A DNA stretch of 64,000 nt from Sinorhizobium meliloti (GTDB lineage Bacteria > Pseudomonadota > Alphaproteobacteria > Rhizobiales > Rhizobiaceae). The position numbers and the translations under genes are program-made. Numbering within the stretch: the stretch's first letter is position 1; the number at the start of each line of letters is the position of its first letter. The notes beneath the pieces are model-generated. The model was given only the letters and a program-made list of their open reading frames with translations, was not told the DNA's origin and made no database searches. This document shows, one piece after another, positions 1 to 64,000 of this stretch. The stretch is from contig NZ_CP141212.1 of the NCBI RefSeq assembly GCF_035610345.1, forward strand, positions 2,645,001 through 2,709,000, given 5' to 3'.

Positions 1-608
1 ACGTCAACGCCAAATTCGGCGACGCCGAGACGCGGTTCTACCGCTTCCAGGATCCGGACGACAATTCGATCGATTATTTCGACAAGGACGGCAAGAGCAT
101 TCGCCAGTTCCTGCTGCGCAATCCCGTTCCGAACGGCCATTTCCGCTCCGGCTTCGGCATGCGCCGCCACCCGATCCTCGGCTTCTCGCGCATGCACACC
201 GGCGTCGACTGGTCCGCTCCGCGCGGCACTCCGATCATCGCGGCCGGAAACGGCGTCGTGCAGAAGGCCGGCTGGGACTCCGGCGGCTACGGCAACCAGA
301 CGCTGATCCGCCACGCCAACGGCTATGTGTCCTCCTACAATCACCAGAGCGCGATCGCCAAAAGCGTCAAGCCGGGAACGAAGGTCGTCCAGGGTCAGGT
401 GATCGGCTGGGTCGGAACGACCGGCCTCTCCACCGGCCCGCACCTCCACTACGAACTTATCGTCAACGGCAACAAGGTGGATCCATTGCGTATCCGGCTG
501 CCGGGAGGAAAATCGCTCGGGGGCGAGGCGCTGGCGAAGTTCGAGAAGGAACGCGAACGCATCGACGAGCTTCTCGGCGACGATGCGAACGAGGTCGCAA
601 GCAAGTAG
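1..608 (+). CDS. M23 family metallopeptidase, C-terminal part (cut by window edge)
   Basis: The frame is open from base 3 and enters from outside the window, so about 201 C-terminal residues are visible. They form an M23 (LytM/lysostaphin-type) domain: the first zinc ligands lie in a RMHTGVDW block (H-x3-D) and the last in GPHLHYEL (H-x-H), with the family's G-x-N/G-rich strands between. Enzymes of this family cut peptidoglycan peptide bridges in the periplasm; some act only as activators of amidases, but here all visible ligands are kept, so activity is plausible. The end is a charged, probably helical tail. An internal ATG at 159 is not the start, because conserved sequence continues upstream of it. 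Substrate and N-terminal domains cannot be judged. Confidence 0.9.
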   Translation, partial: VNAKFGDAETRFYRFQDPDDNSIDYFDKDGKSIRQFLLRNPVPNGHFRSGFGMRRHPILGFSRMHTGVDWSAPRGTPIIAAGNGVVQKAGWDSGGYGNQTLIRHANGYVSSYNHQSAIAKSVKPGTKVVQGQVIGWVGTTGLSTGPHLHYELIVNGNKVDPLRIRLPGGKSLGGEALAKFEKERERIDELLGDDANEVASK

Positions 609-640
609 TCGACCCATCGACCGTATCGCGAACTCGCAAC

Positions 641-667
641 AAAAAGGCCGCCCGGAGGGCGGCCTTC
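641..667 (-). terminator. Rho-independent terminator of clpB
   Basis: Perfect 10-bp stem (644-653 with 657-666) and a 3-base loop. On the minus strand the stem is followed by five T residues (645-641), so it is oriented to end clpB transcription; it may also stop the convergent M23 gene, though the plus-strand T tract is weak. Confidence 0.85.
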
Positions 668-688
668 GCGGCTGTCGGAATGCGAGGC

Positions 689-3295
<2,607 letters not shown>

Positions 3296-3498
3296 TCTCT
3301 ACCTCCATAGCCCGGCGAGCCCATCATCGTGGCACTGGCCGGCGTTTCAGGATCAGGCTCCCGCATTCGGCAAGCCTTCGAAGCGAAATATGGTGCAGCG
3401 TTCTTCGGAATTAAAGGGCGGCAAATGGAGGCAGCAGAGACAATCGCTTGCGAATGCGCTCGCAATGGATGCGGCACGCGTCGAGATCTTGCGAAAGC

Positions 3499-3528
3499 AA
3501 AAAGCCCAGCCCCGTTACGGGCTGGGCC
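3499..3528 (-). terminator. Rho-independent terminator of the DUF4167 gene
   Basis: A 9-bp G+C-rich stem (3504-3512 with 3519-3527) is followed on the minus strand by a run of five T (3503-3499). It lies 25 bases beyond the stop codon of the DUF4167 gene. Confidence 0.85.
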
Positions 3529-3552
3529 TTTAAGAGAATCGCTGCGGGAGGG

Positions 3553-4197
3553 TTATTCCGAGGCGGCGAGCGCCGGGGTGCTGCCGTCGGTTTCGGGCTG
3601 CGCATCGCCCCCTGCCTCTTCCTGCGCGCCGCGGCGCGGCTGCCGGCGAGGCCGGCTCGTGCTGCGGCGACGGGAGGCCGAGCGACCGGCCGATCCCTGC
3701 GCTTCCTCTTCCATGGCGACTTCGGCGGGCATGCCCTCGATCACCGGCTGAGGACCCGAACCGTCGATGACCGGCTGAGGCTCGTTGGCCGGAGCCGCTG
3801 CGGCCGCCGGAGCGGCCGGCATTTCCTCTGCATAGCCCTGATCCAGATCGTCCTGATCGCGATCGGACGAGTCACGTTCCTGATAGTCCTGACGTTCGTC
3901 GCGCTGGAACCGGTCCTGCATCTGAGCCTGCGCAGCCGCGATGATGCGGTTGTAATGCTCGGCATGCTGCAGATAGTTCTCAGCGATCACGCGGTCGCCG
4001 GAGCTCTGCGCGTCGCGAGCAAGGGCCGCATATTTTTCGGCAATGTGCTGTGCGGTACCACGAATCTTCACATCCGGGCCGGAGCTGTCGTAGGTCCGCG
4101 TCAAGGGATTGGATCCCTTGCGATTGTTGTTGTTGTTGTTTCCGCTGTTGTTGTTATTCCGCCCACGGCCGCGCTTGTTTTGCTGTCCTGGCCTCAT
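3553..4197 (-). CDS. DUF4167 domain protein with Asn-rich N terminus
   Basis: A 214-residue protein of unknown function widespread in Rhizobiales. The N terminus (1-30) is basic and asparagine-rich (two runs of N within RGRNNNN... and GNNNNNNRKG); residues about 35-80 form the conserved DUF4167 block with SSGPDVKIRGTAQHI and a helical ENYLQHAEHYNRI segment; the rest is a low-complexity Ala/Pro/Glu tail ending in Arg-rich stretches. There is no signal peptide or membrane segment. The basic, disordered ends would suit nucleic-acid binding, but that is inference. It is preceded by a 333-base gene-free stretch and followed by a terminator, so it is a single-gene unit. The Asn runs are coded by GTT/AAC triplet repeats that could vary in length between strains. 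Confidence 0.85.
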   Translation of the reverse strand: MRPGQQNKRGRGRNNNNSGNNNNNNRKGSNPLTRTYDSSGPDVKIRGTAQHIAEKYAALARDAQSSGDRVIAENYLQHAEHYNRIIAAAQAQMQDRFQRDERQDYQERDSSDRDQDDLDQGYAEEMPAAPAAAAAPANEPQPVIDGSGPQPVIEGMPAEVAMEEEAQGSAGRSASRRRSTSRPRRQPRRGAQEEAGGDAQPETDGSTPALAASE

Positions 4198-4530
4198 AGT
4201 CCATTCACCTGAATTTTCTTGATAATGATGATCATGTGGTTCCGCTCTCGGTGCGGAAAGTCCGCACCTGAGAAAACATGCGCCATGACAGATCGCCTCT
4301 TCGCGATCTCGGCGCCGGTCAACGTTAAATTAACAGGTACCCGCACAAGGCACTGTCGAACCCTAGCAACTCTTTCTTGAGAGCAATCCCCGTGGCCAGG
4401 TCATACTGGAACGAATCCTTGGTCCATGACCTTCTGCCCAGTGCGCGGGGTGAAACTAGCCCGCTTCCTTCGGGATTCCAAGCCCTTTCTTTGCTCTTCC
4501 GGAAAAGAGAAGTGCGAGTGCAGCATTTTT
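4198..4530. other. Gene-free stretch between prmC and the DUF4167 gene
   Basis: No credible coding signal. A 69-codon minus-strand frame (4325-4534) has no ribosome site and no conserved look. The stretch should hold the promoter of the DUF4167 gene; a TTAACGTTGACC-like segment near 4320 on the minus strand could be its -35 region, but no convincing -10 is seen. Confidence 0.5.
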
Positions 4531-5412
4531 TCAACGGTTATTGCTGCGCTCAATATCCTGCTGGAACATCAGGACCCGATCGTTGCCGCCGAGGTCCTTC
4601 GCGGCAGATAGCAAACGAAAGCCCTGCGCTTCGAATAGCGCCGTTACCGCTCGTTTTTGATCGAAACCGATTTCCAAGCCTATTACGCCGTCTGTTTCGA
4701 GATGGCGACCAGCGTGAGAAGCAATGGCACGATAGGCATCAAGCCCATCCTCTCCGCCATCAAGTGCGGCGACCGGATCGTGGTATCTCACTTCCGGTTC
4801 AAGCTCCGGTATTACATTGGACCGGATATAAGGCGGATTTGAGACGATGATATCGAACCGCCCATCCACCGCCTCGAACCAATTGCTCCGAACGGCTCCG
4901 AAGCGTGCCGCCAAGCCATTCCTGCGCGCATTTTCAAGTGCTGTCGCCAGAGCGTCTTCCGATATATCGGTACCGAGACCGTGCGCGTCAAGTACCGCTG
5001 CGAGAAGAGCGAGACAAATCGCACCCGTGCCTGTTCCAAGGTCGACGATGCGACAACTCCCTTTGCTTGAAGCGATTCGCCGCGCATGGGGAACCAGGCA
5101 GTCGACCAGGGTCTCGGTGTCCGGACGCGGTTCCAGCGTGTCTTTCGAGAGCTTGAGCTTCATGCCGAAGAATTCCCGCTCGCCGAGGATCCGGTAGACC
5201 GGCTCATGCGCCGCGCGGCGCTCGACTGCGGCACGAATTCGAGCCGCATCCTCGTCGCTGACGAGCTCTCTTCCGCGCGTCAGGAGCGCGGCTAGCGCAA
5301 GGTCGAGCAGGCCGGAGATCAGGTGGCGTGCATCGAGCCCCGCCGATTCGAGGCCGGCGGCCTTCAGCCTGTCGCGGCTCTCGGCTAGGAGGCTGTCGAG
5401 GGTTTGGGCCAT
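4531..5412 (-). CDS. prmC: Peptide chain release factor N5-glutamine methyltransferase
   Basis: Uses S-adenosylmethionine to methylate the Gln of the GGQ motif in release factors RF1 and RF2, which raises termination efficiency. The 293-residue protein has the helical N-terminal substrate domain (1-85), a Rossmann methyltransferase domain with DLGTGTG at 124-130, and the catalytic NPPY at 192-195 that is the mark of N-methylation of a planar amide. It starts 6 bases after the stop codon of prfA, its own substrate, so the two are surely cotranscribed. Length and motifs are typical; older annotations call it HemK. Confidence 0.96.
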   Translation of the reverse strand: MAQTLDSLLAESRDRLKAAGLESAGLDARHLISGLLDLALAALLTRGRELVSDEDAARIRAAVERRAAHEPVYRILGEREFFGMKLKLSKDTLEPRPDTETLVDCLVPHARRIASSKGSCRIVDLGTGTGAICLALLAAVLDAHGLGTDISEDALATALENARRNGLAARFGAVRSNWFEAVDGRFDIIVSNPPYIRSNVIPELEPEVRYHDPVAALDGGEDGLDAYRAIASHAGRHLETDGVIGLEIGFDQKRAVTALFEAQGFRLLSAAKDLGGNDRVLMFQQDIERSNNR

Positions 5413-5418
5413 TGAAAC

Positions 5419-6501
5419 TCAGTTCTGCCTTTCGCCGAGCAGCGCGAGTTGGCTTGCCTGATGGTCGGCGAGCAGCGCATCCACCACGTCGTCGATCTCA
5501 CCTTCCATCATTCGGTCGAGCTTGTAGAGCGTGAGATTGATGCGGTGGTCGGTCAGGCGTCCCTGCGGGAAATTGTAGGTGCGTATGCGCTCGGAACGAT
5601 CGCCGGAACCTACCTGGCTCCTGCGGTCGGCCGAGCGCTCGCTGTCGGCGCGCTGCCGTTCCATGTCATAGAGCCGGGAGCGCAGCACCTGCATCGCCTT
5701 GGCACGGTTCTGATGCTGCGACTTTTCCGAACTGGTGACGACGATGCCGGTCGGAATATGGGTTATGCGCACGGCCGAATCGGTCGTGTTGACGTGCTGT
5801 CCGCCTGCTCCCGAGGAACGCATCGTATCGACGCGGATATCCTCCGGGCGGACCTCGATGTCGATCTCTTCGGCCTCCGGCAACACCGCGACCGTCGCGG
5901 CCGACGTATGGATCCGGCCGCTGGCTTCCGTCTCCGGCACGCGCTGCACCCGGTGGACGCCGGACTCGAATTTCAACCGCGAGAAGACACCGCGTCCCGA
6001 TACCGTTGCGATGATTTCCTTGTAGCCGCCGGCCTCGCCCTCGCTCGCGGACAGCACTTCGACTCGCCAGCCCTTGCCCGCCGCGTATCGCTCGTACATG
6101 CGGAAGAGATCGCCGGCGAAGAGGGCGGCTTCCGAGCCACCCGTACCGGCCCGGATTTCGAGGATCGCGCTCTTTTCGTCGGCCGCATCCTTCGGCAGGA
6201 GCAGGATCTGGATTTCCTGCTCAAGCGCTTCGATCTTCTCTTCGACTTCGGGCTTTTCCATCTCCGCGAGGTCGCGCATCTCCTTGTCGGTCGCCCGGTC
6301 GGCAAGCATCGCTGCGATGTCGGCAAGCTCGGCCGTCGCCTTTTCATAGGCGCGAATCTTCGACACGACCGGCTGTAGCTCGGAATATTCCGAGGCCAGC
6401 TTCACGTAAACGTCGGCCGACGGGCCGGCGGACATGCGCGCCTCGATTTCGCCGAACCGCCGCTCCAGTTCGCGCATCTTTTCAACGGGAAGCTTTGCCA
6501 A
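5419..6501 (-). CDS. prfA: Peptide chain release factor 1
   Basis: RF1 reads UAA and UAG stop codons and triggers release of the finished protein. The 360-residue sequence has the helical domain 1, the anticodon-like tripeptide P-E-T at 189-191 (the PxT motif that defines RF1 against SPF of RF2), and the peptidyl-hydrolysis GGQ at 233-235 in GAGGQHVN. Middle gene of the minus-strand order ptsP, prfA, prmC: 69 bases after ptsP and 6 before prmC. Pairing with prmC fits methylation of the GGQ glutamine. Confidence 0.97.
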
Positions 6502-6570
6502 ATCTCACTCCAAATGCACTCGCCTCGCCCGGACCGCGTCCGGACGGAGACGAGAGCCCTCTTGTTCAAT

Positions 6571-8838
6571 CTAAACCGGTATGCCGTTCGCCGCAGCGAA
6601 ATCGACCAGGAGCTGGCGGATCGACGTGTCGGACTTGACGTCGTCGAGCGCCGCCTCAAGGAGTTCGTTGAGCCTGCCGGCATCCAGCGCCAGGAGCATT
6701 GCCTTGACCGGCCCGACAGCCGTCGGCGACATCGAAACCGACCGGAAGCCGAGCCCGAGCAGCGCCATGGCCGAAAGCGGTTTGCTTGCCATCTCGCCGC
6801 AAAGCGTCACGGGCGTGTTGTTGCGCTCGCCGGCCCGCACGATCTCCCGGAGAATCCGCAGGAACGGCCGGCCGAGAATGTCGAAACGTTCGGAAACACG
6901 GGCATTACCGCGGTCGACCGCCATGGCGAACTGGAAGAGATCGTTCGAGCCGACCGAAACGAAATCCACTTCGGCCATCAGTTCGTCGAGCTGCCAAAGC
7001 AGCGCCGGCACTTCCAGCATCGCCCCGAACTGCAGCTTGCGCGGCAGTTGTTCGCCGAGCTTCGATTGGCGCTCGATCTCCTTCTGCAGGAGTTCTCGCG
7101 CGCTCTTCAGCTCCGCGACTTCCGTTACCATCGGCAGCATCATCTTGAGCTCGGCGCCGACCGTCGCTCTCAGCATTGCCCGGAACTGGGTACGCAGGAG
7201 ACCCGGCCGATCGAGCGACAGCCTGATGGCGCGCCAGCCGAGCGCCGGGTTCTCCTCTTCCGCGGCACGGAAATAGGGAACGACCTTGTCGCCGCCGATA
7301 TCCAGCGTCCGGAAGGTGACCGGCTTCCCCGCCGTCTGCTTCATGACGTTGCGGTAGAAAGCTTCCTGCTCCTCGGCCTTGGGCATGGTCGAAGCGATCA
7401 TGAATTGCAGTTCGGTCCGGAAGAGACCGATACCTTCGGCACCAGCCTCGTTCAGATGGGGCAAGTCGACCAGCAGCCCGGCATTCATCTGCAACGTAAT
7501 GCGCTTGCCGTCCTTCGTCAGAGGCTCGACATCCCGGAGAGCGCGGAACTGCGCCTGCCTGCGCGCACGGAAGCGCACTTTCTCCTCGTAAGCGCGCTGC
7601 AGATCGGCCATCGGCCGCAGATGCACCTTCGCATCGTCACCGTCGACGATGATCGCATCGCGGTTTTCGGCGAGCGCCACTGCCCCTGCCGCCTGGCCGA
7701 CCACCGGAATGCCCATGGCGCGGGCGACGATGACCACATGGCTGGTGACCGCCCCCTCCTCCAGCACGAGGCCGCGCACGTTCTCGCGCGGATAGTCGAG
7801 CAACTCCGCAGCGCCCATGGCGCGCGCGACGACGATCGCGTCATTCGGGAAATCGGCAGCCGAAAGCTTGGCGCCATAACCCGAAAGCTGGCGCAACAGC
7901 CGGTTCGCAAGATCGTCGAAATCGTGCATCCGCTCGCGCAGATACGGATCGGTCAGCCGGATCATCCGCGCCTTGGTCTCGCTCTGCACCCGCTCCACCG
8001 CCGCTTCCGCCGTCAGGCCGTTGCGGATCGCCTCCTCGAGCTTTCTCACCCAGCCGCGGTCGTGGGCGAACATGCGGTAGGTCTCGAGAACCGCGCGGTG
8101 CTCGCCCTCCATCGATACGTCGCGGCGCGACAGCATGTCGTCGATGGAGATGCGCAGCGACCCGAGCGCTTCCGCAAGCCGCTGCAGCTCCTGCTCCGTG
8201 TCCTCGTTGAGCAGATTGGTGACGACGATGCGAGGCTCATGCAGGACGACGTATCCCAGCCCTATGCCTTCACCGTAGCTGTTGCCCTCGATCGTCACCG
8301 GGCGGGACAGATCGAGCTCGAGCCCGGGCTTGGTGATCTTCTTGAGCTCGCCGGTCGCAACCATCTCGGCGAGCACCATGGCGGTCGTTTCCAGCGCCTC
8401 GACCTCGTCCTCGCGATAGTTGCGCTGCGCCTTGTTCTGCACGACGAGGACGCCGAGCGCGCGGCCGGTGCGCAGGATCGGAACGCCGAGGAAAGAGTGA
8501 TAGATCTCTTCGCCCGTCTCGGGCAGGTAGGTGAAGGCCGGGTGCGACTGGGCATCGGAGAGATTGAGCGGCCGCGCCGAAGCCGCGATCGTGCCGACGA
8601 GACCCTGTCCCATCTTCAGTTGCGCCAGGTGCACCGCCGTCTTGTTCAGACCTTCGGTCGCGTAAAGTTCGAGCACGCCATCGGAGCGCAGCACGTAAAC
8701 CGAGCACACTTCCGCAACCATGTTCTGCGCTATCTGGCGCACGATCCGGTCAAGGCGCTCCTGCGGCTCGAGCGGTTCCGCCATGAGCTCGCGCAACCGC
8801 TTGAGGAGAACGCGCGGACCTGCGGAAAGGTCTCTCAT
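6571..8838 (-). CDS. ptsP: Nitrogen phosphotransferase system enzyme I (EI-Ntr)
   Basis: First phosphocarrier of the regulatory PTS-Ntr: takes phosphate from phosphoenolpyruvate and hands it to NPr, and so to EIIA-Ntr, linking carbon/nitrogen state to potassium transport, motility and polymer stores. The 755-residue protein has an N-terminal GAF domain (about 30-160), which in this family senses glutamine, then the swivelling phospho-His domain with the active histidine in GAVTSHVVIVAR (about residue 367), and the C-terminal PEP-binding barrel (PVTFRTLDIGGDK, NDLFQFAM). I chose the ATG at 8838 (MRDLSAGPRVLL), the family start; the frame stays open to 8952 but the extra residues look random. 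In many rhizobia ptsP lies next to lysC, as here. Confidence 0.95.
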   Translation of the reverse strand: MRDLSAGPRVLLKRLRELMAEPLEPQERLDRIVRQIAQNMVAEVCSVYVLRSDGVLELYATEGLNKTAVHLAQLKMGQGLVGTIAASARPLNLSDAQSHPAFTYLPETGEEIYHSFLGVPILRTGRALGVLVVQNKAQRNYREDEVEALETTAMVLAEMVATGELKKITKPGLELDLSRPVTIEGNSYGEGIGLGYVVLHEPRIVVTNLLNEDTEQELQRLAEALGSLRISIDDMLSRRDVSMEGEHRAVLETYRMFAHDRGWVRKLEEAIRNGLTAEAAVERVQSETKARMIRLTDPYLRERMHDFDDLANRLLRQLSGYGAKLSAADFPNDAIVVARAMGAAELLDYPRENVRGLVLEEGAVTSHVVIVARAMGIPVVGQAAGAVALAENRDAIIVDGDDAKVHLRPMADLQRAYEEKVRFRARRQAQFRALRDVEPLTKDGKRITLQMNAGLLVDLPHLNEAGAEGIGLFRTELQFMIASTMPKAEEQEAFYRNVMKQTAGKPVTFRTLDIGGDKVVPYFRAAEEENPALGWRAIRLSLDRPGLLRTQFRAMLRATVGAELKMMLPMVTEVAELKSARELLQKEIERQSKLGEQLPRKLQFGAMLEVPALLWQLDELMAEVDFVSVGSNDLFQFAMAVDRGNARVSERFDILGRPFLRILREIVRAGERNNTPVTLCGEMASKPLSAMALLGLGFRSVSMSPTAVGPVKAMLLALDAGRLNELLEAALDDVKSDTSIRQLLVDFAAANGIPV

Positions 8839-8954
8839 CGCGTGGGGTCTCCTGAATAAGAATAAACGTCGGGCCCATGCGGGACGCCGCGGCCTCTGCA
8901 TGCATCCTCGAAGCGAAATCGATCCGAGGACAAGTTCATGCAGCAGTTCCAATC

Positions 8955-8996
8955 ACTACAGCGACGTCTTCCGTGTCTTTTCAGACGCGCGGCGCC
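8955..8996. repeat. Short palindromic repeat, family B (copy 1)
   Basis: Imperfect palindrome beginning CTACAGCG with an inner stem CGTGTC (8972-8977) / GACGCG (8984-8989). It is one of five related elements in this window, all upstream of genes; this one is about 120 bases upstream of ptsP. Confidence 0.6.
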
Positions 8997-9028
8997 GGGT
9001 CGCGAATCCCAAATCAAATGCCTGCCGT

Positions 9029-10303
9029 TTAACTCTTATCCAGACCGTAGACGGAATGCAAAGTGCGAACGGCCAATTCGGCGTAAGGTCCGTCGATCAG
9101 GATGGAGATCTTGATTTCGGAGGTGGTGATCGCCTTGATGTTGATCCCCTTGTCGGCAAGTGCCCGAAACGCGGAAGCGGCGACGCCCGCATGGCTGCGC
9201 ATGCCGATGCCGATCACCGAGACCTTGACGAGGCCCGACTCCGACTGAATGACGTCATAGCCGATCTTTTCCTTGTTATCCCCCAGAACCCTGAGGGCCT
9301 TGTCGACGTCGCCGGACGGCACGGTGAAGGTCATGTCGGTCTTCGAGCCGTCTTCCGAAATGTTCTGGACGATCATGTCGACATTGATATGGGCTTCCGC
9401 AAGCGGCCCGAAGATCGCGGCGGAAACGCCCGGCCGGTCGGCCAGGCGGCGCAGCGAGATCTGTGCTTCATCCTTGGCATAGGCGATGCCGGTTACGACT
9501 TCCTGTTCCACGATCTCATCCTCATCACAAATCAGCGTTCCGGGCGGGTTCATGAGATCACCCATGCCCGGCGCATCGGGGTCTTCGAAAGAAGAACGCA
9601 CGAATGTGCGTACCTTGTGCACCATGGCGAGCTCGACCGAGCGTACCTGCAGCACCTTGGCGCCGAGAGACGCCATTTCCAGCATTTCCTCGAAAGCGAT
9701 CTTCTTCAAACGCCGGGCCTTCGGCTCGATGCGCGGGTCCGTCGTGTAGACGCCGTCGACGTCGGTGTAGATGTCGCAGCGATCGGCCTTGACGGCGGCT
9801 GCGATCGCGACGGCGGAGGTGTCCGAGCCGCCGCGGCCGAGCGTCGCCAGGCGGTTGTCCGGGCCGAGGCCCTGGAAGCCGGCGACGACCGCCACCTGCC
9901 CCTCGCCCATGCGTCGGATGACATCGGCGCCGTCAATTTCGAGAATGCGGGCCGCACCATGGGCGTTGTCGGTCTTGATCGGCAACTGCCAGCCCTGCCA
10001 CGAGCGGGCGTTGATGCCCATCGACTGCAGCGCGATCGCGAGCAGGCCGGAGGTCACCTGTTCGCCTGAGGCGACGACCGCGTCATATTCGCGCGCATCG
10101 TAGAAGGGGGCGTTCGAGCCCGCGACCTTCGGCATGTTTTCGACCCAGCCGACCAGCTCGTTGGTCTTGCCGGACATGGCGGAAACGACGACAGCAACCT
10201 CGTGGCCGGCATCGACCTCGCGTTTCACATGGCGCGCGACATTGTGGATGCGGTTCAAATCTGCGACGGAGGTCCCGCCGAATTTCATCACGATGCGTGC
10301 CAT
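9029..10303 (-). CDS. lysC: Aspartate kinase
   Basis: Phosphorylates aspartate, the entry step to lysine, diaminopimelate, threonine and methionine. The 424-residue protein starts with the kinase motif MKFGGTSV, has the amino-acid kinase fold to about 245, and ends with two ACT domains (about 265-420) that bind the feedback inhibitors. Start taken at the ATG at 10303 (MARIVMKFGG) with a GAGG ribosome site; the open frame extends 36 codons further but without family similarity. It is followed after 190 bases by ptsP. The other lysine-branch gene here is lysA, 34 kb away. Family enzymes of this form are inhibited by lysine plus threonine; which effector acts here cannot be read from the sequence. 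Confidence 0.96.
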   Translation of the reverse strand: MARIVMKFGGTSVADLNRIHNVARHVKREVDAGHEVAVVVSAMSGKTNELVGWVENMPKVAGSNAPFYDAREYDAVVASGEQVTSGLLAIALQSMGINARSWQGWQLPIKTDNAHGAARILEIDGADVIRRMGEGQVAVVAGFQGLGPDNRLATLGRGGSDTSAVAIAAAVKADRCDIYTDVDGVYTTDPRIEPKARRLKKIAFEEMLEMASLGAKVLQVRSVELAMVHKVRTFVRSSFEDPDAPGMGDLMNPPGTLICDEDEIVEQEVVTGIAYAKDEAQISLRRLADRPGVSAAIFGPLAEAHINVDMIVQNISEDGSKTDMTFTVPSGDVDKALRVLGDNKEKIGYDVIQSESGLVKVSVIGIGMRSHAGVAASAFRALADKGINIKAITTSEIKISILIDGPYAELAVRTLHSVYGLDKS

Positions 10304-10656
10304 TTCGCCTCTACCGTACCACCATGTTTGCGCGCCCGATGCAGCGACCTTGGAGCGTCCAAGAAGACGCGCGTCGCCGTAGACGCGACAGGAAAACGCC
10401 CCCGCCGGCACCTGACGATCAAAAAGCTTGAAGGAGACTTCTCGGACATCGGCCAGTCACCGCCTCGGGGAGCGGAAAGTCGCGGCGTCTCTTAGCGGAT
10501 CAGCGGGCTGCGTGCAATGGCCGTCAAAGCGGTGGCCAAGAGCATGACTCTCGCCAGGGGGAACCGATGTCGATTCAAAACCACTTGCATTTCGATACTG
10601 GTTCTGTCAATCTCACTCAGACGCAGGGCGGTGGCCGCCCAATGGGAGGAAGGACA
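10304..10656. other. Divergent gene-free stretch between lysC and the RibD/DHFR-like gene
   Basis: Holds the 5' regions of two divergent genes and one palindromic repeat (10340-10382). The plus-strand frame from 10567 is open but lacks conserved sequence before 10657. No riboswitch or lysine leader was recognised. Confidence 0.5.
10340..10382. repeat. Short palindromic repeat, family B (copy 2)
   Basis: Nested stems: outer GCGAC (10344-10348) with GTCGC (10373-10377), inner GCGTC (10355-10359) with GACGC (10366-10370). It lies 37 bases upstream of the lysC start codon, so it would be in or near the lysC promoter or leader. Confidence 0.6.
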
Positions 10657-11202
10657 ATGCGCAAAGTCATCATGTGGGACATGGTCAGTGTCGGCGGGTT
10701 TTTCGAGGCGCCGGGGCATGACATCGGCTGGTTCGTTTTCGAAGACGAACTCGACGCCTATATCCGCGAGACGCAGTTCGAGGCCGGCACGCTGCTCTTC
10801 GGCCGCACCACCTACGAACTCATGGCCGCCTATTGGCCCTCGTCGGAGGATCATATCGCCGCCTTCATGAACGGCGTCGAGAAATACGTCTTCTCCAGGA
10901 CGCTCAGAAGTGCCGACTGGAACAACACGACCCTTGTTTCCGGCGAGGCCGCCGACGAGGTCAGGCGCCTGAAAGAACGCGAAGGCGGCGCAATCTTCAT
11001 CTTCGGCAGCGCCGATTTCGCTTCGACGCTGATCGCTCAAGGGCTCGTCGATGAATACCGTCTCGGCATCAATCCGGTGCTGCTGGGCAAGGGCACACCC
11101 CTCTTTCAAAACGTTGCCGAGCGGACGAAGCTCGAGCTTACTCATGTCCGTCCTCTGAAGTCCGGTGTCGTCATCCTGCATTACCGGCCGGAATTGGCGT
11201 GA
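10657..11202 (+). CDS. Dihydrofolate reductase family protein (RibD C-terminal domain)
   Basis: A 181-residue protein of the RibD-C/DHFR-like fold: N-terminal strand MRKVIMWDMVSVGGFF, LLFGRTTYELMAAYW, an IFIFGSADF strand and the C-terminal VDEYRLGINPVLLG motif. Members are thought to be NADPH-dependent reductases, mostly with unknown substrates; it is too divergent from FolA or RibD to claim folate or riboflavin synthesis. I chose the ATG at 10657 because GGAGGAAGG precedes it; the frame runs upstream to 10567 without conservation. The DoxX gene begins 18 bases after its stop, so the two form an operon. Confidence 0.85.
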   Translation: MRKVIMWDMVSVGGFFEAPGHDIGWFVFEDELDAYIRETQFEAGTLLFGRTTYELMAAYWPSSEDHIAAFMNGVEKYVFSRTLRSADWNNTTLVSGEAADEVRRLKEREGGAIFIFGSADFASTLIAQGLVDEYRLGINPVLLGKGTPLFQNVAERTKLELTHVRPLKSGVVILHYRPELA

Positions 11203-11220
11203 TCGGCGAAGGAGGAGGCT

Positions 11221-11628
11221 ATGGAGAACCGTCTTTCCATCTATGCGCCGCAGGCGCTCTCCCTGCTCAGGATCGTGACCGCTCTGCTCTTCGTTCATGC
11301 CGGCATGGTGCTGCTCTTCAACGTTCCGGCATCGACCCATCCGTTGCCGCCGCCGGAAATGAAGCCGATCCTCCTGGTGGCCGGCATCCTGGAACTCGTC
11401 GGCGGCGCTTTGGTGCTCGTCGGGCTCTTCACCCGCGCGGCGGCCTTCATCCTGTCGGGCATGATGGCCGTCGCCTATTGGGGCTTTCATGCGCCGATGA
11501 ACATGTGGCCCGCCAACAATATGGGCAGCGCCGCAATTCTCTTCAGCTTCATCTATCTCTATCTCGTTTTCGCCGGCGCAGGCGCCTGGAGTCTCGACGC
11601 TCGCCGGGTGCGAGCCTCAGGCCCTTGA
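11221..11628 (+). CDS. DoxX family membrane protein
   Basis: A 135-residue inner-membrane protein with four predicted helices (about 15-35, 50-70, 75-95, 105-125) and the DoxX signature of RIVTALLFVHAG near the N terminus and GGALVLVGLFTR in the middle. The family is tied to thiol and oxidative stress defence in some bacteria, but its chemistry is unclear. It follows the RibD/DHFR-like gene by 18 bases with an AAGGAGGAGG ribosome site; a redox unit of a small reductase plus a membrane partner is a reasonable guess, no more. Confidence 0.88.
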   Translation: MENRLSIYAPQALSLLRIVTALLFVHAGMVLLFNVPASTHPLPPPEMKPILLVAGILELVGGALVLVGLFTRAAAFILSGMMAVAYWGFHAPMNMWPANNMGSAAILFSFIYLYLVFAGAGAWSLDARRVRASGP

Positions 11629-11670
11629 CATCCCCCGCCGATCGTCCGACTTCAGCATCGGATCGATGAG

Positions 11671-11713
11671 CTACAGCGAGCTTTGCGCGCCCGATGAGGA
11701 CGCGCGGCACCGA
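11671..11713. repeat. Short palindromic repeat, family B (copy 3)
   Basis: Begins CTACAGCG like the other copies, with inner arms GCGCG (11685-11689) and CGCGC (11701-11705); the outer right arm has decayed. It lies directly upstream of ubiG (ATG at 11736). Confidence 0.55.
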
Positions 11714-11735
11714 AGAACGAGGCAAGGAGGCTCTC

Positions 11736-12482
11736 ATGAGCGAGACGGCGCGCACGACGATCGACCAGAGCGAGGTGGACCGCTTCTCGGCCATGGCGGC
11801 CGAATGGTGGGATCCGACCGGCAAGTTCCGCCCGCTGCACAAATTCAATCCCGTGCGCCTCGCCTATATCCGTGACAAGGTCTCGGAGCATTTCGGCCGC
11901 GATCCGAAGAGCCGGCAGCCGCTCGAAGGGCTGCGAGTCCTCGATATCGGCTGCGGCGGCGGGCTTCTTTCCGAGCCGATGGCCCGGATGGGAGCGGACG
12001 TCGTGGGGGCCGACGCCTCGGAAAAGAACATAGGCATCGCCAAAACGCATGCGGCCGGCAGCGGCGTCAGCGTCGATTATCGCGCCGTAACGGCGGAGGC
12101 CCTTGCCGAAGCCGGCGAGAGCTTCGACGTCGTTTTGAACATGGAGGTGGTCGAGCATGTCGCGGACGTCGAATTCTTCATGACCACCTGCGCGCATATG
12201 GTGCGCCCGGGCGGCCTGATGTTCGTTGCAACCATTAACCGCACGCTGAAAGCGGCAGCACTCGCGATCTTCGCGGCCGAAAACGTGTTGCGCTGGCTGC
12301 CGCGCGGTACCCACCAATATGAAAAGCTGGTGCGGCCGGAGGAGCTCGAAAAGCCTCTCGCCGCAAGCGGCATGGAGATTGCCGACCGCACCGGCGTCTT
12401 CTTCAATCCGCTGGCCAACCAGTGGAACCTGTCGAAGGATATGGACGTCAATTACATGATCGTGGCGAAACGGCCGATCTGA
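11736..12482 (+). CDS. ubiG: Ubiquinone biosynthesis O-methyltransferase
   Basis: Carries out both O-methylations in ubiquinone synthesis using S-adenosylmethionine. The 248-residue protein has the family opening ([22 protein letters not shown]), SAM-binding motif [16 protein letters not shown], post-I motif near VGADAS, and the C-terminal [10 protein letters not shown] block. Start taken at 11736, preceded by AAGGAGG five bases upstream; an in-frame ATG at 11694 lies inside a repeat and is not preferred. It is monocistronic on the plus strand and ends 12 bases before the convergent DUF1178 gene. Confidence 0.96.
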
Positions 12483-12494
12483 GCCCTGTTATCG

Positions 12495-12923
12495 TCAGTT
12501 CGTGTCGTCCGGCAGCACCGGCAGTGGGGCGATCTCGATTCCCTCCTCGATCAGGGCAATCGCCTCTTCCGCCGTCGCCTTGCCGATCAGCCCGCGCTGG
12601 TCGGCTTCGCCGTAATGAATCTTGCGCGCCTCGTCCGGGAAGCGCTCGCCGACGTCTTCCGCGTTCTCGCGGATCGATTTCACCAGTTCCTTGAGCTTGG
12701 CGACCGCTTCCTTCTGCGCCTGATCCATCACCAGCTCGCGGCGCGCCTCCTTCTTGCGCGCCGTCGAGACGGCGGGCGCCATCAGTTTCTTGCTGACGGA
12801 AACGGAACCGCAACTGGGGCAGGCGACCAGGCGCCGCTCGACCTGCCGGTCGAAATCGTCGCTCGAGGAGAACCAGCCTTCGAAGTCGTGGCCCACGTCA
12901 CAGGCAAGATTGTAGTGGATCAC
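12495..12923 (-). CDS. DUF1178 family protein
   Basis: A 142-residue cytoplasmic protein of unknown function common in Alphaproteobacteria. The N terminus MIHYNLACDVGHDFEGWF plus CPSCGS at about 35-40 forms a short zinc-ribbon-like pair (one Cys at 8, CxxC later), resembling FmdB-type regulators. The middle is a charged helix and the C terminus contains IHYGEADQRGLIGKAT, the most conserved block. Its start codon overlaps the stop codon of the nitrilase-like gene by four bases (ATGA), so translation is coupled. Confidence 0.88.
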   Translation of the reverse strand: MIHYNLACDVGHDFEGWFSSSDDFDRQVERRLVACPSCGSVSVSKKLMAPAVSTARKKEARRELVMDQAQKEAVAKLKELVKSIRENAEDVGERFPDEARKIHYGEADQRGLIGKATAEEAIALIEEGIEIAPLPVLPDDTN

Positions 12924-13777
12924 GCTGCAGCGCCTCCTTTTCCCGCCGGAACCACCTCATCCAACACGAAGCTGCGCGCGTTCCTGAGGTTGGGAATCTT
13001 CTCACGCGCCGCGTGCACCGCCGCCACATCGATCTCGGCGACGATGATCTCCTCGCCGGTCGGAGCGGCTTCGGCCAACACCCTGCCCCAGGGATCGATG
13101 ATCATCGAGTGGCCGAAGGTTTCCCGGCCATCCTCGTGCGTGCCCGCTTGAGCGGCGGCAATAACGAAGAGCCCGTTTTCGATGGCCCGAGCGCGCAGCA
13201 GGATTTCCCAATGCGCTTCGCCGGTTTGGCGCGTAAACGCAGCCGGCACCGTCATGATCTCGGCTCCGGCCACGGCCTGCTGACGAAACAGCTCGGGGAA
13301 ACGGATATCGTAGCAGATCGAAAAGCCGAGTTTGCCGAAGGGGAGATCCGCGATACGCGCGGTATGACCCGGATGGTAGGCGGCGCTCTCGCGCCAGCTC
13401 TCGCCATTCTCCAGATCCACGTCGAACATGTGGATCTTGTCGTAGTCACAGATCTTCGCGCCGTCAGGCCCGAACAGGAAGCCGCGATTGGCAATCTTCC
13501 CATCCGCGCGCGCGATCGGCGTCGAGCCGACATGGAGGTAGAGGCCGAGCTCGCGGGCAAGCCGGGATGCCTCGCGAATGACGACGTCGTTCTCCCCATC
13601 CTTCAACACTGACCGCAAACCCGTCCGGTCGCGCTGGACCGCTCCGGTCATCTCCGGCGTCTGGACATAGGTTGCACCCCGCGAAGCGGCTTCGCGCACC
13701 AGCTTCGCCATCGTCTCCGCATTTCTTGCGGGATCGACACCGGAGCACATCTGGACGGCGGCAGCCTTGAAGGTCAT
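12920..13777 (-). CDS. Carbon-nitrogen hydrolase (nitrilase superfamily, Nit1/Nit2-like)
   Basis: A 285-residue amidase-type enzyme with the full catalytic triad: Glu42 in QTPEMTG, Lys114 in YDKIHMFDVDL and Cys155 in FSICYDIRFPEL. The HMFDVD and SICYDIRF blocks place it with the Nit1/Nit2 (omega-amidase, deaminated-glutathione amidase) branch rather than true nitrilases. Damage-repair amidase activity on deaminated glutathione would fit its place after a glutaredoxin gene (98 bases upstream), but the substrate is inference. Third gene of the minus-strand run comF-like, grxC, this gene, DUF1178. Confidence 0.92.
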   Translation of the reverse strand: MTFKAAAVQMCSGVDPARNAETMAKLVREAASRGATYVQTPEMTGAVQRDRTGLRSVLKDGENDVVIREASRLARELGLYLHVGSTPIARADGKIANRGFLFGPDGAKICDYDKIHMFDVDLENGESWRESAAYHPGHTARIADLPFGKLGFSICYDIRFPELFRQQAVAGAEIMTVPAAFTRQTGEAHWEILLRARAIENGLFVIAAAQAGTHEDGRETFGHSMIIDPWGRVLAEAAPTGEEIIVAEIDVAAVHAAREKIPNLRNARSFVLDEVVPAGKGGAAA

Positions 13778-13875
13778 CGCTTTCTTTCTCCCAAGCGGAA
13801 CTCTGGATCAGAACGATCCGGCATCGCAGCACTCATCTCTTTTTCGGATGGGCAGGACAGTCGTGACATTCCACT

Positions 13876-14133
13876 TCAGGCCGCGAGCATATCGTCGAGC
13901 TTGCCGGCGCGATCGAGCGCATGCAGCTCGTCGCAGCCGCCGACGGGAACATCATTGATGATGATTTGCGGGAAGGTCCTGCCGCCCCTGGATTTTTCCA
14001 TCATCTCCTGGCGAAGTTCAGGTGCATAAGTGGCATCATACTCGGTGAAGTCGACGCCTTTGCTTTCCAGAAGTTTCTTCGCCCTCGTGCAATAGCCGCA
14101 GAACTGACGCGTATAAATGACGACCGAAGCCAT
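13876..14133 (-). CDS. grxC: Glutaredoxin 3
   Basis: Dithiol glutaredoxin that reduces disulfides and glutathione mixed disulfides with electrons from glutathione. The 85-residue protein has the CGYC active site at 12-15, the cis-proline in TFPQI and the glutathione-binding GGCDEL near 66-71. I chose the ATG at 14133 (MASVVIYTRQFCGYC), which gives the usual length; the frame is open upstream and a start 9 codons earlier (MPVKEQLET) cannot be ruled out. It follows the comF-like gene by 47 bases. Confidence 0.95.
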   Translation of the reverse strand: MASVVIYTRQFCGYCTRAKKLLESKGVDFTEYDATYAPELRQEMMEKSRGGRTFPQIIINDVPVGGCDELHALDRAGKLDDMLAA

Positions 14134-14180
14134 GGTCTCCAACTGCTCCTTCACCGGCATCGATCGCCGGACATTTCTTG

Positions 14181-14957
14181 TCATATAGGACCGGACATGG
14201 CCCTTGCAAAGGTCAAAACCGTGACGTCTCCGGCGCCCGCACGCTTCAGCGCCCGTGTCGCAGCGGCAACGGTCGCTCCGGTCGTATAGACGTCGTCTAC
14301 GAGAACGATGCGCTTGCCCGCGAGTTCCCGCTTCGCGCCTTCGGGGACTGCGAAGGCGCCGCGGACATTCTCCTCGCGTGCCCTGGCGCCAAGTCCGACC
14401 TGGCGGCTCGTGCGCTTGATGCGGCGAAGAACATCCGGTCGATAGGCTCTTGCGGAACGTTCGGCAATGACGCGTGCAAGCTCCGCCGCCTGATTGAACT
14501 TGCGCCTCCAGAGGCGGAGCGCATGGAGCGGAACCGGCACGATCATGTCCGCCGCTGCCACGGCACCGTCGCCGGCGCGGATCATCCACTCGGCCATCAT
14601 GGGTGCAAGGTCGGTGCGATCACGGTATTTCAAGCCATGCACGAGATCGCGGACGATTCCTTCGTGAATGGCCACCGAGCGCAGCCTGTCGAAGACCGGA
14701 GGATTGGCGATGGCCTCGGGCGAAACCGCGCCCTCGCCAGGATCATAGGCGAAGGGCAAGCCCAGAACCTCGCAATAGGGCCGCTCGATGAGCGGCATGC
14801 CTGCCCAGCAGGAAGCGCAGACGGCATGGGCATGGCCGGTCAGCCGGCCGCATCCCGAGCAGACGGGCGGAAAGACGAGATCGACCGCCTGGGCCGCAAT
14901 CCGGCGGAGCATGCCCGCCCAATCCACCGCCCGGTTTTCCTGTCCGCCCCGTTTCAT
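14181..14957 (-). CDS. ComF family phosphoribosyltransferase-like protein
   Basis: Protein of about 258 residues with an N-terminal double zinc-ribbon (CSGCGRLTGHAHAVCASCW) and a C-terminal type-I phosphoribosyltransferase fold with the PRPP loop IVLVDDVYTTGAT. ComF in naturally competent bacteria is needed for DNA uptake; in alphaproteobacteria the role is unknown and competence is not implied. The start is uncertain: ATG at 14957 gives MKRGGQENRAVDWAG; others are 15029 and 14912. First gene of the four-gene minus operon with grxC, the nitrilase-like gene and DUF1178; divergent from the methyltransferase gene at 15122. Confidence 0.88.
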   Translation of the reverse strand: MKRGGQENRAVDWAGMLRRIAAQAVDLVFPPVCSGCGRLTGHAHAVCASCWAGMPLIERPYCEVLGLPFAYDPGEGAVSPEAIANPPVFDRLRSVAIHEGIVRDLVHGLKYRDRTDLAPMMAEWMIRAGDGAVAAADMIVPVPLHALRLWRRKFNQAAELARVIAERSARAYRPDVLRRIKRTSRQVGLGARAREENVRGAFAVPEGAKRELAGKRIVLVDDVYTTGATVAAATRALKRAGAGDVTVLTFARAMSGPI

Positions 14958-15040
14958 GCGCTTGACTTGATTCGTGTTGCTGTCTGTCGCGTTAGACCCT
15001 AACTGAGCAGAGGACGAAGGGTGCAGCAAGTTTTAAAGCG

Positions 15041-15084
15041 CTGCAGCGGCCTCTGCGCGTCCGACAAGACACGCGGCGCTGTAG
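15041..15084. repeat. Short palindromic repeat, family B (copy 4)
   Basis: Best-preserved copy: outer 8-bp stem CTGCAGCG (15041-15048) with CGCTGTAG (15077-15084) and inner stem GCGCGTC (15055-15061) with GACACGC (15068-15074). It lies between the divergent comF-like and methyltransferase genes, within their promoter region. Confidence 0.7.
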
Positions 15085-15121
15085 GGTTTCTGTCGCACCC
15101 CGCGATTTCGGAGAGACTGTC

Positions 15122-16018
15122 GTGGAAATCATCTTTGACCAGAGCCTCGTCGAGGCGCACCGCCGGCGCGCACTGCGCCAGGCCGACGAGAAGGCAGGCT
15201 TCCTGCTCGACATCGTCGCACAGGAACTTGCCGAGCGCGTAAGCGTCGTCGAACGGCAGTTCGAAACGGCCATGGAGCTGCACGGCTATACGGGTGCCGC
15301 CGCGCGCAGCCTTTCCACGACCGGCAAGGTCGGCGCGATCGAGCGGGTGGAGACTGACAGCGCCTTCGGTTCGGCCGACGAGCCGGTGACGGAAGCACCT
15401 CTGGAGCGTATCCCGGCCGACCCGGCGTCGCTCAGTCTCCTCGTGTCGCCGCTGTCGCTCCATCTTACCAATGATACGCCCGGCGTCTTCATCCAGGCGC
15501 GCCGCGTGCTGAAGCCCGACGGGTTGTTCCTTGCCGCTATACCCGGCAGCGGCACGCTGCAGGAACTGCGGGAGGCGCTTCTCGCAGCCGAGGCGGAACT
15601 GACGGGCGGGGCGAGCCCACGGGTAATCCCCTTCGCCGACGTGCGCGACATGGGAGCCCTTCTGCAGCGGGCGGGCTTTGCCCTGCCGGTGGCGGATACC
15701 GAGACGTACACCGTCCGCTACGATTCGCTCTTCGGCCTCATCCGCGACTTGCGCGCAATGGGCATGACGAACCCGCTGGCGTCGCGCAACCGCAAGCCGA
15801 TGCCGCGGCGCTTCTTTCTCAGAGCCGCAGAAATCTACGCGCAGCGCTTCTCCGATCCGGACGGGCGCATCCGCGCGACCTTCTCGATCATTTATCTTTC
15901 GGGCTGGGCGCCGCACGAGAGTCAGCAGAAGCCGCTCAAACCCGGCTCGGCGAAGCAGAGATTGTCCGACGCGCTTGGCGCGAGCGAGCACAAACTCAAG
16001 GATGAAGGCGAGCCGTGA
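15122..16018 (+). CDS. SAM-dependent methyltransferase (BioC/NDUFAF5-like)
   Basis: A 298-residue class-I methyltransferase-like protein. It begins with a GTG codon (MEIIFDQSLVEAHRRRA) and has the family's FLLDIVAQELAERV, LLVSPLSLHLTNDTP and RRVLKPDGLFLAAIPG blocks; the SAM-binding glycine motif is weak, as is typical for the NDUFAF5 group. In mitochondria NDUFAF5 hydroxylates an arginine of complex I; bacterial relatives are untested, so a role in complex I assembly is only a possibility. A palindromic repeat begins 10 bases after the stop codon. Confidence 0.85.
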   Translation: MEIIFDQSLVEAHRRRALRQADEKAGFLLDIVAQELAERVSVVERQFETAMELHGYTGAAARSLSTTGKVGAIERVETDSAFGSADEPVTEAPLERIPADPASLSLLVSPLSLHLTNDTPGVFIQARRVLKPDGLFLAAIPGSGTLQELREALLAAEAELTGGASPRVIPFADVRDMGALLQRAGFALPVADTETYTVRYDSLFGLIRDLRAMGMTNPLASRNRKPMPRRFFLRAAEIYAQRFSDPDGRIRATFSIIYLSGWAPHESQQKPLKPGSAKQRLSDALGASEHKLKDEGEP

Positions 16019-16028
16019 TCTGAGATCT

Positions 16029-16132
16029 TAGAGCACTTCCAGGAAAGGTGTGTAACGGTTTTCCGTCCGGAAGTGCGTTGGATCAAATGGTTGGAGCATT
16101 CAGTGTTTCTATGGAACACGTTGAATGCTCTA
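16029..16132. repeat. RIME-like mosaic palindromic repeat, family A (copy 1, full length)
   Basis: About 104 bases made of two hairpins: first GCACTTCC ... GGAAGTGC around a TGTGTAACGG centre, then GAGCATTCA ... TTGAATGCTC. Both ends read TAGAGC outward. Size and two-palindrome plan resemble the Rhizobium intergenic mosaic elements (RIME) as I remember them. The right end supplies the stop codon of the Flp pilin gene. Confidence 0.75.
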
Positions 16133-16303
16133 GGTCCAGGCCGCCTCGATCGTGTCGGTGACGAAGGTGAGCATGCCGAGCAGTGCGCCGGAGAAATTCT
16201 GCAGGCCGATGAGAAGGCCGAGCGAGATCAGCGCGGCCAGGAGTCCGTATTCCACCGCCGTAGCGCCGTCGCGGTCTCGAAACAGGCGTCTCAGCGTCTC
16301 CAT
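16130..16303 (-). CDS. Flp/Fap family type IVb pilin
   Basis: A 57-codon gene read directly from the minus strand. The product begins METLRRLFRDRDGATAVEYG and continues as one hydrophobic helix (about 21-46) with a short C-terminal end. R-D-G-A-T-A-V-E-Y-G-L is the Flp pilin processing site: a CpaA-type prepilin peptidase cuts after the Gly, leaving Glu at position 5 of the mature chain. GGAGG lies 5 bases upstream of the ATG. Flp pilins build Tad/Cpa adhesive pili, but no cpa/tad secretion genes are in the window, so this is an orphan pilin. The stop codon is the TAG at the end of a RIME-like repeat. Confidence 0.9.
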   Translation of the reverse strand: METLRRLFRDRDGATAVEYGLLAALISLGLLIGLQNFSGALLGMLTFVTDTIEAAWT

Positions 16304-16320
16304 TGGTCCTCCAGCCGCTC

Positions 16321-16395
16321 AGAGCACTTGCCGGAAAAGCGTATAACGGTTTCCGTCCGAAGTGCGTCGTTTCAAAAGGTTGAGGCGTTTCGGCG
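16321..16395. repeat. RIME-like palindromic repeat, family A (copy 2)
   Basis: AGAGCACTTGCCGG ... TAACGGTTTCCGTCCGAAGTGCGTCG matches the first hairpin of copy 1; the second hairpin is degenerate. It lies 17 bases upstream of the Flp pilin start codon, so it occupies the pilin 5' region. Confidence 0.7.
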
Positions 16396-16487
16396 CTTCA
16401 ACGCAGTACGCAACGTTTCAACGGCAAACGAGGCGTCGCCTCGCCACAGGTCAACCGCAAGCGGTGCCTTTCGGCGCTCCGCTGCGA

Positions 16488-16760
16488 TCAGCATCCACTC
16501 CTGCTGCCATCGGCGTCGATGATGCAGACGGCACCCGGCATCTCCTGAAGCACGCTGCGCCGAACGGTGTAGCGCTTGGCCGTACCGCCCGAGGGTATGG
16601 AGCCCGTCGAGATGTTGTCGTAGTCGATCGGCGTGTTCGCAAGCATTCGCTTGTCGCCCTTGGACGACAGCATCGGCGTCAGGATGAGCGTCAGCGCGAT
16701 GACCGCCGTGCCGAACAGCAGCGACAGATTGAGCACGCCTGTCCGGCGGGACTGGCTCAT
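16488..16760 (-). CDS. Small single-pass membrane protein next to the Flp pilin
   Basis: A conserved-looking protein of unknown function, 90 residues from the ATG at 16760 (MSQSRRTGVLNLSLLFG). It has a positively charged N terminus, one membrane helix (about 10-30, LSLLFGTAVIALTLILTPML), a linker with NISTGSIPSGGTAKRYTVRRS and ends VCIIDADGSRSGC. AAGGA lies 7 bases before this ATG; another ATG at 16808 with GAGG would add 16 residues. Its neighbour downstream, 184 bases away, is the Flp pilin gene, with a family A repeat between. A pilus-related role is only suggested by the neighbourhood. The final Cys is unusual and might form a disulfide. Confidence 0.7.
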   Translation of the reverse strand: MSQSRRTGVLNLSLLFGTAVIALTLILTPMLSSKGDKRMLANTPIDYDNISTGSIPSGGTAKRYTVRRSVLQEMPGAVCIIDADGSRSGC

Positions 16761-16984
16761 CACCAGATCCTTGTCCTGAACCGTCCTCCAGAAATCCTCG
16801 TCCACCATCCCAGCCTCATGCAACACGTAAAGAGCGGCGGGCGAAGCACCCTTCCCAAAGCCTCGTCCTGACCACACCTGCCCGAAAACGGCGCCGTCGA
16901 GGTGACGCGCGCCGGAACTGACCCCATCTTGCCCAAGGGTGATAAACGTTCGATTAACGAATTATCGAATTTAGCGGGATTGCG

Positions 16985-17075
16985 CGCCACCAGCGCGGTT
17001 CTTGACGCTCCAACTTCGAAGCTACGCACGTCCGCACGGAAAGCCGTTACACACTTTTCCCGCAAGTGCTCTTAG
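16985..17075 (-). repeat. RIME-like palindromic repeat, family A (copy 3, inverted)
   Basis: On the minus strand it reads AAGAGCACTTGCGG, then GTGTAACGGCTTTCCG and GACGTGCGT, then TTGGAGCGTCAAG, in the same order as copy 1. Its first base pairs form the TAA stop codon of mutT (17072-17074). Confidence 0.65.
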
Positions 17076-17479
17076 AGCAAATCCATCAGGAACGGGATCA
17101 GCGGCTCGTCGGCGGGCGGCATGGCGTAGTCGCGCAACGCCTTCGGGCGCACCCACTTGATAGCCTGGCCTTCGCGGCCTTCGGCAAACCCCTCGTAGCG
17201 GCGGCAGATGTAAAGCGGCATCAGGAGGTGAAAGTCGTCGTAGCCGTGGCTCGCGAATGTGAGCGGCGCGAGGCAGGCGATTTTGGTGCGGATGCCGAGC
17301 TCCTCTTCGAGCTCGCGGATCAACGTCTCCTCCGGGGTCTCGCCACTCTCGACCTTACCGCCCGGGAACTCCCACAGGCCCGCGAGAGGCTTGCCCTCCG
17401 GGCGTTGCGCCAGCAGAACGCGTCCATCGGAATCGACGAGCGCGCAGGCGGCAACGAGCACGATCTTCTTACCCTGCAT
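17072..17479 (-). CDS. mutT: Nudix hydrolase, MutT type
   Basis: Hydrolyses 8-oxo-dGTP to the monophosphate and so keeps oxidised guanine out of DNA. The 135-residue protein has VAACALVDSDGRVLLAQRP, the WEFPGGK entry and a perfect Nudix box (G41 to I63: G-x5-E-x7-RELEEELGI). Start at ATG 17479, 5 bases after the GNAT gene stop; the upstream open frame is the GNAT gene in another phase. Last gene of the minus run PpiC-type isomerase, argJ, GNAT, mutT. Some Nudix enzymes with this box have other nucleotide substrates, so the exact substrate rests on family likeness. Confidence 0.93.
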   Translation of the reverse strand: MQGKKIVLVAACALVDSDGRVLLAQRPEGKPLAGLWEFPGGKVESGETPEETLIRELEEELGIRTKIACLAPLTFASHGYDDFHLLMPLYICRRYEGFAEGREGQAIKWVRPKALRDYAMPPADEPLIPFLMDLL

Positions 17480-17484
17480 GTCCG

Positions 17485-18303
17485 TCAGACCTTCGGCGTT
17501 CGATAGAGATAGCGGTAGACCTCGGTGAAACCGGCCTTGCGATAAAGCTCGATCGCAGCCTGGTTGTCGGCCTCCACCTGCAACCAGGCCTTCTTTGCGC
17601 CCTTGAGACGTGCCCAACGGAGCGAGGCGTCGAGGAGAGCACTGCCGACGCCGCGTCGGCGCACCGCTTCGGAAACCGCGAACTGCATGATCCCGGCAAG
17701 ATCATTGTCGTGGACGACGAGCGACACCGCCGTCGGCCCGGTCTTACGGTCCTCGAACAGGAACAGGCCGCACTCGGGCTTGATGGCGTTGATGATCCCG
17801 GTCAGCGCCTGCTTGGCTTCCGGAGGATCCCCGCCGATCAGGATGCGGGCGTCCACGAAACGGCCGATATCCTTGATCGGAAGGTGGTCGATGCCTTCGC
17901 TGAAATCGCGATCCGCCAGGTCGAGCGTCAGGACCAGGCTGTGCGCGAACGACGTCCAGCCCTCGCCATCCATATGGTCGATCATCTTCGGCGGCGTCAG
18001 CGGCGTCTGACGAACCGTAAGGGTGCGCCCGGATTGCGCAAAAAGCCGGCGCGCCTTCTCCAGGCGGATGGCTATGTCGCGATAGTCGGACGGATCCAGC
18101 GGGTTGACGGAATTCAGGCGCTTGGAAGGGTGCCCCGCCGTCAGACGGATAAGCCAGCTGCCGTCATATTGCACCGACGAGGCCGGCCAGGCGCGAAAAC
18201 CGACGGCCTCCAGACGCCGCACGCTCGGTAAATCGACCGCGACCGTTTCCCCGTTCCCCGCCCCGTTGCCGGGCGGCTCTCTGCCGTTCGTTGTCATGTC
18301 CAT
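17485..18303 (-). CDS. GNAT family N-acetyltransferase
   Basis: About 272 residues. The C-terminal half is a GNAT domain: MQFAVSEAVRRRGVGSALLDASLRWA carries the acetyl-CoA loop (R-R-G-V-G), and EADNQAAIELYRKAGFTEVYRY is the closing motif. The N-terminal half (RRLEAVGFRAWPAS ... LNSVNPLD) matches the two-domain group of unknown substrate found next to argJ in rhizobia. Start taken at 18303 (MDMTTNG); the frame stays open into argJ. It lies 73 bases after argJ and 5 before mutT. An arginine-pathway role is not supported by anything but position. Confidence 0.87.
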   Translation of the reverse strand: MDMTTNGREPPGNGAGNGETVAVDLPSVRRLEAVGFRAWPASSVQYDGSWLIRLTAGHPSKRLNSVNPLDPSDYRDIAIRLEKARRLFAQSGRTLTVRQTPLTPPKMIDHMDGEGWTSFAHSLVLTLDLADRDFSEGIDHLPIKDIGRFVDARILIGGDPPEAKQALTGIINAIKPECGLFLFEDRKTGPTAVSLVVHDNDLAGIMQFAVSEAVRRRGVGSALLDASLRWARLKGAKKAWLQVEADNQAAIELYRKAGFTEVYRYLYRTPKV

Positions 18304-18376
18304 AGCCTTGAATGCTGCGGGGCCGGGAAGAGCGCGCGGCCGTCCGGTCGCAACCGCTCTCAACGCCTCAACCGTG

Positions 18377-19618
18377 TCAGCTTCTGTAATCGCCGTTGAT
18401 TTCGACATATTCCTTGGTCAGGTCGCAGGTATAGACCGTGGCGCGGCCCGAACCCAGACCGATATCGACGCGGATCGGAATGGTCTCGCCCTGCATGACC
18501 GCAGTCGCGGCCGCTTCCGAATAGGCCGGATCGCGCTCGCCCTCGACTGCGACTCGGATATCGCCGAACCAGATCGCCAGCCGGTCGCGCTCGGCCATCT
18601 CTCCCGACTTGCCGACCGCCATGACGACGCGTCCCCAATTGGCGTCCTCGCCCGCAACCGCCGTTTTGACGAGCGGCGAATTGGCTATCGAAAGCGCGAT
18701 GCGTTTGGCGGCGGCATCGTTTTCCGCGCCCTCGACCGTCACCTCGACCATCTTGCGCGCGCCCTCGCCGTCGCGCACGACCTGCAACGCCAGATCACGC
18801 AGCAGATCGTCGAGCGCGGCACGGAACCCGTCGAGACGCGGGTCGGCCGCGTCCTCGACCTTAGCCTGGCCGTCGTCCGCCGCCGCACCGGTCGCAAACA
18901 TCATCAGCGTGTCGGAGGTGGACGTGTCGCTGTCGACCGTCACCGAATTGAAGGTGGGTTCGACGCCTGCCTGAAGCAGTGCCTGAAGTGCCGCCGGGGC
19001 AATGTCCGCATCGGTGACGACGAAGGAGAGCATGGTCGCCATGTCGGGCGCGATCATCCCGGCGCCCTTGGCGATCCCGTTGATCGTGACCCTGACACCG
19101 CCGATCTCGGCGCTGCGGGTGGCAACCTTCGGATAGGTATCGGTCGTCATGATCGCTTTGGCCGCTTCGAACCAGAAGTCCTGGGTGGCGGACGCGGCAA
19201 GTTTATCCAGAACACCGGCGAACTTGGTGGCGTCGAGCGGCTCGCCGATGACGCCCGTCGACGCCAGGAAAACCTCCGCCTCGCTGCAGCCGACGGCCTT
19301 TGCCGCTGCCTCGGCCGTGAGCCTGGTCGCCTCCCGGCCCTTCTTGCCGGTGAACGCGTTGGCATTGCCGGAGTTGACGACGACGGCGCGCGCAATGCCG
19401 CCCGGCAGGTTCTGCCGGCAATGGTCGACCGGAGCTGAGGGGCACTTCGACCGCGTGAACACGCCGGCCACGGATGCCGGCCGGTCGAAGAGCATCATCA
19501 GCACGTCGGTCCGGTTCTTGTACTTGATCCCTGCGGCAGCGGTCGCCATGCGTACGCCGCGAAGGGCCGGCATTTCGGCAAAGGTTTTCGGAGCAAGCGG
19601 AGAGACGGAACCGGACAT
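18377..19618 (-). CDS. argJ: Ornithine acetyltransferase / N-acetylglutamate synthase
   Basis: Moves the acetyl group from N-acetylornithine to glutamate, recycling it in the arginine pathway; bifunctional members can also make N-acetylglutamate from acetyl-CoA. The 413-residue proenzyme cleaves itself before Thr195 in [14 protein letters not shown], and TGVIG at 121-125 forms the oxyanion hole. Start at ATG 19618 ([13 protein letters not shown]) is the family start. It sits between the PpiC-type isomerase gene and GNAT-mutT. argH, the last step of the pathway, is at 42.3 kb on the other strand. Confidence 0.97.
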
Positions 19619-19777
19619 GGATTGAACCTGCTTTTCAGAAGCCTCGAACGTTGTGCGAAATGCCCGAACGGCATTCAGCCGTCGGGCATCCGGATCTTTG
19701 AAGGCGGAGCGGAGCAAATGCGAGCGACCTCAGCCTCCGCGCGGGGGCGCGCCTCCCTAAGAGGGCGCCCGGCCGTA

Positions 19778-20632
19778 TTACTTGGTTTCCTGCGGCTTGC
19801 CGGCCTCGTCATAGGCCTTCTTGAGCGCCGGATCGGAGATTTCGACCGCAGTGCTCTCCTTGGCGGAATTCAGAAGCTCGAGGTACTTGTCGCGCATGAC
19901 GAGCTGGCGAACCTGCGGCTCGACCTGTTCGAGCGTCGGCGGAGCCTGGGGACGCTTGTCCTCGATGAGGATCACATGGAAGCCGAACTGCGTCTTGACC
20001 GGTGTCTTCGTATAGGCGCCCTTTTCGAGCGCAAAGGCGGCCGTCTCGAATTCAGGTACCATGCGGCCCTTGGTGAAGTAGCCGAGATCGCCGCCCTCTT
20101 CCTTGTTCGGGTCGGTGGACTTGGCCTTGGCAAGGTCGGCGAAGTTCTTGCCCGCGTCGAGTTCCTTGATGACGTCCTTCGCCTCGTCTTCGGTCTTGAC
20201 GAGGATATGGCGGGCCTTGACCTCTTCCTGCGGCGGAATCGCTGCGACTTCCTTGTCGTAGCGCGCCTTCACTTCTTCCGCCGTCACGGCATCGACCACA
20301 TGCTTCTTGAAGAAGGCGTTGTGCAACTCGCGTTCGGTCAGGAACGCGACGCGCTGCTTGAACGCCTCGTCGTTCTGAAGGCCTTCCTTCTCGGCGTCCT
20401 TCAAAAGAAGCTTCACGTCGATGACGGCCGAAAGTGCTGCTGCGCGCTTCTGCTCGTCGGGCATCCGCTGGAGCTGCGGATCGAGGCTCATGATTGCGAG
20501 ATCAAGTTCCGACTGGTGGATTTCCTGGTCCCCGACTTTGGCAATGACCGGGTCGGTCCCTTCGGCGCGGGCGACACCCGCCGCGATCACCGCGACCAGT
20601 GCCGCGGCCGCAAGGGTCTTGTATCTAGACAT
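19778..20632 (-). CDS. Periplasmic parvulin-type peptidyl-prolyl isomerase
   Basis: A 284-residue exported protein: signal peptide 1-23 (ending VARA-EG), an SurA-like helical N-terminal region to about 130, and a PpiC rotamase domain about 135-235 with VKARHILVKTEDEA, GGDLGYFTKGRMVPEFE and TQFGFHVILIED. It should help fold envelope proteins by proline isomerisation. A charged C-terminal tail follows. First gene of the minus-strand run leading to argJ (159 bases downstream) and divergent from secA; two export-related genes sharing a regulatory region is fitting. Confidence 0.93.
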   Translation of the reverse strand: MSRYKTLAAAALVAVIAAGVARAEGTDPVIAKVGDQEIHQSELDLAIMSLDPQLQRMPDEQKRAAALSAVIDVKLLLKDAEKEGLQNDEAFKQRVAFLTERELHNAFFKKHVVDAVTAEEVKARYDKEVAAIPPQEEVKARHILVKTEDEAKDVIKELDAGKNFADLAKAKSTDPNKEEGGDLGYFTKGRMVPEFETAAFALEKGAYTKTPVKTQFGFHVILIEDKRPQAPPTLEQVEPQVRQLVMRDKYLELLNSAKESTAVEISDPALKKAYDEAGKPQETK

Positions 20633-20738
20633 GTTTCTAACCTTTCACCATTGGCCGCCAGCGCGATTGCCTCCGGCCCCAGGGGCTGCACAACAACCAG
20701 AATGTGGCGGTTCTGTAGCCGTCCGGCCGTGCAAGTGC

Positions 20739-20767
20739 GTTGACATAATCCGACCCCCCTCTTATCT
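20739..20767 (+). promoter_or_regulatory. Probable sigma-70 promoter of secA
   Basis: GTTGAC (20739-20744), 17-base spacer, TTATCT (20762-20767): close to the CTTGAC-N17-CTATAT consensus of Sinorhizobium. It lies 109 bases before the secA start codon. Confidence 0.6.
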
Positions 20768-20876
20768 GTCACGCAACCTCGCGTCCAGAACAGTTTCCGG
20801 GCGTTTCGCGGCGTGACGCGGTTTTTCGACCGCGCGCCTGAAACACCAGGCGACAAATAAGGAAAGGACCATTTGC

Positions 20877-23588
<2,712 letters not shown>

Positions 23589-23631
23589 CCGCGCGGTGCT
23601 GCGCGTCCGGTCGGGCGCGCGAACGATTGTC

Positions 23632-23655
23632 TGCCTGCCACTGACATGGCAGGCA
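23632..23655 (+). other. 9-bp stem-loop upstream of the exporter leader
   Basis: TGCCTGCCA (23632-23640), 6-base loop, TGGCAGGCA (23647-23655). There is no T tract after it, so it is not a clear secA terminator. It may be part of the 5' end of the exporter leader RNA or an operator site; the sequence does not decide. Confidence 0.5.
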
Positions 23656-23691
23656 ACTTACCTCACCTCAAGATGCGCATGGAGCCGTAGC

Positions 23692-23721
23692 ATGGGAGCT
23701 CAAAAGTCCTCGGACAAGTAA
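23692..23721 (+). CDS. Nine-residue leader peptide of the phenicol exporter
   Basis: ATG at 23692 opens a 9-codon frame, M-G-A-Q-K-S-S-D-K, ending TAA at 23719-23721. GGAG at 23681-23684 is 7 bases upstream, a better ribosome site than the exporter's own. The CmlA leader peptide, as I recall it, is also nine residues, M-S-T-S-K-N-A-D-K; Lys5, Asp8 and Lys9 align, and Ser7 replaces the Ala at the position before Asp. Chloramphenicol stalls ribosomes when Ala, Ser or Thr is next to last in the chain, so stalling with codon 8 in the P site is expected. It was read by eye; there is no other support than position, ribosome site and the RNA fold after it. Confidence 0.72.
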   Translation: MGAQKSSDK

Positions 23722-23816
23722 GCCGCAACAACGCTTTTTCCTTGTTGTTGCGGCGTCTGTCGAGCCGACCCCCGTGCCGAAGGCAGACCGCCGCCGAATG
23801 TTCCTCATTTGAGCGG
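23722..23816 (+). promoter_or_regulatory. Four-segment translational attenuator of the exporter gene
   Basis: Immediately after the leader stop: segment 1 (23722-23733) pairs with segment 2 (23743-23754), 12 bp with one G-U. Segment 2 (23750-23761) pairs instead with segment 3 (23782-23794), 12 bp with one bulged C. Segment 3 (23791-23800) pairs with segment 4 (23806-23816), 10 bp with one bulge and one G-U, hiding GAGCGG just upstream of the exporter ATG at 23827. With no drug, 1:2 and 3:4 form and the ribosome site is closed. A ribosome stalled on leader codon 8 would cover segment 1, letting 2:3 form and open segment 4. No T tract follows any hairpin, so control would be of translation, not termination. 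Confidence 0.7.
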
Positions 23817-23826
23817 ATGTCTTTCC

Positions 23827-25026
23827 ATGCCTACACAACCTCATGTCTGGCGCTATTCGCTGCCGGCAGCGCTGCTGCTGATGGCGCCTTTCGATATCCT
23901 CGCCTCCCTGGCCATGGATATCTATCTCCCGATCGTTCCGGCGATGCCCGGTATTCTCGGGACCAGTCCTGCCGTGGTTCAGCTCACGCTGAGCCTCTAT
24001 ATGGTGATGCTCGGCCTCGGCCAGATCGTCTTCGGGCCCGTCTCCGATCGCATCGGACGGCGGCCTGTCCTGATCGGCGGAGCGATGCTGTTCGCCGCGG
24101 CGTCGTTCTGCCTTGCGGCATCCTCCAGCGCCATACCATTCGTCGCTTTCCGCTTCCTGCAGGCGGTTGGCGCATCTGCGGCCCTGGTGGCCACCTTTGC
24201 GACGATCCGGGACGTCTATGCCGACCGCCCGGAAAGCACGGTTATCTACAGCCTGTTCAGTTCCATTCTGGCATTCGTTCCCGCTCTGGGACCGATAGCC
24301 GGCGCCATGCTGGCGGAGAGGTTCGGATGGCGTTCGATCTTCGTTACGCTCGGTGCATTTGCCGTAATCGCGCTGGTGCAGGCACTGCCTCGCTGGCATG
24401 AATCCCGCCCTTCGGCGGCCGCGCTGCCGCGGTGCACGTTCGGGCCCCTTTTCCGCAGCCTCGCCTTCTGGACCTATACCCTCGGCTTCAGCGCCGCCAT
24501 GGGCACGTTTTTCGTGTTCTTTTCCACCTCTCCGCGCGTTCTGATCGACAGGGCGGGATATTCGGAGCTGCAGTTCAGCCTCGCCTTTGCAACTGTAGCA
24601 ATCGTGATGATCATCACGGCGCGCTTTGCCAGGCGGTTCGTCTCCCGATGGGGAACTTCGGGCAGCCTCCTGCGGGGCATGTGCATGTTGCTTCTCGGGG
24701 CGGCGCTCCTGGCCGCCGGGCAGAGCTTCGGCACCCCTTCGTCCTGGACGTTCGTCGCGTCGATGTGGGTCATGGCGGTCGGCATCGTCTTCACCGGATC
24801 GGTAACTGCAAACGGCGCGCTCGAAGGGTTCGGATACATGGCGGGTTCGGCGGTCGCAGTCTATTTCTGCGTCCAAAGCCTCATCGTCGGGACGGCGGGA
24901 ACACTGCTCGTGATCGGACTGCCGGGCGACAGCGCGTGGCCGCTCGTGGTCTATGCCTCGACAATGGCCGGTGTCGTGCTGATCGCGCGCCGGCAGTTGC
25001 CGTCCAGAAGGCACGCCCAGGCATGA
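23827..25026 (+). CDS. CmlA/FloR-family phenicol efflux MFS transporter
   Basis: A 399-residue, 12-helix major facilitator exporter. The opening PAALLLMAPFDILASLAMD, then QLTLSLYMVMLGLGQ, GPVSDRIGRRPVL, FRFLQAVGASAALVATFAT, and GTFFVFFSTSPRVLI match FloR and CmlA almost block for block as I remember them, much more closely than generic Bcr/CflA pumps. The G-x3-D-R-x-G-R-R loop motif and the motif C region (FVPALGPIAGAML) are intact, so drug/H+ antiport should work. Likely substrates are chloramphenicol and florfenicol; this is by homology. Start at ATG 23827; a TTG at 23809 is in frame but lies in attenuator segment 4. G+C and codon use match the neighbours, suggesting an old chromosomal gene rather than a recent cassette. 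Confidence 0.9.
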   Translation: MPTQPHVWRYSLPAALLLMAPFDILASLAMDIYLPIVPAMPGILGTSPAVVQLTLSLYMVMLGLGQIVFGPVSDRIGRRPVLIGGAMLFAAASFCLAASSSAIPFVAFRFLQAVGASAALVATFATIRDVYADRPESTVIYSLFSSILAFVPALGPIAGAMLAERFGWRSIFVTLGAFAVIALVQALPRWHESRPSAAALPRCTFGPLFRSLAFWTYTLGFSAAMGTFFVFFSTSPRVLIDRAGYSELQFSLAFATVAIVMIITARFARRFVSRWGTSGSLLRGMCMLLLGAALLAAGQSFGTPSSWTFVASMWVMAVGIVFTGSVTANGALEGFGYMAGSAVAVYFCVQSLIVGTAGTLLVIGLPGDSAWPLVVYASTMAGVVLIARRQLPSRRHAQA

Positions 25027-25033
25027 TTGAAGA

Positions 25034-25059
25034 GGAAGTCGGGCAAAAGCCCGGCTTCC
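25034..25059 (+). terminator. Stem-loop after the exporter gene
   Basis: An 11-bp stem (25034-25044 with 25049-25059, one G-U) around an AAAA loop, starting 8 bases after the exporter stop codon. The T tract is missing, so termination by it alone is uncertain. Confidence 0.5.
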
Positions 25060-25146
25060 ACGCCCTCAAACGAGGGTGCTGAACCCTTTGTTAACGCTGA
25101 TCTGACAGAAGTGAAGCCCAGTATTGCGTAATGTCAGGGTGTCCTC

Positions 25147-26568
25147 GTGTTCATGGCGGTATGTCAATCGGCCGGACGAATGCTGCCGTCGGCGCTGAGA
25201 TATCGCCTGCCTCTTCTCGTGCACGGCCTCGCGTCGCTTCTTGCGGGGGACGATCCCAGGAACCGTGCACAGCGCGTGGCGCTCATCGCCTTTCTGATCC
25301 GTATCGTCAGCGCAGCCATCGCCTTCGTCTCGCAAATCGTCCTTGCGCGCCTCGTCGGCGAGTTCGAATACGGCATCTTCATTTTCGTCTGGGTGCTGGT
25401 CGTCCTCTTCGGAAACCTGTCCTGCCTCGGTTTCCATGCGACCGTGATCCGCTTTCTGCCGGAATACCATACGAGCGCGGCGCTTGCGAACATCCGCGGT
25501 CTGACCACGACGGCGCGCGTCTTTGCGATGCTTTCCGCGACTGTTCTCGCCGCAGTCGGCGGAGCCGGCCTCTGGCTCTTCGGCTCCGCCATCGAAAGCT
25601 ACTATGTGGTTCCCCTCTATCTCGGCCTGTTCACTCTGCCGATGATCGCGCTAGGCGACGTACTGGACGGCACCGCGCGGGCGCATAGCTGGCCCATCGT
25701 CGCGATGAGCCCGACCTATCTCGTGCGGCCGCTGCTGATCCTCGGTTTCATGGTCATCGCGATCGCTGCCGGGCTTCCGCGCAATGCGACGACAGCCATG
25801 GGCGCTGCGCTGGGGGCGGCCTATGTCACCACGCTCGGACAATTCGTGACGATGGCATGGCGGCTCCGCCGCCATTACGTGCGCGGGCCGATGAAGATCG
25901 AGCTCGGGCGGTGGCTCAGCGTCTCCCTTCCCATTTTTCTGGTCGACGGTTTCGGTTTCCTGCTCACCAATTCCGACGTCGTCATCGTGGGCCTCTATCT
26001 CAATCCCGACGATGTGGCGGTTTATTTTGCGGCGGCCAAGACCATGGCGCTCGTCCATTTCGTGATGTTCGCGGTCAAGGCGGCAGCAGGTCCGCGTTTC
26101 TCTGCGGCAATGGCCGCAGGCGATCGCCGGCAGCTGGCGGAAATCGCCGTCGAAAGCGCGCGCTGGTCCTTCTGGCCGTCCCTGGCGATCGGCGGCTGCG
26201 TACTCGCAGCCGGCAACATCCTGCTTTCGCTGTTTGGCCCGGCCTTCACGGCGGGCGCCCCCTTGATGGCGATCCTGCTGACGGGAATTCTCGCCAAGGC
26301 CTTCGTCGGACCCGCCGAAACGCTGCTCACGATGGCGGGGCGGCAAAAGCTCTGCGTCCTGCTCTATGCGGCTGCGCTCGGAGTCAACATCGCCTTGAAC
26401 GTGACACTCATCCCGGTCTTCGGCCTGACGGGCGCAGCTGCCGCCACTGCCGGCGCGATGTTCGTGGAGGCAGCCATCCTGCATTTCGCCGTAAGGCGCA
26501 CTTTCGGCTTTCCCCTGCTGGCCGTTGCCGGCGCGGGGAGCGTGAACAACAAGAACGAGGCGATTTGA
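25147..26568 (+). CDS. Polysaccharide flippase (Wzx/MATE-like exporter)
   Basis: A 473-residue inner-membrane protein with about 12-14 predicted helices and the pattern of polysaccharide transport proteins: an early RIVSAAIAFVSQIVLARLVGEFEYGIF block (LARLVG-x-YG is typical), a second repeat with IFLVDGFGFLLTNSDVVIVGLYL, and a final GLTGAAAATAGAMFVEA. These proteins flip lipid-linked sugar units across the membrane. The start is GTG 25147 or ATG 25153. Only 3 bases separate it from the following acetyltransferase-like gene. There are no glycosyltransferases nearby, so the glycan is unknown. Confidence 0.88.
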   Translation: MFMAVCQSAGRMLPSALRYRLPLLVHGLASLLAGDDPRNRAQRVALIAFLIRIVSAAIAFVSQIVLARLVGEFEYGIFIFVWVLVVLFGNLSCLGFHATVIRFLPEYHTSAALANIRGLTTTARVFAMLSATVLAAVGGAGLWLFGSAIESYYVVPLYLGLFTLPMIALGDVLDGTARAHSWPIVAMSPTYLVRPLLILGFMVIAIAAGLPRNATTAMGAALGAAYVTTLGQFVTMAWRLRRHYVRGPMKIELGRWLSVSLPIFLVDGFGFLLTNSDVVIVGLYLNPDDVAVYFAAAKTMALVHFVMFAVKAAAGPRFSAAMAAGDRRQLAEIAVESARWSFWPSLAIGGCVLAAGNILLSLFGPAFTAGAPLMAILLTGILAKAFVGPAETLLTMAGRQKLCVLLYAAALGVNIALNVTLIPVFGLTGAAAATAGAMFVEAAILHFAVRRTFGFPLLAVAGAGSVNNKNEAI

Positions 26569-26571
26569 GCC

Positions 26572-27843
26572 ATGATCGGCAATGTCCTTCCCGCAGACGT
26601 GAACGGCAGCGCCAACCGCCTGCTTGGCAGCCTCGCGCAATCGGGTTCCGATACGTTGCAGTCCGAGCGGACATTGATGGTCGGAAGGCCCGGACGGCAC
26701 CTCGCGGTCTATCCGGCGAGAGCGGGATACGACCTGCAGCGGGAGCTCGACTTTCTCTCCAATCGCGCCATCGAGCAGAACGTCTTCTTTACCGGGCGCT
26801 TTCTCGCGCCCGCCATGCCGCGCCTCGAGGACCGGGTAATCCGGCTTGCGGTCATCCGCGACCGAAACGAACAGAGAAGCCGAATCCGCTTTCTCATGCC
26901 GTTCTCGATAGAGAAGCCGGGTTTTTCGATCGGCGCGACCATTATTCGCGCCTGGTCCAATCCTTTCGGGCCGCTGGGCACGCCCCTCCTCGACGCGGAG
27001 GACGCGGCCGAAACGATCAGCAATCTTTACGAAGCGCTGGCCGCGCCTTCCGCCGGCCTGCCGCCGGTGCTTGTGCTTCCGGACATCAGGTTGAACGGCA
27101 AATTTGCGCAGCTTGCCCGTGCCGTCGCGATCGGCGAAAACCTGCCGCTGACGGTGACGGATACATTCAGCCGGCCGATGCTCGAAAGCCTGCTGGACGG
27201 CCCCACCTATTTGCGCGAGGCCGCGGGCCCCCAGCGCCTGAGGGAGCTGAAGCGGCAGTGGAACAATCTCGCGAAGCAGGGATCGCTGGCCTACAATGTC
27301 GCGCGCCAACCCGATGAGATCCGCCTGCGCATGGAGGAGTTCCTGGTCCTCGAAGCGTCCGGCTGGAAAGGCCGCGAACGCAGCGCCATGATCATGGACC
27401 GGTTCCGCGCCGCTTTCGCGAGGGAAGCGGTAAACAATCTGGCCGAGGCCGACAGCGTCCGCATTCACACGCTCGATCTTGACGGCAAGGCGATCGCGAC
27501 CATCGTCGTTCTGCTGATGGCCGGCGAAGCCTATGCCTGGAAGACCGCCTATGACGAGCGCTATGCGAAATACTCTCCGGGCAAGCTGCTTGTCGCGGAG
27601 CTCACGGAGTGGCATCTCGACGATGCCAATATCATCCGCTCCGACTCCTGCGCCGTGCCCGATCATCCGGTGATGAGCCGCCTGTGGCAGGAGCGAGAGG
27701 AAATGGGCACGCTCGTGATCGGGCTGGCACAGAACCGCGACCGCGACGTGCGTCAGGTCGCCGCGCAGCTCCACCTTTATCGCAATACCCGAAACATGGC
27801 CCGGCTGCTGCGTGAAAAGATCCGGGCGCTGGCAGGCCGCTGA
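26572..27843 (+). CDS. GNAT/BioF2-like acyltransferase family protein
   Basis: A 423-residue protein whose second half is the GNAT-like domain seen in FemAB/CelD-type proteins: WNNLAKQGSLAYNVARQPDEIRLRMEEFLVLEASGWKG and LDGKAIATIVVLLMAGEAYAWKTAYDERYAKYSPGKLL, the latter being the catalytic-fold block. The N-terminal half (LDFLSNRAIEQNVFFTGRFL) matches the same family. It is coupled to the flippase gene 3 bases upstream, so it may acylate or otherwise modify an exported glycan; the substrate is unknown. It ends 15 bases before the convergent acyl-CoA synthetase gene. Confidence 0.82.
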   Translation: MIGNVLPADVNGSANRLLGSLAQSGSDTLQSERTLMVGRPGRHLAVYPARAGYDLQRELDFLSNRAIEQNVFFTGRFLAPAMPRLEDRVIRLAVIRDRNEQRSRIRFLMPFSIEKPGFSIGATIIRAWSNPFGPLGTPLLDAEDAAETISNLYEALAAPSAGLPPVLVLPDIRLNGKFAQLARAVAIGENLPLTVTDTFSRPMLESLLDGPTYLREAAGPQRLRELKRQWNNLAKQGSLAYNVARQPDEIRLRMEEFLVLEASGWKGRERSAMIMDRFRAAFAREAVNNLAEADSVRIHTLDLDGKAIATIVVLLMAGEAYAWKTAYDERYAKYSPGKLLVAELTEWHLDDANIIRSDSCAVPDHPVMSRLWQEREEMGTLVIGLAQNRDRDVRQVAAQLHLYRNTRNMARLLREKIRALAGR

Positions 27844-27858
27844 TCTTTCAGCCGAACA

Positions 27859-29505
27859 TCAGCCGCCGGACACGGCGCGCGCCTCTGCCGCCGCCTTCTC
27901 GCGCAGAAGCCGGCGGATCACCTTGCCCGAGGTGGTCAAAGGCAGGCTGTCGACGAAAGCGATCTCGCGCGGATATTCATGCATCGACAGCCTGTTCTTC
28001 ACCCAGTCGCGGATCCCTGCCGCGGTCTCGTCGCCGGCAGAGACGCCGGGTTTCAGCACGACATAGGCCTTGACGATCTCGGTCCGGAGCGGGTCCGGTT
28101 TGCCGACGGCCGCGGCGAGCTGCACGTCCGGATGCCCGGCGAGACAATCCTCGATCTCGCCCGGGCCGATGCGATAGCCTGACGACGTGATGACGTCGTC
28201 GTCACGTCCGAAAAAGGTGAAATAGCCCTCTTCGTCCATGGCGCCCTGGTCCCCGGTTGTCATCCAGTCGCCGATGAACTTGGACTCGGTCGCCTCTTCG
28301 TTGCGCCAGTAGCCGAGGAACATCACCGGATCGGGACGCCTGACCGCCACCTGCCCGACCGCGCCGGGCGGCAGAACCCGCCCCTCGCCGTCGATGATCG
28401 CGACCTGATGACCCGGTGCCGCCTTGCCCATGGAGCCGGGCTTCGCCACGCCGAGATCGGTCGCAGAGGAGATGACGATATTGCATTCCGTCTGGCCGTA
28501 GAATTCGCTCACCTCGACGCCGAGTGCCGCCCTTGCCCATTCGAAGGTCTCCCGCCCGAGCGCCTCTCCGGCCGAACCGACGGTGCGCAGCTTGAGCGCG
28601 TAGCGATCGCGCGGCCGCTCGACGGATTTGAGGAGCCTGAGCGCCGTCGGCGGGATGAAGGCGTTGCGCACATCCATTTCCTCCATGATCCGGAACGCGG
28701 TATGCGCATCGAATTTCTGCGCCGGCGAGGACACCACGGGCACGCCGAAGAAAAGCGACGGCAGCAGAGCGTTCAGGAGACCGCCCGCCCAGGCCCAGTC
28801 GGCAGGCGTCCACATCCGGTCGCCAGGCTGCGGCAGGAAGTGGTGATGGAACTGGAACCCCGGCAAATGGCCGAGCAGCACGCGATGGCCATGCAGGGCT
28901 CCCTTCGGCGGCCCGGTGGTCCCCGAAGTGTAGATCATCAGAGCGGGATCGTCCGGCTTCGTTTCCGCGGGATCGAATCGGCCCTCCCGGGCCACGAGTT
29001 CACCGAACCGCACGGTGCCGGATTCGTGCTGTTCTTCGGCAAGCACCACCAGGCGCAAATCCGGCAGCTCTTCCCGGATCGCCGTTAGCCGCTCATGGCC
29101 GAAGCGATTGGTGACGATCGCTGCCGCACCCGCATCCTTCAGCCGGTAGGCAAGCGCCTCGGCGCCGAAAAGCAGAGCAAGGGGCAGCGCGATACCACCC
29201 AGCTTGTAGATTGCCGCATGGGCTATCGCCGCCTCGAACCCCTGCGGCAGCAGGATGGCAACGCGATCGCCGGGCTTCACCCCATGCGCGGCAAGTCCGC
29301 CGGCAAAAGCGGACGAACGGGCGGCAAAGGCGCCATAGGTCAACGCAAGATGCGCGCCGTCCGAGCTGAAATGCTGGAGACAGACGCGCTCCGGCTCCCG
29401 CGCGCCCCAGGCGTCGCTGACGGCTACGCCGATGTTGAAGGTATCGGGTATCCGCCAGCGGAATTCGCCGTAGAGTTCGTCATAGTCTTCGATCTTCGGG
29501 AGCAT
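27859..29505 (-). CDS. AMP-dependent acyl-CoA synthetase
   Basis: A 548-residue member of the acetyl/acyl-CoA synthetase family: adenylation motif MIYTSGTTGPPKGALHGH, WTPADWAWAGG, YGQTECN, TGDQGAMDEEGYFTFFGRDDDVI with the hinge Asp, and the C-terminal catalytic Lys in TTSGKVIRRLLRE. It activates a carboxylic acid through an acyl-adenylate and transfers it to CoA. The WxxPxDWAWxGG pocket resembles medium-chain and propionyl-type members more than true acetate Acs (which is about 100 residues longer); chain length cannot be fixed from sequence. Single gene, promoter within 29506-29653. Confidence 0.92.
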   Translation of the reverse strand: MLPKIEDYDELYGEFRWRIPDTFNIGVAVSDAWGAREPERVCLQHFSSDGAHLALTYGAFAARSSAFAGGLAAHGVKPGDRVAILLPQGFEAAIAHAAIYKLGGIALPLALLFGAEALAYRLKDAGAAAIVTNRFGHERLTAIREELPDLRLVVLAEEQHESGTVRFGELVAREGRFDPAETKPDDPALMIYTSGTTGPPKGALHGHRVLLGHLPGFQFHHHFLPQPGDRMWTPADWAWAGGLLNALLPSLFFGVPVVSSPAQKFDAHTAFRIMEEMDVRNAFIPPTALRLLKSVERPRDRYALKLRTVGSAGEALGRETFEWARAALGVEVSEFYGQTECNIVISSATDLGVAKPGSMGKAAPGHQVAIIDGEGRVLPPGAVGQVAVRRPDPVMFLGYWRNEEATESKFIGDWMTTGDQGAMDEEGYFTFFGRDDDVITSSGYRIGPGEIEDCLAGHPDVQLAAAVGKPDPLRTEIVKAYVVLKPGVSAGDETAAGIRDWVKNRLSMHEYPREIAFVDSLPLTTSGKVIRRLLREKAAAEARAVSGG

Positions 29506-29606
29506 GAGCTTGCTGCAGCTGAGTTTTGCTGCAATGCAGCTAGCATTTGAGCGCGGGGGAATTCAATGGTGGTGCCGACCGTGGGCGCGGATTTCGAGGA
29601 GAAGCG

Positions 29607-29628
29607 AACGCACCGGGGTCGGTGCGTT
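29607..29628 (-). terminator. Stem-loop after the sulfatase gene
   Basis: AACGCACCG (29607-29615), 4-base loop, CGGTGCGTT (29620-29628); perfect 9-bp stem 25 bases beyond the sulfatase stop. T residues after it on the minus strand are few, so it is terminator-like rather than certain. Confidence 0.5.
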
Positions 29629-29653
29629 CTTTCCGGTTCGATGGTTATCGACG

Positions 29654-31270
29654 TTATTGCTCGATGCCGCGGTCTTTGAACGATTGATCGATCGCCTTAT
29701 CCACTTTGGCCCGCACACCTTCGAGGTTGAAGCTGGCTCCGCGTTGGCTAGGCGGATATTTGATGAAGCTCTCCAGGAACGCTGCAGCCTTCAATTGACC
29801 CTTCACCAGCAGGAAATCGTTTCTTACAAGCCAGTCGTTGTACTGATCGGACACCAGGTCCGCACGCTCATAGGGGTCCATCCGCAGGTTGAACAGCTTG
29901 GGCACGCGCCAGGTCACAAGCGGCGTTTGCCAGACAGCGAATCCTCCGCCGGCAGTTTGTTCATGAAAGACCACCTTCCAATCGTCGTAGCGTGTGGCCA
30001 CTAGGTTGGCGTCGTCATCGAAATAGAAAAATTCGGAACGGGCACTCTTGTCCGACTTGCCGGTAAGGTAGTCCAGCTGGTTGTAGCCATCGAGATGGTT
30101 CTTGAACGTCGTCGTGCTCCCCTCGGGCTTCCAGCCGTTCAGCAGACGGGTCTTGATGTCTGGGTCACCCGCCGCCGCCAAAAGCGTCGGGAACCAGTCC
30201 AGGCCGGAGACGATCTGATTGGAGACCTGACCTGCCTTGATCTTCCCGGGCCAGCGGACCATTGCCGGTACACGGAAGGCACCTTCCCAGTTTGTGTCTT
30301 TCTCGCTGCGGAACGGGGTCGATGCGGCATCTGGCCATGACCATTGGTTCGGACCATTATCGGTCGTGTAGACGACGATCGTGTTGTCCGTGACGCCGAG
30401 ATCGTCCAAGGCCTTGAGCAGATCGCCGACGTCGCCGTCATGCTCGATCATCCCGTCGGCATATTCATTGCCGGGCATGCCGCTCTGGCCGCGCATGGAT
30501 TCGCGGACATGGGTGAAGGCATGCATGCGTGTCGTGTTCATCCAGGTGAAGAAGGGCTTGCCTTGCTTGACCTGCCTCCGGATGAAATCGATCGCGGCGG
30601 CGGTCGTTTCGTCGTCGATGGTTTCCATGCGCTTACGATTGAGCGCGCCGGTGTCTTCGATCTTCCCGTCGGCCGACGATTTCACCACGCCGCGGGGATT
30701 GTACACCTTCAGGAATTCTTCATCGTCCTTCGGCCACGCCGCTGCTTCCGGCTCTTCTTCCGCATTGAGGTGGTAGAGATTACCGAAAAATTCATCGAAG
30801 CCATGGTTCGTCGGCAGGAACTCGTCCCTGTCGCCCAAGTGGTTTTTGCCAAACTGGCCGGTCGAATAACCCAGCGGCTTCAATGCCTGCGCTATGGTGA
30901 TGTCACCGGCCTGGAGTCCGACCGGCGCTCCGGGTGCACCGACCTTGCAGAGACCCGTGCGCAGGCAGGCCTGGCCGGTAATGAAGGTCGACCGGCCCGC
31001 CGTACAGCTATTCTCGCCATAGTAATCTGTGAAGCGCAGGCCTTCCTTGGCAATGCGGTCGATATTCGGCGTCCTGTAGCCCACAATGCCATCCGCATAG
31101 GCGCTGATGTTCGTCAAACCGATGTCGTCTCCGAAGATTACCAAAATATTTGGCTTGTCTGGTGGGGTAGCGGGTGTCGCTTGCTGCGCATGGGCGACGG
31201 AGATAACCGTCAGTCCCACTGTGATGCCGGCTGCAGCTGAAAAAAGTCGATCAAGTAGCGATCTAGTCAT
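29654..31270 (-). CDS. Exported sulfatase (arylsulfatase family)
   Basis: A 538-residue sulfatase: signal peptide 1-28 (cleaved after AHA), metal-binding Asp48 and Asp49 in IFGDDIG, and the formylglycine site C89-T-A-G-R with downstream STFITGQ; then TTDNGPNQWSW and PFRSEKDTNWEGAFRVPAMVRWPG of the metal site and fold core. The site has Cys followed by Ala-Gly rather than the usual Pro-Ser, which is a known variant. A formylglycine-forming partner must come from elsewhere on the genome. It would release sulfate from organic esters in the periplasm. Ribosome site GAGGAAG. The gene lies alone, its codon use looks less G+C-biased than neighbours, and the 3' end of a tRNA gene faces it. Confidence 0.93.
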   Translation of the reverse strand: MTRSLLDRLFSAAAGITVGLTVISVAHAQQATPATPPDKPNILVIFGDDIGLTNISAYADGIVGYRTPNIDRIAKEGLRFTDYYGENSCTAGRSTFITGQACLRTGLCKVGAPGAPVGLQAGDITIAQALKPLGYSTGQFGKNHLGDRDEFLPTNHGFDEFFGNLYHLNAEEEPEAAAWPKDDEEFLKVYNPRGVVKSSADGKIEDTGALNRKRMETIDDETTAAAIDFIRRQVKQGKPFFTWMNTTRMHAFTHVRESMRGQSGMPGNEYADGMIEHDGDVGDLLKALDDLGVTDNTIVVYTTDNGPNQWSWPDAASTPFRSEKDTNWEGAFRVPAMVRWPGKIKAGQVSNQIVSGLDWFPTLLAAAGDPDIKTRLLNGWKPEGSTTTFKNHLDGYNQLDYLTGKSDKSARSEFFYFDDDANLVATRYDDWKVVFHEQTAGGGFAVWQTPLVTWRVPKLFNLRMDPYERADLVSDQYNDWLVRNDFLLVKGQLKAAAFLESFIKYPPSQRGASFNLEGVRAKVDKAIDQSFKDRGIEQ

Positions 31271-31682
31271 GACACTTCCTCGATATGAAGCTCTAGGCTT
31301 GCTGATGTCCGACTTGCGCTTGCCCGGTATTTACGCGCCGTGAGACGCCGACGCAGTACCCGGACCGAGTACCGGGAGACGTGAAACTGCGACCCGGATA
31401 AGCCCCCTCCGCCGCGTGTGCTCGAGGTGGAGGTTGATCCAAAAAATACAACCGAAGTTAGTATTCGCAACCCTCGTGCAGGTGCCTCTTCGACTGTTTT
31501 CAAAAGTATCGCAGACATACAGGCCCGCCGGCGCAGCTATTGGTCGCGTCGAGAACCGAGGACTACTCCGGCGGAATAGACGGAAAACAGATCAGAATAA
31601 GATGAAGGTTTTGCGAATGGCGCGAGGACTATCAGACGCCAGAAGATAAAAGCGCAATGAAACCAACACTATAAAGTAGTTG
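31271..31682. other. Gene-free stretch between the sulfatase and tRNA-Leu
   Basis: No convincing gene. The sequence is richer in A+T than the rest of the window, mainly in its right half. It holds the sulfatase 5' region and the 3' flank of the tRNA gene. No integrase remnant or repeat of the tRNA 3' end was seen. Confidence 0.5.
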
Positions 31683-31767
31683 TGGTGCCCCATGCCGGAG
31701 TCGAACCAGCACTCCTTTCGGAACTCGATTTTGAGTCGAGCGCGTCTACCAATTCCGCCAATGGGGC
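31683..31767 (-). tRNA. tRNA-Leu (anticodon CAA)
   Basis: Class II tRNA of 85 nt with encoded CCA (31683-31685). Acceptor stem: 5' GCCCCAT (31767-31761) with ATGGGGC; anticodon stem CTCGA/TCGAG with loop CTCAAAA, so the anticodon is CAA reading UUG; T arm GGTTCGACTCC. The long variable arm fits leucine. Confidence 0.96.
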
Positions 31768-31796
31768 TAGAGGCTTGCGTGATATCAGCGCTTGCG

Positions 31797-31825
31797 ATTT
31801 ACACGATCGATTTCGGGCCGGTCAA
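31797..31825 (-). promoter_or_regulatory. Possible promoter of tRNA-Leu
   Basis: On the minus strand TTGACC (31825-31820), 17-base spacer, GTAAAT (31802-31797), ending 29 bases before the tRNA 5' end. The -35 is good and the -10 is poor. Confidence 0.4.
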
Positions 31826-32037
31826 CCGCGAAGTTGCGAATTTCGCCGATCGTGTGAATTTGGCCGGGTGCTCCCACGAAAAAGGGCCGCCGGCTGCTCC
31901 GTACGATCACAAAAGCGTGCAGACGGCCGAACATGCGACCCGATTTACAGAGCCGGCGATCCTGCCTAAGAAGGCGGCGTTCGATTTCACTGGCGCCCGG
32001 GCGACATGTTCGCCGCTCCGCGCGCCGAGGGGTGTGC

Positions 32038-32568
32038 ATGTTTGCAGTTTCGTTCGCTCAGCGCCGGCAACTCATTTGCGCCGTACTCGTCACCATCGGC
32101 ATGGCGGCGACCGTCGGCGGTGCGCTCGGCTTCGAGCATATCGGCGGCTATATCCCCTGCGCGCTGTGCCTGCTTCAGCGCGATCCCTATTATTACGGCA
32201 TTCCGCTCGGAGTTCTCGCCATCGCAACCAGCGTGCTGAAGCTGCCCGGCTGGACCACCCGCACGCTGCTCCTCGGCGTCGGCATACTGATGCTGGTCGG
32301 TGCGGGCCTCGGTGTGTACCATGCGGGCGCCGAGTGGCACTTCTGGGAAGGCCCCTCGACCTGCGCCACCACGGCGCAAGGCATTTCTTCCGATGTCGGC
32401 GACCTGCTCGGCGATCTGGATGCGAAGCACGCGCCCTCCTGCACGGATGCGGCGCTGCGCGTGCTCGGGCTTTCTTTCGCAGGCTGGAACGTCATTGCGA
32501 GCCTGATCCTCGCGGCGATCGCGCTGCGTGGTGCCTTGAAGGCGTCAGTTCAGGGTCGGGCGTCTTAA
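32038..32568 (+). CDS. DsbB-family disulfide bond formation protein
   Basis: A 176-residue inner-membrane protein with four helices. It has the quinone-side C41-A-L-C44 pair in IPCALCLLQRDPYY and a second pair, C109 (STCAT) and C135 (APSC), in the periplasmic loop, as in DsbB, which reoxidises DsbA and passes electrons to ubiquinone. Start ATG 32038; earlier codons in the frame look non-coding. No dsbA is nearby. It ends 2 bases before the convergent HNH gene. Confidence 0.9.
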   Translation: MFAVSFAQRRQLICAVLVTIGMAATVGGALGFEHIGGYIPCALCLLQRDPYYYGIPLGVLAIATSVLKLPGWTTRTLLLGVGILMLVGAGLGVYHAGAEWHFWEGPSTCATTAQGISSDVGDLLGDLDAKHAPSCTDAALRVLGLSFAGWNVIASLILAAIALRGALKASVQGRAS

Positions 32569-32570
32569 CC

Positions 32571-33128
32571 TTACGGCTGCAGCTCGACATCCCAGTAGAG
32601 ATAATCCATCCAGCTGTCATGCAGGTGGTTGGGCGGGAAAAGCCGGCCGTTATTGTGCAGATCCTGAACCGTCGGGTGATAGGGCTTCTGGTGCGGGAAC
32701 ATGCCGGCCTGCTTCGGCAGCTTGCTGCCCTTGCGCAAGTTGCAGGGAGAACAGGCGGCGACGACGTTTTCCCAGGTGGTCTGGCCGCCATGGGCACGCG
32801 GGACCACGTGGTCGAAGGTCAGGTCGTCCGGCGAGCCGCAATACTGGCACTCGAATTTGTCCCGCAGGAATACGTTGAACCGGGTGAAGGCCGGGTGGCG
32901 TGACGGCTGGACATAGCTCTTCAGACAGACGACGCTCGGCAGCCGCATCGAGAAACTCGGCGAGGAGACGGAGTGTTCGTATTCGGCGAGGATAGTCACA
33001 CGGTCGAGAAAGACCGCCTTGATCGCGTCCTGCCAGGACCAGAGCGACAAGGGATAATAACTCAGCGGCCTATAGTCGGCGTTCAACACGAGCGCCGGCA
33101 GGGCCTGAGGTGAGACTGCAATCGTCAA
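32571..33128 (-). CDS. HNH endonuclease family protein
   Basis: A 185-residue protein found as a core gene in many alphaproteobacteria. The C-terminal half has an HNH nuclease with a four-Cys zinc site: CQYCGSPDDLTFDHVVPRA ... CSPCNLRKG, where DHVVP holds the catalytic His and the later NLRK the Asn. The N-terminal VLNADYRPLSYYPLSLWSWQDA is specific to this family. I chose the TTG at 33128 because AGGAGA lies 7 bases upstream; the frame is open to 33200 without a ribosome site. Its cellular target is unknown; a defence role is not implied. Confidence 0.88.
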   Translation of the reverse strand: MTIAVSPQALPALVLNADYRPLSYYPLSLWSWQDAIKAVFLDRVTILAEYEHSVSSPSFSMRLPSVVCLKSYVQPSRHPAFTRFNVFLRDKFECQYCGSPDDLTFDHVVPRAHGGQTTWENVVAACSPCNLRKGSKLPKQAGMFPHQKPYHPTVQDLHNNGRLFPPNHLHDSWMDYLYWDVELQP

Positions 33129-33233
33129 GCGTATTCTCCTGAGCGATTCGGCATCTGCCTCTTCTATATTAGGCGCGTTGCGACAGGATTGTGAAGCCAC
33201 AAAGAAAAGGGAGCAAAGGATCCGCTTTTTTCT

Positions 33234-33881
33234 TCAAGGCGTCACGGGAAGCGCATCGCGGCGCATCTCCTGCGCATAATAGGCCCAAAAAAGCCGCGCG
33301 GCGACACTGCGCCATGGCGACCAGCCGCCCGCGAGCGAATCGACCTCGCTTGCCGTCGGTCGCAGTTCGAGCCCCAGCGCATGGCCGATGGCATTCTGCA
33401 GGGCGACATCGCCGGCCGGGAACACATCCGGATGGCCGGCGCAGAAGAGCAGATAGACCTCGGCGGTCCAACGGCCTATGCCCTTGATCGCCGTCAGTTC
33501 GTGAATTGCCTTCATCGCTTCGGCGTTGCAGATGGCGTCGAGATCGATCTCGCCCGCGGTCGCGGCAGCGGCGACCCTTCTCAGCGTATCGGCCTTGGCC
33601 CGGGACAAGCCGAAGCGTCGGCAATCTTCGTCGTCGAGCGCAAGCACCGCGTCTGCGGTGATCTCGCCGAGCGAGGCCTCCATCCGGTTCCAGATCGCCG
33701 CCGCGCTCGCCTTCGAGACCATCTGGGAGACGATTATGTTGGCGAGGCCGCGGTAACCGGGGTCGGTGCGCCTCAAGGGTACCGGCCCCGCCTTGTCGAT
33801 GACGTGTTCGAGCCGGGCATCGAGCATCACCAGACCGGCAAGACCGGCCTCTATATCCTCGTGCGTCCGGATGATCCGCAT
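33234..33881 (-). CDS. DNA-3-methyladenine glycosylase II (AlkA type)
   Basis: A 215-residue HhH-GPD base-excision glycosylase: ANIIVSQMVSKASAAAIW opens the catalytic domain, AIKGIGRWTAEVYLLF is the helix-hairpin-helix, and the catalytic Asp follows in FPAGDVALQ. It removes alkylated purines from DNA. It lacks the N-terminal domain of E. coli AlkA, as do most alphaproteobacterial forms. Start ATG 33881 (MRIIRTHEDIE); a start four codons upstream is also open. Divergent from gluQRS. Confidence 0.92.
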   Translation of the reverse strand: MRIIRTHEDIEAGLAGLVMLDARLEHVIDKAGPVPLRRTDPGYRGLANIIVSQMVSKASAAAIWNRMEASLGEITADAVLALDDEDCRRFGLSRAKADTLRRVAAAATAGEIDLDAICNAEAMKAIHELTAIKGIGRWTAEVYLLFCAGHPDVFPAGDVALQNAIGHALGLELRPTASEVDSLAGGWSPWRSVAARLFWAYYAQEMRRDALPVTP

Positions 33882-33950
33882 GCATCCTCCCACTGCATGT
33901 GTCCGGGATCGTCGCCGATTTATGGACGAAGCATGCAGGAATTCAAAGTG

Positions 33951-33992
33951 CTACAGATCCCTTGGTGCGCGGGAAGACGCACGGCCCTGTAG
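33951..33992. repeat. Short palindromic repeat, family B (copy 5)
   Basis: Outer CTACAG (33951-33956) with CTGTAG (33987-33992), inner GTGCG (33965-33969) with CGCAC (33978-33982). It lies between the divergent AlkA-type and gluQRS genes, 44 bases before the gluQRS start. Confidence 0.7.
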
Positions 33993-34035
33993 AAAGCGGG
34001 TGATCTTTACAACGCTTCCATGGCAAAGGAAAAGA

Positions 34036-34929
34036 ATGCCGATTTCACGACCAGAACAACCGGTTTTTCGTTTCGCGCCGAGTCCCAACGGTCTCCTGCA
34101 TCTCGGCCACGCCCTGTCGGCGATCCTCAATCACGACATGGCGGAAGCCATGGGCGGCCGTTTCCTGCTGAGGATCGAAGATATCGACCGGACGCGCTGC
34201 CGGCCGGAATTCGAGGCGGCGATCTTCGAGGACCTCGCCTGGCTCGGTCTCGATTGGGAAGAGCCGGTGCGGCGCCAATCCGAACATCTCGGCGTCTATG
34301 CCGCTGCGCTCGAGCGCTTGAACGCGATGGGCCTCGTCTATCCCGCCGTGATGACGCGCGGTGAAATAAGGGCGGCGGTGGCCGCGGCAGAGGCGAAGGG
34401 GCAAGCGTGGCCGCGCGATCCGGACGGGACACCGCTATATCCCGGCCGCGAGCGCGGCTTCACGCCGGACGAGCAGGCGGCTCTCCTGGCGAGCGGCCGC
34501 CCCTATGCCTGGCGTCTCGACATGGGAGAGGCCCTGCGGCGGGCCGGCGGGCCACTCACCTGGCGAGAAACGGGGTTGAGCTCGGGCGAAGCGGCCTCGG
34601 TCGGCGCCGATCCGGCCGCCTGGGGTGACGTCATCCTGTCGCGTTCGGATGCGCCGTCGAGCTATCATCTCTCGGTCGTGGTCGACGATGCCCTGCAGGG
34701 GATCACCCATGTCGTGCGCGGGCGCGACCTCTACCACGCGACATCGGTGCATCGCCTGCTGCAAAGCCTTCTCGGCCTGCCGCAGCCGGTCTATCACCAT
34801 CATCGCCTCGTTCTCGGGCCGGACGGACGGAAACTGTCGAAAAGCAACAGCGACACCGGAATCGCCTCCTTCAGGGCTTCGGGGCACAGGCCTGCGGATG
34901 TCAGGGCCATGGTTCTCGGCGAACGATGA
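34036..34929 (+). CDS. gluQRS: Glutamyl-Q tRNA(Asp) synthetase
   Basis: Shortened glutamyl-tRNA synthetase paralogue that puts glutamate on the queuosine base of tRNA-Asp. The 297-residue protein has the class I HIGH-like motif in FAPSPNGLLHLGHA, LLRIEDIDRTRCRPEF, and a KLSKS loop near the end, but lacks the anticodon-binding domain, which is the mark of GluQRS. Start at ATG 34036 with AAGGA; the open frame extends upstream without similarity. Queuosine appears again in the window: yhhQ at 62.5 kb imports the precursor. Confidence 0.94.
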   Translation: MPISRPEQPVFRFAPSPNGLLHLGHALSAILNHDMAEAMGGRFLLRIEDIDRTRCRPEFEAAIFEDLAWLGLDWEEPVRRQSEHLGVYAAALERLNAMGLVYPAVMTRGEIRAAVAAAEAKGQAWPRDPDGTPLYPGRERGFTPDEQAALLASGRPYAWRLDMGEALRRAGGPLTWRETGLSSGEAASVGADPAAWGDVILSRSDAPSSYHLSVVVDDALQGITHVVRGRDLYHATSVHRLLQSLLGLPQPVYHHHRLVLGPDGRKLSKSNSDTGIASFRASGHRPADVRAMVLGER

Positions 34930-34947
34930 GGAGAGAAATTCGCAGCC

Positions 34948-35823
34948 TTACTCTCCTCGACCCCCCTGGAAACTGCGCCTGACCATGAGCTTCACCTTGT
35001 ATTTCAGAATGGCAGCGTTGATTTCCGCGCCGATGATGAAGATCGCGCCAAGCATGTAGAGGAAGACCAGGACGATCATGATGGAAGCAAGCCCGGCATA
35101 GGTCGTCACGTAGTTGGAAAAATTGGCGATGTAGGAGGCGAAGGCGTAGCCGCCGACGGACCACAGCACGAGCGTGAGGAAGATGCCGGGCAGGACGTCG
35201 ACGACGTTGCGGTGGCCGGCCGGCAGCCACAGATGCGCGACGAGCAAGCCTGCCGTCAGCATGGTCAGCGTCAGGGGCAAGCCCCAATCGTCCACCGCCG
35301 CCATCAGCGTATCCAGCCAGGGGAACCACTGATCCGCATTGCGGACCGCCAGAGGCACCGCGACCAGAAGAAGACTGAGGGCGGCGAGAATGAGCACGGC
35401 GCCGAGCACGAAGCCGAGGCTCGCGAGCCGCGTCACATACCAGTAGCGGCTTTCGGCAACCCTATAGGCGCGATTGAGCGCGATCCTCAATGCTTCGACG
35501 CCGTTCGACGCGAAATAGGCTGCAGCAAGAACGGAGATCGTAAGCAGGCTGCCGCGCGGGATGGTCAATACGCGCACGACTTCGTCGGCGACCGGCTTGG
35601 CGATCGATTCCGGCCAGGTGTCGAAGATCAGATGGACTGCCGTCTGCGCGAACTGATCGGCGCCCAGAAAACTGGCGAGCGCGGTGCCGAAGATCAGAAA
35701 GGGAAAGACGGCCATAAGGGAAGAAAGCGCCACGTGACTGGCCATCGCCCAGCCATCGTCCTCGCTGAAATGCCAGAGCGCATCAAACACGACCTTCCAG
35801 ATGATGCGAACGAATGCCGGCAT
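34948..35823 (-). CDS. YihY/BrkB family inner-membrane protein
   Basis: A 291-residue protein with six predicted membrane helices and the YihY signatures: DDGWAMASHVALSSLMAVFPFLIF, GVEALRIALNRAYRVAESR, and a C-terminal YAGLASIMIVLVFLYMLGAIFIIGAEINA. Once called ribonuclease BN, which is an error of naming; the real function is unknown. I chose the ATG at 35823 with GGGAG upstream; a GTG four codons earlier is open. It ends 18 bases from the convergent gluQRS. Confidence 0.9.
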   Translation of the reverse strand: MPAFVRIIWKVVFDALWHFSEDDGWAMASHVALSSLMAVFPFLIFGTALASFLGADQFAQTAVHLIFDTWPESIAKPVADEVVRVLTIPRGSLLTISVLAAAYFASNGVEALRIALNRAYRVAESRYWYVTRLASLGFVLGAVLILAALSLLLVAVPLAVRNADQWFPWLDTLMAAVDDWGLPLTLTMLTAGLLVAHLWLPAGHRNVVDVLPGIFLTLVLWSVGGYAFASYIANFSNYVTTYAGLASIMIVLVFLYMLGAIFIIGAEINAAILKYKVKLMVRRSFQGGRGE

Positions 35824-35993
35824 TCCGTCTCCCACTCTTTCACCAATCCCGCTCCTGATGAGGACCAGCCGGCGCAGTACCTGCGAACGGCCTTGACGTC
35901 ACGTTCCGGTCCCAGCCATCGCCTTTGCAATTCAATTGTATCCCAACGATGAATATGGGAAATGGGGCTTGGATTTCTACAGGAATCGCGTGG

Positions 35994-36827
35994 ATGCCGG
36001 ATCGCCCCACAATCATCGTCACCGGTTGCTCGTCAGGCATCGGGGCCTATTGCGCCCGGGCGCTGCAGCGGGACGGCTGGCGGGTCTTCGCGACCGTGCG
36101 CCGGCCGGAGGACCAGGCGCCGCTGGAGGCCGAAGGCATCGAGACCTTCATCATGGACTATACCCGGCCGGAGACGATTGCCGCGCTGGTGGAAGCCGTG
36201 ATGGCGCTGAGCGGCGGACGAATCGATGCGCTTTTCAACAATGGCGCCTACGGCCAGGCCGGCGCGGTGGAGGATCTGCCGACGGAGGCCTTGCGGCTCC
36301 AGCTCGAAACCAACGTCATCGGCTGGCACGACCTGACGCGGCGCGTCATCCCGGCGATGCGCGCCCGCGGGCATGGCCGCATCGTCCAGTGCTCGTCCAT
36401 TCTCGGCCTCGTGCCCTATCGCTGGCGCGGCGCCTACAATGCCTCGAAGTTCGCACTCGAGGCGCTTTCGCTCACATTGAGGATGGAGCTCGCCGGCAGC
36501 GGCATCGGCGTGAGCCTGATCGAGCCCGGCCCGATCGCCTCGAAATTCACGACCAATGCGATCGCCTATATCGAGCGGTTCATCGATCTTGAGAATTCCG
36601 TCCATCGCGCGGAATACGAGCGGCAGATGCGGCGCCTGCGCGGCGAGAGCAAACCGGCAGCCGGCAAGCTCGGGCCCGACGCCGTTTATGCCGTACTGAA
36701 ACACGCTTTGACGGCACGCCGTCCGAGGCCGCATTATATAGTGACAAGGCCGGCCAGGCAGGGAGCGTTTCTCAAAAAGCTCCTGCCGGCGGCACTGTTC
36801 TACCGCATCATCGGTCGTCTCGGCTGA
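35994..36827 (+). CDS. Short-chain dehydrogenase/reductase
   Basis: A 277-residue classical SDR: cofactor motif TGCSSGIG at 10-17, LFNNGAYG, catalytic Ser in CSSILG and YNASK (about residue 150). The Arg after GW-RVFATVRR suggests NADP preference. The C-terminal extension (KHALTARRPRPHYIVTRPARQ) matches the group annotated SDR family NAD(P)-dependent oxidoreductase beside HIG1 and cobalamin adenosyltransferase genes in rhizobia. Substrate unknown. First gene of the plus run SDR, HIG1, adenosyltransferase, rhomboid. Confidence 0.88.
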   Translation: MPDRPTIIVTGCSSGIGAYCARALQRDGWRVFATVRRPEDQAPLEAEGIETFIMDYTRPETIAALVEAVMALSGGRIDALFNNGAYGQAGAVEDLPTEALRLQLETNVIGWHDLTRRVIPAMRARGHGRIVQCSSILGLVPYRWRGAYNASKFALEALSLTLRMELAGSGIGVSLIEPGPIASKFTTNAIAYIERFIDLENSVHRAEYERQMRRLRGESKPAAGKLGPDAVYAVLKHALTARRPRPHYIVTRPARQGAFLKKLLPAALFYRIIGRLG

Positions 36828-36849
36828 CCGAACCACAAGGATTTACGCC

Positions 36850-37053
36850 ATGAACAGCTTCCTTACCGGTCTGACCCTGCTCGTCATGGGCCTGGTAGCG
36901 ATCGTGCTGATCCGCGGCCTGCTCAACATGGCCAGGGGCGGCAGCGGCAACACCTCCAACAAACTCATGCAGGCCCGCGTGCTGTTCCAGGCCATCGCCA
37001 TCGTGCTGATCATGCTGACGCTCTGGGTGACCGGCGGCGGCCGTCCGAGCTGA
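36850..37053 (+). CDS. HIG1-domain twin transmembrane protein
   Basis: A 67-residue protein with two membrane helices (about 5-25 and 43-62) joined by a short polar loop; the second, preceded by NKLMQARVLFQA, is the HIG1 signature. Mitochondrial HIG1 proteins stabilise respiratory supercomplexes with cytochrome c oxidase, and a like role is possible here. It follows the SDR gene by 22 bases and precedes the adenosyltransferase gene by 17. Confidence 0.87.
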   Translation: MNSFLTGLTLLVMGLVAIVLIRGLLNMARGGSGNTSNKLMQARVLFQAIAIVLIMLTLWVTGGGRPS

Positions 37054-37070
37054 GGTAAAGCGACAGCATC

Positions 37071-37649
37071 ATGGTGAAATTGAACAAGATCTACACCCGG
37101 ACCGGCGACAACGGCACCACCGGCCTCGTCTCCGGCCCGCGCCGCCTGAAAAGCGACCTCAGGGTCGAGGCCTATGGCGCCATTGACGAGACGAATGCCT
37201 TTGTCGGCCTCGCCCGCCAGCACACGCATGCGATCCCGGATCTCGACGCGATGCTCATGCGCGTCCAGAACGATCTCTTCGATCTTGGCGCCGATCTCGC
37301 CACACCGGATACGGGCGAGAAGCCCGAATACGAGCCGCTTCGCATCGTCGCCGCCCAGGTCGAGCGCCTCGAACGGGAGATCGACCGGCTGAATGCCGAC
37401 CTCGAACCGCTGCGCTCCTTCGTCCTGCCGGCCGGCAGCGCCGCTTCGGCCGCGCTCCATGTGGCCCGTACCGTAGCGCGGCGCGGCGAGAGGCAAATGG
37501 TCGCACTCGCATCGATGGAAGGCGAGGCCGTCAGCGCGGAGGCGGTTGCCTATGTCAACCGCCTTTCGGATTTCCTGTTCGTCGCGGCCCGCTGGGCAAA
37601 TGACAAGGGGCGCGCCGATGTCCTTTGGGTCCCCGGCAACAACAGATAA
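37071..37649 (+). CDS. Cob(I)alamin adenosyltransferase (PduO type)
   Basis: Makes adenosylcobalamin from ATP and cob(I)alamin. The 192-residue protein has the PduO N-terminal KIYTRTGDNGTTGLVSG, the ATP-binding helix VEAYGAIDETNAFVGLAR and the closing YVNRLSDFLFVAARW. This is the salvage-type enzyme, separate from CobO/BtuR. No cobalamin riboswitch precedes it; it sits inside a run of short-spaced plus-strand genes. Confidence 0.94.
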   Translation: MVKLNKIYTRTGDNGTTGLVSGPRRLKSDLRVEAYGAIDETNAFVGLARQHTHAIPDLDAMLMRVQNDLFDLGADLATPDTGEKPEYEPLRIVAAQVERLEREIDRLNADLEPLRSFVLPAGSAASAALHVARTVARRGERQMVALASMEGEAVSAEAVAYVNRLSDFLFVAARWANDKGRADVLWVPGNNR

Positions 37650-37687
37650 CGTATTTTTGTTTCGGCGCGGGTCGTCTCGGGGATCGC

Positions 37688-38479
37688 ATGTTCATACCGC
37701 TGCATGACAGGAACGAGCTGAAGCACATAAGAATGCAGTATGTGACGATCACGCTGATCGTCATCAATTTCGTTGCCTGGCTCGCTACCGGACCCGTCGC
37801 AACCGAGGCTTTCGCCAATGCTGCGATCCTCGGGCTAGGCTATATCCCCGCGATCATCTTCGAGTATGCCGCCCTCGATCCCTCGCTGGTGATCGTTCCG
37901 GACGAATTCACCTTCGTCACCTACTCGTTTCTGCATGGCGACTTCATGCACCTCGCCATGAACATGCTTTTCCTCTGGGTCTTCGGCGACAATGTCGAGG
38001 ACGCGCTCGGGCATTTCCGATTTCTCGTTTTCTATCTTCTGTGCGCGGCGGCCGGAGCGCTGGCCCATGGGCTCCTCGATCCGGCCTCGGAGGCGCCGCT
38101 GATCGGCGCTTCCGGCGCCATATCCGGCGTCGTTGCCGCCTATTTCCTCCTGCACCCCAAGGTGCGGGTCTGGGTGCTCGTGCTCTTCCGCATCCCCCTG
38201 CCGCTCCCCGCCGCCATTCCGCTCGCCTTCTGGATCGGCCAGCAGTTCTTCATGTTCGTGGCCGACCCCGGTGGCGGCGTTTCCTGGAGTGCGCATGTCG
38301 GCGGCATCGTCGCGGGTCTCCTGCTCGTTGTCGTTTTGCGACGCCGCGGTGTGCCGCTGTTCGATCGGACCATCGTCACTCCACGCGCCGTGGAGCACAG
38401 GACGAGAGCGCCCGATGAAGCGTTGCCGGCAGCCGCCGGCGCTTCGAAGCCCGCTCCGCAATGGGGCCGGCCGGGTTGA
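37688..38479 (+). CDS. Rhomboid family intramembrane serine protease
   Basis: A 263-residue membrane protease. Catalytic Ser142 lies in LIGASGAISG and His203 in SWSAHVGGIVAG; the H88-L-A-M-N92 oxyanion motif is also present, so it should be active. Six helices are expected. Rhomboids cut within membrane helices of single-pass proteins; the target is unknown. Start ATG 37688 (MFIPLHDRNELKHIR); the frame extends back into the adenosyltransferase gene. Confidence 0.93.
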   Translation: MFIPLHDRNELKHIRMQYVTITLIVINFVAWLATGPVATEAFANAAILGLGYIPAIIFEYAALDPSLVIVPDEFTFVTYSFLHGDFMHLAMNMLFLWVFGDNVEDALGHFRFLVFYLLCAAAGALAHGLLDPASEAPLIGASGAISGVVAAYFLLHPKVRVWVLVLFRIPLPLPAAIPLAFWIGQQFFMFVADPGGGVSWSAHVGGIVAGLLLVVVLRRRGVPLFDRTIVTPRAVEHRTRAPDEALPAAAGASKPAPQWGRPG

Positions 38480-38779
38480 TTTTCGAGGGGAGCCCGAGAA
38501 ATAAAGGTCGAGTTTTCAAGGGATTGCATGCCCTGCATTTGGGGTGATGCCCGATAGAAGCCGGCCTTACGCCTCCGCTTGCCAGCGGATTTTTTTACCT
38601 GTACGTAAACGTAAGTATGAATAAGCCTGGTCATATCGAATTGGCGTTGGTTCATCGCGATTTAGCGTCAAGAACGGCTTGTCTATGGAGCAAAAACGCG
38701 TATCGATGTCGCCAACCGACAATCAGGCCGCCTTGTTAAGGCGCATTTTCCTGCGAACGTTCTTGGAGGGAAAGAATCC
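38480..38779. other. 300-base leader region upstream of etfB
   Basis: Holds the etfB 5' region and, in its last third, a 32-codon frame that overlaps the etfB start (listed separately). No clear promoter could be picked. ACGTAAACGTAAG near 38602 is a short tandem that might be a binding site. Confidence 0.45.
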
Positions 38780-38783
38780 ATGA
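38685..38783 (+). CDS. Possible 32-residue upstream ORF overlapping etfB
   Basis: ATG 38685 to TGA 38783; the stop overlaps the etfB start codon as ATGA. The peptide is basic and begins [20 protein letters not shown]. The ribosome site is poor, whereas etfB has its own GGAGGG, so this could be a coupled leader or a chance frame. Confidence 0.3.
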
Positions 38784-39529
38784 AAATACTTGTGACGGTG
38801 AAACGGGTCGTCGACTACAACGTCAAGATCCGGGTCAAAGCGGATGGAACGGGCGTCGAGCTTGCCAATGTGAAGATGTCGATGAACCCCTTCGACGAGA
38901 TCTCGGTCGAAGAGGCGCTGCGGCTGAAGGAAGCCGGCAAGGCGAGTGAAGTGGTGGTCGTGTCGATCGGCCCGGCCAAGGCGGAAGAGACGCTCAGGAC
39001 CGCGCTCGCCATGGGCGCCGACCGGGCGATCCTGGTCGAGACCGAAGACCAGGTCGAGCCGCTCGCTGTGGCCAAGATCGTCAGGGGCGTCGCCGAGGCC
39101 GAACAGCCGGGGCTGATCATCGTCGGCAAGCAGGCGATCGACGACGATTCCAACCAGACCGGCCAGATGCTGTCGGCCTTGCTCGGCTGGGCCCAGGGCA
39201 CCTTTGCCTCCAAGGTCGAGATCGGCGACGGCAAGATCAACGTCACCCGCGAGGTCGACGGCGGCCTGCAGACGGTCGAACTGAAGCTGCCGGCGGTCGT
39301 CACCACCGATCTGCGCCTCAACGAGCCGCGCTATGCCTCGCTGCCGAACATCATGAAGGCGAAGAAGAAGCCGCTCGACAAGAAGAGCCCGGCCGATTTC
39401 GGCGTCGACACGGCGCCGCGATTGAAAGTCTTGAAGACCGAAGAGCCCTCCGGCCGTAAGGCCGGCGTCAAGGTGAAGACGGTCGCCGAGCTCGTCGAGA
39501 AGCTCAAGACCGAAGCCGGCGTGCTTTAA
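38780..39529 (+). CDS. etfB: Electron transfer flavoprotein beta subunit
   Basis: With EtfA forms the soluble flavoprotein that collects electrons from acyl-CoA and other dehydrogenases and passes them to ETF-ubiquinone oxidoreductase. The 249-residue protein has [35 protein letters not shown], the AMP-site [14 protein letters not shown] and the ETF-beta signature [31 protein letters not shown]. The conserved AMP site marks the housekeeping type rather than FixA. GGAGGG ribosome site. etfA follows after 116 bases that hold a long hairpin. Confidence 0.97.
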
Positions 39530-39578
39530 GTTCATGCGTCCGGAAAGCGGACACCGGCTTCCGGGCAAACGCATGAAC
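39530..39578. repeat. Long hairpin between etfB and etfA
   Basis: Starts on the base after the etfB stop codon. Outer stem GTTCATGCGT (39530-39539) with ACGCATGAAC (39569-39578), then an inner CCGGAA / TTCCGG stem. It has no T tract and resembles intergenic palindromes of rhizobia. It may stabilise the etfB message or tune etfB to etfA ratio. Confidence 0.65.
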
Positions 39579-39645
39579 CACTTCAGACTCATGAGCTCCG
39601 ATCCGGAACGGATCGTTGAGCTCGATCGAAAAGGAGAATTCTACC

Positions 39646-40587
39646 ATGGCCATTCTGCTTCTGGCTGACCACGACAACAGCCACCTTTCCGACCAGACGG
39701 CGAAGGCGCTGACGGCGGCAACGAAGATCGCCAGTGGGACCGGAACCGACGTGCATGTGCTGGTTGCCGGTCAGAACGTCAAAGGAATTGCCGAGCAAGC
39801 CTCCAAGCTTTCGGGCGTCGCCAGGGTGCTGGTCGCCGAGGACGCCTCGCTCGCCAACAATCTCGCCGAGCCGCTGGCCGCGCTGATCGTTTCGCTCGCC
39901 GGCAATTACGACACCGTCGTTGCCGCCGCCACCTCGGTCGGCAAGAACGTCATGCCACGGGTCGCAGCCCTTCTCGACGTCGCCCAGGTTTCGGAGATCA
40001 TCGAGGTCGTCTCGCCCGATACCTTCAAACGGCCGATCTATGCCGGCAACGCCATCCAGACGGTGCAGACGAGCGAGCCGAAGAAGGTGATCACCGTGCG
40101 CACCGCCTCCTTTGCCGCTGCTCAAGAAGGCGGCTCGGCCCCGGTCGAGACGGTTGCCGCCGCGGCAAATCCCGGCCTTTCCGCCCATGTTTCCGATGCG
40201 CTGTCGTCCTCCGACCGGCCGGAACTGACCTCGGCGAAGATTATCATCTCCGGCGGCCGGGCGCTCGGCTCCTCGGAGAAGTTCAAGGAAGTCATCCTCC
40301 CGGTTGCCGACAAGCTCGGCGCCGCCGTCGGCGCCTCGCGCGCCGCCGTCGATGCCGGCTATGCGCCGAACGACTGGCAGGTCGGCCAGACCGGCAAGGT
40401 GGTCGCCCCCGACCTCTACATCGCCTGCGGCATTTCCGGTGCGATCCAGCACCTCGCCGGCATGAAGGACAGCAAGGTGATCGTCGCCATCAACAAGGAC
40501 GAGGAAGCGCCGATCTTCCAGGTCGCCGACTACGGCCTCGTCGCCGATCTCTTCGATGTCCTGCCGGAACTCGAAAAGGCGCTTTGA
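39646..40587 (+). CDS. etfA: Electron transfer flavoprotein alpha subunit
   Basis: FAD-binding partner of EtfB. The 313-residue protein has the N-terminal [19 protein letters not shown] domain and the C-terminal FAD domain with [34 protein letters not shown] and the ETF-alpha signature [23 protein letters not shown]. Start ATG 39646 with AAGGAG. A strong terminator lies 60 bases after the stop, so etfB-etfA form one transcript apart from hbd. Confidence 0.97.
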
Positions 40588-40646
40588 CGCACCGGCCACC
40601 GGCACGAAAAAGCTGGAAAAAGCGCCGACATGGCATTAACAATCAT

Positions 40647-40677
40647 ACCGGGCCGGCCCTGCCGGCCCGGTAATTTT
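40647..40677 (+). terminator. Rho-independent terminator after etfA
   Basis: Perfect 11-bp stem (40647-40657 with 40661-40671), 3-base loop, then TTTT at 40674-40677. Confidence 0.85.
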
Positions 40678-40730
40678 GCATTTGCGGCAGCGTCATTGCC
40701 GCAACCTGTTGAACATGGGTGTTCGCTTCA

Positions 40731-41603
40731 ATGATCAAGACGGTGGGAATTATCGGCGCAGGACAGATGGGCTGCGGCATTGCCCATGTTTCGGCAGCCG
40801 CCGGATATAAGGTTCAGCTCTACGATATCGCCGCGGACCGAATCGAGGCGGGGCTTGCCACCATCAACGGCAATCTTGCCCGGCAGGTCTCCTCCGGCAA
40901 GATGAGCGACGAGGACCGCAAGCGGGCGCTTTCCCTGATCAAGGGCTCAGGCGACATCAACGACCTCGCGCAGGCCGATCTCGTCATCGAGGCGGTCACC
41001 GAAGACGAAACCGTCAAGCGCAAGATCTACGGTCAGGTCTGCCCGGTCATGAGGCCGGATGCCATCCTGGCGACCAACACATCGTCCCTGTCCATCACCC
41101 GGCTCGCCTCCGCGACCGATCGTCCCGAACGGTTCATGGGCATCCACTTCATGAACCCGGTCCCGGTCATGAAGCTGGTGGAGCTCGTACGCGGTATCGC
41201 CACGGAGGAAGAGACCTTCAAGGCGGCAAAGGAATTCGTCGCGCATCTCGACAAGACCGTCACCGTCGCCGAAGATTTTCCCGCCTTCATCGTCAATCGC
41301 ATCCTGTTGCCGATGATCAACGAGGCTATCTACACGCTCTATGAAGGCGTCGGCACCGTCGATGCCATCGACACGGCCATGAAGCTCGGCGCCAATCATC
41401 CGATGGGTCCGTTGCAGCTCGCCGATTTCATCGGCCTCGACACCTGTCTGTCGATCATGCAGGTGCTGCATGACGGCCTGGCGGATTCGAAGTATCGCCC
41501 CTGCCCGCTGCTGGTGAAATATGTCGAGGCCGGTTGGCTCGGCCGCAAGTCCGGCCGCGGCTTCTACGACTACCGGGGCGAGGTGCCCGTACCGACGCGC
41601 TGA
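40731..41603 (+). CDS. 3-hydroxybutyryl-CoA dehydrogenase
   Basis: NAD(P)-dependent enzyme that interconverts 3-hydroxybutyryl-CoA and acetoacetyl-CoA. The 290-residue protein has the Rossmann motif GIIGAGQMGCGIA, the ITRLASATDRPERFMGIHFMNPVPVM signature with the catalytic His, and the C-terminal GVGTVDAIDTAMKLGANHPMGPLQLAD domain. Start ATG 40731. Position after etfBA fits short-chain acyl-CoA metabolism and butyrate or polyhydroxybutyrate flow, although a terminator separates them. It is often named hbdA. Confidence 0.94.
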   Translation: MIKTVGIIGAGQMGCGIAHVSAAAGYKVQLYDIAADRIEAGLATINGNLARQVSSGKMSDEDRKRALSLIKGSGDINDLAQADLVIEAVTEDETVKRKIYGQVCPVMRPDAILATNTSSLSITRLASATDRPERFMGIHFMNPVPVMKLVELVRGIATEEETFKAAKEFVAHLDKTVTVAEDFPAFIVNRILLPMINEAIYTLYEGVGTVDAIDTAMKLGANHPMGPLQLADFIGLDTCLSIMQVLHDGLADSKYRPCPLLVKYVEAGWLGRKSGRGFYDYRGEVPVPTR

Positions 41604-41640
41604 CCTTTCAGATCAGGCGGAACGCTCCTGCGGCGACCGC

Positions 41641-42315
41641 TCAACTTCCCGCAGGCGGAGCCAGCGCCGCTTCGATAAGGTTCTTCGCGTCATCGCTGTC
41701 CCATACGGCCGGTCCGTTCATCGACCCCAGAAGGCAGCCCTTTTCGTCGAGAAGCAAGGTAGCGGGAAGGCCGAAGGCGAGCCCCTCCTTCTTGAGCGTG
41801 TTGAAAACTCCCATCGAGGCATCGCGGTAGTAGCCGAGCGCATGAACGCCGACCTCGTCGAGGAATGCCTTCGGCTTGTCGTCGGCACCGGTGTCGATGT
41901 TGATTGCGACCACCTCGAAACGATCGCCGCCGAGCGCCTGTTGCAGGGCGTTGAGCGCCGGCATCTCCTCCCGGCAAGGCACGCACCAGGTGGCCCAGAG
42001 GTTGACCAGGACTGTCTTGCCGGCAAAGGCGGCAAGCGTCAGCGGCTTGCCGTCGGGACCTGCGAAATCGAGGCCGCCGATCGGGCGCGCGTTGTCCGCC
42101 GGCGTCATCGCCGCGACCTGGCCGCGCATCAGCGGGGTGAGCGAAGCCACTTTTTGCCCGGCCAGCGGGCAGCTCGCATCCGCCGTCGGCGTAACGCCGC
42201 CATTGCCAGACCCCGTCTCCTTCACGTATACCGCAGCCGCACCGGCGATCACGCCCAGAAGGGCGGCGAGCGCGAACAATTTAAGAGCCGGAGGGTGTTT
42301 CTTCTGGTCTGGCAT
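41641..42315 (-). CDS. tlpA: Membrane-anchored thiol-disulfide reductase TlpA
   Basis: Periplasmic thioredoxin-like protein held by an N-terminal membrane helix (about 11-30). The 224-residue protein has the redox motif C111-V-P-C114 in [18 protein letters not shown] and a second Cys pair (C49 and C177) as in TlpA of Bradyrhizobium, where the protein feeds electrons to copper chaperones for cytochrome oxidase assembly. Start ATG 42315 with GGAG; the open frame runs into argH on the other strand. Only 25 bases separate the divergent tlpA and argH start codons. Confidence 0.9.
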
Positions 42316-42340
42316 TTCATTCTCCAAGGCGGGCATCCTG

Positions 42341-43744
42341 ATGGCTGACGGCAGTTCCGAGACGAAATCCTCCAACCAGATGTGGGGCGGTCGCTTCGCC
42401 TCGGGCCCGGACGCGATCATGGAGGAGATAAATGCCTCGGTCGGCTTCGACAAGAAGCTCTATGCCCAGGACATCCGCGGCTCAATAGCGCATGCGACGA
42501 TGCTGGCGCATCAAGGCATCATTTCCGCCGAAGACAAAGACAAGATCGTTCACGGCCTCGACACGATCCTGTCAGAGATCGACAGCGGCGCATTCGAATT
42601 CTCGCGCCGCCTGGAAGACATCCACATGAACATCGAGGCGCGGCTGGCGGCGCTGATCGGCCCGGCCGCCGGGCGCCTCCACACGGCGCGCTCGCGCAAC
42701 GACCAGGTGGCGCTCGATTTCCGCCTGTGGGTGAAAGAGGAGCTTCAGAAGACCGAGAAGGCGCTGACCGGTCTCATCGCTGCCTTTCTCGACCGCGCCG
42801 AAGAGCATGCCGACACGGTGATGCCCGGCTTCACCCATTTGCAAACGGCGCAGCCGGTCACCTTCGGACATCACTGCATGGCCTATGTGGAAATGTTCGG
42901 CCGCGACCGGGCGCGCGTTCGCCACGCGATCGAGCACATGGACGAAAGCCCGATCGGCGCAGCCGCGCTTGCCGGCACCGGCTTCCCCATCGATCGGCAC
43001 ATGACCGCCAAGGCGCTAGGCTTCCGCGAACCGACGCGCAATTCCATCGATACCGTCTCCGACCGCGACTTCGCGCTCGAATTCCTGTCGATCGCCGCGA
43101 TCGCGGCGACCCACCTGTCGCGGCTCGCGGAAGAAATCGTCATCTGGTCCACGCCGCAATTCGGCTTCATCCGCCTGTCGGACGCCTTTTCGACCGGTTC
43201 GTCGATCATGCCGCAGAAGAAGAATCCCGATGCGGCCGAGCTCGTGCGCGCCAAGACCGGGCGCGTCAACGGCTCGCTGGTTGCGCTTCTCACTGTGATG
43301 AAGGGTCTTCCCCTCGCCTATTCCAAGGACATGCAGGAAGACAAGGAACAGGTCTTCGATGCGGCCGAGAGCCTCGAACTCGCAATCGCGGCCATGACCG
43401 GCATGATCCGCGACGTGACGATACGCGCCGACCGGATGAAGGCTGCAGCCGGCTCCGGCTACTCGACCGCCACCGATCTCGCCGACTGGCTGGTGCGCGA
43501 GGCAGGCCTGCCCTTCCGCGACGCCCACCATGTGACCGGCCGCGTCGTCGCGCTTGCGGAACAGAAAGGATGCGACCTCGCCGACCTCCCGCTCGCCGAG
43601 CTGCAGGCGATCAATTCCGCGATAACGGACAAGGTCTACGGCGTCCTGACGGTCGAGGCCTCCGTGGCAAGCCGCACCAGTTTCGGCGGCACTGCGCCCT
43701 CCGAAGTCCGCAAGCAGATCTCCTGGTGGCGGGCGCGCAACTAG
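42341..43744 (+). CDS. argH: Argininosuccinate lyase
   Basis: Last enzyme of arginine synthesis: splits argininosuccinate to arginine and fumarate. The 467-residue protein has [32 protein letters not shown] and the fumarase-superfamily signature [12 protein letters not shown] (about 285). Start ATG 42341 gives the standard length; the frame is open for a further 155 codons antisense to tlpA. Its TAG stop is the first bases of a RIME-like repeat. Confidence 0.97.
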
Positions 43745-43800
43745 AGCGCTTCAGGAAAAGTGTGTAACGGTTTCCGTTGCAAAATGCGTCGGCTCCACTG
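43741..43800. repeat. RIME-like palindromic repeat, family A (copy 4)
   Basis: CTAGAGCGCTTCAGG ... GTGTGTAACGGTTTCCGTTGC ... AATGCGTCGG matches the first hairpin of copy 1. It begins inside the argH stop codon (TAG 43742-43744). Confidence 0.7.
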
Positions 43801-43945
43801 CTGCTCTCTCCTGCGCAGAAACAGGGTGCACAAGGCGCTGAAAAATCGGTAAGACATCGCACCGGAGCGGCGCAGGGAACATGTTCCTGCCGCCCCCGCG
43901 CTCCCAAGATCAATCGGCTCTCAGCTTCGGCAAAGGGAAATGACG

Positions 43946-44140
43946 ATGACATTCAGGAAGGCCGCCCGAATCGCGCTTCTTCTGGCAATCCCGGGGCTGG
44001 TTCTCGCCGGCTGCGGGCGTAAGGGCGACCTCGACCGGCCGGGGGCCACCGCACCGATCAATACGAAAACGCCCGCCGGTACTGTCGCGCCGAAGCAAAC
44101 CGTCGACGACCGCCCATTCCTGCTTGACCCCCTCCTCTGA
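43946..44140 (+). CDS. Small LptM-like lipoprotein
   Basis: A 64-residue lipoprotein: basic N terminus, hydrophobic helix, lipobox L-A-G-C followed by GRKGDLDRPG. The C-G-x-K-G-x-L-x-x-P pattern matches LptM/YifL, which in E. coli helps LptD mature its disulfides in the outer membrane. The rest is a short polar, proline-rich tail. I chose the ATG at 43946 (AAAGGG, 8 bases); another ATG is two codons upstream. It is 14 bases before lysA. In E. coli yifL is next to dapF, also a diaminopimelate gene. Confidence 0.85.
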   Translation: MTFRKAARIALLLAIPGLVLAGCGRKGDLDRPGATAPINTKTPAGTVAPKQTVDDRPFLLDPLL

Positions 44141-44154
44141 GCCGAGGAAAGACC

Positions 44155-45423
44155 GTGAATCATTTCCAATACCGCGACGGAATTCTTTACGCCGAAGACG
44201 TGCCCCTGACGGAGATCGCGCGCGCCGTCGGCACGCCGTTCTACTGTTATTCCACCGCGACGCTGGAGCGCCATTACAGGGTCTTTTCGCAAGCCTTTGC
44301 CGATGTGGACGCCATGGTCTGCTATGCGATGAAGGCCAATTCGAACCAGGCCGTGCTGAAAACGCTCGGCCGTCTCGGCGCAGGCGTGGACGTGGTGTCC
44401 GAGGGTGAACTGCGCCGCGCGCTTGCAGCGGGCGTTCCGGCAAGCCGGATCATGTTCTCGGGCGTCGGCAAGACCGCGCGCGAGATGGATTTTGCTCTCG
44501 AGGCAGGCATCTATTGCTTCAATGTCGAATCCGAGCCGGAATTGGAGGTCCTGAACCAGAGGGCCGTACGCGCCGGCAGACGAGCGCCGGTTTCCTTCCG
44601 CATCAATCCCGACGTCGATGCCCGCACACATGCAAAGATCTCGACCGGGAAGAAGGAAAACAAGTTCGGCATTTCCTGGGAGCGGGCCCGGAGCGTCTAC
44701 GCTCACGCCGCCGAGCTTCCCGGCATCGAAGTGACCGGGATCGACATGCATATCGGCAGCCAGATCACTGAGCTGCAGCCTTTCGATGACGCCTTCAAGC
44801 TGTTGCGCGAACTGGTCGATACGCTGCGTTCCGACGGGCATGTCATCGAGCACGTCGATATCGGCGGCGGTCTCGGCATTCCCTACCGTGAAGACAACAA
44901 CCCGCCGCCCTTGCCGGACGCCTATGCCGATATCGTCAAGAACCAGCTCAAGGGCCTCGACTGCAAGATCGTCACCGAACCGGGCCGGCTGATCGTCGGC
45001 AATGCCGGCATTCTCGTGACCGAAGTGGTCTATGTGAAGGACGGCGGCGACAAGACCTTTGTCATCGTCGATGGAGCGATGAACGATCTCATCCGCCCGA
45101 CGCTCTACGAGGCCTATCACGAGTTACGCCCGGTGAGGATTTCCGCGGCCAGCGCACCGCGCATCAAGGCCGATGTCGTCGGGCCGGTCTGCGAGACCGG
45201 CGACTATCTGGCGCTCGACCGGGAGATGGCGATGCCGAAGCCCGGCGATCTTTTCGCGATCGGCTCGGCGGGCGCCTACGGTGCCGTACAGGCGGGAACC
45301 TATAACAGCCGCCTGCTGGTGCCCGAGGTGCTCGTCAAGGGCGATCGTTTCCACGTGATCCGCCCGCGCCGGGGCTACGACGAGCTGATCGGCCTCGACT
45401 CGGTGCCGGACTGGCTCGACTGA
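44155..45423 (+). CDS. lysA: Diaminopimelate decarboxylase
   Basis: Last step of lysine synthesis: PLP-dependent decarboxylation of meso-diaminopimelate. The 422-residue protein starts with GTG (GAGGAAAG upstream), has the PLP lysine K60 in CYAMKANSNQ, GIDMHIGSQI, the glycine-rich phosphate loop DIGGGLGIPY, TEPGRLIVG and the C-terminal CETGDYLALDRE. It shares a transcript with the lipoprotein gene; the TIGR02302 gene follows after 141 bases. Confidence 0.97.
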   Translation: MNHFQYRDGILYAEDVPLTEIARAVGTPFYCYSTATLERHYRVFSQAFADVDAMVCYAMKANSNQAVLKTLGRLGAGVDVVSEGELRRALAAGVPASRIMFSGVGKTAREMDFALEAGIYCFNVESEPELEVLNQRAVRAGRRAPVSFRINPDVDARTHAKISTGKKENKFGISWERARSVYAHAAELPGIEVTGIDMHIGSQITELQPFDDAFKLLRELVDTLRSDGHVIEHVDIGGGLGIPYREDNNPPPLPDAYADIVKNQLKGLDCKIVTEPGRLIVGNAGILVTEVVYVKDGGDKTFVIVDGAMNDLIRPTLYEAYHELRPVRISAASAPRIKADVVGPVCETGDYLALDREMAMPKPGDLFAIGSAGAYGAVQAGTYNSRLLVPEVLVKGDRFHVIRPRRGYDELIGLDSVPDWLD

Positions 45424-45564
45424 CCTCGAGCGGACGCTGTCACGATTGGGGTTGCCGGCGGCGATCACGCATTGTTTTACGGGCCGCCCTCGTCTTCGCC
45501 ACAAACAATGTTATCCTGACCATTGACCGCCTGCGGTCGAAGGATCGAAAGGAAGTTTCGGCGG

Positions 45565-48213
45565 ATGACGCAATTCCGGCAGGATGAAACGCCAAAACCG
45601 CAGTCGTTCGCCAGGATGCTGGCGGCGAAGCGATTCCTCGCCCGTTTTGTTCTTCTGGCCGAAGAGCTGCTGCCACGCATGCTCGTCCCCGCATCGCTCG
45701 TTCTTCTGTTTCTCTCCGCCGGCTGGGTCGGCCTCTTTCGCGCTGCGCCGTTCTGGCTGCATGCCGCCCTTCTACTTGCTTTCGTCATAGGGCTGTTCAT
45801 CTCCCTGTTGCCGCTGACCCGCATTCGCTGGCCCGAAACGCCCGAGGCGGACCGGATGCTGGAGGAGCGCAACCGGCTGCCGCATCAGGCGATCCGCGTG
45901 CAGGAAGATGCGCCCGCGACGGAGGGCGCTTTCGGCGCCGCACTCTGGCGCGAACATCAGGCGCGTATGGCGCGTATGGTCAGGGAACTCGATACGGGTC
46001 TGCCGCGCCCCGATATCGCACGGCATGATCCGTGGGCGCTGAGGGCCGTCCCTGTCCTCCTTGCCTGCGTCGCCTTCGCCTATTCCTATTCGAATCGCGC
46101 CGGACTGGTTTCGGATGCCTTCCGCCTGCCCGAGCAAGAGGCAGCGACGGCCGACATCCGTATCGATGCATGGGTGACACCGCCCGCCTATACCGGCCGC
46201 GCGCCGATCTTTCTTACGGGTCGTCAGGACGCGACGGCCCCGGCCGAGGACAATGAGCAGGATCCGCAGGAGAAGCCTCAGATCACGATACCTCAGTTCA
46301 GCGATCTGACGGTCCGGATAACCGGCGCCGGGGCCGAGGAACCGGTCAGCTACGCAGCCGCGGGCGATGAACCCATGGTTATCCCTCAGTCGGACGCCAA
46401 GGCGCAGACGACATCCAGGCCGGAGCAAGCCCAACCGGAAACCCCTCAGGCAACTCCGAATGCGGTCCGCAATCATGTTTACAAGATCGCCAAGGACGGA
46501 ACGCTCTCCGTCGGCGGCCAGAGCTGGAGCTTCAAGATCACGCCGGACAGCGTGCCCGACATCGCTTTCGACGGCGAACCGCGTCCAACGGTCAATGCGG
46601 CGCTCGACATCAGCTACCTGGCCCATGACGATTACGGCATCGCGCAGGCCTGGGCCGAGATAAAGCCCATCGAGGAGCCCGCGAAGGACGCCCATCCGCT
46701 CTACGGCCCTCCTGAATATCGCCTCGATCTGCCGCGGCGCAATGCCCGTGAAGCAAAGGGTACCACGAGCCGCAATCTGAGTGAGCATCCGCTTGCCGGA
46801 AAGCGCGTGAGCATCACGCTCGTCGCTCGTGATGCAGCCGGCCAGGAGGGACGAAGCGTGCCGCAGGAGATCGTTCTGCCGGCGCGCCGTTTCTTCGAAC
46901 CCCTCGCCGCTGCCGTCGCAGAACAGCGCCAGGTCTTCGCGCTCGACGCCAACCAGTTGCCGCGCGCGATCGATCTCAACGATGCGCTGACGCTTTATCC
47001 CGAGGAGACGATTCCCAACGCCACCCACTTCCTGCTGCTGAAATCGGCACGCACGCGCATGCAGCTCGCCCGGAACGACGACATGCTGCGCGATGCCGCC
47101 GACCACCTGTGGGAAATCGCGCTCGGCATCGAGGACGGTGACCTGTCGCTCGCTGACCGGCGGCTGCGCGACGCGCAGCAGGCGCTGTCGGACGCGCTCG
47201 AACGTAACGCCTCGGACGAGGAAATCGCCCGGCTGATGGACGAGCTTCGCCAGGCGATGCAGGAATATATGCAGGCGCTCGCCGAGCAGGCCGCGAAGAA
47301 CCCCGCCGTCGCCGCCAATCCCGAGATGAACAACGTGCTGCGCCAGCAGGATCTGCAGAAGATGATGGACCAGATCGAAAATCTGGCCCGCTCCGGCGCG
47401 CGCGATCAGGCGCGGCAGATGCTCTCCGAACTGCAGAGAATGATGAACAATCTCCAGGCCGGACGCATGCAGCAGCAGATGGGCGAGCAGAACAACGCCA
47501 TGCGGCAGCAGATGGATAAGCTCGGCGAGCTTATGCAGCGGCAACAGCAGCTGATGGACGAAACTTTCAAACTGGACCAGGCACTGCGCGACCGGATGCA
47601 GCGCGGCGATCCGCTCGAAGGCGAGGACGAGGAACTTTTCGGACAGGACATGCCCCAGGATCCGGGGCAGCGGAGTGACCCCAACGGCCAACCCAACCCC
47701 ATGGACGACATGACCGCCGAGCAATTGAAGGAAGCTCTCAAGCAATTGAGAGAGCAGCAGGAATCGCTCGGCAAGCAACTCGGCGACCTGCAGAAGGGTC
47801 TCGAGAATTTGGGCATCAAGCCCGGCAAGGGCTTCGGTCAGGCGCAGCGCGAGATGGAAGGTGCCGCCGGCGCTCTCGGGAAGGGCCAGGGCGAGCAGGC
47901 GGTCGGCAGCCAGGGCCGAGCTCTGCAGGCCCTGCGCGAGGGAGCGCAGGACATGATGAACCAGATGCAAGCCCAGGGACAGGGACAAGGTCCCGGACAA
48001 GGCATTCCGCAATATGGCCAGAACGGGCGTGACCCTCTCGGCCGCCGGCAGCAGAACGCCGGCCCCGATTTCGGCGATCAGGTCAAGGTGCCCGACGAGA
48101 TCGACACGCAGCGCGCCCGCCAGATTCTCGAAGAGATCCGTCGCAAGTTGGGTGACAGCCTGTCGCCGGAACTGGAGCGGCAGTATCTCGAGCGGCTGCT
48201 CGACATGCGGTGA
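45565..48213 (+). CDS. TIGR02302 family large membrane protein
   Basis: An 882-residue protein of unknown function, conserved in Alphaproteobacteria. Two membrane helices near the N terminus (about 45-65 and 68-90) and a third near 165-185 anchor a large region with a beta-rich part (about 200-480) and then a long alpha-helical part (about 490-760) rich in Gln and Met (RMQQQMGEQNNAMRQQMDKL). The last 120 residues are Gly/Gln-rich with a conserved RQILEEIRRKLGDSLSPELERQYLERLLDM end. Start ATG 45565 (MTQFRQDETPK). It follows lysA and ends facing cpdR. Envelope stress or structural roles are guesses. Confidence 0.88.
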   Translation: MTQFRQDETPKPQSFARMLAAKRFLARFVLLAEELLPRMLVPASLVLLFLSAGWVGLFRAAPFWLHAALLLAFVIGLFISLLPLTRIRWPETPEADRMLEERNRLPHQAIRVQEDAPATEGAFGAALWREHQARMARMVRELDTGLPRPDIARHDPWALRAVPVLLACVAFAYSYSNRAGLVSDAFRLPEQEAATADIRIDAWVTPPAYTGRAPIFLTGRQDATAPAEDNEQDPQEKPQITIPQFSDLTVRITGAGAEEPVSYAAAGDEPMVIPQSDAKAQTTSRPEQAQPETPQATPNAVRNHVYKIAKDGTLSVGGQSWSFKITPDSVPDIAFDGEPRPTVNAALDISYLAHDDYGIAQAWAEIKPIEEPAKDAHPLYGPPEYRLDLPRRNAREAKGTTSRNLSEHPLAGKRVSITLVARDAAGQEGRSVPQEIVLPARRFFEPLAAAVAEQRQVFALDANQLPRAIDLNDALTLYPEETIPNATHFLLLKSARTRMQLARNDDMLRDAADHLWEIALGIEDGDLSLADRRLRDAQQALSDALERNASDEEIARLMDELRQAMQEYMQALAEQAAKNPAVAANPEMNNVLRQQDLQKMMDQIENLARSGARDQARQMLSELQRMMNNLQAGRMQQQMGEQNNAMRQQMDKLGELMQRQQQLMDETFKLDQALRDRMQRGDPLEGEDEELFGQDMPQDPGQRSDPNGQPNPMDDMTAEQLKEALKQLREQQESLGKQLGDLQKGLENLGIKPGKGFGQAQREMEGAAGALGKGQGEQAVGSQGRALQALREGAQDMMNQMQAQGQGQGPGQGIPQYGQNGRDPLGRRQQNAGPDFGDQVKVPDEIDTQRARQILEEIRRKLGDSLSPELERQYLERLLDMR

Positions 48214-48219
48214 TGGGTC

Positions 48220-48273
48220 TGCGGGACGAGGGGTCGGGCGGCCTCTCCGAAGCCCCTCTTCCCGCGTCCCGCA
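48220..48273. terminator. Long hairpin between convergent genes
   Basis: TGCGGGACG (48220-48228) with CGTCCCGCA (48265-48273), and inside it AGGGG (48229-48233) with CCCCT (48253-48257). It lies between the stops of the TIGR02302 gene and cpdR and may end both transcripts, although no T tract is present. Confidence 0.5.
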
Positions 48274-48293
48274 TCAAAGGTTTACGATCGGCG

Positions 48294-48653
48294 TCAGGCG
48301 GCCAGCGCGAGCGCGACGGCCTTGCGAATGTCGGGCAGTGAAAATGGCTTCTCGATGACGTCGACGACCTTGCCGGAGAGGTCGTCGGCACGCTCGCGTT
48401 GCTCGGCGTAGCCGGTCATCAACAGGATTTTCAATGCCGGAAAGGCGGCGGACGCCTGATGCGCAAGCTCGATGCCGTCCATGACCGGCATCCGGATATC
48501 GGATAGCAAGAGATCGAACGGCTGATCGCGAAGGCAGGCAAGCCCATCGGCTCCGTCCCCGGCTTCAACCGTTTCGTGCCCGTCGAGCCGCAACGCGCGT
48601 GCGACGAACGAGCGCAGGCCGTCTTCATCCTCGGTGATCAGGATTTTCGCCAT
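48294..48653 (-). CDS. cpdR: CpdR-type single-domain response regulator
   Basis: A 119-residue receiver domain with no output domain. Acidic pocket E8-D9, phosphoacceptor Asp52 in LLLSDIRMPVMDG, Thr in LLMTGYA and Lys in IEKPFS are all in place. FVARALRLDGHETVEA and ADDLSGKVVDVIEKPF are CpdR features. In Caulobacter and Sinorhizobium unphosphorylated CpdR adapts ClpXP to destroy cell-cycle proteins, and the CckA-ChpT relay phosphorylates it. The C terminus ends A-L-A-L-A-A, like an ssrA tag. Start 48653 (48656 also possible). Rhizobia often carry two copies; which one this is cannot be told here. Confidence 0.85.
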   Translation of the reverse strand: MAKILITEDEDGLRSFVARALRLDGHETVEAGDGADGLACLRDQPFDLLLSDIRMPVMDGIELAHQASAAFPALKILLMTGYAEQRERADDLSGKVVDVIEKPFSLPDIRKAVALALAA

Positions 48654-48875
48654 CATGGCCTCCCGTATTATTTCTGCGGGGAGCGGCGCGGCGATTGGAT
48701 GCCATGGACGCTCCGTTGGATCTGCGTATCGTCCGCCGCCTCATGCGGCCGCGATACGTCTTCCAAACAAACAGCTTTTCGTTTGATTCCGGTAAACGCG
48801 ATAGGAGGCATTTTAATCATTCAGCGCGCCGGAACGATCCCCTGTGACGGGGCCACGACAGAAACGGCGCGCCGG

Positions 48876-49421
48876 TTACGTCGCGTCGCCGGTCACAACC
48901 CCGACGAACGGCAGTTCGCGGAACGCGTAGGCGACATCCATTCCATAGCCGACCACGAAATGATCCGGGCATTCGAAGCCGACATAATCCGCTTCGAGAT
49001 CGACGCGGCGTTTCACCCGCTTGTCGAGCAATACCGCGATCGTGACGTTTCGTACGCCGCGCTCCAGGAGCAGTTCCTTGGCGAAACGCAGGGTGCGGCC
49101 GGACTCCAGAATGTCGTCGATGAGGAGCACGTCGCGGTCACGCACGTCGCTGTCGATATCCTTGGTGATCTTGACGCCCTTGGATTCGGTCCCGGTTCCG
49201 TAGCTCGAAAGCGTGATGAACTCGACCTCCGGAGCAAGGCCTGCCGCATGCATGGCGCGGATCAGATCGGCGGCGAAGATGAAGGAGCCCTTCAGGATCG
49301 AGATGACCAGGAGATCCTTGTGCGGCCCGCGAACGATATCGCCGGCCATTTCCTGATTTCTCGCCGCAATGGTTTCGGCGCTGTAGAGGACTTCGATATT
49401 CTTGCCGCGGACGACGGGCAT
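48876..49421 (-). CDS. hpt: Hypoxanthine phosphoribosyltransferase
   Basis: Purine salvage: joins hypoxanthine or guanine to PRPP. The 181-residue protein has the family LVISILKGSFIFAADLIRA, SSYGTGTESKG flexible loop and the PRPP motif VLLIDDILESGRTL, ending with the base-binding VVGYGMDVAY. Start ATG 49421 (MPVVRGKNIEVL) with GGAGA; a further 10 codons are open upstream. It is upstream of cpdR on the same strand with 222 bases between. Confidence 0.96.
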   Translation of the reverse strand: MPVVRGKNIEVLYSAETIAARNQEMAGDIVRGPHKDLLVISILKGSFIFAADLIRAMHAAGLAPEVEFITLSSYGTGTESKGVKITKDIDSDVRDRDVLLIDDILESGRTLRFAKELLLERGVRNVTIAVLLDKRVKRRVDLEADYVGFECPDHFVVGYGMDVAYAFRELPFVGVVTGDAT

Positions 49422-49484
49422 ACGGGTATCTCCATTCGCAAGGAAGAACACCGGCCTTCCCTTCTTTAGCCGCGCTTAGCACAT

Positions 49485-49895
49485 TCAGCGATCGGAAGCA
49501 CCGCCTTTTCCGCCCTCCATCGGCAGCGGGTGCATGTCGGCCCGTCCGTCGCCCCCGAAACCGGCGATCAGCAGGAAAACCGTAAGTCCGAGAAAGGCGG
49601 CCAGGCCGGCAAAGCGCCGGGGCGACATCGCATCGATCCTGGTCCCGGCCGCGACCAGGATCCGCCGTGCTGCACTCCGCATTCCCGGGGCGGCCTCCGC
49701 GCCGGCCTTCGGCCGGGCGCTGGCCCGGCGCTTGTCGTTGAACACCGGATACGGGCTGCGCCGTGCGGTCGGCGCAACCGTTTCGAACTCGACATCGATA
49801 TAGTCGAGGCGCCTCGGCTGAGCGGCGCTCGAACGCGAGGCGCGCTCCGGTGGAATGAGGTCGATGCCCGCGGTCTTTGCGCGAAATGCCTGCAT
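49485..49895 (-). CDS. Small single-pass membrane protein, conserved hypothetical
   Basis: A 136-residue protein I do not recognise beyond its look as a rhizobial conserved hypothetical. From ATG 49895 (GGGGGAG upstream): MQAFRAKTAGIDLIPPERAS, a basic middle, one membrane helix near 105-125 (FAGLAAFLGLTVFLLIAGFGG) and a short tail. It has no catalytic motif. A CtrA box lies 177 bases upstream, between it and ftsE, so it could share cell-cycle control. It ends 63 bases before the hpt start. Confidence 0.65.
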   Translation of the reverse strand: MQAFRAKTAGIDLIPPERASRSSAAQPRRLDYIDVEFETVAPTARRSPYPVFNDKRRASARPKAGAEAAPGMRSAARRILVAAGTRIDAMSPRRFAGLAAFLGLTVFLLIAGFGGDGRADMHPLPMEGGKGGASDR

Positions 49896-50283
49896 GGGCG
49901 CTCCCCCAACGCGGCGCCGGACGTCTTGCCTGCAGCGCCGTACGTCTTCGCTCGATGCACATGCCATCCGCGATGGATGCAAGGCATTGCTTCGAATCCT
50001 GACGAGACGTAAACCGAAATGGTTAATCTTTTGAAAACAAGGCCGCGAAAGCGGCGTCTTTTCATGGAACGTTAACCCTTGCTTAACCATGGTGTCACGC
50101 CGGTTTTGCCTTGGCAGAAGCGCAGTCCTACTGCATGTTCCTGAATTCGGAACCGGTGCAGGCAGACATGCGGTGCTTCAAGTGCTTCACCGGCCGTCGC
50201 GCATCTGATAGACGGGTGGAGCTGCGATAATCCGGCCTTCGGCGGAATTGGCGAGGGTCGTGACGAGAGACTGGGCTGTCCCA
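49896..50283. other. Divergent gene-free stretch upstream of ftsE
   Basis: Holds a full CtrA box (50072-50088), a small GCCGC-GAAA-GCGGC hairpin at 50042-50055, and the 5' regions of ftsE and the hypothetical gene. No credible coding frame. Confidence 0.6.
50072..50088. promoter_or_regulatory. CtrA-type binding site
   Basis: TTAA (50072-50075), 7 bases, TTAA (50083-50086), with CC after each half: exact match to the TTAA-N7-TTAA CtrA consensus. It is 196 bases upstream of ftsE and 177 upstream of the divergent gene. Confidence 0.6.
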
Positions 50284-50943
50284 TTGATTCACTTTGAAAA
50301 CGTCGGCTTGCGCTATGGCATGGGACCGGAGATCCTCCGGGACCTGACATTCGATATCCCGCGCCGTTCCTTCCAATTCCTCACCGGTCCGTCGGGCGCC
50401 GGCAAGACGACGCTGCTCCGCCTCCTCTTCCTGTCGCTCAAGCCGACGCGCGGCCTCATCCGCATGTTCGACCGCAACATCTCCTCCATTCCCCGTGAGG
50501 AGTTTCCGATGCTGCGCCGTCGGGTCGGCATCGTTTTCCAGGACTTTCGCCTGCTCGACCACCTGACGACCTATGAAAACGTCGCCCTGCCGCTCCGCGT
50601 CCGCGGCAAGGAGGAGTCTAGCTACCGTTCCGACGTGCTCGAACTCCTTAAATGGGTCGGGCTCGGCGAGCGCATCAACGTGCTGCCGCCCGTGCTCTCC
50701 GGCGGCGAGAAGCAGCGCGCCGCCATCGCACGGGCGCTGATCGACCGGCCGGAGATCCTGCTTGCCGACGAGCCGACCGGCAACGTCGATCCGCCTATGG
50801 CGCGCCGATTGCTCAATCTCTTCATGGAACTCAATCGGCTCGGGACCGCGGTGGTGATCGCCACGCACGACCTGTCCTTGATGGATCAGGTCGAGGCCCG
50901 GCGCATGATCCTGTCACAGGGACGGCTCGACATCTATGAATGA
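50284..50943 (+). CDS. ftsE: Cell division ATP-binding protein FtsE
   Basis: ATPase half of the FtsEX complex, which at the septum turns on periplasmic amidases through their activators. The 219-residue protein has Walker A GPSGAGKT at 35-42, signature LSGGEKQR, Walker B ILLADEPTG and the H-loop IATHD. The start is uncertain: TTG 50284 gives the family start MIHFENVGLRYG; a GTG at 50260 has a GAGGG nearby. It overlaps ftsX by 8 bases. Confidence 0.95.
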   Translation: MIHFENVGLRYGMGPEILRDLTFDIPRRSFQFLTGPSGAGKTTLLRLLFLSLKPTRGLIRMFDRNISSIPREEFPMLRRRVGIVFQDFRLLDHLTTYENVALPLRVRGKEESSYRSDVLELLKWVGLGERINVLPPVLSGGEKQRAAIARALIDRPEILLADEPTGNVDPPMARRLLNLFMELNRLGTAVVIATHDLSLMDQVEARRMILSQGRLDIYE

Positions 50944-51952
50944 GAACCGCGTTGCCCGCAGCGAGCCTACCCCTCCGCCGCAACAGCAGCAGCGTCGCAG
51001 CGAGATGCGCGTGCGCCCGACCGGGCCGATCGTGCCTTCCGCCAACGTTTCCGGCCATGCGCTCATGTGCGTCATCGCCATCATGTCCTTTCTGGCCTGC
51101 CTGACCCTCGGCGGCGTCAGCATGGTGCGCGCGACCGCCCAGAGCTGGCAATCACAGATCTCCCGCGAGATCACCATCCAGATCAAGCCGGACGACAACC
51201 TCGACATGGAGAGGGCGCTCGCCGACGCCCGTGATCTGGCCCTGACCTTCAACGGCACGACAGGCGGCACAATCATCGACCGCGCGGCGACCGCGCGCCT
51301 CCTGGAACCGTGGCTCGGTGGTGGACTCGACCTGAACGAACTGCCCGTGCCGCGGCTCGTCGTCATCACGATCGACGAGAGCAATCCCCCCGATTTCGCC
51401 GCGATGCGAAAGGCGCTCACCGAAACGATCCCGCAGGCCTTTCTCGATGATCACCGCACCTGGGTCGATCGCCTGGTTGCGATGGCGAGCACGACCACGA
51501 TGATCGGCACCGGCGTCCTGGTACTGGTCTTCTCCGCAATGGTGCTGACGGTGGTTTTCGCCACCCGCGGCGCCCTTTCCGGCAACCGTCATATCGTCGA
51601 GGTCCTGCATTTCGTCGGGGCGGAAGCGAGTTTCGTCGCCGCCGAATTCCAGAAGCACTTTCTCCGAATCAGTCTGAAGGGCGCCGGCGCCGGCGGCCTT
51701 CTCGCTGCGCTGTCCTTTGCGCTGGCGAGCTTCTGGCAGTCGCAGACGCTTGCAACCCCTGAAACGGATCAGGCGACCGCTCTGTTCGGTACCTTCGCCA
51801 TCGGTTACACCGGCTATCTCGGCATCTTCGCCATTATCGTCGTCATTGCCCTGCTGACGACCTTGACGGCGCGCCTTACAGTCATGCGGACGATCTACGA
51901 AATCGATCTTATTCGATCCGATCCGGGCCGGACCGACACCTTTCAGGGTTGA
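50936..51952 (+). CDS. ftsX: Cell division protein FtsX
   Basis: Membrane half of FtsEX: a 338-residue protein with an N-terminal cytoplasmic tail rich in Pro/Gln (1-40), one helix (about 43-65), a periplasmic domain to about 185, then three helices forming the FtsX permease domain (VLVLVFSAMVLTVVFATRG and ALFGTFAIGYTGYLGIF). The periplasmic domain is where amidase activators dock. Reading overlaps ftsE. A conserved-looking DUF218 gene and plsC follow on the same strand. Confidence 0.94.
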   Translation: MNENRVARSEPTPPPQQQQRRSEMRVRPTGPIVPSANVSGHALMCVIAIMSFLACLTLGGVSMVRATAQSWQSQISREITIQIKPDDNLDMERALADARDLALTFNGTTGGTIIDRAATARLLEPWLGGGLDLNELPVPRLVVITIDESNPPDFAAMRKALTETIPQAFLDDHRTWVDRLVAMASTTTMIGTGVLVLVFSAMVLTVVFATRGALSGNRHIVEVLHFVGAEASFVAAEFQKHFLRISLKGAGAGGLLAALSFALASFWQSQTLATPETDQATALFGTFAIGYTGYLGIFAIIVVIALLTTLTARLTVMRTIYEIDLIRSDPGRTDTFQG

Positions 51953-52057
51953 AATCGGCCGGAAGACCATGAATTGCCCGCAATCGATCTATTCCCTGCC
52001 GCAATCTGCGGCTATGTGATGAGAATCATGAAGGCGGGAGAACTACGCGGGAGCGGG

Positions 52058-52756
52058 ATGGCCGAAAGGGGCAAATGGCTGGAGAGGGCCGCGCGCCGTC
52101 GCCAGTCCCGCAGCCTGTTGCGCAAAGTGCTGCGCCGCGGCTTCTTCGTGCTGCTCGCCTTTCTCACCATATTCATCGCCGGCTTCCTGCAATTCGCCGA
52201 CACCGTCGCCTCGCTGCAACCGCCTGCCACTCCGAAAGCGGATGCGATCGTCGTGCTGACCGGCGGCTTCCAGCGAATAGACCAGGCTGTCGATCTCCTG
52301 AAACTCGGCGCCGGAAAGCGGCTCTTGATTTCCGGTGTTCATCCGTCGACGACACGAAGCCAGATCCGGCGCAATACGCAGAGTTCGGCCGACCTGTTCA
52401 AGTGCTGCGTCGATATCGGTCGTGCGGCGATCGATACGATCGGCAACGCCACCGAAACCTCGCAGTGGATCCGCAACCGAGGTTATCGGACGATCCTCGT
52501 GGTGACGAACAATTACCACATGCCGCGCAGCCTGCTCGAACTGCGCCGCGCCAGGCCCGAAACCGAATTCATTGCCTACCCGGTCGTCAATTCGGATCTC
52601 AAGACGACCAACTGGCTGCGCAATCCGCTGGTGCTGAAGGCCATTCTGCTCGAATACGGCAAATACTCCGTCGCCTCGCTGCGCGATGTGATGGGCGCCC
52701 GCTGGACGAACGGCCTCAGGACGGAGCCCCTGCCTGTTGCGCCGGCCGGGCAATAG
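52058..52756 (+). CDS. YdcF/DUF218 family membrane protein
   Basis: A 232-residue protein with one N-terminal membrane helix (about 28-48) and a DUF218 domain: DAIVVLTGGFQRIDQAVDLL, KRLLISGVHP and ILVVTNNYHMPRSLLELRRA, which line the putative catalytic site. SanA/ElyC in this family affect envelope integrity and undecaprenyl-phosphate use, but the reaction is unknown. I chose the ATG at 52058 with GGGAG; ATG 52019 is also open. It lies between ftsX and plsC. Confidence 0.87.
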   Translation: MAERGKWLERAARRRQSRSLLRKVLRRGFFVLLAFLTIFIAGFLQFADTVASLQPPATPKADAIVVLTGGFQRIDQAVDLLKLGAGKRLLISGVHPSTTRSQIRRNTQSSADLFKCCVDIGRAAIDTIGNATETSQWIRNRGYRTILVVTNNYHMPRSLLELRRARPETEFIAYPVVNSDLKTTNWLRNPLVLKAILLEYGKYSVASLRDVMGARWTNGLRTEPLPVAPAGQ

Positions 52757-52858
52757 CGCCGCCGGGGAAAGTCGCTCCCGTCGCGAGGCTGTTTTCCTCC
52801 GCCGCATATTCGTGTAGGCAGCGTGGCGCACCCGCACCCGCACCCGAGAGTCTGCCTG

Positions 52859-53641
52859 ATGATCATCCTGCGTTCGATCCTCTTCAATCTGGTCTTCTAC
52901 GTTAACCTGATCGTGCAGATGATCGTGCTGACGCCGTTCTATTTCCTTGTGCCGCGCAAGACGGCCTGGTTCGTGCCCAAGAACTGGGCGCGCAGCAACC
53001 ATTGGCTGCTCGCGAAGATCGTCGGTACGACCTTCGAGATCGAGGGCCTCGAGAACATTCCGAAGGGCGCCTACATCTTCGCGCCGAAGCATCAGTCCTT
53101 CTGGGATGCCTATGCGCTTCTGCCTTGGCTCGACGATCCCTTCTATATTCTCAAGCGGGAACTCACCTGGATACCTCTGTTCGGCTGGTACATCGTCAAG
53201 CAGCGCATGGTTCCGGTGAACCGCGCCGCGCGCGGCAAGGCGATGACAGAGGTCATGGACCGCACGAAAAACGAGATGGCGACCGGGCGTCAGTTGATCA
53301 TCTATCCCGAGGGGACGCGCCGCCCGCCCGGCGCACCGCCGGAATACAAATACGGCATTGCCCGGCTCTATCGGGATCTCCAGGTGCCGGTGGTTCCCGT
53401 CGCGATGCATCCGGGGCTGTTCTGGCCGCGGCGCAAGTTCCTCCGTTTCCCTGGCCACTTCAAGGTGCGTGTCCTCCCGCCGATCGAGGCCGGGCTGGAT
53501 CCGGACGCATTTCTGGCGAAGCTGGTGGAAGTTACCGAGGCCGCGAGCGACGACCTCCTCATCGAAACCGTGCGGGCCAATCCGCACCTGCCGTTGCCGC
53601 CCACCGCCGAACAGCGGCTGCGCGAACTCGGGGCACGGTAG
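52859..53641 (+). CDS. plsC: 1-acyl-sn-glycerol-3-phosphate acyltransferase
   Basis: Adds the second acyl chain to make phosphatidic acid for membrane lipids. The 260-residue protein has an N-terminal membrane helix, the catalytic H78-x4-D83 in KHQSFWDA, the NRAARGKAM substrate block and YPEGTRRPPG with Glu151. Start ATG 52859 (MIILRSILFN); a GTG 12 codons upstream is open. Short distance to the DUF218 gene and ftsEX gives an envelope cluster. Rhizobia have several PlsC-like proteins, including ones for ornithine lipids; this one looks like the housekeeping type. Confidence 0.92.
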   Translation: MIILRSILFNLVFYVNLIVQMIVLTPFYFLVPRKTAWFVPKNWARSNHWLLAKIVGTTFEIEGLENIPKGAYIFAPKHQSFWDAYALLPWLDDPFYILKRELTWIPLFGWYIVKQRMVPVNRAARGKAMTEVMDRTKNEMATGRQLIIYPEGTRRPPGAPPEYKYGIARLYRDLQVPVVPVAMHPGLFWPRRKFLRFPGHFKVRVLPPIEAGLDPDAFLAKLVEVTEAASDDLLIETVRANPHLPLPPTAEQRLRELGAR

Positions 53642-53648
53642 CCTCCCT

Positions 53649-54203
53649 TCAGGCCCGGACGGACGCAGCTCCGCCGGCCGTCAACTTCGCGGCAACTTCC
53701 TCCAGCCAATGGTCGCGGATACCCATTTCGCGAAGATGTTCGAGCGTATTGAGAACGTATTCGCTGTTCGGCCCGGACTTGCCGGCGGCGACGGCGACCG
53801 TCGCGGCCGCCTCCTCCGCGCTCAGCGCACCGGCATACTGGACATGGCAGCGGTCGATCACATAGGTCAGCGCGGGCACGCGGTGTCCGCTGGAAAGTTG
53901 CACCGGCATGATCCTTTCCTTGTAGACGTGCGTGACCAGCTCGCGTTCGCGCAGGTAGTCGATCACCTCCGCCTTTTGCGCAGGCGCCACGCGGAATGCC
54001 GTCCCGATGCAGGAGCCGCCATAGTCGAGCCCGAGCACCAGGCCGGGGTGCCGTTCGGTCCCGCGGTGAACCCAGGAGCGCACGCAGAGGGATCGGCGGT
54101 AGCCGAAAGCGCGCGCCGTCAGCTTCTCCTCGAAGCGAAAGCCCGGATTCCACATCAACGACCCGTAGCCAAAGACCCAAAATTCGTCCATATCCGCTGC
54201 CAT
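53649..54203 (-). CDS. ChaC-like gamma-glutamylcyclotransferase
   Basis: A 184-residue enzyme of the gamma-glutamylcyclotransferase fold: VFGYGSLMWNPGF near the N terminus is the YGSL substrate loop, and the family Glu lies in the YLRERELVTHVYKER region. ChaC enzymes split glutathione to 5-oxoproline and Cys-Gly. It is convergent with plsC (7 bases between stops). Start ATG 54203. Confidence 0.92.
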   Translation of the reverse strand: MAADMDEFWVFGYGSLMWNPGFRFEEKLTARAFGYRRSLCVRSWVHRGTERHPGLVLGLDYGGSCIGTAFRVAPAQKAEVIDYLRERELVTHVYKERIMPVQLSSGHRVPALTYVIDRCHVQYAGALSAEEAAATVAVAAGKSGPNSEYVLNTLEHLREMGIRDHWLEEVAAKLTAGGAASVRA

Positions 54204-54507
54204 TCAAACATGCCGCCGGCCGGCCACCGAATCAGTCCACCGAATCAGTGTTCGACGCTCCTGCGGCGTACCGAAATTTTTACTGCATAATTCCTGGGAC
54301 CGTATCGGTCGAAGGACAAAATTGTGCAGCAATTCTCTTGCAATCGAACTGGTCGCGCCGATAGCCCGTGTCGCGATTGCGGATGAAGGTTAGTTCGCCG
54401 CATGGGAGTCGGCCACCCGAAAGGCCGCTCCCGGCGGCAAGCGCGAGATGAGGTTCAGGTCGACCCGACCTGAACCCGTCGTGATTTAGTGTGGAGTACC
54501 CGACAAC
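54204..54507. other. Gene-free stretch before the DUF2125 gene
   Basis: Divergent 5' region. It contains a perfect 13-bp tandem duplication (54224-54236 and 54237-54249) close to the ChaC-like start and nothing that looks coding. No clear promoter. Confidence 0.5.
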
Positions 54508-55521
54508 ATGACTGTGACCGCCGTCGCCAAGCCATCGCCTACCGGCAGGAAGTTCTTGTGGCTGGCAGCAGGTACCGTGTTCGTGATCGGCCTTTATTCC
54601 GCCGGTTGGTTTCTCGCCGCCGACCAGATCCAAAAGCGGCTGACCGCCTATCTGACGAAGGGGCAGTCGATCGGCTTCAGCGGCGAATGCGCCGAGATGG
54701 AGGTGCGTGGCTTTCCCTTCCGCCTCGGTCTGTTCTGCGACAAGGTTCGCCTCGACGATACGCGCCGCGGCGCCTCCGCATCCTTCGGTGCCCTGCGAAC
54801 GGCGGCGCAGGTCTATCAGCCCGGGCGTGCGGTCCTCGAGCTCGACGGCCCTGCCGAAATCCGTGTTTCTCCCGGCGTCACCATTTCCGCCGACTGGACG
54901 CTGCTCCGCGCAAGTGTCGCCGCGACCCTCTCCGGCATCGACCGGACCTCAGTGGCCTATGACAATCTGACCGGCACCGCGCTCCCCCCCCTGACGGGCG
55001 AGGGCCTCGGCTTCGGCGCCAGCCATGGCGAGCTCCATCTGCGCCAGAACGACGGTAACCTGGACGCGGCACTCAGCATCGAAAAGCTCGACCTGCGTCC
55101 GGACCAGGGACCCAGTCTTGCCGCACCGGCCGATGTCGCAATGGACCTGACCGTTGTGGATAAGGCAGAATGGCTTCAGGCGGGTGCTTTGCCGCCCCAT
55201 ATGCTCCGCGGCACCAGAGGCGAGTTGCGGCAATTGACACTCGATGCGGGCTCCGGAATGAGCGCAAAACTCACCGGGCCCTTTTCGGTGAATGATCAGG
55301 GGCTGATTTCGGGGGAATTCTCTCTCACGCTTGCGAATATCGACGCCTGGCGGGAAAACTTCGTGAAGATCGCTCCGGACGAAACCGACCTGATCGACAA
55401 CGTCGCCAACATGTTGAAGGCGCTTGCCGGCGGCAAGAACGAAGCGACGGTCAAACTGAACGTCCGCGACGGGACCGCCTTCCTCGCCTTCGTTCCGATC
55501 GGTATGCTGCCGGCTCTGTGA
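54508..55521 (+). CDS. DUF2125 domain protein
   Basis: A 337-residue protein with one N-terminal membrane helix (about 15-35) and a large periplasmic beta-rich domain beginning GQSIGFSGECAEMEVRGFPFRLGLFCDKVRL; the two Cys in this block probably form a disulfide. Function unknown; the AsmA-like repeats of short strands suggest an envelope role, which is inference. It ends 31 bases from the convergent tyrC. Confidence 0.88.
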   Translation: MTVTAVAKPSPTGRKFLWLAAGTVFVIGLYSAGWFLAADQIQKRLTAYLTKGQSIGFSGECAEMEVRGFPFRLGLFCDKVRLDDTRRGASASFGALRTAAQVYQPGRAVLELDGPAEIRVSPGVTISADWTLLRASVAATLSGIDRTSVAYDNLTGTALPPLTGEGLGFGASHGELHLRQNDGNLDAALSIEKLDLRPDQGPSLAAPADVAMDLTVVDKAEWLQAGALPPHMLRGTRGELRQLTLDAGSGMSAKLTGPFSVNDQGLISGEFSLTLANIDAWRENFVKIAPDETDLIDNVANMLKALAGGKNEATVKLNVRDGTAFLAFVPIGMLPAL

Positions 55522-55552
55522 GCGACGGTCTTCGCAGCCGGCTTCCCGCAGC

Positions 55553-56479
55553 CTACTTCTGATCCATCGCGTGCCGGCCGAAATCGGGCATGGCGGTGTC
55601 CTGACCGGCCTGAACGATCGAGCGGCGTATCGCCCGCGTGCGGGTGAAGAGATCGAAGAGCTTGTCGCCGTCGCCCCAACGGATCGCGCGTTGCAGGGAG
55701 GCGAGATCCTCGGAGAAGCGGGCGAGCATTTCCAGGATCGCGTCCTTGTTGTGCAGGCAGACGTCGCGCCACATGGTCGGGTCCGAAGCGGCAAGACGCG
55801 TGAAGTCACGGAACCCCGAGGCCGAGTATTTGATCACTTCGGACTCGGTCACCGTTTCCAGGTCGTCCGCGGTGCCGACAATGTTGTAGGCGATGATATG
55901 CGGGAGATGCGAAACGATCGCCAGCACCTTGTCGTGATGTTCCGGATCCATCTCGTCGACCATCGATCCGAGCGTTTCCCAGAACAGCCTGAGCCTGGCG
56001 ACCGCGTCTTCGTCCGTGCCGGCCGGCGGCGTCAGAATGCACCAGCGCCCGCGGAAGAGGCCCGCAAAGCCGGCATCCGGGCCGGAATGCTCGGTACCCG
56101 CAATCGGGTGACCGGGCACGAAATGGACGTCCTTGGACAGGTGCGGCGCCATCTGCGCGATGACCGATCCTTTGGTCGAACCGACATCGGTGACGATCGC
56201 ACCCGGTTTCAGATGGGCTGCGATCTCGGCGGCGACTGCGCCGGATGCCCCGACAGGCACCGACACGATGACGAGATCCGCGCCCTCGACAGCCTCGGCC
56301 GCCGAAAGCGTGTAGCGGTCGCCGAGGCCCAACTCGCCGGCGCGCTTCAGCGTCGCTTCGCTGCGCGTCGTGACCACGATCGTACCGGCGAGCTGCTTCT
56401 CGCGAATGTCCCGGGCGATGGACGACCCGATCAGGCCGATGCCGATGAGGGCGATGGTTTCGAACTGCTGAGCCATCAT
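55553..56479 (-). CDS. tyrC: Prephenate/arogenate (cyclohexadienyl) dehydrogenase
   Basis: Oxidative decarboxylation in tyrosine synthesis. The 308-residue protein has the NAD motif GIGLIGSS at 13-20, [19 protein letters not shown] with the catalytic His, and [12 protein letters not shown] in the helical dimer domain. There is no ACT domain. Its start overlaps the hisC stop by four bases (ATGA), so the pair is coupled; HisC-like aminotransferases can also serve the aromatic pathway, which gives the pairing sense. Confidence 0.94.
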
Positions 56480-57582
56480 TTCCGTCCCATGAATTCAGTC
56501 AGTGCCGCGACGACGCCCTCATTCGCTTCTTCCGAGCCGATCGTCATTCTCAGCGCGTTGGGGAAACCGTAGGCGCCGACGGCGCGCAGGATGAAGCCGC
56601 GGCTCGTCAGATAGGCATCCGCGTCGCTGGCCGACATGCCCGCCTCCTCAGGGAAGTGGATCAGCACGAAATTCGTGACCGAGGGGGTGACGCGCAGGCC
56701 GATATCCGTCAGCCCCTGACCGACCTTTGCCAGCCAGATGTGATTGTGGTCTGCCGCCGCGGCAACGAAGGCCTGATCGCGGATCGCCGCGGCGCCGGCG
56801 GCGATCGCGGGCGCGTTGAGATTGAAGGGACCGCGGACGCGGTCCAATGCCTCCACCACGTCGCGCGGCGCGTACATCCAGCCGATGCGCAGACCGGCAA
56901 GGCCGTAGATCTTCGAAAAGGTTCGGGTCATCACCACGTTGCGGTTGGACGAAACGAGCTCCAGTCCCGCCTCGTAGTCGTTGCGCCGTACATATTCCGC
57001 ATAGGCCGCATCGAGCACCAGCAGGACGCCGGCGGGCAGGCTCGCATGCAGACGCCGGACCTCCTCGACGGGGATATAGGTGCCGGTCGGATTTGCCGGA
57101 TTGGCGATGAAGACGATCTTCGTGCGCTCGGTCACGGCCGCGAGTATCGCATCGACATCGACGCGCTCGTCTCTCTCCTTGACCGTGACGGGTATCCCGC
57201 CCGACGCGGTGATCTGGATCCTGTAGACGAGAAATCCGTGTTCGGTGACGATCCCCTCGTCGCCGGGGCCGAGATAGGTATGGCAGAGAAGACCGAGCAG
57301 TTCGTCCGACCCGTTGCCGCAAAGGATGTTGGCGGGGTTGAGCCCGTGAACCGCCGCGATCGCTTCCTTGAGCGCATTCGCCTGACCGTCCGGGTAGCGT
57401 TCGAGATTGAAAGCCGCCTTCTGGAAAGCCTCGATCGCGCGCGGGCTCGCGCCGAGCGGCGTTTCGTTCGACGACAGCTTGTGAACCTTGGCGACGCCGG
57501 GCGCACGTTCCTTGCCCGGCACATAGGCGGCGATGTCCAGGATGCCGGAACGCGGCGCAGGGCTTTTCAGGGCAAGATTCAT
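56476..57582 (-). CDS. hisC: Histidinol-phosphate aminotransferase
   Basis: PLP-dependent class I/II aminotransferase. The 368-residue protein has [44 protein letters not shown] and the PLP lysine in [17 protein letters not shown]. Being coupled to tyrC rather than to other his genes, it may act mainly on aromatic substrates; rhizobia hold several hisC copies. Start ATG 57582 ([13 protein letters not shown]); a GTG five codons upstream is open. Confidence 0.93.
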
Positions 57583-57703
57583 CGGACCAGCTTTCACGGG
57601 AAGAATGCGGTCCAGCCAATACCGGGGACGGTGATATTTGTCGAGTGCGACGTGACGGCCGGTGCGGCAGGAGGCAAAGGGGTGACGGGCAGCAGACTGC
57701 GAC

Positions 57704-58468
57704 CTACGGCGCTTTCGTTGCCCGACTGCGCGTGCTGGGCACGCCCCGCGGAGCCAGCACCGGGACGAAGACGCGGCGCGAGGCGCGTGCGGCCACCGGC
57801 AGGCCCTGATAAAGCCGCTTCTGCGCCTCGACGATGATCACCCCCGAAAAGACCGGCCAGAGCGATCGGCCGAACCGTTCCAGACCGTGGCGCAGCCGAA
57901 GTGCAAGCTTGCGCTTCGAGGGCGGAAAGAAGAGCGCCTCCGTCGTGGCGCCGGGCGTGAAGTTGGTCTCGCGCAAGAGCGCCGTCAACTGGCCGCGGGA
58001 ATAGGGCCGCCCCGAGCCGAAGGGCGTGTGCTCCATCTGTGCCCAGACGCCGCGGCGATTCGGTACCACGATGATCAGACGTCCGCCGGGCGCCAGCACG
58101 CGCCAGATCTCCTTCATCGTTTCGCGCGGGCTTTCGGCAAATTCCAGGGAATGGACCATCAATACGCGATCGATCGAGGCATCGGGCAGCGGCAATTCCT
58201 CGTCGAAGACCAGTGCCGTCGAGGACAGGTCTGCGACCGGCCAGTTCACCGCACCCTGCCCGGCCGGCATGAAGGCGAAGGTCCGCTCCGTATCGGCACG
58301 GAAGCGCTCGAGATAGGGCACCGCATAGCCGAGCCCAAGGAGCCTTTCCTCGGGCAGGCGTGCCCAGATGGAAGCAAGGGCTGAGCTGACCGACTGTTCC
58401 GCCATGCGGCCGAGCTCGGAGTGATAGAATTGGCGGAGATCGACGATATCGGTGTGCATGGGCAACAT
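57704..58468 (-). CDS. Class I SAM-dependent methyltransferase
   Basis: About 254 residues. [13 protein letters not shown] takes the place of the SAM glycine loop, then [22 protein letters not shown] and [22 protein letters not shown] match Methyltransf_11 enzymes. The group is conserved beside gloB in Rhizobiales; substrate unknown. Start ATG 58468 with GGAG 8 bases upstream; a second ATG is three codons on. Divergent from gloB, with 100 bases between. Confidence 0.85.
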
Positions 58469-58568
58469 GTTAGACTCCAGGCGGTAGACTTCAAGGCGAG
58501 CCTCGCTACATTCGAACCGGGCGGGATCGCCGCTTTCCGATGCCCCACACCGATCGGAGGACCGAAAC

Positions 58569-59339
58569 ATGGCCGCGCTCGAACTCGATCTCTTTCTCTG
58601 CCGCACCGACAATTACGGTGTACTCCTCCACGACCGGCTTAGCGGCTCTACGGCATCGATCGATGCACCGGAGGAGCGGCCGATCCTCGACGCGCTCGAA
58701 CGGCGCGGATGGCAGTTGACGCATATCCTCACCACGCATCACCACGGTGATCATGTGGCTGCGAATGCCAGCCTGAAGGAACGCTTCGGCCTCACCATCA
58801 TCGGGCCGAAGAACGAAGCGTCGAAGATCCCCGGCATAGACAGATCCGTGGGACATGGCGAACGCTTCGACTTCGCCGGCCATCCGGTCGATGTCATCGA
58901 AACGCCGGGGCACACCTCCGGCCACGTCTGCTACCATTTGCCCGAGGACAGGCTGCTTTTCGCCGCCGATACGCTTTTCGCGCTCGGATGCGGCCGTCTC
59001 TTCGAGGGAACGGCCGAAACGATGTGGCAATCGCTGAGCCGGCTGATGGCGCTTCCCGACGACACGGCCATCTATTTCGGCCATGAATACACCCTTGCCA
59101 ACGCCCATTTCGCCGTCACGGTCGATCCGGAAAATACGGCTTTGAAGGAGCGTGCGGCCGAGATCGAGGAGACCCGCTCAGATGGCGGCTTCACCGCGCC
59201 GACGACGATGGGCCTCGAAAAGCGGACAAACCCGTTCCTGCGCGCCGGCGATCCGAAGATCCGCGCGCTGCTCGGCATGGAAAAGGCGAGCGATGCCGCC
59301 GTCTTCGCGGAAATACGAAAGCGTAAGGACAATTTTTAA
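58569..59339 (+). CDS. gloB: Hydroxyacylglutathione hydrolase (glyoxalase II)
   Basis: Hydrolyses S-lactoylglutathione to lactate and glutathione, the second step of methylglyoxal removal. The 256-residue metallo-beta-lactamase-fold protein has THHHGDH at 56-62, [29 protein letters not shown] and the C-terminal glutathione-binding [12 protein letters not shown]. The DUF985 cupin gene starts on the next base after its stop. GGACCGAAAC precedes the ATG. Confidence 0.95.
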
Positions 59340-59780
59340 ATGGCAGCTCGGGACATGACGGCGGCGGCTATCATTGAAACGCTGGGTCTCGCCCGGCACC
59401 CGGAAGGCGGCTGGTACGGGGAGACGTTCCGCGACGCCAATGGTGGCGCGCGTGGCCACTCGACGGCCATCTACTACCTTCTCGAACGGGGCGACCGTTC
59501 GCATTGGCACCGGGTCCACGATGCCGCCGAGGTCTGGCACTACTACGCCGGCGCGCCGCTCGCGCTCAGCATCGCCGAGCCGGGCAGGCCCGCTTCGCAG
59601 ACCCGGCTCGGTCCCGACCTGCTCGGCGGCGAAAGACCGCAACAGGTCGTTCCCGCCGGCTGGTGGCAATCCGCCACTTCGCTTGGGGCGTGGACGCTCG
59701 TCGGTTGCACCGTCGCACCCGGCTTCGACTTCGCCGCCTTCGAAATGGCGCACCCCGATTGGCGGCCGGCCGAGGAGTGA
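59340..59780 (+). CDS. DUF985 cupin protein
   Basis: A 146-residue cupin: IIETLGLARHPEGGWYGETFR, STAIYYLLERGDRSHWHRVHDAAEVWHYYAG with the metal His cluster, and PAGWWQSA. Enzymatic role unknown; fungal and plant relatives have been linked to sugar epimerisation, without proof. The ATG abuts the gloB stop codon, so it is translated by coupling. It ends 3 bases from the convergent transporter gene. Confidence 0.88.
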   Translation: MAARDMTAAAIIETLGLARHPEGGWYGETFRDANGGARGHSTAIYYLLERGDRSHWHRVHDAAEVWHYYAGAPLALSIAEPGRPASQTRLGPDLLGGERPQQVVPAGWWQSATSLGAWTLVGCTVAPGFDFAAFEMAHPDWRPAEE

Positions 59781-59783
59781 GTT

Positions 59784-60671
59784 CTACTCCGCAGGCAGCG
59801 TGGCCCTGCCCTTTCGGAAGATCATATCCTTTGCCGCAAGCACGGCGCCGCCCGTCACCAGCAGGCAGGCAGCCACGATCCGCCAGGACGGCTCGGCAAA
59901 GCCGAACAGAATGAGGATCAGGGTCGAAAGCACCGGCGCCGCATAGCTCGCAACGCCCAGGAACTGGATGTCACCGTTCTTCACGCCGTAGTCCCAGGCA
60001 TAGAAGGCGGCACCGACCGGCAGCAGGCCAAGCCCCGCCACGGCGAGCCACTCGAAGGTGGTTTCAGGCCAGACCGTCGTTTCGAGTCCGAGATGGCAGA
60101 GGAAGGACAGAGCGGACGTCGCAAGGCAGAAACCGGTCACGACATCTGTGGATACCGCATCGAAGCGGCGCGTGATCAGCGAATAGCCGGACCAGGTAAA
60201 GGCGCAGAGGAATGCTGCGCCGTAACCGAGTGCATAGGCGTCATCGAAGGCGATGCCGTTGCGCGCAACGATCAGGATCGTTCCGACGAGCCCCGCAAGG
60301 GCGCCTGCAACATGGTGCCAGCGAAGCTTCTCGCCCGGCAGCAGCGCCGAGCCGACAACGATGAAGAGCGGCCAGAGATAGGCGATGAGCCCCGCCTCCA
60401 CGGCCGGCGCATTGCGAAGCGCCGTGAAATAAAGAAAGTGGTAGCCGAAGAGGCCGGCAATGCCGATGATCCACACCCTTGCCGGCTGCTTCAGAAGTGC
60501 GAGGCGCTCGGGCTTCGACGTCAGGACGGCGATGCCGGGCAGACTGCCTATGAGAAAGCAGACGGCGGAGAGTTGGAACGGCGGCATCTTGCCGGATGCG
60601 GCAGTAAAGAGCGCCAGCAGCGACCACATGAGGATCGCGGTGAAACCGATCAGCGTTGCCTTGAACTTCAT
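59784..60671 (-). CDS. EamA/DMT family transporter
   Basis: A 295-residue inner-membrane protein with ten helices in two EamA repeats (GFTAILMWSLLALFT at the start; YALGYGAAFLCAFTWSGYSLITRR opening the second). It resembles YddG-type aromatic amino acid exporters. Start ATG 60671 (MKFKATLIGFTAIL). Single gene, substrate not proven. Confidence 0.88.
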   Translation of the reverse strand: MKFKATLIGFTAILMWSLLALFTAASGKMPPFQLSAVCFLIGSLPGIAVLTSKPERLALLKQPARVWIIGIAGLFGYHFLYFTALRNAPAVEAGLIAYLWPLFIVVGSALLPGEKLRWHHVAGALAGLVGTILIVARNGIAFDDAYALGYGAAFLCAFTWSGYSLITRRFDAVSTDVVTGFCLATSALSFLCHLGLETTVWPETTFEWLAVAGLGLLPVGAAFYAWDYGVKNGDIQFLGVASYAAPVLSTLILILFGFAEPSWRIVAACLLVTGGAVLAAKDMIFRKGRATLPAE

Positions 60672-60833
60672 TCCCCCCTCCGCGGCCCTGCTGATCAAAC
60701 ATGTAGACTTCGGCGGACGCGGCCGGCACCCCACCGAATCGCACTGATCTATCGCGCTTAGGTGATTCCGGAAAGAGGGAGTGCGATTCTCGGGGCCCCG
60801 TCAGCAAGAGCCCTGGGAATCCCGCCGGCGGGC

Positions 60834-61610
60834 TCAATCGCCGAAGCGCGTCGCCGAAACCGTGACCGCTCCGATCTTCGTCGGTATGCGGGCATAGACC
60901 GGAGCATAGACGTCCACGCCGTTCGCCCTCGCGTACCAGATCTCCATCGTTCCCAGGCGGCGCAGATATTCGACGTCCTCGCGGCCCTTCCGGTACCCCG
61001 CCTTCGGTACGAAGCGGATGCCGCAGACGATCACTTCGCCCTCGAATCCCCTGGTTTTGAAGTTTCGCGTTCCCTTCGGAGACAGTCTTATGTCGAGCCG
61101 GGATTCCCCGTCGAAGATCGGCAGCGTGTTGGGGCAGACCCGGGCTTTTGCCGGAATGAGCAGACCGGAAAGCGGGTCCAGCACATTGCGCATGTCCCGG
61201 CTCGTGACCGGCACCCAGTTCTTCGGCAGTGGATTACGCTTCGGAACCATGCTCGCGCGCACGACATTGCCGTTTCGGAAGCTCACATTGATGGCCCGGC
61301 CCTTCCGGCCGCTGCGGTAGGACATGGAATATTCGCTTGCCCGGAGATGGTCGCGGTCGATTACTCCGGAGACACGCGTCTGCCCCGTGGTGCGGCTGAT
61401 GATATCCACGAGGCCCGCGGAATTCAGGGTTCCCGAAATCGTGTAGCGATTCTTTTCGACCTCGGTGTGGAACGATGCGCGCGCCAAAGGCAGGCCGGCG
61501 AGCGCGATGCTGTAGTCCGTCTGATGCGAGACTTCCGCAGCAAGCGGGGCTGTGGAAAACATCATGGCGGCCAGGAGTGCCGGCGCGCGAAAACCAATGC
61601 ACAACTTCAT
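60834..61610 (-). CDS. DUF3108 domain exported protein
   Basis: A 258-residue exported protein: signal peptide from MKLCIGFRAPALLAAMMF to AAE, then a DUF3108 beta-barrel-like domain with DYSIALAGLPLARASFHTEV near the start and IWYARANGVDVYAPVYARIPTKIG at the end. Function unknown. Start uncertain: ATG 61610, 61625 or 61640, all giving a signal peptide; the longer frame to 61733 runs into a large inverted repeat and is not preferred. Confidence 0.85.
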   Translation of the reverse strand: MKLCIGFRAPALLAAMMFSTAPLAAEVSHQTDYSIALAGLPLARASFHTEVEKNRYTISGTLNSAGLVDIISRTTGQTRVSGVIDRDHLRASEYSMSYRSGRKGRAINVSFRNGNVVRASMVPKRNPLPKNWVPVTSRDMRNVLDPLSGLLIPAKARVCPNTLPIFDGESRLDIRLSPKGTRNFKTRGFEGEVIVCGIRFVPKAGYRKGREDVEYLRRLGTMEIWYARANGVDVYAPVYARIPTKIGAVTVSATRFGD

Positions 61611-61715
61611 GCCCGAAAGCCCCATTCTCTGCTGCATGGCCCTGATACCGGACCGGCTCAAAACTCCATGCAGCGGTTCACAGTGTTTCAGCGACTTGCC
61701 GATCCGAAGACAGCC

Positions 61716-61771
61716 GGCGCATTTATGTCGCAATCCCCCGGAATGCAGGCGGTTTGCGGCATAAATGCGCC
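61716..61771. repeat. 18-bp inverted repeat upstream of the DUF3108 gene and rpmB
   Basis: Arms 61716-61733 and 61754-61771 pair over 18 bases with only one G-U (core CATTTATG / CATAAATG) around a 20-base spacer. No T tract on either side. It could be an operator, a decayed mobile-element end, or an RNA hairpin. Confidence 0.75.
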
Positions 61772-61914
61772 CGCTCGAAATCTGGCGCAGTCCTCATGGA
61801 AAAGATAGCGCATCGGCCGCTCTCTTGGAATGCGTCTTGCGCGCCGGAACGGCCGTGCTTATGAGTGCAGAACAGGCGAAATCGCCCCGATCGCTCGGGA
61901 ATGCAAAGGTTTGA

Positions 61915-61943
61915 CTTGACTGGCGGGCCACCTGTGACTATAG
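61915..61943 (+). promoter_or_regulatory. Sigma-70 promoter of rpmB
   Basis: CTTGAC (61915-61920), 17-base spacer, CTATAG (61938-61943): one base from the Sinorhizobium consensus. Transcription would start near 61950, leaving a leader of about 88 bases. Confidence 0.8.
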
Positions 61944-62037
61944 AACCGCGACTTTCCAATAATGGCCAACAGGAACGCGGCCTGGGCTCTGGGCCCGCTA
62001 CCGCATTGTCCGGCGGCGATAAGAGAATAGGTGTACC

Positions 62038-62328
62038 ATGTCCCGTAGTTGCGAATTGACCGGCAAGGGCGTCCAGTCGGGCAACAATGTCAGCCATGCC
62101 AACAACAAGACCAAGCGCAAGTTCCTGCCGAACCTGTGCAACGTCACGCTGATTTCCGATGCCCTCGGCCAGCGCTTCCGCCTGCGCGTTTCCGCTGCGG
62201 CTCTCCGCTCGGTCGAACACCGCGGCGGTCTCGACGCCTTCCTGCTGAAGGCCGACGAGAACGAGCTCAGCATGCGCGCCCGCCTGCTGCGTCGTCAGAT
62301 CGTGAAGAAGGCTGCCGAAGCCGCCTGA
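62038..62328 (+). CDS. rpmB: Ribosomal protein L28
   Basis: A 96-residue large-subunit protein. [20 protein letters not shown] and [21 protein letters not shown] are the L28 family blocks; the C-terminal basic helix [13 protein letters not shown] is typical of alphaproteobacteria. It has its own strong promoter and terminator. Confidence 0.97.
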
Positions 62329-62360
62329 TAGCGCCGGTACTTCTGCCGATATCTTGAAGA

Positions 62361-62390
62361 GGCTTGCGGGTTTACCCGGCAAGCCTTTTT
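62361..62390 (+). terminator. Rho-independent terminator of rpmB
   Basis: GGCTTGCGGG (62361-62370) pairs with CCCGGCAAGCC (62375-62385) with one bulge, followed by five T (62386-62390). Confidence 0.9.
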
Positions 62391-62437
62391 CTCGTGTCGT
62401 CCATCGCCGCGCAAGCACCTGCCTGCGCATCCGTCAA

Positions 62438-62467
62438 CTGGTGGCATAACCCAGGATAAAAAAATGC
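62438..62467 (+). promoter_or_regulatory. Probable preQ1-I riboswitch of yhhQ
   Basis: P1 is CTGG (62438-62441) with CCAG (62451-62454). The loop TGGCATAAC contains GCAT (62444-62447), which pairs with ATGC (62464-62467), the yhhQ start codon, as a pseudoknot; UAAC ends with C62450, the place of the ligand-binding cytosine. An A-rich tail GATAAAAAA lies between. Layout and bases align closely with the 34-nt Thermoanaerobacter tengcongensis preQ1-I aptamer as I recall it. The only ribosome site, AGGA (62453-62456), overlaps the 3' arm of P1. Ligand binding would hide ribosome site and start codon. Confidence 0.72.
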
Positions 62468-63102
62468 TGATCAACCGTACGTTCTACCTTTATGTGACGC
62501 TGATGACCTTCGTGGTCGTGGCGTCGAACTTCCTCGTCCAGTATCCGCTCCCCGGTTCGATCGCCGGGATGCAACTGGGCGACCTCCTGACCTGGGGCGC
62601 CTTCAGCTATCCCTTCGCCTTCCTCGTCACAGACCTGACCAATCGCCAGTTCGGGCCGCGAATCGCGCGCCGCGTCGTCGTTGCCGGCTTCGCGGTCGCC
62701 GTCATACTCTCCGTTCTCGCCGCGACGCCGCGCATCGCGATCGCCTCCGGTTCAGCCTTTCTGGTCGGCCAGCTTCTCGATATCTCGGTCTTCAACCGGC
62801 TCAGGCGCCAGACCTGGTGGCAGGCGCCGCTCGCGGGCTCGCTGATCGGTTCGGCCCTCGATACGGCGATGTTCTTCTCTTTCGCCTTCGCCCCGTTCTT
62901 CGTGTTCTTGGGTGCCAATGACGGCTTTGCGCTGGAAACCGCGCCCGTTCTCGGCCTGCTCAGCGTCGACGCCCCGCGCTGGATTTCCTGGGCGCTCGGC
63001 GATCTCGCGGTCAAGATCCTCTGCGGTATCGTGCTGCTGCTTCCCTATGGCGCGCTGATGAGCGTCGTCAAACCCATGCCGGCCGTAAAAGCAACGGCCT
63101 GA
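62464..63102 (+). CDS. yhhQ: Queuosine precursor transporter
   Basis: A 212-residue inner-membrane protein of the VUT/YhhQ family (COG1738), with six helices: MLINRTFYLYVTLMTFVVVASNF, GDLLTWGAFSYPFAFLVTDLTNRQFG and GQLLDISVFNRLR are family marks. It imports preQ0/preQ1 for queuosine in tRNA. Its start codon sits within the riboswitch pseudoknot. gluQRS at 34.0 kb uses the finished base. Confidence 0.94.
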   Translation: MLINRTFYLYVTLMTFVVVASNFLVQYPLPGSIAGMQLGDLLTWGAFSYPFAFLVTDLTNRQFGPRIARRVVVAGFAVAVILSVLAATPRIAIASGSAFLVGQLLDISVFNRLRRQTWWQAPLAGSLIGSALDTAMFFSFAFAPFFVFLGANDGFALETAPVLGLLSVDAPRWISWALGDLAVKILCGIVLLLPYGALMSVVKPMPAVKATA

Positions 63103-63113
63103 AACCCTCAGAT

Positions 63114-63133
63114 CACTTCCGCATGCGGAAGTG
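63114..63133. repeat. Perfect 20-bp palindrome, family A core
   Basis: CACTTCCGCA followed by its exact reverse complement, then GTGCGTGGTTCAAA as in the right half of the family A first hairpin. It looks like family A with its centre deleted. It lies between the convergent yhhQ and esterase-like genes and may work as a bidirectional terminator. Confidence 0.6.
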
Positions 63134-63175
63134 CGTGGTTCAAAGCATTGGCGCGGCGGGGCATTCGGCCCCGTG

Positions 63176-64000
63176 TCACTTGATCAGCCGGAATTCGAGC
63201 ATCAGGTTTCGCTCGAGGATCGAGTGGTTGTCATCCGAGACCAGGATCACCCGGATCTCGCCGTCAGGCCGCGAGATGACGTCGAGCGCCTCCATATTGT
63301 CGATCTGATAGCTCATGTCCGCTTCGAGCATGACGTCGCCGTCGACCACTGCGCCAGGTCGGATGTCCCCCGCGGCGATACGGCGAACACGCATGCCGAG
63401 ACCGGAGGCGAAATTGAATCGCCGCTCGAGGAGAAGCAGGTCGCCATCCGGCAGAAAGGCGCCGTCGGTTACCGAATAGGGATCCGCGCGCACGACCGTG
63501 AAGGCGCCCTTCATCGGCCCCTCCAATATCCCGGCAAAAAGATTGTCCGCCTTGTCGACGCTGCGCTCGGAGACGACCACGGCCGCGCCGCGAAGCGGGC
63601 CGTTCTTCGGCGCAATCGCGATCGTCTCGATGCCGCCATTGCTGCGCAGCTCTTCGACGGAGAACGGCAGGGTCATCTGCCTCAGGGGACGCGCCTCGGC
63701 GAAGCCGGGATAAGGATAGATTTCGATGCGCGGCGACTGCTCGAAGCTGACGATCGCCTGACCTTCGCGTAGCGCCAGCCCTTCGGAATCGACCCGCCAT
63801 TTCTCGAGCTGAGCTTCGCCCGTCGCGTCGGTCATCGGCGTGACCTTGAGATCGGTGAGCCCCTCGAGCCCGCCGGCATCGTCGCGGATGACGGCCCCCT
63901 CGACCCAATGGCCGGTGTCCATCACCGCGACGAAGGACTGGCCGTCCGGCAGAAACCGGATGGCCGACAGTGCACCGAACAACGGGTTGGCCGACGTCAT
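63176..64000 (-). CDS. Esterase-like activity of phytase family protein (cut by window edge)
   Basis: About 274 C-terminal residues of a protein with the esterase-like phytase-type propeller: SAIRFLPDGQSFVAVMDTGHWVEG, DSEGLALREGQAIVSFEQ, GGIETIAIAP, DPYSVTDGAFLPDGDLLLLERRF and DNMEALDVISRPDGEIRVILVSDDN are its repeated blades. The gene goes past the right edge; the ATG at the edge is internal. Such proteins are exported, and the substrate is unknown; phytate use is not shown. Confidence 0.88.
   Translation of the reverse strand: MTSANPLFGALSAIRFLPDGQSFVAVMDTGHWVEGAVIRDDAGGLEGLTDLKVTPMTDATGEAQLEKWRVDSEGLALREGQAIVSFEQSPRIEIYPYPGFAEARPLRQMTLPFSVEELRSNGGIETIAIAPKNGPLRGAAVVVSERSVDKADNLFAGILEGPMKGAFTVVRADPYSVTDGAFLPDGDLLLLERRFNFASGLGMRVRRIAAGDIRPGAVVDGDVMLEADMSYQIDNMEALDVISRPDGEIRVILVSDDNHSILERNLMLEFRLIK

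Follow-up and report, generated by a model that had tools for sequence, protein, structure and literature searches.

A conserved cmlA-type translational attenuator predicted ahead of a patchily distributed chromosomal exporter gene of Sinorhizobium meliloti

The exporter locus and its leader peptide

The window analyzed here, a stretch of 64 kb from a Sinorhizobium meliloti genome of 6.63 Mb in four contigs, carries an MFS exporter gene between secA and a gene for a wzx/MATE-like membrane protein, with the start of the exporter taken as ATG 23827 (Table 1). Ahead of the exporter lie a nine-codon leader ORF and four segments that can pair in alternative ways, referred to below as the putative attenuator. 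The closest named match to the exporter was from S. meliloti 4H41 (96%). The protein scored 633.8 bits against the NCBIfam CmlA/FloR equivalog NF033134, above the curated cut-off of 450, and 553.7 bits against the strict FloR model NF000219 of NCBIfam, below the curated cut-off of 700, and is hence FloR-like and not FloR. The original prediction of a "FloR-type" exporter therefore holds for the CmlA/FloR family and not for FloR in the strict sense. Its choice of a phenicol exporter as the target agrees with the family assignment, from which a role in phenicol resistance or transport is predicted.

Table 1 Features of the exporter locus in the window.
Feature	Position	Strand	Basis or remark
secA, 5' neighbour, outside the switch	20877..23588	+	NCBIfam SecA
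Leader Shine-Dalgarno GGAG, 7 bases 5' of ATG	23681..23684	+	sequence
Leader ORF, ATG at 23692, nine codons (M-G-A-Q-K-S-S-D-K), TAA 23719-23721	23692..23721	+	sequence, conservation
Presumed position of drug stalling (P site Asp8, A site Lys9, next-to-last residue Ser7)	23710..23718	+	A or S, then D or T, then any residue in 81/81 leaders; stalling predicted
Segment 1	23722..23733	+	pairing, covariation
Segment 2	23743..23761	+	23743-23754 with segment 1; 23750-23761 with segment 3
Segment 3	23782..23800	+	23782-23794 with segment 2; 23791-23800 with segment 4
Segment 4, overlaps exporter ribosome-binding region	23806..23816	+	pairing, covariation
Likely exporter Shine-Dalgarno core GGA, 9 nt 5' of ATG	23815..23817	+	read by eye
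CmlA/FloR-family exporter (MFS), 399 aa	23827..25026	+	NCBIfam NF033134, Pfam MFS_1
wzx/MATE-like membrane protein, 3' neighbour, outside the switch	25147..26568	+	NCBIfam/Pfam profile matches

PADLOC gave no match, and a reading as a defence gene was dropped. At the gathering score, the sole Rfam match in the 64-kb window was a tRNA, with none at the attenuator, and searches of four loci (L001, L054, L151, and L038) at E up to 0.1 gave one match, away from the attenuator; a reading as a known Rfam element was dropped on these results. A tRNA gene is located at 31686-31767 on the minus strand. The wzx-like gene is adjoined by a gene for a GNAT-domain protein (26572-27843), which scored 563.8 bits to NCBIfam T4SS_GNAT_BspF, under the cut-off of 775.

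The leader MGAQKSSDK and the GGAG seven bases upstream of it were borne out base for base. For comparison of upstream regions, 110 loci were collected, of which 80, retained from 189 relatives, came from named genomes and 30 from a draw of the family (30 of the 47 genomes with an exporter match), and these reduced to 82 distinct regions. A leader frame directly 5' of a stem starting with GCCGC was kept in 81 of the 82 distinct regions, which argues that the arrangement of leader and first stem is not due to chance. The conservation of leader codons and stems in related regions, proposed beforehand as a check, was thus found; the exception was the region of a floR-like gene in Flavobacterium (L087), which had a differing upstream region without a leader.

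Leader counts were made on the 81 regions separately from the alignment described below, in which a few rows start inside the leader. Shine-Dalgarno-like strings, searched with a permissive pattern, were present 5–15 nt 5' of the leader start in 76 of the 81. When the furthest in-frame ATG within ten codons was taken as the start, the leaders had nine codons in 70 regions, eight in 7, and ten in 3, and the ATG was lost in the L031 leader, for which an in-frame GTG would give MKSSDR. Two leaders, L023 and L029, had a changed stop codon (TAC and TAT, respectively); their frames enter segment 1, and the stall site is kept.

Of the 81 leaders, 48 had Ala and 33 had Ser as the next-to-last residue, as predicted, followed in the presumed P site by Asp (79 leaders) or Thr (2). 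The leaders ended in Lys (47) or Arg (27) in 74 cases and in other residues in seven, never in Gly. Chloramphenicol was reported to arrest ribosomes with Ala, and less so with Ser or Thr, next to last in the peptide (PMC8987054, PMC8066774), and arrest was reported to be absent with Gly in the A site (PMC8066774). Every leader (81/81) matched this context rule. Seven different Lys and Arg codons were used at the last position. Of the 48 Ala codons at the next-to-last position, 47 were GCA, suggesting that part of the leader conservation may act at the RNA level. Leader codons 7–8 (GCAGA) could pair with UCUG after segment 2 in 85.3% of cells, a pairing that showed no double changes and was no better than in shuffles.

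The same peptide context would also suit a leader that senses other peptidyl-transferase drugs, such as oxazolidinones, or general translation stress in place of phenicols, as oxazolidinones share the Ala/Ser context and linezolid was reported to stall in it (PMC8987054). We consider this unlikely, since the target is a CmlA/FloR-family exporter and relatives of cmlA and floR were reported to be induced by chloramphenicol or florfenicol. Phenicols are accordingly kept here as the candidate inducers. In a Ribo-seq paper on S. meliloti (PMC10117765), chloramphenicol and floR were absent from the main text; the lengths named there begin at 10 aa, so that a 9-aa leader may fall outside its search.

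Pairing segments and their conservation

The four segments and their pairings 1:2, 2:3, and 3:4 were all confirmed in position as originally predicted. Stem 1:2 had 12 of 12 standard pairs, including one G-U, stem 2:3 had 12 pairs with one bulged base, and stem 3:4 had 10 pairs with one bulged A. Competition between the segments can be seen by eye in their shared motifs, which are GCCGC in segments 1 and 3, GCGGC in segment 2, and GCGG in segment 4. The fold of 23685-23840 had an energy of −64.5 kcal/mol, compared with −42.5 kcal/mol (sd 3.55) in 200 dinucleotide shuffles (z = −6.2), of which none was as good. For the reality of the element, conservation is more decisive than folding energy.

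Conservation was assessed in an alignment (A1) of 80 of the 82 distinct regions, comprising 79 distinct rows and omitting L087, which is without a leader, and L103, the leader of which lies at about −197. Compensatory changes were seen in stems 1:2 and 3:4, which together paired in 93.6% of cells of A1, with 9 doubly changed pairs versus 3.9 in shuffles (0/500 as high), and pairing fell to 30–55% when the partner was shifted by 1–3 columns. A1 was further thinned to 46, 29 (under 80% identity), and 9 rows. The doubly changed cells versus shuffles were then 4 vs 0.5, 4 vs 0.7, and 2 vs 0.4 for stem 1:2, and 15 vs 6.0, 8 vs 2.9, and 2 vs 0.9 for stem 3:4, respectively. These excesses were clear at 46 and 29 rows (0/1000 shuffles each) and weak at 9 rows (37/1000 and 215/1000 shuffles for 1:2 and 3:4, respectively). 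RNAalifold on the whole alignment gave stem 1:2 alone, and stem 3:4 was tested as a named stem.

Stem 2:3 paired in 93.0% of cells of A1, compared with 91.7% in shuffles (0/500 as high), and its covariation was not significant, with 3 doubly changed pairs versus 2.0 in shuffles (122/500 as high). The thinned alignments gave doubly changed cells of 3 vs 2.8 (46 rows) and 1 vs 1.7 (29 rows), and a paired share as high as that observed was reached in 2/1000, 61/1000, and 277/1000 shuffles at 46, 29, and 9 rows, respectively. The part exclusive to 2:3 had an energy of −7.46 kcal/mol with its own partner versus −6.97 kcal/mol with swapped partners across 53 distinct pairs (7/2000 permutations as good, with relatedness uncorrected). 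Covariation, which had been suggested as a check on all three stems, was therefore found in two of them, while in 2:3 it is the pairing that is conserved.

The layout of 1:2, 2:3, and 3:4 is also known from transcription attenuators, in which case leader stalling would control a terminator ahead of the exporter. However, 0 terminator-like sites were found in 23560-23860, where 0.3 were expected, segment 4 is followed by ATGTCTTTCC, without a T run, and stem 3:4 covers the ribosome site. Because no intrinsic terminator was found before the exporter, transcription attenuation was rejected, and we give it a very slight probability. Control at the level of translation is the reading followed below. 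No promoter was recognised in 23560-23860.

The calculated switch and comparison with known attenuators

The element is very probably a cmlA-type translational attenuator that would be induced by phenicols. When the drug is absent, segment 1 would pair with segment 2 and segment 3 with segment 4, burying the ribosome-binding region of the exporter, as suggested by folding. A phenicol-bound ribosome on the leader would stall once Asp8 occupies the P site, with Ser7 as the next-to-last residue, hiding ~7 bases of segment 1 and thereby freeing segment 2. The freed segment 2 would take segment 3, releasing segment 4 together with the exporter start, and the exporter would then presumably pump the drug out.

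A stalled ribosome covers RNA up to 15 bases downstream of the first base in the P site, which corresponds to ~7 bases of segment 1. In equilibrium folds of the 80 sequences, stem 1:2 was formed in 80, stem 3:4 in 65–68, and stem 2:3 in none. With the bases under the stalled ribosome removed, stem 2:3 was formed in 63/80 when the RNA ended at the start codon and in 51/80 when 18 nt of the exporter gene were included. For the S. meliloti locus sequence, with segment 1 masked and the 18 nt included, the probability of stem 2:3 was 0.29; as 2:3 is marginal at equilibrium with 18 nt of the gene, the model needs co-transcriptional folding.

By computation, the rest structure of 1:2 plus 3:4 hides the exporter ribosome site. 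The cost of opening the stretch from the Shine-Dalgarno sequence to the start, calculated without the leader, fell from a mean of 9.72 to 5.44 kcal/mol in the 80 sequences when 7 nt of segment 1 were hidden, with a fall of more than 1 kcal/mol in 73 sequences and no fall in three; at the S. meliloti locus the cost fell from 11.3 to 5.2 kcal/mol. With the leader included, a calculation that also counts the lost leader pairing, the mean cost fell from 11.24 to 5.44 kcal/mol (mean fall 5.81, 80/80 falling), compared with a mean fall of 1.15 in 320 shuffled controls, 41% of which still fell by more than 1 kcal/mol. The accessibility of the Shine-Dalgarno sequence rose just from 0.17 to 0.24–0.28. 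A first accessibility measure, later replaced, rose in 59/80 sequences, with a rise of more than 0.2 in 10/80.

A similar calculation for cmlA1, with a slightly different opening window, gave a fall in opening cost from 12.0 to 6.8, and the same calculation gave falls from 8.6 to 5.6 for plasmid floR (L152) and from 6.6 to 6.0 for floR2 (L153). In the mobile floR of the L054 type, the most frequent mobile floR region among the fetched loci (16/110), hiding 7 nt made opening no easier (9.3 to 9.8), and hiding all of segment 1 gave a cost of 8.4. For this allele, the result argues against a switch that works simply at equilibrium.

The resemblance to the CmlA leader, which had been pointed out in the original prediction, was confirmed by reading the cmlA1 leader MSTSKNADK from a plasmid record (L151). 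For cmlA, in an integron cassette of Tn1696, two alternative stem-loops were described (Stokes and Hall 1991, as given in the review PMC8876359). The S. meliloti element is like cmlA in having a 9-aa leader, ending in A-D-K in cmlA, with a stem immediately behind, alternative stem-loops that would hide or free the exporter start, and a CmlA/FloR-family exporter as the target. In contrast to the integron cassette of cmlA1, the S. meliloti element is chromosomal. It also differs in its S-D-K leader end and its four-copy GCCGC/GCGG switch, whereas cmlA1 starts with GTG and its ribosome site, AAGGAG, is hidden by another 3:4 sequence, as judged by eye.

Such control had been taken as described for cmlA and cat genes, which is incomplete, as mobile floR had earlier been proposed to have a similar leader (PMC5890775, PMC8256890). 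In ICEApl2 and pAR060302, floR was reported to be preceded by a leader of 9 aa and an inverted repeat of 11 bp and to be induced by chloramphenicol in RT-PCR, and an 8-fold florfenicol rise in E. coli was cited in the same paper, according to which the stem and the floR ribosome site do not overlap (PMC5890775). A leader and stem were likewise reported for floR-T1/T2 (PMC8256890); there, one sentence has the stem blocking the ribosome site and another has no overlap with it, and the part of the stem in induction was called not clear. The floR leader MGNSKSADK (L152/L153) has nine residues, and its stem is equal to 1:2. For floR, scores of 122.7–124.9 bits were obtained with our covariance model, the rows of which include near-identical floR regions. 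Unlike in the S. meliloti element, no segments 3 and 4 were named for floR in the available portions of PMC5890775 and PMC8256890.

The S. meliloti switch may supply the missing half of the proposed floR switch. Its chromosomal relatives show segments 3 and 4 with compensatory changes, which makes the floR question directly testable. Likeness extends to the attenuators of ermC and cat in that leader stalling frees a hidden ribosome site; these have other leader peptides, and ermC differs in the drug sensed and cat in having an enzyme as the target. Judged by title and abstract start, the matches listed in a literature search that left most subscription journals outside included neither a fuller attenuator model for floR nor a treatment of this gene in rhizobia.

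Distribution and possible origin of the element

At E ≤ 1e-100, the exporter was found in 5/33 genomes of the genus and in 47/297 genomes of the family. At all five genus loci, secA and the wzx-like gene flanked the exporter with its leader and stems. In exporter-less genomes of the genus, secA and wzx were neighbours, 127–433 bases apart, in 25/25 fetched loci, drawn from 27 genomes with a wzx match and without the exporter. The original description of a rhizobial core gene was dropped in view of this patchy occurrence and of the adjacency of secA and wzx where the exporter is lacking. Exporter and sensor seemingly moved as a unit.

Insertion between secA and the wzx-like gene in only part of the genus (5/33) would also be expected of a relic, in which exporter and attenuator were acquired from another lineage and the switch is dead in the present host. 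The marginal 2:3 pairing at equilibrium in the S. meliloti sequence and one genome (G108:C9) with a bare attenuator and an exporter remnant are in line with such a history. However, leader and stems were intact in 5/5 exporter-bearing genus genomes despite drift of the exporter to 88% identity, and we regard a dead switch as highly improbable. By sequence and calculation, the chromosomal, patchily spread exporter appears to carry a real and conserved translational attenuator of the cmlA type, with a predicted response to drugs.

We searched the 297 family genomes with a covariance model (R1) of the element. Matches at E ≤ 0.01 were found in 50 genomes, 44 of them below 1e-9. The strong matches covered 43 of the 47 exporter-bearing genomes, including 13 of the 17 exporter genomes that gave the model no row, and the 44th (G270) was the same element before an exporter with its frame in two pieces. 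The four exporter genomes without a strong match belong to one genus and have exporters of 53–55% identity. Six genomes had weak matches alone (E 1.8e-4 or worse), and the weak match in G026 resembles a terminator hairpin by eye. In a draw of the class, searched with stricter filters, R1 matched 1/385 genomes, its own genome only; the element was therefore not seen across Alphaproteobacteria in that draw.

Several individual loci departed from the common arrangement. The four loci with exporters of 53–55% identity (L187–L190) had longer leaders with S-A-T-R followed by a self-complementary stem, as seen by eye, the stem differing in sequence in three of the four, and a hairpin was seen near the exporter start. 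At L186 (G108:C9:11779-11934), a second element of genome G108, a full attenuator with the leader METMQTADR had just the first exporter codons behind it. Segments 2 to 4 without a leader or segment 1, seemingly a relic, were found at L192 (G290:C4:408540-408634).

The named loci included Microvirga, Mesorhizobium, Rhizobium, Agrobacterium, a 480-kb Myxococcus contig, and mobile floR copies. An exporter protein tree was built from 87 rows, after 8 had been dropped for a stop inside the matched stretch. In this quick and unfinished tree, which has many open forks, the Sinorhizobium clade was placed beside Neorhizobium and Microvirga, and mobile floR nested inside the Hyphomicrobiales exporters.

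We see about an even chance that the attenuators of mobile floR and cmlA derive by capture from an ancient chromosomal phenicol sensor native to soil Hyphomicrobiales, with one four-segment switch shared among them. Segments 1 and 3 would then compete for segments 2 and 4 (GCCGC vs GCGG in the FloR-like group), and segments 3 and 4 would be the unrecognised link between the floR leader and its ribosome site. If so, the movement of gene and sensor as a unit would suggest long-standing selection by natural phenicols or similar soil drugs. The presence of exporter and sensor at the secA/wzx-like site in part of Sinorhizobium, along with the position of mobile floR in the quick tree, would place the sensor in soil bacteria and suggest that gene and sensor jointly came from soil Hyphomicrobiales. 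With 81 natural leader variants, material is at hand for examining how drug sensing may be tuned by peptide context and RNA pairing.

Among plasmid records, 2,985 matched the leader-stem stretch to some extent at the permissive E value limit of 10, a number to be taken as an upper guide, as the matches spanned 80% of the stretch in just 7 records. Four plasmid records were opened, of which three carried cmlA1, floR, and floR2 with leaders and one was from Sinorhizobium. The latter (L154, NZ_CP104131.1), labelled plasmid pK101a of Sinorhizobium sp. K101, had a leader stretch 100% identical to that of S. meliloti; the length of the record, 3.5 Mb, suggests a chromosome rather than a plasmid. A Comamonas locus (L056:2831-3012) had a cmlA-type leader, MSTSKNADK, and upstream region joined to a floR stem and gene, a natural hybrid with its join near the shared leader end.
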